From Fidelibacterota bacterium (GTDB lineage: Bacteria; Fidelibacterota; Marinisomatia; Marinisomatales; S15-B10): 33,679 bases of DNA. How positions within the stretch are numbered: the stretch's first letter is position 1; each line of letters opens with the position of its first letter. A program made the translations under genes and the position numbers. The DNA is taken from assembly GCA_004124465.1 (NCBI GenBank), contig SCKS01000003.1, positions 1 through 33,679 on the forward strand, given 5' to 3'. Shown piece by piece: positions 1 to 33,679 of this stretch. A model generated the notes under the pieces. The model saw only the letters and a program-made list of their open reading frames with translations, ran no database searches and was not told where the DNA came from.

Positions 1-2
1 AT

Positions 3-164
3 GATACCTTTCAACCGGCCATGAGAAGTGGTCCGCCCGCCGCGCCGACGCTCGTTTCTGATGAGCTGGAGGAAGATTCACTGGCTACACCAAAAGATAA
101 GACGTTGAAAACTCCACAAGACTACAGTGGGAAGATTCAACTTGTCAAAAACAAGAAAAAGTAA
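3..164 (+). CDS. C-terminal tail of an unknown protein (5' end outside the window)
   Basis: The frame beginning at base 3 is open from the window edge to a TAA stop at 162-164 and gives 53 residues. The visible tail is rich in Pro and Ala, then acidic, and ends in a very basic Lys/Asn run (KNKKK). It looks like a flexible, low-complexity C-terminal tail. No domain can be recognised from so little sequence. It ends 48 bases before the GGDEF gene on the same strand, so it could share a transcript with it. Any assignment, for example to a bactofilin-like cytoskeletal protein, would be a guess. Confidence 0.5.
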   Translation, partial: DTFQPAMRSGPPAAPTLVSDELEEDSLATPKDKTLKTPQDYSGKIQLVKNKKK

Positions 165-212
165 GTTTCACGCTTTCTTTCTTTTTCTCCTAAGCAACTT
201 TAATTTCTTGGT

Positions 213-1934
213 GTGAGCGGACTCCGACACGCCTTCTCCTCGGACAATAGTAGCAAAATCGGCGTTATTCTGGCGTTTGCTGTTCTGTTTCTGTTATTTG
301 TTTATCCCAACCCGGAAGGGTTCATTTTCGGACTGCTTCGCATGGCTTTCATGGGGCTGGCTGTTTTTCTTTTCATACAGTTTTATCAGCAAGCGAAAAA
401 GATAGGATCTACAGATTCTGGAAAAGGTGGGACATCAATAATGGTTGAAAATCAACCTGCCGCTTTTCATGGAGAAAATAAGGACATTGTTGTGAGGAAC
501 CGGTTCATCGTTGATCTATTGGCTGATGCGATGTCGGGCTTTGGTATTGGCTATTATGGTTACAGTTATTCATCGTCCTCTTTATCGCTCAATCAAACTG
601 CTGGAGAAGAGGTTGAGTTCGCATCAACCATCTCTACGGAAACGGGAAAGATAAAAAATTTCGTAAAAAACGCAACCGTCAGTTTTTTTACGCCTGGTGC
701 AGATGACGATGTTGTAAGTCAATTTTTTGCTACCGATGCCAATATTGAAGATGGTGCAACACTTCTTCTAATCCCGGTGTGTGATGTTGGAGAAATGACG
801 GAGGCACTCATCATTTTCGCTCATCAGTTTGGCGACTTTCAAGATTACCATAGATCCTTGGTTGAATCCTTTGCCAACGCCTTGGCTGACGTTAAAAGTG
901 GTGACATAGGTGAGGAACATCTCAGTTTCTTCAAATGTCTGGAGGCTTTTCAAGATGATCTTGACATTTCCAGGTCTAGAGAGGAGTTGGTTGAATCCAT
1001 CGCTGATTTCTGTAGAGAAAACTTCACTTTCGATAAGCTCACTTTGATTTTCCTTGATGCTGAAAAAAAGGATGTGGCCGTGGCCGCGGAAGTGATGGGA
1101 TATAAGGATGATTTTGATACAGAAACACTTTTCAACCGAGAAGAGTCTCTACTTTGGAAAGTGTTGGATGGAGAAGATTCTACTCATATCGATTTGACGG
1201 ACGCAAGCTTTATCGATGGCGGGAGATTCAGTAAAGGAGATACTCAAGATCATCACTTTTTTTCTTTCATTGGAGCACCGATTCAAACCAGCGATCAGAC
1301 AATAGGGTGTCTCGTTCTTGAGAGTTTTTCTTCGGGACATTACAGTAACAATGAAGGCCGGAATCTTCATATTTTAAGCACAAGACTTGGTGTTTTGCTG
1401 GATTGGTGGCAAAAGTATGACGTTGTTCGTGAAACAGCCATGCGCGATGGTTTGACGGGTCTGTTGAACCACCGCTCTTTTGTTGAACGTTTCCAGCAGG
1501 AACTTCAGAGAGCCAATCGCTATAACGAAAAACTTGTACTAATGATGCTGGACCTGGATAAGTTCAAGCGAATTAACGATACTTATGGTCACCTCTATGG
1601 CGACTATGTTTTGAGGGGCACTTCCGCCGTTCTTAAGAACGGCGTCCGAAACATTGATATTGTGGCTAGGTACGGTGGGGAGGAGTTCGCCATTGTTCTC
1701 GTGAAGACGACCAAGACAAAAAGCTTCAACTCGGCAAAACGAATAGTTCAATCTCTTGCTGATCACCAATTTGAAAAAGAAGGACAGGAGGTGCAAATGA
1801 CGATTAGTGCAGGAATGGCAGAATATCCAACAGATGGAGAAAAAATAAGAGACCTGATCGCAATTGCGGACCGCGCTTTGTATAAAGTAAAGAGTCGGGG
1901 CGGCAATGATGTAGAGGTCGGTGAGATTACCTAA
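213..1934 (+). CDS. Membrane-anchored GAF-like/GGDEF diguanylate cyclase
   Basis: Predicted to condense two GTP into cyclic di-GMP at the inner membrane. Two hydrophobic segments lie at about residues 14-31 and 36-58. They are followed by a cytoplasmic region whose 250-400 part looks like a GAF-type sensor, and then a C-terminal GGDEF domain from about residue 410 to 570. The active-site motif is GGEEF at 488-492, and the RxxD inhibitory site (RNID, 479-482) sits five residues before it, so both catalysis and product inhibition look intact. The LDLDKFKRIND-type metal and GTP-binding segment is also present. No EAL or HD-GYP partner is visible nearby. The start is a GTG with no clear Shine-Dalgarno sequence. 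A later start is possible but would remove the first membrane segment. The signal sensed is unknown. Confidence 0.9.
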   Translation: MSGLRHAFSSDNSSKIGVILAFAVLFLLFVYPNPEGFIFGLLRMAFMGLAVFLFIQFYQQAKKIGSTDSGKGGTSIMVENQPAAFHGENKDIVVRNRFIVDLLADAMSGFGIGYYGYSYSSSSLSLNQTAGEEVEFASTISTETGKIKNFVKNATVSFFTPGADDDVVSQFFATDANIEDGATLLLIPVCDVGEMTEALIIFAHQFGDFQDYHRSLVESFANALADVKSGDIGEEHLSFFKCLEAFQDDLDISRSREELVESIADFCRENFTFDKLTLIFLDAEKKDVAVAAEVMGYKDDFDTETLFNREESLLWKVLDGEDSTHIDLTDASFIDGGRFSKGDTQDHHFFSFIGAPIQTSDQTIGCLVLESFSSGHYSNNEGRNLHILSTRLGVLLDWWQKYDVVRETAMRDGLTGLLNHRSFVERFQQELQRANRYNEKLVLMMLDLDKFKRINDTYGHLYGDYVLRGTSAVLKNGVRNIDIVARYGGEEFAIVLVKTTKTKSFNSAKRIVQSLADHQFEKEGQEVQMTISAGMAEYPTDGEKIRDLIAIADRALYKVKSRGGNDVEVGEIT

Positions 1935-1972
1935 TAATGTTTATGTGTAATGATATGTATGGAGTACTTTAT

Positions 1973-2002
1973 TTGACTTGTCCTAATGAACGCGCTTAGG
2001 AT
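1973..2002 (+). promoter_or_regulatory. Candidate sigma70-like promoter before the TPR lipoprotein gene
   Basis: A TTGACT element at 1973-1978 and a TAGGAT element at 1997-2002 are separated by 18 bases. They lie in the 86-base gap after the GGDEF gene and about 20 bases before the ATG at 2021. The match is by eye only and the real promoter consensus of this organism is not known. Confidence 0.35.
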
Positions 2003-2020
2003 AAATTTTCTCGACGAGAA

Positions 2021-3634
2021 ATGAACCTTAGACTGTACAGAAAAAGCTCATTTTGCGTACTTACTTTACTCTTGGTAGTGTGGTACGGTTGTTCCGTTAA
2101 GCCGGCACCTGAACCGGCGTTGGCAGCTGACACGAGATCAACAAAGGAAGAAGTAGAGAAGGTCAATACCAAAGCGCTCAAACATTTTATGGATGGTGAA
2201 ATGTATTTCTCTCAGGGTAACTATCCCATGGCGGTGATTGAATTCCAGGACGCTCTTCGCTATGATCCCGGTTCATCAAGTATTCATACATCGCTGGCAG
2301 AAGTTTATGTCAGACTCGGCAAACTGGACCGCGCTGAAGAAACACTTCAGGAAGCCCTTAGACTGGATCCTCTCAACACAGACGCCAGAGAGTTACTTGC
2401 GCAGCAGTTCCTAATGCAGAACAGTGTTGAGAAGGGATTGGAGCAGTATATAATTCTGGAAGAGAATGATCCAGACGAAAGACAGTACTCCTACGTGGTA
2501 GCGGAAATTCTGGTTAGACAAGGAAAACTTGAGGCTGCTCAGGAAAAAATGTGGACTATCTACCAAAGGGATCCTTCTGAGCTTCAGGCGCTCATGAGAG
2601 CGGCGGAAATTGCCAGGCAGCGTAATGAACTGGAATTTTCTTTGGATGCTTACGCAAAACTTACTGAGGAAAAACCGGACAATATTCAGTTCTGGAAAGC
2701 CTACAGTGAACTGGCTGTTATGCTACAGAAATTTGATAAAGCAGTAAATGGACTCAACAGTTTGGCGCGGCTCACAAGTGACGATCCCGCCGTCCAAGAA
2801 CGTTTGGGCATTCTTTATTATGAGAACAATGAAATAGAGTCAGCGGACTCCATTTTTACCATGTTGTATGAAGACGGCACACGGACACCGGGAATTCTCT
2901 TTTATCTCGGGCGCATTTCTATCTCTGATGGTGATTATACCCATCTTGCTATACTGGCCACAGAACAGGTGGAGCTATTCCCCGATGAGATTTCCGGATA
3001 CACTAATCTTGCATTAGCTTATATAAATTTAGATAACCCACTTGATGCTATCGCCATTCTTCTTCGGGCTCGGGACAAGTTCCCCAAGAGTTTCGGGGTT
3101 AACTACCTATTGGGTAGCACATACAGCTTGGAGAAAAAGTACGAACTTGCCAAGAAGAGTCTGAAAACAGCACTTTCCATCGATCCCGAATCAAGACCCA
3201 CAAAGCACCTGTTGGCAACAGTCTACAATTATCTTGAAGAGTGGACATATTCAGATAAACTGTATGAAGAACTTGTTTCTTCAGATAAAAGCGATGGTCA
3301 GGCGTTGAATAACTACAGCTATATACTGGCCGAGCGAGGAATAAAGCTACGCACTGCTTTGAACATGGCTGAAAAAGCAATAGAACTGGAACCGGTAAAC
3401 CCTGCTTATCTTGACACAATTGGCTGGATCTATTTCAAACAAAAAAAATTCGACAAAGCTCTGAAATACATTGAACAGTCCATTTCAAAAAATCCTGAAA
3501 ACGCTGTTGTCTTGGAGCATTTGGGTGACGTACTCATGAAGGTAGATCGTCCAGAGGATGCTCGCACCTATTACGGAAAGGCGCTTGCTATCGATAAAGA
3601 CAACGACCGTCTTCAAAGAAAAATAAAAGAGTAA
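2021..3634 (+). CDS. TPR-array lipoprotein
   Basis: A 537-residue exported protein made almost wholly of tetratricopeptide repeats. A basic N-terminus and a hydrophobic stretch lead to Cys24 in a WYGC context, an unusual but plausible lipobox, so it is probably a lipoprotein. From about residue 52 to the end I can lay out roughly fourteen 34-residue units, many with the usual Gly8/Ala20/Pro32 pattern (for example units ending LDPL, IDPE, LEPV and KNPE). Such arrays are scaffolds for protein complexes. No enzymatic domain is visible. It sits immediately upstream of the glycosyltransferase cluster (6 bases from stop to next start), so it may take part in assembly or export of the surface polymer. 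That role is inferred only from position. Confidence 0.85.
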   Translation: MNLRLYRKSSFCVLTLLLVVWYGCSVKPAPEPALAADTRSTKEEVEKVNTKALKHFMDGEMYFSQGNYPMAVIEFQDALRYDPGSSSIHTSLAEVYVRLGKLDRAEETLQEALRLDPLNTDARELLAQQFLMQNSVEKGLEQYIILEENDPDERQYSYVVAEILVRQGKLEAAQEKMWTIYQRDPSELQALMRAAEIARQRNELEFSLDAYAKLTEEKPDNIQFWKAYSELAVMLQKFDKAVNGLNSLARLTSDDPAVQERLGILYYENNEIESADSIFTMLYEDGTRTPGILFYLGRISISDGDYTHLAILATEQVELFPDEISGYTNLALAYINLDNPLDAIAILLRARDKFPKSFGVNYLLGSTYSLEKKYELAKKSLKTALSIDPESRPTKHLLATVYNYLEEWTYSDKLYEELVSSDKSDGQALNNYSYILAERGIKLRTALNMAEKAIELEPVNPAYLDTIGWIYFKQKKFDKALKYIEQSISKNPENAVVLEHLGDVLMKVDRPEDARTYYGKALAIDKDNDRLQRKIKE

Positions 3635-3640
3635 CACTTT

Positions 3641-4594
3641 TTGGCTGAATCAGTTAGCCTCTCTATCGTCATTCCGGTCTTCAATGAAAGGGAATCGATC
3701 CCTCACTTGCTGGACGAGATCCATTCCGTCATGGACACCAATTTCAACTATGAAATTGTCTGCGTAGATGACGGTAGCAGTGATGGTACTTTCGAGTATC
3801 TCAGAGAGCGACGCCAAAGCGATGATAAGCTTCGACTCATCCGATTCCTCAGGAATTATGGGAAGTCCGCTGCACTGGCGGAAGCGTTTAAAAGAATCTC
3901 CTCAGATTATGTGGTGACCCTGGACGCTGATCTTCAGGACGATCCGATGGAAATTCCTCCTATGGTGGAAAAACTCCAGGAAGGTTATGATTTGGTTTCA
4001 GGCTGGAAAAAAGAGAGACGAGATCCGTTATCAAAGCTTCTACCATCAAGATTGTTCAATATTACCACCCGTCTTTTAACCGGTATCCACATTCACGATT
4101 TCAATTGTGGTTTGAAGGCATACCGGTACAATGTTGTGAAATCACTGGATATTTACGGCGGTATGCACCGATATATTCCGGTCCTGGCAGGGAAGAAGGG
4201 ATTCCGTGTCACTGAGATGGTCGTAAATCATCGGCCCCGTCAGTACGGAGATAGTAAGTTTGGCAGAGAACGGTACTTTAGGGGAATGTTTGATCTCCTC
4301 ACTGTACTTTTCCTCAGTCGGTACACCCGGCGTCCACTTCATCTGTTTGGTCTTTTCGGGTTCATCAGCCTATTTGTCGGAATCAGTGTGGACCTCCGGG
4401 TTCTTTACTTGAAGTACGGTCTGGGAGAACCCTTTTCAAAGCATATTGCTCTGCTTGTTTTTGGCGTATTGCTGGTGATTCTGGGCGTTCAGTTTATCTC
4501 CATCGGACTTTTGGGTGAGATGATTGCTCAGTCCACTTTCAAGACTGGTGAGTCCGCCAGGGAGGTTGTGCTTTATGACAGTTCAACTCCCTGA
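3641..4594 (+). CDS. Family 2 glycosyltransferase, polyprenyl-phosphate sugar synthase type (GtrB/DPM-like)
   Basis: Likely transfers a sugar from an NDP-sugar to undecaprenyl phosphate on the cytoplasmic side of the inner membrane. The GT-A fold markers are VDDGSSDGT (residues 42-50) and DADLQDD (95-101), the second being the usual polyprenyl-phosphate glycosyltransferase form of the DXD metal site. The conserved NYGKSAAL segment lies between them. Two membrane segments near residues 233-255 and 268-292 give the typical GtrB/ArnC/Dpm1 architecture, and 317 residues is the usual length. The start is a TTG at 3641, six bases after the previous stop. It begins just before the first beta strand, so little can be missing. 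The actual sugar cannot be read from sequence. Confidence 0.9.
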   Translation: MAESVSLSIVIPVFNERESIPHLLDEIHSVMDTNFNYEIVCVDDGSSDGTFEYLRERRQSDDKLRLIRFLRNYGKSAALAEAFKRISSDYVVTLDADLQDDPMEIPPMVEKLQEGYDLVSGWKKERRDPLSKLLPSRLFNITTRLLTGIHIHDFNCGLKAYRYNVVKSLDIYGGMHRYIPVLAGKKGFRVTEMVVNHRPRQYGDSKFGRERYFRGMFDLLTVLFLSRYTRRPLHLFGLFGFISLFVGISVDLRVLYLKYGLGEPFSKHIALLVFGVLLVILGVQFISIGLLGEMIAQSTFKTGESAREVVLYDSSTP

Positions 4595-4633
4595 GGTTTA
4601 GTCACAATTTCCTTTTCATCCTCATCTTCAAAC

Positions 4634-5647
4634 GTGTTAATCAGCGTTATTACACCAGCATACAACCGTGCAGATGAAATTCCTCACCTCCTTGAATCCA
4701 TTGCAAAACAGACAGTGGCTTCGGACAGGTTCGAGATGGTGATTGTGGATGATGGATCCACGGATCAAACTGTTGATATTATTGAAGCTATGATTCCAAA
4801 CTTAAACTTCAACTTGAACTTTGTGAAACAGGAGAATGCGGGCCCCGGTTCTGCACGAAATCAGGGAATAGAGGAAGCGAAAGGCGAACTATATGTTTTT
4901 ATCGATTCGGATTGTGAAGCAGATCCCCGATGGCTAGAGATCATTCTCGATTCTTTTGAGAGGGAAGGTTTTGATGCTTTTGGTGGCCCCGATGCTTCCA
5001 AGGGAGATTTCACTACCCTTCAGCGGGCCATCGATTTCAGTATGACGTCATTTCTCACTACGGGTGGGCTCAGGGGGCACAGCGTTCGTCCCCTGGCTAA
5101 ATTCTATCCCAGGAGTCACAACATGGGGATGACCCGATCTCTCTATGAAAAGGTTGGCGGTTTCGGATCTCTCCGGCACGGCCAGGATATTGAACTGAGC
5201 AACCGAATACATAAGAGCGGTGCAAAAGTGACTTATTTACCGGAGGCTATTGTCTATCATCGCCGCAGGACCACTTTAAAGAAGTTTTTCAGGCAGGTGT
5301 TCAACTGGGGTGTAGCTCGGATCAATCTCGGTAAAGTCGATTCCAAGATGCTGGAGCCGCTTCATTTCTTTCCGGCTGTAATTACTGTTATAGCAAGTAT
5401 AATAACAGTCGGTTTTTTCATTGATCCCATTAAGTATGATTCATTTTTTGAACTAGGTTTCGGATTTTTTCTGTTCTTGGCCGGCACTGGTGCTTGGAAG
5501 CTTAAAGATTTGAAAATATTTTTCACACTTCTGGCGGTAATTCCAATTCAGGTGTTCGGTTATGGTTTAGGTTTTATTGTTGCCTTTGTCTTTCGCTTCA
5601 TCCTCCGACAGAAGGTGTGGACGGGGTTTCGAAAAAAGTATTATTAA
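4634..5647 (+). CDS. Family 2 glycosyltransferase with C-terminal membrane segments
   Basis: A GT-A glycosyltransferase. The N-terminus ISVITPAYNRADE is typical of the family, IVDDGSTDQT (37-46) forms the nucleotide-binding edge, and IDSDCEADPRW (90-100) contains the DSD metal site. A GQDIELSNR segment near the domain end resembles the acceptor/catalytic (ED)-motif region. Hydrophobic stretches from about residue 245 to 325 suggest two or three membrane helices anchoring it to the inner membrane. The start is GTG at 4634, chosen because it immediately precedes the first beta strand. No clear Shine-Dalgarno sequence is visible. It is part of the contiguous glycan cluster. Donor and acceptor are unknown. 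Confidence 0.88.
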   Translation: MLISVITPAYNRADEIPHLLESIAKQTVASDRFEMVIVDDGSTDQTVDIIEAMIPNLNFNLNFVKQENAGPGSARNQGIEEAKGELYVFIDSDCEADPRWLEIILDSFEREGFDAFGGPDASKGDFTTLQRAIDFSMTSFLTTGGLRGHSVRPLAKFYPRSHNMGMTRSLYEKVGGFGSLRHGQDIELSNRIHKSGAKVTYLPEAIVYHRRRTTLKKFFRQVFNWGVARINLGKVDSKMLEPLHFFPAVITVIASIITVGFFIDPIKYDSFFELGFGFFLFLAGTGAWKLKDLKIFFTLLAVIPIQVFGYGLGFIVAFVFRFILRQKVWTGFRKKYY

Positions 5648-5651
5648 ACGC

Positions 5652-6506
5652 ATGAAACAAGGTTCACAATTGCCTCCACATTTAACCCTTCTGAAGAGGG
5701 AAGCGGGGAGAGAGAATCCTCAATCGGCAAGTGATATCAATGACAGAAGTATGCGGGCCTACCGCGAACAGTATTGGTACGGTGGGAATTTTCTCGCAAA
5801 CTACATTGGTATTGAAGACTACATCGGGAAAAGAATTCTTGAAGTGGGTTCTGCCGAGGCGGGTTTGTTAAAATTCTTCCACGAGTTGGGAGCTCGCTGT
5901 ACGGGCATGGAGCTTTCTTCTTTGCGGTTTTCTCACTCCAAGCTTTTAAACGATACTTCGGAGATAAAGTTGGTAAGAGGTGATATTTGCAACCCTGATT
6001 CGTATAAGGAGTCATTGGCAGAAGGATTCGATATTATTGTTATTCGTGATGTCATTGAACATATTGAAGACAAGCTTTCTGCCCTCAGTAATGTGTTCAA
6101 TCTTCTTTCAGAAGATGGGCGTCTTTTTATTTCATTCCCGCCACGTTACTGTCCTTATGCCGGTCACCAGCAGACAGTCAAAAACTTTCTGGGAAAGATC
6201 CCGTATATACATTTGTTACCGAACTCTCTCTACTCAGCTTATCTTAGGATGATAGGGCACCCTGAAACAGGCATTGACTATCTATTAGCTACAAAGCTGA
6301 CAAGAATCTCTATACACAGGATGGAAGGTTTTATTAGGGAAGCCGGTTTCAAGATATTGAGGCGGGGTCTCTTTTTTTCACGACCCACCTATCGTTTTCG
6401 ATTTCACTTTCCGACACTGAGAAATCCACTGGCCGGTCTCCCGGGATTTAGGGAAGTGCTCACGAACGGCGCCCTGTACGTGCTTATGAAAAGGGGGAAC
6501 GATTGA
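5652..6506 (+). CDS. Class I SAM-dependent methyltransferase
   Basis: A Rossmann-fold methyltransferase of the Methyltransf_23 type. Motif I is ILEVGSAEAG (62-71), followed by an acidic residue at the end of beta 2 (GMELS, Glu87) and a motif IV/post-motif region DVIEHIED typical of small-molecule and sugar methyltransferases. The open frame extends upstream to 5577, overlapping the preceding glycosyltransferase by about 70 bases. I prefer the ATG at 5652, five bases after that gene's stop, because the extra N-terminal residues look like out-of-frame translation of a membrane segment. It ends in a TTGA overlap with the next gene. Placement among glycosyltransferases suggests O-methylation or end-capping of a glycan, which is an inference. 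Confidence 0.85.
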   Translation: MKQGSQLPPHLTLLKREAGRENPQSASDINDRSMRAYREQYWYGGNFLANYIGIEDYIGKRILEVGSAEAGLLKFFHELGARCTGMELSSLRFSHSKLLNDTSEIKLVRGDICNPDSYKESLAEGFDIIVIRDVIEHIEDKLSALSNVFNLLSEDGRLFISFPPRYCPYAGHQQTVKNFLGKIPYIHLLPNSLYSAYLRMIGHPETGIDYLLATKLTRISIHRMEGFIREAGFKILRRGLFFSRPTYRFRFHFPTLRNPLAGLPGFREVLTNGALYVLMKRGND

Positions 6507-7237
6507 TTGTCATTGTCATTGGCATGCATCGAAGCGGCACCTCCGCAGTGGCAGGGATCCTTCATCTAAATGGCATCGCCATGGGTTCTGAAAAAACTTT
6601 CAAACCAAAACCGTTGCCGCAAAATCCCAAAGGATTTTACGAGAATTATGATTTTAGGAAAATCAATGACCAAATTCTCAAGCATGCCGGCTACAAGGTC
6701 AAATCTTTTGATACGGATATCCCAGTTATTCATGCCAGTGACAGAACTGTAGCAAAAATGGGAAAGCTGACGGAAAAACAGGTTTCTGAGAATACTGATT
6801 GGGGATGGAAAGACCCCCGCACATGCCTGACGCTTTCAGAATGGTTGACACTGTTTGAAGAGAAAGGACTGCTAGAGGATACGAAAGTTGTTTTTACCAC
6901 ACGGAGTGCATCAGCTGTTGCTGAATCTTTGAGAAAACGGAACGAACTCCACATTGATAATGGCCTTATGCTTTGGCGTTTATATCATGAACGGGCTTTG
7001 GAAGCGCTGGAGCAATTTCCCGTTCCAAGGTTTCACTTTTCTTACGAAAATTTGCTGAATGACTCTCATTCAGTTTGCAGTAGACTATTCCAGTTTCTCG
7101 GCAAGTCATTTGAGACTTCTATGGTTGGTAGATTTATCGATCCTGATCTCAATCGAAGTGAACTCTCAGCTAAAGTTAAATTGGGTGGAGAGTTAACCGC
7201 CCTATCTGAGAAACTCCACTCCCTCTCTTCCGTTTGA
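6503..7237 (+). CDS. PAPS-dependent sulfotransferase family protein
   Basis: Predicted to transfer sulfate from PAPS to a glycan or lipid hydroxyl. The 5'-phosphosulfate-binding loop GMHRSGTS is at residues 7-14, the conserved WKDPR at 103-107, and a 3'-phosphate-binding segment around TTRSASAVAESLRKR (133-147) with Arg135 and Ser143. At 244 residues it is a compact member. The start is a TTG within a TTGA overlap with the methyltransferase stop. An AAGGGGG Shine-Dalgarno lies five bases upstream, which supports this start. The nearby sat and cysC genes can supply the donor. The acceptor is unknown. Confidence 0.82.
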   Translation: MIVIVIGMHRSGTSAVAGILHLNGIAMGSEKTFKPKPLPQNPKGFYENYDFRKINDQILKHAGYKVKSFDTDIPVIHASDRTVAKMGKLTEKQVSENTDWGWKDPRTCLTLSEWLTLFEEKGLLEDTKVVFTTRSASAVAESLRKRNELHIDNGLMLWRLYHERALEALEQFPVPRFHFSYENLLNDSHSVCSRLFQFLGKSFETSMVGRFIDPDLNRSELSAKVKLGGELTALSEKLHSLSSV

Positions 7238-7242
7238 GTCCC

Positions 7243-8127
7243 ATGATGGTGAAAAAAGTGATCAATGTTGTTTCTGTCAGCTGGTACTCATCGGGACATA
7301 TAAAAAGAATGGTGAACAATCTTCTAGATAAGGCGGAAAATCCCGAAACCCTCACTTTCACGATTATTGATAATACGAATGGAACTGATATGGAACTGAA
7401 AGAGGTGCTTTCAGATGTGCCTTCTTTAACTATTCTATACAATAAATCTGAGGCAAAGCAACGCTCCGTAGCCCATGCATCAGCTCTTGATGTGGCCATG
7501 TCTAAGTTGGAAACGTACTTCACACTGGTCGTCGACCCAGATGTCCACATTTTCAAGGAAGGTTGGGACAGTTTTTGCCAATCTAAAATCGAATCCGGGC
7601 AAAGCGCAGTTGGAGCTCCTTACCCAAAGTGGAAACTGGGAAAGGTTCACGATTTTCCCAGTGTGGTTTTTATTTTTTCTAGTACAGAATGGTTCACAAG
7701 GGAGGGGAAAAGCTGGCATCCCTTTCCTCCTTTTTGGCGTCGAGCATGGAATTTTTTTGTGAGGAAATTTGTGAGACTTTTCAGATTTGCCACAAGACAA
7801 AGACTGGAGAACAGCAGGTTAATGAGAACCGTGACTTCGGGACTGGAGACCATGACAGGGATCACATCTCCCGACACAGGTTGGCGTTTGGTAAAAGCGG
7901 CGAAAGAGAGGGGGGATGCCTCTATTGTTTTTGAGGCACCCTATTCATCAGAACTTCCCGAACACATGGTAGAACTTGCCCGGAACTTTGAACTGTTTTG
8001 TTATAGCGGTGATCCTTTTATGAGTCACATGTACTCCTCTGGTATCTCCTATTATCGGACTGAAAAAAGCGGCGATCTGAATGCCTGGATTTCGGCTGTA
8101 GAGCAGGTTGAGAGGAGCCTCAACTGA
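7243..8127 (+). CDS. Divergent glycosyltransferase (GT2/GT-A-like)
   Basis: Resembles a family 2 glycosyltransferase, but weakly. The opening beta strand INVVSVSWYSS, the strand TIIDNTNG in place of the usual VVDNGS, and a VVDPDVHIF segment with a DPD metal-site candidate (about residues 98-103 in this numbering) match the GT-A layout. The C-terminal half is rich in aromatic and basic residues with no clear membrane segment. The frame also permits a TTG at 7234 in a TTGA overlap with the sulfotransferase stop, but neither start has a convincing Shine-Dalgarno. I chose the first ATG, and the difference is only three residues. Donor and acceptor cannot be told. It could also be a glycosyltransferase-like protein without activity. 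Confidence 0.7.
   Translation: MMVKKVINVVSVSWYSSGHIKRMVNNLLDKAENPETLTFTIIDNTNGTDMELKEVLSDVPSLTILYNKSEAKQRSVAHASALDVAMSKLETYFTLVVDPDVHIFKEGWDSFCQSKIESGQSAVGAPYPKWKLGKVHDFPSVVFIFSSTEWFTREGKSWHPFPPFWRRAWNFFVRKFVRLFRFATRQRLENSRLMRTVTSGLETMTGITSPDTGWRLVKAAKERGDASIVFEAPYSSELPEHMVELARNFELFCYSGDPFMSHMYSSGISYYRTEKSGDLNAWISAVEQVERSLN
8112..8117 (+). promoter_or_regulatory. Shine-Dalgarno that points to a CTG start for the YfhO-like gene
   Basis: GAGGAG lies six bases upstream of a CTG at 8124-8126 that overlaps the preceding TGA stop as CTGA. The first NTG in frame after it is the TTG at 8157, which has no such motif and would cut into the first membrane helix. Confidence 0.5.
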
Positions 8128-10514
8128 AACTTAATAGCAATATAGTATTCCTCACATTGGCTGTAGTGAGTTTTGTTTTTCTCCAGGAGATGATCCTTTC
8201 AAACAAGCTTCCGGAATCGGCGGACATGTCTCAAAGGATGCCACTGGATCGTTGGGCCGAGGATTACAAGTCCCGAAATGACGACATGCCTCAATGGTAT
8301 CCCCATCTCTTTGGAGGTATGCCCTCTTACGGCGGTTTTATCTATGCACCGGCTGACCCATCCAGAAAGATATTCGATTTCCTGGGCTTTGGCTGGGGAT
8401 TGAGGTACTGGATCCATTTTATAATTGCTGGTATCGGTATGTACGCTTATTTGCGATGGAAAGGAATTTCAGAGATAGCAGGCTTTTTTGGATCGCTTTC
8501 ATTCTCGCTATCGCCTTACCTATTTGGATTAATCAACGCGGGCCACCCGGCAAAAATGTATGCCATCGCTTTTATCCCGCTTGTACTCCTGTTTGCGGAA
8601 AAGGTGATGGAGAAACAGGAATTAAGATCAGCTTTACTATTGGCTGTATTAACAGCATTTCAACTCTGGACAAAGCATGTTCAGATTGTTTACTATACTT
8701 GGATGCTCGTTGTTTTTATTTGGCTTTGGCAAGCAGGATCAGCCTTTCGGCTAAAACAGTTTAATCTGAAAAAATCCGGACTGAGTATCGGGCTTATGGC
8801 TGGAGCTATTGTTATCAGTGGTTTTCTTGTGGTTGATCCATACCTACCCATCTACCAGTTCCAGGGAGATTCCACCCGCGGAGCCGCCTCAACACTGGAT
8901 GCGGAGGGAGACGCAAAAAAGGGGACTAGTTGGGAGTATGCTACTCAGTGGTCTTTTCATCCTAATGAAACCATTTCGTTTCTTTATCCATACTTCTACG
9001 GGTTACAGAACTTTCCTACTCGCGATCTGAACTCTCAAGCCTACTGGGGATATATGCCTTTCACCCAGTCCACCCACTATGTGGGTCTGATGGTGCTGGT
9101 TTTGGCTGTTGTAGGTTTTCTCATCAGAAAGCCAGAGAGTGAAATCGTCTCTATGGGTGTCGCCTCAGTTATTATTCTGATTATTGGATTTGGTGAACAT
9201 TTTCCTGTACTCTTTTGGTCACTCTACAAGTTTGCACCCATGTTTGGTCGTTTTCGGGTTCCTTCAATGATCTACATTTTACTACCATTCACTCTCTCTT
9301 TTCTTGCGGCGGCAACGCTCCACCAGACTTGTAAAACATTGGAATCCAGGAATGACCAGTTCGAGATCATAAAAAAAAGGACTGTTATGGTCTTTGGTAT
9401 TGTTTTAGGGCTATCTCTGTTTTTTTTGGTTCTTGGATCTGAACTATTTTCTTTTTCAAAACTTGGGGAGGCTGCCAGGTACCAGCCGGCGGCTTTGGCC
9501 CAACTGAAAGAGGTAAGGGTCAGTTTGTTTCAGAAAGGAGTGCTGCTGACTTTTGTTTTATCCGGAATGGGATTAACTGTTTTATGGTTCGCTTTCAAAG
9601 GGACTGTTAAGCCGTTTTTTCTAGGGTTGATTTTCGTATCCATAACTGTCATCGATCTGTGGGTAGTAAACAATGAATTCATTCACCTGAAATCAGAACG
9701 GGCTATTAATGCAGGTTACTTTCAAACTAAGGAAGTTCAGTTTTTGCTTGAAAACAGAGGTCTTCACAGGGTACTTCCCGTGGAGCAGTTCAACACCAAC
9801 TGGTACGCCTATTTTGGTTTGTCCACTGTGGGCGGTTATCGCCCAGTGAAGTTGAGGTCATACCAGGATTTACTGGATGCCAAGGCGCTGAACAGTGAGG
9901 CGATCCAAAATATGCTCAATGTGAAATATGTGATTACCCAGCGGACCATGAATGACCCTCGATTTCGTCTTGCTTTCCAGGATCAGCTCAAGGTGTACGA
10001 GAACAGGAATGTCCTTCCGAAGGCATGGTTTGTAAGAGAGGTTAATTCAGTTGAAAGTCCGCAGGAGTCCCTCGCTTCTATCCTGAAACCGGAATTCAAT
10101 CCAGTCTCGACAGCCCATGTGCTAAACTATAGGAGTGAACCCGGACTCAAAATGGAGGTCGGGAAAGTAATGGTGACAAAATATTCTGAAAATGAAATTG
10201 TTTTACAAACGGAGATAGCGGGTGACGGTTTTCTTGTCCTTTCCGAAAATTATTATGGTCCGGGCTGGAGAGTTGATGTGGATGGTGTGGAGACTGAGAT
10301 ATATCGTGCTAACCATGTTCTCAGAGGTGTTCAGATTCCCACCGGAAGCCACACCGTTATCTTCTCGGTTGACGATTCTGCCTATAGTATTGCGCGATTG
10401 ATCTCTCTTTTTAGCATGGTGTTGATCGTTACTGTACTGTCGGTTCAATATCGCAGTGATATTGTTGACCTCACCGCTCGGTTACGAATCAAAAAGCAAG
10501 ATATGAAGAGTTGA
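8124..10514 (+). CDS. YfhO-family multi-pass membrane protein (GT-C-like)
   Basis: A very large membrane protein with an estimated 11-13 transmembrane helices in the first 500-550 residues and a C-terminal beta-rich domain. That domain ends in the family-typical NYYGPGWRVDVDG and RANHVLRGV segments. YfhO proteins are GT-C-like membrane proteins, and Gram-positive members take part in glycosylation of teichoic acids using polyprenyl-linked sugars. The GtrB-like enzyme in the same cluster would make such a donor. The most conservative start is TTG at 8157 (785 residues). I extend it to CTG at 8124 (796 residues) because GAGGAG lies six bases before it and the added residues complete the first hydrophobic helix. 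The biological target is unknown. Confidence 0.82.
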   Translation: MKLNSNIVFLTLAVVSFVFLQEMILSNKLPESADMSQRMPLDRWAEDYKSRNDDMPQWYPHLFGGMPSYGGFIYAPADPSRKIFDFLGFGWGLRYWIHFIIAGIGMYAYLRWKGISEIAGFFGSLSFSLSPYLFGLINAGHPAKMYAIAFIPLVLLFAEKVMEKQELRSALLLAVLTAFQLWTKHVQIVYYTWMLVVFIWLWQAGSAFRLKQFNLKKSGLSIGLMAGAIVISGFLVVDPYLPIYQFQGDSTRGAASTLDAEGDAKKGTSWEYATQWSFHPNETISFLYPYFYGLQNFPTRDLNSQAYWGYMPFTQSTHYVGLMVLVLAVVGFLIRKPESEIVSMGVASVIILIIGFGEHFPVLFWSLYKFAPMFGRFRVPSMIYILLPFTLSFLAAATLHQTCKTLESRNDQFEIIKKRTVMVFGIVLGLSLFFLVLGSELFSFSKLGEAARYQPAALAQLKEVRVSLFQKGVLLTFVLSGMGLTVLWFAFKGTVKPFFLGLIFVSITVIDLWVVNNEFIHLKSERAINAGYFQTKEVQFLLENRGLHRVLPVEQFNTNWYAYFGLSTVGGYRPVKLRSYQDLLDAKALNSEAIQNMLNVKYVITQRTMNDPRFRLAFQDQLKVYENRNVLPKAWFVREVNSVESPQESLASILKPEFNPVSTAHVLNYRSEPGLKMEVGKVMVTKYSENEIVLQTEIAGDGFLVLSENYYGPGWRVDVDGVETEIYRANHVLRGVQIPTGSHTVIFSVDDSAYSIARLISLFSMVLIVTVLSVQYRSDIVDLTARLRIKKQDMKS

Positions 10515-10557
10515 CTTCGGCTTTGTAATTTTCCGGCCATTATTTATCAATAAACAG

Positions 10558-11694
10558 ATGAGCATTCCTCACGGCGAAATATTAATTGATCTTCAAGCGG
10601 AAGCACCCCAAGAGGTGAATTCTGATTTGCCAGTCGTCGCGCTCTCGCAGAGGGGACAGGCAGATTTTGAAATGCTCGCGACTGGTGCCTTAAGCCCGCT
10701 GAGCGGCTTTATGGGTGCCGATGATTATCACTCTGTACTCAAAGAGATGAGACTCAGCAACGGTTTGATCTGGTCTCTTCCCATTGTTTTGCCTGTGGAG
10801 GATGCATTGGCGGAGCATCTAAAATCATTCGGTGAGGCAGTACTGAAGGGTAGCAGCGGTGAAATTTTGGGTAAAATCAAAATTGAAGACATCTATAAAG
10901 CTGACAAAGAGAAAGAAGCTGAAACTGTTTTCCTCACAAGTGACGCAGCCCATCCCGGCGTAGCTGCGCTTCAGAAGCTGGGTAATTGGTACCTTGCCGG
11001 TGAAGTAGAAGCATATAAGGTTCCTCATCACGGCAGATTTTCTCAGTACCGGCATTCACCGGCTGAATTAAGGCAGCTGTTTGACAAAAAGGGATGGAAA
11101 ACAGTGGTAGGTTTTCAAACACGAAATCCCATACATCGTGCCCATGAATACCTTACTAAATGTGCTCTCGAATTTGGGGACGGTCTGCTGATCCATCCTA
11201 TCGTGGGCGAGACGAAAGGTGATGACATACCGGCGGAAATTCGGATGGAGTGTTATGAAGCTATTATTGACAATTATTTCCCGCACCGCTATACCGTTCT
11301 TTCTGTTTATCCTGCCTTTATGCGGTACGCCGGTCCTCGGGAGGCCATTTTCCACGCCATCACCAGAAAAAACTACGGTTGTACCCATTTCATTGTAGGG
11401 CGGGATCATGCCGGAGTCGGTGACTATTACGGTACTTATGATGCACAGAAAATCTTCGATCAATTCACTCCAGAGGAACTGGGAATTCAACCGCTTTTCT
11501 TTGAACATGCGTTTTACTGCAAGCGGACCAACTCTATGGCTACCACAAAAACATCCAGGGCCATGGATCACGAAAAGATTTTTCTGAGTGGGTCCAAAGT
11601 TCGTGAAATGCTGAAAAATGGGGAAAGGTTGCCTGAAGAGTTCACCCGATCTGAGGTTGAAGAAATTTTGAGGAGACATTACCAAAATGGTTGA
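10558..11694 (+). CDS. sat: ATP sulfurylase (sulfate adenylyltransferase)
   Basis: Converts ATP and sulfate to adenosine 5'-phosphosulfate (APS) and pyrophosphate in the cytoplasm. The signature QTRNPIHRAH is at 187-196, GRDHAGVGDYY starts at 281, and an HPIVGETKGDD segment lies between them. At 378 residues it is the single-chain homo-oligomeric type, not the CysD/CysN type. No APS kinase domain is fused at the C-terminus. It starts at ATG 10558, 43 bases after the YfhO-like gene, and overlaps cysC by eight bases. The adjacent cysC and the upstream sulfotransferase suggest that its product feeds PAPS synthesis. No APS or PAPS reductase is present in the window. Confidence 0.97.
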   Translation: MSIPHGEILIDLQAEAPQEVNSDLPVVALSQRGQADFEMLATGALSPLSGFMGADDYHSVLKEMRLSNGLIWSLPIVLPVEDALAEHLKSFGEAVLKGSSGEILGKIKIEDIYKADKEKEAETVFLTSDAAHPGVAALQKLGNWYLAGEVEAYKVPHHGRFSQYRHSPAELRQLFDKKGWKTVVGFQTRNPIHRAHEYLTKCALEFGDGLLIHPIVGETKGDDIPAEIRMECYEAIIDNYFPHRYTVLSVYPAFMRYAGPREAIFHAITRKNYGCTHFIVGRDHAGVGDYYGTYDAQKIFDQFTPEELGIQPLFFEHAFYCKRTNSMATTKTSRAMDHEKIFLSGSKVREMLKNGERLPEEFTRSEVEEILRRHYQNG

Positions 11695-12250
11695 GGAAAA
11701 AACATTGGTAGCGGAAAACAATCAACAGCAAGGGGTGGCTGTATGGCTTACAGGTTTGTCCGGTGCCGGAAAAACCACCATCTCTATTCCTCTGTGCGAG
11801 AAACTGGAAGCCATGGGCTATCGCGTTCAGCGGATGGACGGGGATGTGGTGCGCCAGAAACTGACTCGAGATCTGGGATTCAGCAAGGAGGACCGGGACA
11901 AAAATATTGAGCGTGTAACGTTCGTGGCTGAACGTCTTGTTAAACATGGCGTGATCACAGTTTGTGCATTCATTTCACCCTATCGTGCCGAACGGCAGTA
12001 CGCCCGGAGTGAAATAGGACGCTTTGTTGAGATCTTTGTGAAATGCCCAATTGAAGTTTGTGAAGAACGGGACGTGAAAGGACTTTATGCCAAGGCGAGA
12101 GCCGGAGAGATAAAGAATTTCACGGGAATTGATGATCCTTATGAGGAACCTGAAAATGCTGAAATGACGCTGGACACTTCCACGACAACATTAGAGGAAG
12201 AAGTGGATAGTATCATCGCCTATCTTCAGGGAAATGGTTATATAATGTGA
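11687..12250 (+). CDS. cysC: Adenylylsulfate (APS) kinase
   Basis: Phosphorylates APS to 3'-phosphoadenosine 5'-phosphosulfate (PAPS). The Walker A loop is GLSGAGKT (23-30), followed by MDGD (50-53), the APS-binding FISPYR with Ser97, and a late GLYAKARAGEIKNFTGIDDPYE region diagnostic of CysC. At 187 residues it is a standard stand-alone kinase. It overlaps sat by eight bases, indicating translational coupling, and a GAGGAG sequence lies about ten bases before its ATG. Together with sat it forms a complete PAPS-generating pair next to a sulfotransferase gene. Confidence 0.97.
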   Translation: MVEEKTLVAENNQQQGVAVWLTGLSGAGKTTISIPLCEKLEAMGYRVQRMDGDVVRQKLTRDLGFSKEDRDKNIERVTFVAERLVKHGVITVCAFISPYRAERQYARSEIGRFVEIFVKCPIEVCEERDVKGLYAKARAGEIKNFTGIDDPYEEPENAEMTLDTSTTTLEEEVDSIIAYLQGNGYIM

Positions 12251-12273
12251 GCATGCCGCGCTAATTTCCTTGC

Positions 12274-12279
12274 GAAGGG
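12274..12279 (+). promoter_or_regulatory. Shine-Dalgarno fixing the histidine kinase start at 12285
   Basis: GAAGGG followed by five bases and ATG. An in-frame TTG at 12270 lies before this site and lacks its own ribosome-binding motif, so it is disfavoured. Confidence 0.6.
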
Positions 12280-12284
12280 TTTGT

Positions 12285-13475
12285 ATGCGGATTTACAAGC
12301 AGGCTGGCAATATCAAGGGCGCTCTTTTTCTGGGAGCTGTAGTTCTGATCACCGGCCTTTTTATTTATACCCAATCTATTATTAATGACCTACGGAATGA
12401 AAGCCGCGAGGCCGTTTCGCTCTATGCCCAGATCATTGCCAAGAGCGTTACAAGTGCTGACGATAACGAACTGGACTTTATATTTAGAGAAATTATCCTG
12501 AAAGTGACTTTCCCCATTATCCAATCTGATATTGACGGAAATCCTGTGAACTGGCGAAATATTGGAAACGACGATGAAATTGATAAAGTCAAGATTCAGC
12601 AGATGATGGCGGCAATGGATTCTCAAAACAACCCCATTCCCCTAGTGGTGACCTTGGAAAGCGAAACTGGTTTTCAACCACAAGTGTACGAGCTTGGTCA
12701 TCTCCATTTTGGTGATTCGGTCCTTATCAGGCGTTTGAAAATGTTGCCCTACATCGAGATTGGTGCTGTGGCCCTTTTCATTTTCTTTGGCTTTTCTGGT
12801 TTTCAGGTGATTAGGAAAACAGAAAAACAGCACATCTGGTTCGGCATGGCCCGGGAAACGGCCCATCAGCTGGGAACGCCCGTCTCATCGCTCATGGGGT
12901 GGGTGGAGCGTCTGAAGGATCATCCTGAGGAATCATCTCAGCTCGCTTCAGAAATGGACACGGATGTACAGCGACTTCAGGAGATCAACGAACGTTTCTC
13001 ACGCATGGGCTCTGTGCCAAAGATGGAGAAGGTGGAAGTAAAAACAGTTCTAGAAGATCTGAAATCCTACTTCCAGCGCCGTTTGCCCAGCAGTGCCGGG
13101 AATGTAAGACTACGTGTGAAAAGCCAAGAGGCTACTGTGACGACATCGCCTACGCTGCTCACTTGGGTACTGGAGAATCTTATCAAGAATGCTGTTGACT
13201 CCATTGACAAAGAGTCCGGTGAAGTGACGCTCAGGTCAGAGATAATGGACACGGAAGTTTCAATTACAGTCAATGATAACGGTAGGGGCATTGTCCGCCG
13301 TGACTGGAAAAATGTCTTTCGGCCCGGTTATACCACCAAGGAACGGGGGTGGGGCGTGGGACTCAGTATGGTCCAGCGTATTGTAGAAGACTTTCTGGAG
13401 GGCTCCATTCAAATTAAGTCATCGGAGATCGGGAAAGGGACCTCCATAGAAATTCGCTTACCTCATGCGTCATGA
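12285..13475 (+). CDS. Membrane sensor histidine kinase (orphan)
   Basis: A two-component sensor kinase. A membrane helix at about residues 11-31, an extracytoplasmic region of about 120 residues, and a second helix at about 155-176 precede the catalytic core. The phosphoacceptor box is ETAHQLGTP with His194, a variant common in the FCB group. The ATPase domain shows the N box (ENLIKNAVDS, about 297-306), G1 (NDNGRG, from about 330) and G2 (GWGVGLS, about 355-361), all intact. No HAMP or PAS domain is obvious. No response regulator gene is next to it. The start at 12285 (396 residues) is set by the GAAGGG five bases upstream. Its signal is unknown. Location after sat-cysC is suggestive but does not prove a link to sulfate or envelope sensing. 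Confidence 0.9.
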   Translation: MRIYKQAGNIKGALFLGAVVLITGLFIYTQSIINDLRNESREAVSLYAQIIAKSVTSADDNELDFIFREIILKVTFPIIQSDIDGNPVNWRNIGNDDEIDKVKIQQMMAAMDSQNNPIPLVVTLESETGFQPQVYELGHLHFGDSVLIRRLKMLPYIEIGAVALFIFFGFSGFQVIRKTEKQHIWFGMARETAHQLGTPVSSLMGWVERLKDHPEESSQLASEMDTDVQRLQEINERFSRMGSVPKMEKVEVKTVLEDLKSYFQRRLPSSAGNVRLRVKSQEATVTTSPTLLTWVLENLIKNAVDSIDKESGEVTLRSEIMDTEVSITVNDNGRGIVRRDWKNVFRPGYTTKERGWGVGLSMVQRIVEDFLEGSIQIKSSEIGKGTSIEIRLPHAS

Positions 13476-13497
13476 TTACAAGTAGTATTCGTAAAAT

Positions 13498-15141
13498 ATG
13501 AAAAAATCATTTCTCTTACTTTCTTGTTCATATTTATTGGTTGGGCAATTAAATGCTGACAACTATCCAAAAAATCCGGATATTGATATACTTCATTATC
13601 GTTTTGAACTTATCCTTTCCGATGATGAGGATATTATCCGGGGGAGTGCTACCCTTTACATCCTTTTTAAGGTTAAGGGACTAAAGACAATTCGCCTTGA
13701 TCTGATCAATAAAGATGATACCAGTGAAGGCAAGGGAATGGAAGTATCGAAGGTGACTTTGAATGGCCGCACCCAAAAATATGTCCACCGGGAAAACGTA
13801 CTGACTATTGTCCTGGATCAACCATCAAGAGTAAACCAGGAAGTATCTCTGGCTATCGATTATTATGGGGTGCCTGCCTCTGGATTAAAAATTGCCCCAA
13901 ATAAATACGGTGATCGCACCTTTTTCAGTGATAACTGGCCAAACCGAGCCAGACATTGGCTACCTACCGTAGATCATCCCTATGAAAAAGCCACCTCAGA
14001 AATGATTGTAATTGCCCCCAATCATTACCAGGTAATATCTAACGGGCTTCTTGTTGAAGAAAGTAATCTTAAAGACGGTCTAAAAAGAACTCACTGGAAG
14101 CAGGCTGTTCCTATTTCTTGCTGGCTGTATGTATTAGGTGTGGCCGAATTTGCTATACAATATGTTGATACATTTGAGGACAAATCCATTCAAACCTGGG
14201 TTTATAAACAGGACCGAGAAGCAGGATTCTATGATTTTGCTGTTCCTACTAAACATACCCTTCAATTTTTTTCTGATTATGTAGGTCTTTTTGCCTATGA
14301 AAAGCTTGCCAACATTCAATCAAACAGTGTGGGTGGTGGCATGGAGGCTGCGACAGCCATTTTCTATGGAGACAATTCTGTTACTGGTAAGCGAACATCC
14401 CGATGGAGAAATGTCATTATTCATGAGGTCGCACATCAGTGGTTTGGTAACGCAGTCACCGAATATGATTGGGATGATGTTTGGTTAAGCGAAGGGTTTG
14501 CTACCTACTTCACTTTGTTGTTTAGGGAACATGCTTATGGACGGGAGGATTTCGTCTCCGGATTGATTTCTTCCAGAGAACGGGTATTCGATTATTATGA
14601 AGATCATAAGAACTATCGAATTGTTCATGATAATCTTTCAGATATGAGTCAGGTTACTTCCGGTCAAACCTATCAGAAAGGTGCATGGATTCTTCACATG
14701 TTGAGGAATCTGATTGGCGATGAAATATTTCAAGAAGCTATTCGGAATTATTATTCCCGATATATGAATTCCAATGCTACGACCGATGACTTTAAACATG
14801 AAATGGAGGTTGTATCTGGTTTGGATCTTGACATGTTCTTTAATCAATGGCTATACCAAGGAGGTCACATAATTCTTGACGGTTCATGGAAATATGACGA
14901 TAAGAAAAAAGAAATTATCATTGATATCCAACAAGTTCAGAATGATGGATATTTATTCTCCTTTCCTATCGAATTCGGGATTTATGAAGAGGGAAAAGTT
15001 GCGCCCACTGTTGAACAAAGGAGTGTAACCAAAAGAAAATCATCATATTCCATTCCAGCGGATTTAAAACCAAATAAGGTGGCCATCGACCCCAGAACAG
15101 TACTGCTTGCTAATTGGTCTTTTAATGAAAGAACCAATTAA
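13498..15141 (+). CDS. Exported M1-family zinc metallopeptidase (aminopeptidase N-like)
   Basis: A secreted or periplasmic gluzincin. A signal peptide (MKKSFLLL through about residue 20) precedes an N-terminal beta domain and the catalytic domain. The zinc site is HEVAH at 309-313 with the third ligand Glu332 in WLSEGF, giving the HExxH-x18-E spacing of M1 enzymes. The exopeptidase motif GXMEN appears as GGMEA (280-284), so the final Asn is replaced by Ala. Substrate specificity or aminopeptidase activity may therefore differ. At 547 residues it lacks the large C-terminal helical domain of PepN, like short M1 proteins of Bacteroidetes. Its base composition looks clearly lower in G+C than the neighbours. 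ATG start, no strong Shine-Dalgarno. Confidence 0.9.
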   Translation: MKKSFLLLSCSYLLVGQLNADNYPKNPDIDILHYRFELILSDDEDIIRGSATLYILFKVKGLKTIRLDLINKDDTSEGKGMEVSKVTLNGRTQKYVHRENVLTIVLDQPSRVNQEVSLAIDYYGVPASGLKIAPNKYGDRTFFSDNWPNRARHWLPTVDHPYEKATSEMIVIAPNHYQVISNGLLVEESNLKDGLKRTHWKQAVPISCWLYVLGVAEFAIQYVDTFEDKSIQTWVYKQDREAGFYDFAVPTKHTLQFFSDYVGLFAYEKLANIQSNSVGGGMEAATAIFYGDNSVTGKRTSRWRNVIIHEVAHQWFGNAVTEYDWDDVWLSEGFATYFTLLFREHAYGREDFVSGLISSRERVFDYYEDHKNYRIVHDNLSDMSQVTSGQTYQKGAWILHMLRNLIGDEIFQEAIRNYYSRYMNSNATTDDFKHEMEVVSGLDLDMFFNQWLYQGGHIILDGSWKYDDKKKEIIIDIQQVQNDGYLFSFPIEFGIYEEGKVAPTVEQRSVTKRKSSYSIPADLKPNKVAIDPRTVLLANWSFNERTN

Positions 15142-15149
15142 TTAACCTT

Positions 15150-15290
15150 TTATGGTGTGTCTTCTATGTGATAAAAATGAGGTTCCATTCATTTATGTCA
15201 TTGTAAATTTTGTTTTGTAGCAATATCCTGGTTACAATCTGTTTAATAGAGATGAAAGTTATTATGGTGTCCTATGAGTAATAAAAAAGA
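15150..15290 (+). repeat. Imperfect direct repeat spanning the ppk2 leader
   Basis: TTATGGTGT, CTATG and ATAAAAA occur in this order at 15150, 15164 and 15171, and again at 15262, 15272 and 15281. The second copy contains the PPK2 start codon (ATG at 15274). The copies differ by small insertions between the three blocks. The 132-base gap here is A+T-rich and holds no gene. Confidence 0.4.
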
Positions 15291-16059
15291 TTTCGATGAG
15301 AAATATGAGGAAATGCTCAGCGAATTGCAGATAGAATTGGTTCAAATGCAGGAATGGGTCATAGACAGTGGTAAAAAGATTGCTATCATTTTTGAGGGCA
15401 GGGATGCAGCTGGAAAGGGAGGCACCATAAAACGGATCACAGAACACTTAAATCCTCGGTACTGTAAAGTTGTCGCCTTGGCTGCGCCAACGGAAAAAGA
15501 AAAGACACAGTGGTATTTCCAGCGTTATGTTCCTTATCTGCCTGCCGGTGGTGAGATTGTCATTTTTGATAGAAGCTGGTACAATCGTTCCGGGGTGGAG
15601 CGTGTCATGGGTTTTTGTACGGAAAAAGAGTACATCAATTTTTTGCAGACCTGTCCTGAATTTGAGCGTATGATCATCAGTTCCGGTATCCAACTAATCA
15701 AGTACTGGTTTTCCGTCAGTTCAAAAGAACAGATGAAACGATTCAAAGGCCGGGTCGAAGACCCAACCAAAGGGTGGAAACTAAGCCCCATGGATTTGGA
15801 GTCTGTAAAGCGATGGGACGATTATTCTCAGGCCAAGGACAATATGTTTGAACACACAGATACCCAATTCTCGCCATGGTATGTAGTTGAATCAGATAAC
15901 AAGAAGAAGGCCCGGATCAACTGCATCAGCCATCTGTTAAGCCAAATTCAGTTCGAAGAAGTAGAACATCCAGAAGTGATACTTCCGGAGCGCGTTCAGG
16001 AAAAAAGCACCGACCGTCCATCGCGTTCTATATACAATTACGTTCCCGAGATACTGTAA
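15274..16059 (+). CDS. ppk2: Polyphosphate kinase 2 family protein
   Basis: Transfers phosphate between polyphosphate and nucleotides. The P-loop is GRDAAGKGGT (42-51), Walker B and associated residues form DRSWYNR (99-105), and the lid region RVEDPTKGWKLSPMD follows. At 261 residues this is a single-domain PPK2. Whether it prefers nucleoside diphosphates (class I) or monophosphates (class II/III) cannot be safely read by eye. It begins at ATG 15274 within the second copy of a leader repeat, with no clear Shine-Dalgarno. It ends just before a bidirectional terminator shared with the convergent superoxide dismutase gene. Confidence 0.95.
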   Translation: MSNKKDFDEKYEEMLSELQIELVQMQEWVIDSGKKIAIIFEGRDAAGKGGTIKRITEHLNPRYCKVVALAAPTEKEKTQWYFQRYVPYLPAGGEIVIFDRSWYNRSGVERVMGFCTEKEYINFLQTCPEFERMIISSGIQLIKYWFSVSSKEQMKRFKGRVEDPTKGWKLSPMDLESVKRWDDYSQAKDNMFEHTDTQFSPWYVVESDNKKKARINCISHLLSQIQFEEVEHPEVILPERVQEKSTDRPSRSIYNYVPEIL

Positions 16060-16075
16060 TTATTATTTAAGAATA

Positions 16076-16110
16076 AAAAAATCCTCGGGGTTCAACCCCG
16101 AGGATTTTTG
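16076..16110. terminator. Bidirectional rho-independent terminator
   Basis: A perfect hairpin has the ten-base arm ATCCTCGGGG (16081-16090), a TTCAA loop, and the complementary arm CCCCGAGGAT (16096-16105). A-rich and T-rich tracts on either side let it act on both strands. It lies between the convergent PPK2 gene (+) and superoxide dismutase gene (-), so it should end both transcripts. Confidence 0.92.
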
Positions 16111-16129
16111 ATAAAAACTCATGTGGACT

Positions 16130-16729
16130 TTAGCTCAATCTGTCAGCAACAAAGTCCCAGTTGATCAGGTTGTTTAGCACAGCCTTCACATGGTCTGCCC
16201 TTAGATTCTGGTAATCAAGATAATAGGCGTGTTCCCATACATCAACTCCCATGAGGGCATGTTTCCCATGGGCAAGGGGATTTTCTGCATTGGGTGTTCC
16301 CATAATAGCTAAACCGCCGTCCTCTTCAACGAGCCAGCACCAGCCACTGCCGAAGACGCCCACAGCTGCGGTGGTGAACTGATCTTTGAATGAGTCCATG
16401 TCGCCGAAGGCGCCATCTATCATGGAGGCCAGTCGTCCTGTCGGTTCATCAGCTCCGCCGGGTTGCATCTGGTTCCAGTAAAGAATATGGTTCCATGCCT
16501 GGCCTGCGTTGTTGAAAACCTTTTGTGTGTCGGCATTACCGAAACTGCCTTTCACCACATTTTCAAGCTCCATGTCGGCAAAATCCGTCCCTTCCGAAAG
16601 GGTGTTTAGCATATTGAAATATGCTGCATGATGTTTACCATAGTGGAGACCCACCGTTTGGGCAGATATAGTGGGTGCAAGGGCATTTTCATCAAAAGGT
16701 AATTCAGGGAGAGAGAAAGGTTGGCTCAT
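16130..16729 (-). CDS. sodB: Iron-type (or cambialistic) superoxide dismutase
   Basis: Dismutates superoxide to oxygen and hydrogen peroxide. Metal ligands can be assigned as His29 (first His of HYGKHH), His81 (WNHIL), Asp163 and His167 (DVWEHAYY). Gln77 in NNAGQAWNH sits at the position used by iron enzymes (the NAAQVWNH motif), and GTPNAENPL lacks the Gln used by manganese enzymes, so iron or dual metal use is likely. It is 199 residues from the ATG at 16729. An upstream in-frame ATG at 16741 overlaps the Shine-Dalgarno GGAGG and is therefore rejected. No signal peptide, so cytoplasmic. It is the last gene of the minus-strand group. Confidence 0.96.
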   Translation of the reverse strand: MSQPFSLPELPFDENALAPTISAQTVGLHYGKHHAAYFNMLNTLSEGTDFADMELENVVKGSFGNADTQKVFNNAGQAWNHILYWNQMQPGGADEPTGRLASMIDGAFGDMDSFKDQFTTAAVGVFGSGWCWLVEEDGGLAIMGTPNAENPLAHGKHALMGVDVWEHAYYLDYQNLRADHVKAVLNNLINWDFVADRLS

Positions 16730-16734
16730 AATTG

Positions 16735-16739
16735 CCTCC
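16735..16739 (-). promoter_or_regulatory. sodB: Shine-Dalgarno of the superoxide dismutase gene
   Basis: Reading the minus strand, GGAGG lies five bases before the ATG at 16729. It overlaps the earlier ATG (as ATGGAGG), which decides the start in favour of the second ATG. Confidence 0.75.
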
Positions 16740-16752
16740 ATCTATTTTCAGT

Positions 16753-16780
16753 TTAGTATAAATTAAAATAAGAGTCTCAA
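16753..16780 (-). promoter_or_regulatory. Candidate promoter for superoxide dismutase
   Basis: On the minus strand TTGAGA (16775-16780) and TACTAA (16753-16758) are spaced by 16 bases in an A+T-rich gap of 123 bases upstream of the start. By-eye match only. Confidence 0.35.
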
Positions 16781-16852
16781 CACGCTACAAATTTACACCA
16801 TGGAAAATAGAGAGTAAACGCAAAAGGAACATTCAGGATGAAATGTTGACTC

Positions 16853-19800
16853 TTATTGGCAAAAACTGTCTTGGAGCACATCATTCATGGTGCTTACCAA
16901 AAGTTCTGCGTTGCTTTGGGTAAAGACCATGGGCGGCCTGATCTTCAGAACGTTGTGTCTTATGCCGTCAGTTGAGATGAGAATTCCTCGCTCCTTCATC
17001 CGTTCTGCCACGTAACTGGCATGCTTTGGCGCTGGTTCCATGGAATCGCGGATCTTTACCAATTCAACCCCTATAAAAAAGCCGCTTCCCCGAACGTCTC
17101 CAATGATAGGAAATTTCTCTTGAAGGGATTTGAGACGGGCAATTAGAAATTTTCCAACTAAAGCAGCATTTTCTTGAAGTTTTTCTTTATACAAAACATC
17201 CAAGACTGCCAGTGCGGCAGCACAAGAAACTGGGTTGCCGCCGTAAGTGTTAAAATATTCCATGCCTGTGTTGAAAGAGGCAGCAATTTCTGGGGTGGTT
17301 ACCACCGCGGCGATGGGGTGGCCGTTACCCATGGGTTTGCCAAGGGTCACAATGTCTGGAACCACCGCTTGGGCTTCAAACCCCCAGAAATGACTACCCA
17401 CCCGACCGAATCCCACCACCACCTCATCGGCAATGCAGACGCCGCCGGCCTTGCGAACATGTTCGTAAGCAGTGGCGAGATAATTTTTGGGTGGAATAAC
17501 CAGTCCACCACTGCTAATCATTGACTCACTAATGAAAGCGGACAACTTTTCACTCTTGTTTTTGATCTTATTCACGGCCTCTTCCACTTTATCTGCATAC
17601 CGTTCTCCCAGATTCGGTTCCTTGTATTTATATTCGCCCCGATAGCCGTCAGGCATGGGAACCATCTCAACATGATTAGCCAATCCTTTACCACCAAGTC
17701 CGTCAAACTTGTAAGGACTAACATCAATAAGTGAAATGAGATGGCCGTGATAGCCCCCTTCTACCGTGATCACATTTTCGCCGCCTGTGTGAGCATGTGC
17801 CATCCGAAGAGCCAAATCGTTGGCTTCGCTGCCGCTGTTCACAAAGAAACATACAGAAAGCGTTTCAGGCATGGTGTCGGTGATTCGTTCAGCCAGTCGG
17901 GTAATATTTTCATGGAGATATCGCGTGTTGGTGTTCAATACAGCAGTCTGTTTCTGAATCGCCTCTACAACTTTGGGATGGGAGTGACCAACGTGAGGTA
18001 CATTGTTCACCCCGTCCAAATATTTTCGTCCTTCGTTATCGTAAAGATACTGCATCCAACCCCGTACGATCTTTAGTGGTGTCTGATAAGAAAGGCTCAG
18101 CATAGGGCCTAAGTGACAATGCCGAGATTCTGAGATTTCTTCCGGCGATTCCTCTCTAGCAACTGCTTTGTCATTTTCAATTGCCAACAGGGGTGAGGGA
18201 TCGGGGGAAATGCTGAGCCAGATGTTTCGCTCGGATGGTTTGGCTACACCGGGAAAATTGCCAGAATAATTCAAACAGTTTGTCATCACCTGAAAATGAA
18301 GGTGAGGTGACCAGCCACCGTTTTCGCTTTCATTTCCGATTTGTCCAATCTTACTACCCGCCGAAACGGTATCGTCTTCGTTCAAAGACATTAGAACATC
18401 CCGACTCAGATGGCCGTAAAGGGTGAAGAAGTGAACTGTCTCCTCAGGAGAATGTTTCAGAATTACCGTGGGACCGTAGTCCAGATTCCTCTCATTGTCT
18501 TTCACAGAATGAACTACACCTTCCAAGGGAGAAAAGACCGAGGACCCTGCTTGTAGAAAGATATCGATCCCCAAGTGAATGGTCCTCCATTCCTCACCGT
18601 TGTTACCAACGGTGCGGAACTGATCAAAAGTGTAGATCATTCGGGGTTCATCATATCTGCCCAGTGCGGGTGTACCGATGATTTCAGTCAAAGCTTCCAT
18701 GTTTTTCCAGACACCGTTCGTCAGGTCCAGGCTACCGATGGAGAGATCAACCGCTCTTACTTTGCTAGTATTAAGATCGAGGTTAACTACTTTTGAAAAC
18801 TGACCCTTATGTTCATTCATCCATTGAACGAGGTGAGTAGTAGAAGGCGACGGCTCTAACCCGCAGGCGTGCCTGAAGGAGAAATGGGCAAACTCCGGTG
18901 ATATTTTCTTAAGCATTCCAAGCAGCTGCCACGCCGATGCTTCACTGACAGAGAGGTAATCATTCTCCGGCTCCAGTGATTTTTGGTGAGCCGCGATAGT
19001 TACTGTCATGCAAGATCTCAAACAGGAAAGGGCAAACAAGACTGATATCTCCTCCTCAGTTAAGGGAAAGGTTTTATGGTAGGAACAGATAATTTCCTTG
19101 GCGGTGGCCAAGGGATCTGGCTTGTTCAACATTGCGTAAGAGCATGCTACTGCTGGTTCAGCGGCCAGCCAGGAGTGGACGGAATCGCCTACATCGATGG
19201 CACCAACAATCGCACCTTCGCCGTTTGCATCGGATTTGACCAGTATGTTATGATCATTGGCATCGTTGTAAATGACACCTGTCCGGAGGTCATTTTGAAC
19301 GGGGAGCAGGGCATTTTCAATAATACTGAGGAAATGGTGAACAATATCTTCCCGCTTACTGTCATTGATTTCATCAATATGTTCACGGATAAGACCGATG
19401 CCGTTTTTCATATCCCAGAACAGTTTCCGGTCCATGGCTGGATGGGTGAAGTCAGAAAACGACCGGGTCACTTTGCCGAGGAATTGACCGAGTTGACCCA
19501 TAAGATAGGGTGAATGGGGGTAATAATCGGCCAGAAAAATGCCGTCCACAAAGGTGAGAAGTCTGACCCTTATTTCATCATCATCGCTGTTATGTGTATA
19601 GCCAATTAGGGCACCATTTTGGTCAGGTAGGGGCAGCGGCCATTGCCACTGGCTGTTGTTGGAAGAGAGATGAGTGAGTAACTGGTTCTGAAAATCGATC
19701 ACATCATCACTGTCGGCGTGATTACATACTTTCAGAACATATTTCTCATTTCTATTATTAGTGATAAGAAAGTTTCTGTCCCTTTCGCCGGCAAGTTCCA

Positions 19801-19891
19801 AGACCTCCCCTTTAATTCCGAAAACAATATCTGCGGCTCGGTTGGCATCTTCAACGGAAAAGGTGGGGCGGGGATGACGATCGATCTTCAT
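16853..19891 (-). CDS. Three-domain fusion: APH-like kinase, M23 metallopeptidase, class III PLP aminotransferase/phospho-lyase
   Basis: A 1012-residue cytoplasmic-looking protein without a signal peptide. Residues about 1-340 form an aminoglycoside-phosphotransferase-like kinase with catalytic loop YNDANDHN (Asp210, Asn215) and metal Asp233. Residues about 400-570 form an M23/LytM-type domain with zinc-site residues His439, Asp443 (HLGID) and His530/His532 (HLHF), plus YGH at 492-494. Residues about 590-1012 are a class III aminotransferase with NSGSEAND (685-692), PLP-ring Asp822 (DEVVVGFGR) and PLP Lys852 (LGKPMGNG). All three active sites look intact. The kinase plus class III PLP pairing parallels hydroxylysine kinase and the phosphohydroxylysine or phosphoethanolamine phospho-lyases, so a phosphorylate-then-eliminate route for an amino alcohol is a reasonable inference. 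The job of the M23 domain is unclear. The start has no evident Shine-Dalgarno. Confidence 0.92.
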
Positions 19892-19960
19892 GAACTATTC
19901 AATTTATTGACAAAACCGGACAGCTGAAAAAATGCGACTGCCTTACGACATTCTGACTGA

Positions 19961-20953
19961 CTACCTCACACCGTAATTGTGCTCTGTTGCCTCTTCGTTT
20001 CGGTCAGTTGCAGGAGGTGGTTTAGGCGAAAGGGCTGATATCTCGGCTCGGAGTTCATCGGTCATTTCAATTTCTACAGATTGAAGAGACGATTCCAGCT
20101 GTTGGACATTTCTGCCACCAATGATGGGTGCTGTGATGGCTTTGTGAGCACCGACCCAAGCCACCGCCAAAGAAACAGGCGAGACACCCTGTTTATGAGC
20201 GAAGTCAGCGAAAGCCTCAGCCACACTGTACAGTTGGGGATCACCATAGCGCTCCTCATACATTTTATTCTCCAGCAGACGCCCTTCACTGGGTTTTTGA
20301 CTTTTGGTGTATTTTCCAGTCAATAGACCACCACCCAGTGGAGAATAGCTGATGACGCTTACATTTTCAGAATGAGCCATGGGGAGCATTTCCACTTCCG
20401 CTTGCCGTTTCACAAGATTATACATGGGTTGAATGCACTCGAATCTGTTCCAACCATGTCTGGCTGAAATTCCTAACGCCTTGGCCACTTGCCAGGCAGC
20501 AAAATTGCTGGCACCCAGATAAAGCAATTTTCCTGCCTGAACCAGATCATCCAGTGCCCGGAGAGTTTCTTCCAGTGGAGTGAGATCATCGAAACGGTGT
20601 ATGAAATAAATATCGATGTAGTCGGTGCCAAGACGGTTGAGGCTAGCTTCCACAGCGGCCTTCATATGTTTTCGTGTGGCGCCTCGTGCATTCACATGTT
20701 CACCGGTGGGAAAATAGACTTTACTCGTAATGACCACTTCTTCCCGACAGTCGGCAATAAGTTTACCTAGAATTTCCTCTGAGCGTCCTTTTTCGTAGAC
20801 GTTAGCACAGTCGAAAAAATTGATTCCTGCGTCCCGACTCTGGTTGAACATTTTGGCCGATTCTTTTTCATCGGCGGGACCGCCAAAAGTCATTGTACCC
20901 AGACATAGCTGAGACACTTCAATACCAGTGTTACCTAACAATCTGTATTCCAT
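19961..20953 (-). CDS. Aldo/keto reductase
   Basis: A NADPH-dependent oxidoreductase of the (beta/alpha)8 AKR superfamily. The catalytic tetrad can be assigned as Asp48, Tyr53 (DCANVYEKG), Lys78 (TSKV) and His119 (YFIHRFDD). The length of 330 residues and the N-terminus MEYRLLGNTGIEVS are typical of the potassium-channel-beta/YghZ-like group. It is divergent from polA and lies 69 bases upstream of the fusion protein gene on the same strand, so the two may be co-transcribed. If the fusion protein releases an aldehyde, this reductase could remove it, which is an inference only. An AAAGGA sequence lies about eleven bases before the ATG. Confidence 0.93.
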   Translation of the reverse strand: MEYRLLGNTGIEVSQLCLGTMTFGGPADEKESAKMFNQSRDAGINFFDCANVYEKGRSEEILGKLIADCREEVVITSKVYFPTGEHVNARGATRKHMKAAVEASLNRLGTDYIDIYFIHRFDDLTPLEETLRALDDLVQAGKLLYLGASNFAAWQVAKALGISARHGWNRFECIQPMYNLVKRQAEVEMLPMAHSENVSVISYSPLGGGLLTGKYTKSQKPSEGRLLENKMYEERYGDPQLYSVAEAFADFAHKQGVSPVSLAVAWVGAHKAITAPIIGGRNVQQLESSLQSVEIEMTDELRAEISALSPKPPPATDRNEEATEHNYGVR

Positions 20954-21078
20954 CAGTTTGTTTGTCCTTTTTGAAAAAGTGAAAGATGGAGATATTAAGC
21001 GATGTGACAGGTGTTAGGCTACTGATTAATTGACATTCGGGATTTTCCTAGAATTCAATTGATGCCTGCCGCCCGCCC
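20954..21078. promoter_or_regulatory. Divergent intergenic region between the aldo/keto reductase gene and polA
   Basis: This 125-base gap must hold promoters for both directions. A perfect TTGACA occurs at 21030-21035 on the plus strand, 43 bases before the polA start, but no convincing -10 element follows at the right spacing. No gene or hairpin is visible. Confidence 0.4.
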
Positions 21079-23811
21079 GTGATAACTTATCCCGTGCCCT
21101 CGTCCAGAAAGAAGCGGCTCTTCCTCATAGATGGTTATGCCATGGTTTATCGGGCTCATTTTGCCATGATTAGAAGCCCTCTAATCACTTCCGATGGACG
21201 ACACACCAGCGCTCTTTTTGGGTTCATTAACTCTCTGTTTAAACTGTTGAGAGATGAATCTCCAGATTACCTTGCAGCCGTCTTCGATGGCAAAGAGAAA
21301 ACATTTCGTCATAAGATGTATCCGGAATACAAAGCTACCCGGGAAAAGATGCCGGATGAACTTCGAGAACAACTCCCCTATATGTGGAAATTGATTGAAG
21401 CCATGAATATTCCCCGACTGGAGATGGCAGGTTATGAAGCTGATGACATTATCGGCACGCTGGCGATGAAGGCACGAGCTGCGGGTTTGGAGTGCCGTAT
21501 CATTAGTGGCGACAAAGATTTTATGCAGCTTATCACTGATCAGATTCTTATGCATGCACCTGGTAAGAGTGGCGAGTCAATTATCTATGGTCCTTTGGAG
21601 GTGGAAGAGAAGTGGGGTGTGCCGCCGGAACGAATTATAGATCTGCTAGGACTCATGGGAGACAGTTCTGATAATGTACCTGGCGTCCAGGGAGTGGGTC
21701 AGAAAACAGCTGTGAAACTTTTACAGGAGTATGGCTCTTTCGAAAATATCCTTAAACATGCTGGAGAAGTGAAGAATAAACGTGTTCGGGAAGGGTTGAC
21801 GCAAGGCGTAGATGATGCGCACCTGTCGCGAGAACTTGTCACCATAAAAACGGATCTTGATCTGCCCATCGAAGTGGAAGAGATGGAATTGGGGCGGTTC
21901 GATTTTGAGACTATGGATCAGCTATTTCAGGAGCTGGAGTTTTTCCGACTTCAAAGTCAGCTGGATGCCTTCAGGGGTGAAGAGAATATCAAGATGGTGG
22001 AAGAGGTTGAGAAAGATTTTGTCACAGTGGAAAGTTCGAAGGAACTTAAAACTTTGGTCAAAACACTTAAAGGTGCCGAGCTGATTTCCTTTGATGTGGA
22101 ATCCACCAGCACCGATCCCATGCGTGCCGAGATAGTCGGTTTTAGTTTTGCTGTTAAGCCTGATGCCGGTTGGTATCTGCCTGTTTTATTTCCTGAAAAA
22201 GAAAAACCACTTTTTGGTGGTAATGACGACCTGTTAACTGTGTTGGCCGAACTAAAGCCCATCCTTGAAGATAAATCTCTTAGTAAGTGCGGTCAAAATA
22301 TTAAGTATGATATGCTGATTATGAAGCGTCATGGCATCGAGGTTAAGGGGGTGCAATTTGACACCATGATTGCAGCTCACCTCATCCGCCCAGAAGCCCA
22401 TTCCTACAAGCTGGATTACCTTAGCCAGGAACACTTGCGTTACACCATGCAGCCCATCACAGAGCTTATCGGTTCAGGCAAAGGTCAGAAAAGGATGGAT
22501 GAAGTTTCTTTGGAAGATATTTCTTTCTATGCTGCTGAAGATGCCGATGTCTGTCTTCAGCTGGTTCCAATTTTTAAGGAAAAATTGGAAGAGGTGTCGC
22601 TTGGAAAGATTTACACTGATGTTGAAGCACCTCTTTTGCCGACGCTGGTTAATATGGAGTATCACGGCGTATATGTGGATCAGAAAATAATGTGGGAGAT
22701 GTCTCAATGGATGGAGGGACAGCTGGACAGTTTTTCAACCGAGATATACAATCTTGCGGGGACTGAATTCAACATCAACTCCCCTCAACAGTTAGCCACG
22801 GTTTTGTTTGATGACCTGGCTCTTCCCCAAGTTCGAAAAAGGTCTACAGATGTAAATGTTTTGGAGTCACTCAGAACTCAGCACCCTCTTCCAGAAAAAA
22901 TTCTAGATTACCGGAAGTTCCAGAAATTGAAATCTACCTATGTAGATGCCATACCAGAAATGATTCACCCTGAGACTGGACGCATCCACTCGTCATTTAA
23001 CCAGACCGTCGCTGCAACTGGCCGTCTTTCGAGCAGCAATCCCAACTTCCAGAATATTCCTATCCGAACTGAAGAAGGTCGGGAAATAAGGAAAGCATTT
23101 CGCCCTCAAGAGAAAGGTTGGACACTTTTTTCAGCTGACTATTCACAGATAGAGCTCCGCGTTATGGCACATCTCAGTGGAGATGAGATGCTACGCGCTG
23201 CTTTTGAAGATGGTGAAGACATCCATGCGCACACTGCCGCAAATATTTACGGTGTTCCTGTGGATGGTGTTTTACCTGAGATGCGGCGCACTGCCAAGAT
23301 AGTCAACTTTGGCGTTATGTATGGTGCCGGTCCCTTCCGACTTTCCCAGGAACTGGGAATACCCATGAATGAGTCAAAAAAGATTATCGATTCATATTTT
23401 GAGCGGTATGTTGGTATTAAACGGTTTATTGATGAGATATTGGTGTTTGCTAGAAAAGAGAAGTATGTTAAGACTATGCTGGGACGGCGACGTTACTGTC
23501 ATGATATTTTAGACAGTAACCAACGGGTTCGAAGTGCAGTTGAACGAGCAACCGTTAACATGCCTATTCAGGGGACTGCCGCCGAAATGATTAAATTGGC
23601 TATGATCAATATTGACGGTAAGCTCCGTGAACAAAATTTTAAAACAAAGATGATCCTTCAGATTCATGATGAACTTCTGTTTGAAGTGCCTGATGAAGAG
23701 ATAGATGATGTTAAGGATCTAGTGTTGTCAGAAATGGAAAATGCTTTACCGTTAGATGTGCCGGTGGTGGTAGAATGGGGCGTCGGTGAATCTTGGTATC
23801 ATGCACACTGA
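21079..23811 (+). CDS. polA: DNA polymerase I
   Basis: A full three-domain repair and Okazaki-fragment-processing polymerase of 910 residues. The N-terminal 5'-3' exonuclease (about 1-300) shows LIDGYAMVYRAH, AGYEADDIIGT, SGDKDFMQL and GDSSDNVPGVQGVG. The central 3'-5' proofreading domain keeps its acidic residues (FDVES with Asp339 and Glu341, and YAAEDAD), so proofreading looks active. The Klenow polymerase core has motif A DYSQIELR (Asp687), motif B RRTAKIVNFGVMYG, and motif C QIHDE (Asp864). The start is GTG at 21079, without a clear Shine-Dalgarno. An in-frame GTG at 21094 is an alternative. It leads a long run of same-strand genes. Confidence 0.98.
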   Translation: MITYPVPSSRKKRLFLIDGYAMVYRAHFAMIRSPLITSDGRHTSALFGFINSLFKLLRDESPDYLAAVFDGKEKTFRHKMYPEYKATREKMPDELREQLPYMWKLIEAMNIPRLEMAGYEADDIIGTLAMKARAAGLECRIISGDKDFMQLITDQILMHAPGKSGESIIYGPLEVEEKWGVPPERIIDLLGLMGDSSDNVPGVQGVGQKTAVKLLQEYGSFENILKHAGEVKNKRVREGLTQGVDDAHLSRELVTIKTDLDLPIEVEEMELGRFDFETMDQLFQELEFFRLQSQLDAFRGEENIKMVEEVEKDFVTVESSKELKTLVKTLKGAELISFDVESTSTDPMRAEIVGFSFAVKPDAGWYLPVLFPEKEKPLFGGNDDLLTVLAELKPILEDKSLSKCGQNIKYDMLIMKRHGIEVKGVQFDTMIAAHLIRPEAHSYKLDYLSQEHLRYTMQPITELIGSGKGQKRMDEVSLEDISFYAAEDADVCLQLVPIFKEKLEEVSLGKIYTDVEAPLLPTLVNMEYHGVYVDQKIMWEMSQWMEGQLDSFSTEIYNLAGTEFNINSPQQLATVLFDDLALPQVRKRSTDVNVLESLRTQHPLPEKILDYRKFQKLKSTYVDAIPEMIHPETGRIHSSFNQTVAATGRLSSSNPNFQNIPIRTEEGREIRKAFRPQEKGWTLFSADYSQIELRVMAHLSGDEMLRAAFEDGEDIHAHTAANIYGVPVDGVLPEMRRTAKIVNFGVMYGAGPFRLSQELGIPMNESKKIIDSYFERYVGIKRFIDEILVFARKEKYVKTMLGRRRYCHDILDSNQRVRSAVERATVNMPIQGTAAEMIKLAMINIDGKLREQNFKTKMILQIHDELLFEVPDEEIDDVKDLVLSEMENALPLDVPVVVEWGVGESWYHAH
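23492..23520. repeat. Perfect nine-base inverted repeat inside polA
   Basis: GTTACTGTC at 23492-23500 is exactly complementary to GACAGTAAC at 23512-23520, with an 11-base A+T-rich loop. It lies within the coding sequence near motif B and may be chance. Confidence 0.4.
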
Positions 23812-23814
23812 GTT

Positions 23815-24738
23815 ATGGAAGCCTCTGTATCTCTAAAAAAAGTCGGTAAGGTTCTAAACGGTCGGTCCGTTCTTGCGGGTCTTTCTTTTGGTATCGAACG
23901 TGGTTCTATCATGGCTGTGGTGGGTCCAAACGACTCTGGTAAGAGTGCTCTGTTGAAAACCATTGCCGGTTTCTCCAAACCTGAGTACGGTTCTGTGTTC
24001 ATTGATGGGAAAGATGTGCAGCTTCGAAGGATTGAAACGGCCAGCGTAGTGGGGTATATGCCGCAACGGGCCAACTTCGATTCCCAACTTACCATTTTCG
24101 AAAATTTACAATTTCACGGCCGGCTGTACCTCATGGCCCCTCAATTGTTGAATAGCCGGATCGCTTCTCTATCTGACCGCCTCGGTTTTCGTGAATTCAT
24201 TCATGATTTCCCTCATACACTTTCATCCGGCTATCAGCAGCGAGCACTTCTTGCCAGAACTTTCCTTCCTGATCCCCATGTTCTTCTAATTGAAGAACCA
24301 ACTGCCTCATTGGATCTCCGCGCTCAGTACGAAGTGTGGGATTTTCTACAGGAGATGCGAGGTAGTAAAACAATCATTTATACCACACAGTCCATTCGTG
24401 AAGCTGAGCGTGTACATGACAGATTGGTCATCATGGACCACGGTAAAGTGGCTCTAGATGGTAAACTTGATCGGCTTCTTGAGAATGCTGGTGAACTGTT
24501 CCATTTCCAGATCCACTTCAAAAAGTTGTCTAAAGAGCTTTATGATAACATGAGTAAAGTGACCACTGTAGTCAGTCCATCCCAGGTGGGAGAGGTGTTC
24601 GATTTTTATGCCAGGGAGCGGGAAGTCTTTTTTGACATTATGAAACTGGCTATCCAGGAAGAACTTGTGGACTATGCTGCTGATAAAGTTGGTCTTGAAA
24701 CGCTTATTATGACTTCCACCGAGGAGCCGATCCGTTGA
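23815..24738 (+). CDS. ABC transporter ATP-binding protein with altered switch residue
   Basis: The ATPase subunit of an ABC-2-type exporter together with the next gene. Walker A is GPNDSGKS (37-44), the Q-loop Gln84 lies in YMPQR, the signature is LSSGYQQ (136-142) and Walker B is VLLIEE (156-161), followed by PTASLDL. At the H-loop, where a His normally follows the two threonines, the sequence reads YTTQSIREAE, so Gln192 replaces the switch His. The usual GG or GA in Walker A is Asp-Ser here. About 90 residues after the ATPase core form a C-terminal extension of unknown function. It starts three bases after the polA stop. The substrate is unknown. Confidence 0.88.
   Translation: MEASVSLKKVGKVLNGRSVLAGLSFGIERGSIMAVVGPNDSGKSALLKTIAGFSKPEYGSVFIDGKDVQLRRIETASVVGYMPQRANFDSQLTIFENLQFHGRLYLMAPQLLNSRIASLSDRLGFREFIHDFPHTLSSGYQQRALLARTFLPDPHVLLIEEPTASLDLRAQYEVWDFLQEMRGSKTIIYTTQSIREAERVHDRLVIMDHGKVALDGKLDRLLENAGELFHFQIHFKKLSKELYDNMSKVTTVVSPSQVGEVFDFYAREREVFFDIMKLAIQEELVDYAADKVGLETLIMTSTEEPIR
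24721..24726 (+). promoter_or_regulatory. Shine-Dalgarno supporting the TTG start of the ABC permease gene
   Basis: GAGGAG ends eight bases before the TTG at 24735, which overlaps the upstream stop as TTGA. The alternative ATG at 24747 lies 20 bases from the motif, so the TTG is preferred. Confidence 0.55.
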
Positions 24739-25487
24739 CCCTTTTAATGGCATTTCTGAACCGCCGGTTGGCCCAACTCAGGCACAGATGGATTGGTGAA
24801 CTGTCACTGGCTTTGCTTCTACCCATTGGCATATATATCACTCTCGGTTTTGGATTGTCGGGAGGTATACCAAAGCTGCAAGGTGTCCCTCAGCTCGGTT
24901 GGTTGATTCCGGGAATAGTTCTGATGGTGGCATTTGCTGGTGCTCTGATTGCTCTCTTTAATGATCTTTTTCATAACAGAGGCATCAACGGTTTCTTTTG
25001 TTCAATTTATGCTTCGCCTCACACGCCGACCTCAACTGTTATGAGCCTCATGTTTTCAATGTTGCCTGAGGGAATCATCAGGTCGCTTCTGGCGCTGGGA
25101 ATTCTCCAGACTCTACTCGGCTACGGCTACCCATTTTTTGGACAGCTTCTGTTCCTTTTCCTCATTGCTCTCGCTGTTTTATTGGGTGGCATGGTAGGTT
25201 TAACTCTGGGAATTCTCGCCCGCGATGCCGTTGCAAGCCAGATTGTAATTCTTCTTCTTCTTCTCAGTCTCGGCTTCTGTTCGGAGTGGTTTGTTCCTCT
25301 TAATGTTTTTCCCACAGCGATTCAGCCGTTGCTTCATGTTCTCCCTACCTCCATCCTTGTCAAGATAGGCCGAGATCTGCTGTTGAATCAGGACTCTTCT
25401 CCGGTCCTGATCCTTGTGGTATTAGGAACAATAGCTCTCTGGACTGTCGTCAACAGTTTCCTGTTCCCCCGCATTTCCACTGAATGA
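24735..25487 (+). CDS. ABC-2-type transporter permease
   Basis: A 250-residue inner-membrane protein with about six predicted transmembrane helices. The first is near residues 23-40, and others lie at about 55-75, 100-125, 130-160, 165-190 and 225-243. The layout matches ABC-2 permeases that pair with a separate ATPase, and the ATPase gene is directly upstream with a four-base overlap. The start TTG at 24735 has a GAGGAG eight bases upstream. It ends in an ATGA overlap with the next gene. The exported substrate cannot be deduced. The neighbouring cell-wall genes make an envelope compound plausible. Confidence 0.82.
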   Translation: MTLLMAFLNRRLAQLRHRWIGELSLALLLPIGIYITLGFGLSGGIPKLQGVPQLGWLIPGIVLMVAFAGALIALFNDLFHNRGINGFFCSIYASPHTPTSTVMSLMFSMLPEGIIRSLLALGILQTLLGYGYPFFGQLLFLFLIALAVLLGGMVGLTLGILARDAVASQIVILLLLLSLGFCSEWFVPLNVFPTAIQPLLHVLPTSILVKIGRDLLLNQDSSPVLILVVLGTIALWTVVNSFLFPRISTE

Positions 25488-25948
25488 AAGCTTACCTGTC
25501 CGGCGGGATGGAAAATGCCCCGGAGTTGGGCCGAGCTTGGCGAGATGAGATGACCGCATGGCTGAACAATCAGCTGGGTCACACCGTCTTTAATCCTGTT
25601 GAGATACAAAATGAAACTCTGACTGCCGAAGAGGTTGAGAATTTCCGGAGCTGGCGTTTTAATCAGCGCGCCAAATTTAAGTTGACTGTGAGGAAACTGA
25701 TCAAGCGGGATCTGGATGCTATTGATAATGAAATCGATTATGTTATTTGTTACTGGGACGAAACTGTTCTGAAGGGTGGAGGAACCCATGGAGAAGTAAC
25801 CTTGGCTCATCGTATGGGGGTTCCTGTTTATCTAGTAATGAATATGCCTTTTGATGATGTGAGCTCTTGGATTCTCGGTTGTTGCGAAGGTGAATTTGAC
25901 AGTTTTGTAGATCTGAAACAGTTTCTGGTGGAGGAGTATGGTGGCTGA
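25484..25948 (+). CDS. Nucleoside 2-deoxyribosyltransferase-like protein
   Basis: A 154-residue protein of the Nuc_deoxyrib_tr/NDT-like alpha/beta fold. The N-terminal strand and loop KAYLSGGMENA corresponds to the nucleotide or base-binding loop. IDYVICYWDE and GGGTHGEVTLAHRMGVPVYLV match the GTxxE-type motif, with Glu104 as the candidate catalytic residue. NDT family enzymes cleave or exchange N-glycosidic bonds of deoxynucleosides, and many distant members have unknown substrates. It overlaps the permease by ATGA and the kinase gene by 11 bases, so it is translationally embedded in the operon. Whether it acts on nucleosides or on another glycoside linked to the cell-wall pathway is unknown. 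Confidence 0.75.
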   Translation: MKAYLSGGMENAPELGRAWRDEMTAWLNNQLGHTVFNPVEIQNETLTAEEVENFRSWRFNQRAKFKLTVRKLIKRDLDAIDNEIDYVICYWDETVLKGGGTHGEVTLAHRMGVPVYLVMNMPFDDVSSWILGCCEGEFDSFVDLKQFLVEEYGG

Positions 25949-26879
25949 CGACTGGGTTGTCTCCGCCGATGGAGGTGGCAGCTCAACAGATGTTCTTCTG
26001 GCAAATATACCATTAAAAACCGCACTATTGAAGAGGGGAGGCGGAACCAATCCCAATGTTTACGGTGATGATGGCATTGAGAGGCTGAGAAAGCTAATGC
26101 AGAAAGTACTCTCTGAAACTGATGTAGCTGCAATAAATGTTAAAACCTGTGTTGTGGGTATGGCGGGGATAAGTCACCCGAAATATCGGCCCACCTTGAA
26201 ACAAACCTGTGAAGCACTTTTTCCTCAAGCGTCTTTGCAACTGATCTCTGATGCCGAACTGGCACACAGGACAATCTGGGGAGAAGGGCCTGGTATGACA
26301 CTCATTGTAGGAACCGGTTCCATCGCGGTTGGGGAAGATAAGGATGGAAAATTGAGGAGAGCTGGAGGTTTTGGTTTTCAAAGTGGGGATGTAGGAGGTG
26401 GCTATTGGTTCGGAAAGTCTCTTCTTACTGAACTCATCGCCGCTGACCGTTCTAATGATGATGAGATTGTCGAACTGAGACAATTGGTGACAGACCATTT
26501 CGGAGTTAGCAGTTTTGAAGAGGCCCTTGAAAAGGCGTCTGGTGGTGAAGGTGTGTCAATTGTGGCGGGTCTTACACCTGAGATTTTTCAACTTGCTGAG
26601 AATGGGAATTTCATTGCCAGTCAAATAGTTGCCTCAGGCGCTGATGGACTCCGGGAGTTGGTGGATGAGCTAATTGAAAAGATTGACTTCTCCGGTGATT
26701 TGGGTCTTCACGGCTCAGTCATCATAGAATCACATTTCTATCGAACGATGCTCATGAACAGGCTAGAATTTGATGGTTGGAGGAAGGCTGATTTTCCCGC
26801 TGTATTTGGTGGACTAGTCGCGGCTGGCGCTGTGGCGGAACCGGAAGAATTGGTTAAGTTCTCGATCTCAAATGGCTAA
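25938..26879 (+). CDS. BadF/BadG-type sugar kinase (N-acetylglucosamine/N-acetylmuramate kinase-like)
   Basis: An ASKHA-fold kinase of 313 residues. The phosphate-1 loop is SADGGGSSTDVLL (from residue 9), the candidate catalytic Asp105 is in ISDAELAH, the phosphate-2 loop is VGTGSIAVG (124-132), and GGFGFQSGDVGGGYWFG (143-159) is the family signature seen in NagK/MurK-like proteins. These enzymes phosphorylate GlcNAc, MurNAc or glucosamine. Its position before alanine racemase and the NagZ fusion makes an amino sugar from peptidoglycan the likely substrate. The ATG at 25938 lies three bases after GGAGG. A GTG one codon later has more usual spacing, so the exact start is uncertain by one residue. 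Confidence 0.82.
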   Translation: MVADDWVVSADGGGSSTDVLLANIPLKTALLKRGGGTNPNVYGDDGIERLRKLMQKVLSETDVAAINVKTCVVGMAGISHPKYRPTLKQTCEALFPQASLQLISDAELAHRTIWGEGPGMTLIVGTGSIAVGEDKDGKLRRAGGFGFQSGDVGGGYWFGKSLLTELIAADRSNDDEIVELRQLVTDHFGVSSFEEALEKASGGEGVSIVAGLTPEIFQLAENGNFIASQIVASGADGLRELVDELIEKIDFSGDLGLHGSVIIESHFYRTMLMNRLEFDGWRKADFPAVFGGLVAAGAVAEPEELVKFSISNG

Positions 26880-27981
26880 TCCTATTGCCGAAATAAATCT
26901 CGGTCGCCTTGTTCATAATTATAGACTCATTAAAGATCGTGTTGGTAATGCGGAGGTGTTGGCGGTTGTAAAGGCCGACGGTTACGGTCACGGTGCTGTT
27001 CCTATTTCCAAGGCACTTGAAAAAGTGGGTGTAAACTATTTTGGAGTATTTTCTATTGGCGAAGCGTTGGAACTGAGGAATGCCGCTATCAAGGGTGAGA
27101 TTATTATGTTTGAGCGTCTTACCCGTGAGGCTGTTCCTCTTGCTGTAGAACATGCAATCACTGTTAATGTTTCATGGTTTGGAGATCTTGATTTATTTGA
27201 GGAAATATCCAAAAAGGGAGGACCTTTACCAAAGTATCATATTAAAGTTGATACAGGTATGACCAGGCTGGGAATACCCCATGATGAAGTTGCATCTGTT
27301 ACCGACCGGATTTTGGACACAACTGGTCAGCAACCAGAAGGTATTTATACCCACCTCTCCACTTCTGATGAAGGGGATTTATCATTTGCCTACGAACAGA
27401 AAACACTATTTGAGGATTCAGTAGATCAAATCAGGGGAATTTGCTCGCCCAATTGGATACATATTGCTAACAGTGGTGCATTGGTTAATATGCCTGATTC
27501 TTTCTACAATATGGTGCGCGTGGGGATGCTATTTTACGGTGCAAAACCTTCCGAAGAGATGATCAACCCTCTTTCAATTGAACCAGTAATGAATTTCAAA
27601 GGTAAGATTGTTCTCGTCAGAAGTGTGGAAGCAGGAACACCAATTAGCTATGGTGCCCTTTATCGTCCGGAAACAGACATCAAGCTGGGGGTGGTTCAAG
27701 TGGGATTTGCTGACGGTATGCCAAGACCGTGGTTCGAGCGGGGATTTGTTGGCTGGAAAGGAGGCCGGTATAAAATTGCAGGTCGGATATGCATGGATCA
27801 GTTCATGGTGGACTTTGGGGATAGTGAACCTTCCGAAGGCGACACCGTGTTGATCTGGGGAAAAGATGATGAAAATGCCATTCCAGTTGAAGAAATCAGT
27901 AAAGATATCGGGCTAAATCCATACACACTTTTCACGGCTATGAGCGGTAAAAGAATCGAAAGGATATATCTGAATGAATAG
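26872..27981 (+). CDS. alr: Alanine racemase
   Basis: A PLP enzyme that interconverts L- and D-alanine. The PLP lysine is Lys34 in AVVKADGYGHG, the KVDTGMTRLG segment is at 125-134, the catalytic Tyr260 lies in TPISYGALY, and GRICMDQFMVD follows. The length of 369 residues is normal, with no signal peptide, so it is cytoplasmic. It overlaps the kinase gene by eight bases and the NagZ fusion gene by eight bases. It can supply D-alanine for wall synthesis, or in this operon may convert D-alanine released from scavenged wall peptides to L-alanine. No Shine-Dalgarno is evident at the ATG, consistent with coupled translation. Confidence 0.97.
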   Translation: MANPIAEINLGRLVHNYRLIKDRVGNAEVLAVVKADGYGHGAVPISKALEKVGVNYFGVFSIGEALELRNAAIKGEIIMFERLTREAVPLAVEHAITVNVSWFGDLDLFEEISKKGGPLPKYHIKVDTGMTRLGIPHDEVASVTDRILDTTGQQPEGIYTHLSTSDEGDLSFAYEQKTLFEDSVDQIRGICSPNWIHIANSGALVNMPDSFYNMVRVGMLFYGAKPSEEMINPLSIEPVMNFKGKIVLVRSVEAGTPISYGALYRPETDIKLGVVQVGFADGMPRPWFERGFVGWKGGRYKIAGRICMDQFMVDFGDSEPSEGDTVLIWGKDDENAIPVEEISKDIGLNPYTLFTAMSGKRIERIYLNE

Positions 27982-30793
27982 TGCAAAGCAGCTGGTATTG
28001 GGAATCCTACTAACTACCCTCTGGTACTGTACGCCGCCTTCTCCAACTATTGAAGTAAAACTTAAAGAACTTACCTTAAGTGACTTAAATATTGAAGAAA
28101 AGGTTGGACAAATGTTCATGGTGAGGTATACCGGTGACTTTTACCGCAATGATGCCGGCAGGTTTCAGAAGGTGAAGCGGCTTATCACAGAGCGCCACCT
28201 CGGCGGTGTTATCACTTTCGTAGGGTCAGTTCACGGAACAGTGGCGAACCTGAATGAATTCCAGTCCTTCCCCAAGATTCCACTGCTTGTAGCGGCCGAT
28301 TTTGAAAGGGGCGTGGGTCAGAAGATAGATGGTGCTACGCTTTTTCCGTCCAATATGGCCATGGCAGCTACTGGAGATCCGGAGCTTTCCTACGAGCAGG
28401 GTAAGATCACTGCTCTGGAAGCACGTGCTATCGGGGTTCACGTCACATTCTCACCTGTGGTAGATGTGAACAGCAATCCGGAAAATCCAATTATCAACTT
28501 CAGGTCTTATGGTGATTCGCCAGGAATCGTTTCAAAGTACGGGAATGCCTTTATCAGGGGTGCGCAGGATCACGGCCTTATCGCTTGCGCCAAGCACTTT
28601 CCCGGACATGGTGATACGGGCGTCGATTCGCACAGCACATTGCCGGTCATCACATCTGATGAGGTGACTTTCAGGAAAATCGATCTGGCCCCGTTCAAAG
28701 ATGCCGTCGATGCGGGAGTAAAAATGATGATGATTGCCCACATTGCCATTCCTGATATGGATGAGAGTCGCTTGCCTGCAACCCTATCCTACAAACTTAA
28801 CGGACAAATACTGAGAGAAGAGTTCGGATTTGACGGTCTCATCGTAACCGACGCCATGGAAATGGGTGGAATTACTGAAGCTTTCTGGTCGGCCGAGGCG
28901 GCAATTCGAACAATTGAGGCAGGTTCTGATATTGTCTTACTTCCTATTGAATATGATACAGCTATTGACGGTGTAATTTCAGCTGTCCGGAGCGGACGGC
29001 TTTCTGAAGAAAGAATTGATGAATCGGTTCGGAAGATTCTTCAGGCTAAGAAAAACATGGGTTTGTGGGATAAGCGGACTGTTTCCGTTAAGCACGCAAG
29101 GGATATTCTTAGCGGATGGCAGCATACTTCATCAGCGGCCAAGGCGGCCCGAAAATCAATAACTTTGGTTAAGGATGAGAACGATAATATTCCCATTCAT
29201 GTAGGCGCCAGCAAGAAAATGAGTCATATTCTCCTTGCCACCAGTGAAGGGATGCTTTCTTTTTCGACTCCTTTTCGGTCTGCCGTCTCCCGACTCCATG
29301 GCAATGTAGATTCGCAGTTTCATTACCAACCTCTCTCAGAAACCCAGATTTCAGAGATCGTAGCGGAGACTGATTCTTCTGATCATATCCTAGTGTCTCT
29401 GCTTATCCGCGTTGCCGAGTTTCTCGGCACGTTTACCATTGACTCAACACATCGTGAACTTATAACCAGACTGCAAGAGACGGGAAAACCAGTTGTGGTG
29501 GTCTCATTTGGTTCTCCATACGTTAGTGATGTAGATGAGATAGGCACTTACCTGGCTGGTTATGGCTACGGTTCAATTTCTATGCGGGCCATGGCTAATG
29601 CACTGTTTGGTGGTGCCAGCATTACCGGCACACTTCCGGTGGATCTCAGCCCATCATTGCTTCAGGGACATGGGGTGAAACGAATAATCGGTAGACCGTT
29701 AGCCATGTCATCAGAAAAGATCGATTTCAGTGCCGCCCGATCCGTTCTTGAAAAAGCTGTAAGCGATTCTATCTTTCCTGGTGCCTCAGCCATTGTTCTG
29801 AAGGAGGGCAAGGTTGTCTGGACGCACCAGACCGGCCGTCATACTTACGATCCTTCATCTGCATCTGTAACAGCCGGGACCATTTATGATCTTGCTTCTT
29901 TGACGAAAGTGGTGGCTACCACGGGTGTGACTATGAAGCTGGTGGCGCAAAAAATATTGCCGCTAGATGAGCCGGTGAAAGATTTCATCCCTGAATTCAC
30001 TGGCGGCGGTAAAGAGAAAGTGACTATTCGGCACTTACTGACCCACTCCGCCGGGCTGAAGCCCTTTGATGAGTATCCGCTAGGTTCTACAGCTGATGAT
30101 ATTCTGTCTGATATTATCCAACGACCTTTGGTATATGATCCGGGGGAAGAGTACAGATATAGCGATTTCGGTCCTATTCTTCTCGCAAAGATTTGTGAAA
30201 AAGTGTCAGGGAAAGTTTTTGAAGATCTCGCCTCCAGTTACATTTTTAAACCGCTAGGCATGGAGAGTACCTTCTTCAATCCCGATTCATCGGTTTTCGG
30301 GCGGGTGGCACCTACGGAGATTGATGAGCGATACGGTCGAGGATTGGTTCACGGCATCGTTCACGATGAAAGAGCGTGGCAGCTGGGTGGTGCGGCCGGC
30401 CATGCGGGACTTTTCTCCACGGTTGATGATCTGGCAGCCTATGCACAAATGATGATGGATGAAGGTTTCTATGGTGGACGGCGCTATTTCAGCCGTTCGA
30501 TCATCGAAGAGTTTACCCGGAAGCAGGAAATGCCAACTGGCAGCGACAGGGCACTTGGATGGGACACACGGGCGAAAGAAGGCAGCTGGTCTGGAGATTA
30601 TTTCAGCGAAAGTAGTTTTGGTCATACCGGATTTACTGGTACTTCCATGTGGATCGATCCTGTCCGTCGAATCGGCGTGATCCTCTTTACCAACAGAGTA
30701 CATCCTACACGAGAAAGAGGAGGAATGACTCAGGTTCGCCGAGATTTTCATAATGCAGTCATGGAAGCGATTCTCAACAAAACATCCTCCTGA
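27974..30793 (+). CDS. nagZ: NagZ-type GH3 glucosaminidase fused to a beta-lactamase-fold (AmiE-like) hydrolase
   Basis: A 939-residue exported protein. An N-terminal hydrophobic segment ends at Cys19 (LWYC), so it may be a lipoprotein, although Tyr before the Cys is unusual. Residues about 38-380 are a family 3 glycoside hydrolase of the NagZ type. They carry KHFPGHGDTGVDSH (207-220) with the Asp218/His220 dyad, and VTDAMEMGG with the nucleophile Asp293. A GH3 C-terminal domain follows, and from about 585 a serine beta-lactamase-fold domain with SLTK (Ser642, Lys645), YSD (729-731) and HTG (884-886). In Bacillus subtilis NagZ and AmiE act in sequence, removing GlcNAc and then the peptide from MurNAc. 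Here both are on one chain. AAAGGA lies about nine bases before the ATG. Antibiotic resistance is unlikely. Confidence 0.93.
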   Translation: MNSAKQLVLGILLTTLWYCTPPSPTIEVKLKELTLSDLNIEEKVGQMFMVRYTGDFYRNDAGRFQKVKRLITERHLGGVITFVGSVHGTVANLNEFQSFPKIPLLVAADFERGVGQKIDGATLFPSNMAMAATGDPELSYEQGKITALEARAIGVHVTFSPVVDVNSNPENPIINFRSYGDSPGIVSKYGNAFIRGAQDHGLIACAKHFPGHGDTGVDSHSTLPVITSDEVTFRKIDLAPFKDAVDAGVKMMMIAHIAIPDMDESRLPATLSYKLNGQILREEFGFDGLIVTDAMEMGGITEAFWSAEAAIRTIEAGSDIVLLPIEYDTAIDGVISAVRSGRLSEERIDESVRKILQAKKNMGLWDKRTVSVKHARDILSGWQHTSSAAKAARKSITLVKDENDNIPIHVGASKKMSHILLATSEGMLSFSTPFRSAVSRLHGNVDSQFHYQPLSETQISEIVAETDSSDHILVSLLIRVAEFLGTFTIDSTHRELITRLQETGKPVVVVSFGSPYVSDVDEIGTYLAGYGYGSISMRAMANALFGGASITGTLPVDLSPSLLQGHGVKRIIGRPLAMSSEKIDFSAARSVLEKAVSDSIFPGASAIVLKEGKVVWTHQTGRHTYDPSSASVTAGTIYDLASLTKVVATTGVTMKLVAQKILPLDEPVKDFIPEFTGGGKEKVTIRHLLTHSAGLKPFDEYPLGSTADDILSDIIQRPLVYDPGEEYRYSDFGPILLAKICEKVSGKVFEDLASSYIFKPLGMESTFFNPDSSVFGRVAPTEIDERYGRGLVHGIVHDERAWQLGGAAGHAGLFSTVDDLAAYAQMMMDEGFYGGRRYFSRSIIEEFTRKQEMPTGSDRALGWDTRAKEGSWSGDYFSESSFGHTGFTGTSMWIDPVRRIGVILFTNRVHPTRERGGMTQVRRDFHNAVMEAILNKTSS

Positions 30794-30797
30794 TCTT

Positions 30798-32195
30798 GTG
30801 CAGACTGTCGATTTTATTGTTCTTTTTGTCTATTTGACCATTGTTTCCGGAGTGGCACTTTGGGCTGGAGGTAAACAGTCTTCTGCAAAATCATATTTTC
30901 TGGCTGAGAAAAATCTACCGTGGTGGATGATCATGCTTTCGGTGGTTGCTACGGAAACATCCGTCCTCACGTTTCTAAGCATTCCCGGTGTGGCATACAG
31001 TGGCAACTTCGGATTCCTTCAACTGGCATTGGGATACATTGCCGGTCGGTGGATCGTAGCTCGATATCTGTTGCCGCTCTATTTTGAAGAGGGATTAGAG
31101 TCTACTTACGAATTTCTCCGCAACCGATGGGGGCAATCGGTCCAGCGTTTGGGTTCACTGGTTTTCCAGGTGACGCGAATTTTGGCCGATGGCGTTCGAC
31201 TTTTCATGACAGCCATTCCTTTAGCACTGATAACCGGTTGGTCTTACGGAGTCTCCATAGCGGTCATAGCGGGGTTTACTCTAATCTATACTATTCTGGG
31301 CGGCATTCGGTCCGTGGTGTGGGCCGATTCCATTCAGTTTATCATTTATATTATGGGTGCTTTCGTAAGCATAGGCCTGTTAAATGGCTTGGTTGACGGA
31401 GGGTGGTCTACCATTTTTTCCGAAGCGCGGGAAGCGGGAAAGTTTGCCGTCTTTCAAGGAGGAGATCCGGTTACTCACCAGTACCACTTCGTCACCGCGG
31501 TAATGGGGGGAATGTTTCTATCACTGGCTTCTCACGGAACGGATCACCTTATGGTTCAGCGTCTTATGGCTGCCAGGAATGTGGAGGCTGGTCAAAGGGC
31601 CCTGATTGGCAGTGGTTTTATGGCCATTTTTCAGTTTTCTCTTTTCCTTCTGGTTGGGACGGGAATTTGGGTTTTCAATAAAGGTGTGGATATGAACAGT
31701 AACGAAGTATTCTCCACATTCATTATTGACAATCTTCCCGTTGGTGTGAAGGGACTCATCGTTGCCGCAATCTTTTCAGCGGCCATGTCAACCCTGAGCT
31801 CATCCATCAATGCATTGGCCTCTACCACCATGACAGATTGGATCAAGTGGATTGCACCTGATCGCTATAACCTGACCACTTCCCGTTTTCTTTCCCTCAT
31901 CTGGACCGTTGTGCTGGCAGGCGGCGCAACACTGTTTACTTCTACGGAGGGGTCTCTGGTGGAGATCGGTCTTGCAATCGCCTCCTTCACCTACGGGGGC
32001 CTGTTGGGATTTTTTCTACTAGGAAGAATGAAAGCGGAGTTTCCAGCTTCATCAGTCATAGCAGGTTTTGTAGCATCCATTGCGGCCATGGTTGTCGTTG
32101 TTAGATTTACTGCCGTGGCGTGGCCCTGGTACACAATTATCGGTTTATCTGTCATGGTAGCCACATCTGTCATAATGCGAATTATACAAAAATGA
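30798..32195 (+). CDS. Sodium/solute symporter (SSS family)
   Basis: A multi-pass inner-membrane transporter of 465 residues with an estimated 12-13 helices. Family features include the amphipathic KSYFLAEKNLPWW stretch after the first helix, the TETSVLTFLSIPG segment near the sodium site, and GGIRSVVWADSIQF in the middle. The frame is open back to an ATG at 30753, which would overlap the previous gene by 41 bases. I prefer the GTG at 30798, four bases after that stop and directly before the first membrane helix. SSS members take up sugars, sialic acid, amino acids and vitamins. Sitting between a NagZ fusion and a DUF1343 protein, it is a good candidate for uptake of MurNAc, GlcNAc or a muropeptide fragment. 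Confidence 0.9.
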   Translation: MQTVDFIVLFVYLTIVSGVALWAGGKQSSAKSYFLAEKNLPWWMIMLSVVATETSVLTFLSIPGVAYSGNFGFLQLALGYIAGRWIVARYLLPLYFEEGLESTYEFLRNRWGQSVQRLGSLVFQVTRILADGVRLFMTAIPLALITGWSYGVSIAVIAGFTLIYTILGGIRSVVWADSIQFIIYIMGAFVSIGLLNGLVDGGWSTIFSEAREAGKFAVFQGGDPVTHQYHFVTAVMGGMFLSLASHGTDHLMVQRLMAARNVEAGQRALIGSGFMAIFQFSLFLLVGTGIWVFNKGVDMNSNEVFSTFIIDNLPVGVKGLIVAAIFSAAMSTLSSSINALASTTMTDWIKWIAPDRYNLTTSRFLSLIWTVVLAGGATLFTSTEGSLVEIGLAIASFTYGGLLGFFLLGRMKAEFPASSVIAGFVASIAAMVVVVRFTAVAWPWYTIIGLSVMVATSVIMRIIQK

Positions 32196-33487
32196 ACCGC
32201 TTCCAAAAAGTTACCATTTATCTTTTGTTGCTTCAGTCGGTTACTATTACCGGCCAGGAGTTTGAGCATTCCAAAGTAGTTACTGTCCCGGATATGGGTT
32301 TTTTGCCGGGCGTTTTTTCCGGCCTCGATATCCTCCAGGAAATGAAGTTTGAGCAACTCCGCGATAAGCGGCTGGCGATCCTTACAAACCAAAGCGCGCT
32401 GAACAGGGACGGTAAACATTTCTTGGACCTTCTGGCTGAACAGAAAGACAAGTTCGATGTGCAAATAATCTTTACACCGCAATACGGTATCCTCACTGAT
32501 CCCGTTCACTCTTTAAAGCCGCCGCCGGACGGTATGGATGAAAGGTTTGATGCCCAAATAAAACGGCTCTGGGGGCGGGAGTACAGGCCCAACGTACTCG
32601 ATCTTCGGGAGGTGGATCTTGTAATCATAGATTTACAGGATACAGGGGTTCGATTCCATACGTTTATGACTACGGTCACCAAAGTAATGGAAGCAGCGGC
32701 GGAGTATGAGAAACCGGTGATATTACTGGATCGGCCGAATCCTCTCAACGGAAATATTCTGGACGGGCCGGTGGTGAGACCCCATTTCCAGTCTTTTGTG
32801 GGATATCATCTTGTCCCCATCCGCCACGGTATGACAGTGGGTGAGTATGCCCTTATGGTGAATGAGACGGGATGGATCCGCCAGTCCGTCATTTGTGACC
32901 TGACGGTTATTCCCATGTCCAACTGGCGACGAGATATGTGGATAGACGAAACGGGACTCACCGTTACGCCGTTGTGGAAAGGGATTGTTGATCCTGTGAC
33001 ACTGACTGCTGCAGCAGGAATGGGTCTACTGGAAGGGACCAACCTCTCATTTGGTGAAGGGACGTCCAAACCTTACACTGTTGTGGGTGCGCCGTGGCTG
33101 GTACCTCATCAGCTGTTAATGGGTCTGAACAAAGCCGGTCTGCCCGGTGTCCGTTTTGCGGAAACAACTTTCACGCCTGATTCGCTGTCTGACAATGTTT
33201 CTCATCCCTTATACGCTGGCCAAGAATGTTACGGCGTGAAGCTGATCATCGAAAACAAGAACCGGTTTGATCCTTTGAGAACCACAGTCACCATTCTTTC
33301 CCTTACCGCCAATTTGGAGCCCCGCCGATTTAAATGGGTGGGAAATAATTATGTGGATAAGCTGTACGGACACAACTACCTCCGCCTTTTCATTGCTCAG
33401 GAGAGAGACATCAGGAAGCTCCCTGCCACATGGTCCGAAGAAGTGATCAGGTTTAACCAGTTTCGCCAGAAATTTCTTCTTTACTGA
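32192..33487 (+). CDS. Exported DUF1343/NamZ-like protein with altered motifs
   Basis: Belongs to the DUF1343 family, whose characterised members (NamZ, B. subtilis YbbC) are exo-N-acetylmuramidases. Family hallmarks are ILTNQSAL, IIDLQDTGVRFHTF, LLDRPNPLNG, IPIRHGMT-like PIRHGMTVGEYA, and LLEGTNLS. Two conserved sites differ from what I recall of the family: PEHG is PQYG here (96-99), and GRGT is GEGT. The usual TGxPVYSLYG stretch is also not recognisable. The frame is open back to 32120, but the ATG at 32192 forms an ATGA overlap with the symporter stop and starts a clear signal peptide (MNRFQKVTIYLLLLQ), giving 431 residues. It may act on a modified substrate, or bind it without cleaving. 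Confidence 0.85.
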   Translation: MNRFQKVTIYLLLLQSVTITGQEFEHSKVVTVPDMGFLPGVFSGLDILQEMKFEQLRDKRLAILTNQSALNRDGKHFLDLLAEQKDKFDVQIIFTPQYGILTDPVHSLKPPPDGMDERFDAQIKRLWGREYRPNVLDLREVDLVIIDLQDTGVRFHTFMTTVTKVMEAAAEYEKPVILLDRPNPLNGNILDGPVVRPHFQSFVGYHLVPIRHGMTVGEYALMVNETGWIRQSVICDLTVIPMSNWRRDMWIDETGLTVTPLWKGIVDPVTLTAAAGMGLLEGTNLSFGEGTSKPYTVVGAPWLVPHQLLMGLNKAGLPGVRFAETTFTPDSLSDNVSHPLYAGQECYGVKLIIENKNRFDPLRTTVTILSLTANLEPRRFKWVGNNYVDKLYGHNYLRLFIAQERDIRKLPATWSEEVIRFNQFRQKFLLY

Positions 33488-33496
33488 TCTAGAAAA

Positions 33497-33679
33497 ATGA
33501 AGACCATTAAGTTGGCGGCAACAGTATGCATTTTTTTAGCCGGGCAGTTGAGCGGGCAGGCATACTTTACTTTGCCCAAGAATGTCTGGCGAATTTCGGT
33601 GGTGAGGGAAGCGGCATCAGCCAATTGGGTCAGTGCTGGCGGAAAGAAAGGGTTACCGGACGAATATTTTACCCTGGAC
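33497..33679 (+). CDS. Start of an exported protein of unknown function (3' end outside the window)
   Basis: An ATG at 33497, nine bases after the previous stop, opens a frame that runs through the window edge (61 residues). The first 22 residues look like a signal peptide (MKTIKLAATVCIFLAGQLSG). The visible mature part (TLPKNVWRISVVREAA and following) gives no recognisable domain. Its tight spacing after the DUF1343 gene suggests that it belongs to the same operon and acts outside the cytoplasm. Confidence 0.7.
   Translation, partial: MKTIKLAATVCIFLAGQLSGQAYFTLPKNVWRISVVREAASANWVSAGGKKGLPDEYFTLD

Follow-up and report, generated by a model that had tools for sequence, protein, structure and literature searches.

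We interpret a five-gene run from an uncultured ocean bacterium as a locus for the PTS-free salvage of the murein sugar MurNAc, with a probability of about 0.74. This is the best reading because murQ is present in the genome, remote relatives of the kinase in other phyla often lie near murQ, nagZ, namZ or amiE-like genes, the symporter has matching affinities, and the kinase model matches the fold of MurK. The window, i.e. the whole stretch of 33,679 nucleotides that was analysed, is the entire contig C19 of a MAG of 1.48 Mb (147 contigs, 77% complete), which taxonomy places in SAR406/Marinimicrobia, in agreement with the marine lineage supposed in an earlier note on this DNA. Fidelibacterota is now the name of this group (PMC11652737). 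Members of SAR406 are numerous in the ocean but hardly any are in culture, and the locus offers a concrete gene set (kinase, symporter and NagZ-AmiE fusion, plus murQ-anmK at another site) with which those members of the phylum that build a wall may reuse MurNAc.

Between 25938 and 33487 the plus strand carries uninterrupted ORFs for five genes, in the order BadF-type kinase, alanine racemase (alr), NagZ–AmiE-like fusion, SSS symporter and NamZ-like protein, with neighbours overlapping by 4-41 nt (Table 1). The earlier note had counted six consecutive genes; the further exported protein that it placed in the run was rejected, the interval holding five ORFs only. The five genes close, on the 3′ side, a longer run that opens with polA, followed by the ABC ATPase, the ABC-2 permease and the 154-aa ORF, and the junctions from polA down to the kinase measure +3, −4, −4 and −11 nt in turn. 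From this spacing we infer that a transcription unit of nine genes, from polA through NamZ, is likely. A promoter and terminator scan gave counts not above those of shuffled sequences. No PTS gene is found in the run, and an SSS symporter is present instead.

Table 1. Features of the run from polA to the NamZ-like gene, with coordinates in the window.
Feature	Coordinates	Strand	Basis and remarks
polA, DNA polymerase I	21079..23811	+	Pfam/NCBIfam DNA polymerase I, 1113 bits; 3 nt to next gene; upstream end of syntenic block, kept in relatives
ABC transporter ATPase, GldA/DrrA-like	23815..24738	+	PF00005 2e-26; TIGR03522 under its cut-off; syntenic companion; role in salvage unlikely
ABC-2 type permease	24735..25487	+	PF01061 3e-9; syntenic companion
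154-aa ORF	25484..25948	+	no Pfam/NCBIfam match; 11-nt overlap with kinase start; 38-96% identity in relatives, kept at the same locus across the order
BadF-type sugar kinase, MurK-like, predicted MurNAc or MurNAc/GlcNAc 6-kinase	25938..26879	+	PF01869; PDB 8zo3 match; D105
alr, alanine racemase	26872..27981	+	TIGR00492 317 bits
Exported GH3 NagZ and beta-lactamase-fold AmiE-like amidase fusion (putative)	27974..30793	+	Pfam domains; motifs
SSS-family Na+/solute symporter, predicted MurNAc importer	30753..32195	+	PF00474; PDB match 5nv9
NamZ-like exported protein, class B paralogue, PQYG with Q97	32192..33487	+	PF07075 and PF20732

The kinase exhibits a Pfam match to BcrAD_BadFG (6e-13), and its only NCBIfam match, to the NagK model, reaches 73 bits, far under the cut-off of 370. 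The best PDB match by phmmer is 8zo3, a MurNAc/GlcNAc kinase (3e-15), and the same entry, C. acetobutylicum MurK, is the top Foldseek match of the AlphaFold2 model (mean pLDDT 83, with residues 145-153 poor) at TM 0.79/0.81. This nearest solved structure by both sequence and fold has GTGSI and (S/T)N-x-N features in common with our kinase, at 22% identity over the fold alignment, but our protein has Ser, not Asn, before the catalytic Asp. The catalytic residue is D105, preceded by S104; at the latter position Thr is found in T. forsythia MurK and Asn in GlcNAc/glucose kinases (PMC10465942). According to the MurK specificity rules, a bulky Glu or His in the lactyl pocket excludes MurNAc (PMC10465942). 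In the window kinase G143-G144 lie in this pocket, whose residues are Gly-Gly-Phe, without bulky Glu or His. As judged from the model, the protein combines the ASKHA fold, the catalytic Asp and the space for the lactyl ether that characterize MurK-type enzymes, and we predict a MurK-like MurNAc or MurNAc/GlcNAc 6-kinase, closer to the MurK of C. acetobutylicum than to that of T. forsythia.

A scan of GTDB genomes with the kinase gave 544 matches, of which the best 80 were taken and 73 remote loci could be scored; the fractions that follow are descriptive, since this sample is the best-scoring part of the 544. The 73 remote relatives, nearly all in other phyla, show about 22-38% identity. Within 5 kb, murQ was present at 31 of these 73 best-scoring loci and at least one of murQ, nagZ/amiE-like, namZ or anmK at 41, while the remaining 32 presented no recognised wall gene at that distance, partly because of contig ends. 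Remote kinases near wall-salvage genes occur in Chloroflexota, Acidobacteriota, Gemmatimonadota, Bacillota and other phyla, as nagZ-namZ-amiE-anmK-kinase-murQ in Chloroflexota operons and as nagZ-amiE-SSS-kinase in Gemmatimonadota. A T. forsythia-like route for MurNAc that needs no PTS appears widespread beyond this species. The amino-sugar kinase proposed in the earlier note is therefore well in keeping, at the level of sequence, with the MurK fold match, the small lactyl-pocket residues and the remote relatives beside murQ.

The salvage reading has a limit in that the kinase family also includes GlcNAc and glucose kinases, which are among the sequence and fold relatives of our protein. Even the MurK of C. 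acetobutylicum accepts GlcNAc as well as MurNAc (PMC10465942), and a kinase with an importer would also suit GlcNAc released by NagZ. It is nevertheless unlikely that kinase and symporter take mainly GlcNAc freed by the NagZ domain, or GlcNAc and MurNAc equally, with MurNAc passing mostly through AnmK and MurQ: position 104 is Ser rather than the Asn of GlcNAc/glucose kinases, the lactyl pocket is lined by small residues, murQ, which is needed only for MurNAc-6-P, co-occurs with the remote kinases, and a standard nagA is absent from the family.

The symporter (Pfam SSF, 5e-29) scored 240-339 bits, with 34-43% identity, against the kinase-linked SSS proteins of other phyla, whereas paralogues encoded in the same genome or by close relatives gave at most about 64 bits and 31% identity or less. 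In the PDB it is matched best by 5nv9, a sodium:solute symporter which we take to be a sialic-acid transporter, and an amino sugar bearing a carboxyl group would suit as substrate. The closeness to SSS proteins beside remote kinases argues for the Na+ symporter as the probable import route, as the earlier note had it. The gene may start at GTG 30798, the start of most orthologues.

The fusion protein, of 939 aa, matches Glyco_hydro_3 (PF00933, 9e-87), GH3_C (8e-9) and Beta-lactamase (1e-67) in Pfam. The GH3 part (about residues 40-560) is close to YbbD/NagZ structures and carries KHFPGHGDTGVDSH at 207 and TDAMEM at 292, which is consistent with an exported GH3 NagZ of the B. subtilis type with its catalytic motifs. 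The second part (about residues 593-923) is a putative AmiE-like amidase with a beta-lactamase-fold domain and the SxxK/YSD/HTG serine-hydrolase motifs, namely SLTK at 642, YSD at 729 and HTG at 884. In B. subtilis, nagZ, amiE and namZ form a murein-sugar locus, and here too NagZ, AmiE-like and NamZ-like exported proteins are encoded together, so that the Pfam domains agree with the nagZ-amiE-namZ logic suggested before. However, unlike the B. subtilis locus, the run has NagZ and AmiE fused, contains alr and polA, has no PTS and encodes a NamZ in which Glu is missing from the PEHG motif.

The assignment of the last gene to DUF1343 (NamZ-like) stood as regards domains, NamZ_N (1.5e-59) and NamZ_C (9e-40) being both found in Pfam, but the protein is a divergent paralogue. 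Two NamZ paralogues exist in the relatives: canonical class A, with PEHG in 39 of 39 sequences, and class B, to which the window protein belongs, a separate clade (support 100) that shares the polA-alr locus. Within class B (n = 62) the motif has Glu in 35 sequences and Gln in 27; the tree shows three or more changes, and Gln is fixed in large clades. The window protein presents PQYG, with Q97. We presume this Glu to be the proposed catalytic residue of NamZ, and both solved NamZ-like structures have it. Considering that it is invariant in canonical NamZ and replaced by Gln here, hydrolase activity of the window protein is doubtful, although class B retains the other conserved motifs, DxQDxGxR and DRPNP. 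A tentative and somewhat unlikely proposal is that class B, vertically kept, is no canonical hydrolase and binds MurNAc or muropeptides, e.g. for delivery to the symporter or for sensing of wall turnover, or that it works by an altered mechanism. The lost glutamate is a directly testable oddity. Class A was not seen in the own genome (the MAG being incomplete) and is present elsewhere in both congeners. No NamZ at all was found in the listed f15 family genomes, which measure 0.7-1.0 Mb and are in many cases 90-98% complete. Two genomes of one genus, G006 and G009, differ at the class B motif, with PEFG and PQFG respectively.

The remaining pathway genes were looked for elsewhere in the genome. 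The earlier note saw no MurQ, which holds for the window only: murQ is on contig C40 (369 bits against a cut-off of 302), side by side with anmK (L062, G000:C40:5122-7187). Among the 46 genomes searched, 39 contain murQ above the cut-off; none was found over it in the f15 genomes G023, G033, G039 and G044. The nagA equivalog above cut-off was absent from the own genome and family and occurred in G011 only, among 16 genomes. The congeners encode a 774-aa protein (L157:187-2511, minus strand) that matches the NCBIfam "glucosamine-6-phosphate deaminase-like" model under its cut-off and has no Pfam match; inspection of its sequence revealed, further along, a PHHDD motif like that of PIG-L deacetylases. 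This protein may be a NagB-like enzyme with a fused deacetylase, a one-protein substitute for NagA and NagB. LD-carboxypeptidase (S66, PF02016) was not found in the own genome or the congeners, and AmpG (TIGR00901) was not found in the family, so a disaccharide route is not evident. The own genome contains murA (341 bits, partial at a contig end), which is complete and over cut-off in the congeners; therefore, the organism probably makes its own wall and is probably no MurNAc auxotroph.

The comparison of synteny that the earlier note proposed shows the order kept in the own family and two sister families. The complete block polA-ABC-ABC2-ORF154-kinase-alr-fusion-SSS-NamZ is present in G001, which belongs to the same genus, in G003 and G005 of the same family and in G013 of another. 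G009 has it nearly whole, G011 and G024 (third family) have it interrupted by an insertion of 4 kb, and G002, G004, G006, G007 and G025 show part of it at contig ends. With this recurrence the gene order exceeds chance. A distant Marinimicrobia contig, SP3060 (L108), has polA-ABC-ABC2-kinase-fusion-SSS-NamZ, without alr, and families lacking kinase and fusion still keep the frame polA-ABC-ORF154-alr-(SSS)-NamZ. It could be argued that the genes are chance neighbours in a streamlined genome with no common pathway, as the run also includes polA, the ABC transporter and alr, which have other functions. We regard this as very improbable, since three families of the order and a further Marinimicrobia lineage keep kinase, fusion, SSS and NamZ together, and the kinase is found with murQ in other phyla.

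The kinase occurs in 13 of the 46 genomes, in single copy and adjoining alr in all 13. In one MAG (L073:1566-3326) kinase and alr form a single open frame, which may be a fusion, a small deletion or an assembly error; G003, a congener of that MAG, has them as separate genes. The alr product (Ala_racemase N and C domains, 3e-56 and 8e-34 in Pfam) is the sole alanine racemase above cut-off in the own genome, and the same holds for all relatives searched. The earlier note had suggested that alr may belong to the salvage pathway and make D-Ala of the peptide stems usable, and its constant position next to the kinase, the overlap of the two ORFs and the single frame in the L073 MAG fit this idea. 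We nevertheless hold it to be quite improbable: alr is the only such gene of each genome, it stays at the locus in families without kinase and fusion, and the L108 salvage run lacks it. The wall-salvage genes can thus occur without alr, and alr without kinase and fusion, and alr is probably a housekeeping gene and not an add-on for the use of D-Ala.

For MurNAc salvage we propose the following route, in which substrates and compartments are predicted from the gene content, motifs, order and conservation described above and from the presence of murQ, anmK and murA. In the periplasm, the NagZ domain would remove GlcNAc from muropeptides and the AmiE-like domain would take off the stem peptide; MurNAc would then be released by a NamZ, possibly that of the locus and more surely the canonical one found elsewhere in the genus. 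The SSS symporter would carry MurNAc with Na+ across the inner membrane, the BadF/MurK-like kinase would convert it to MurNAc-6-P, and MurQ, encoded with AnmK on the other contig, would cut off D-lactate to yield GlcNAc-6-P, anhydro-MurNAc entering the same MurQ step through AnmK. The NagB-like protein of the congeners, with its apparent deacetylase part, may stand in for NagA and NagB, while alr, polA and the ABC genes would be housekeeping neighbours. Against the salvage reading stand the NamZ without the conserved Glu, the position of murQ outside the operon, the absence of nagA from the own genome and family, and that of LD-carboxypeptidase from the own genome and congeners.

The earlier note saw in the locus a possible means for a seawater organism to feed on the wall debris of other cells; the alternative is recycling of the organism's own turnover products. 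Such feeding would be served by hydrolases that are exported and by an importer for monosaccharides, and there is a precedent in the phylum, as Fidelibacter multiformis is described as living on exogenous muropeptides, a reliance traced to the phylum's ancestor (PMC11652737). However, the operon has no outer-membrane receptor, its genes are tied to polA and alr and not to a regulated catabolic unit, and with murA present the same genes would serve recycling of the own wall, as in B. subtilis. Feeding on foreign walls is thus possible, though we lean against it; own-wall recycling matches the gene set equally well.

The replacement of a PTS by a sodium symporter and a BadF kinase, another point of the earlier note, is seen here but is already known from murTKQ of T. 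forsythia, where an SSS-superfamily transporter takes up MurNAc with no PTS involved, a BadF-type (PF01869) kinase phosphorylates it and MurQ then acts on the product (PMC5790795). Transporter and kinase also share one run here, with alr and the fusion between them. Unlike in murTKQ, murQ lies outside the run, the hydrolases are within it, and murA is present, so that the MurNAc auxotrophy of T. forsythia, which goes with a lack of MurA and MurB, is not expected. For the cultured member of the phylum, F. multiformis IA91, the description reports muropeptide catabolism via MurNAc-6P, which gives this use a precedent in the phylum, and an inability to make peptidoglycan, unlike the murA-bearing genome analysed here (PMC11652737); the likeness concerns catabolism. 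The proposed chemistry is of a known kind, a T. forsythia-type route combined with B. subtilis hydrolases, and the most unusual features are the NagZ-AmiE fusion, the housekeeping operon setting and a NamZ paralogue that has lost its glutamate.

Elsewhere in the window, positions 16853-19891 of the minus strand encode one 1012-aa protein with APH phosphotransferase, M23 peptidase and class-III aminotransferase domains.
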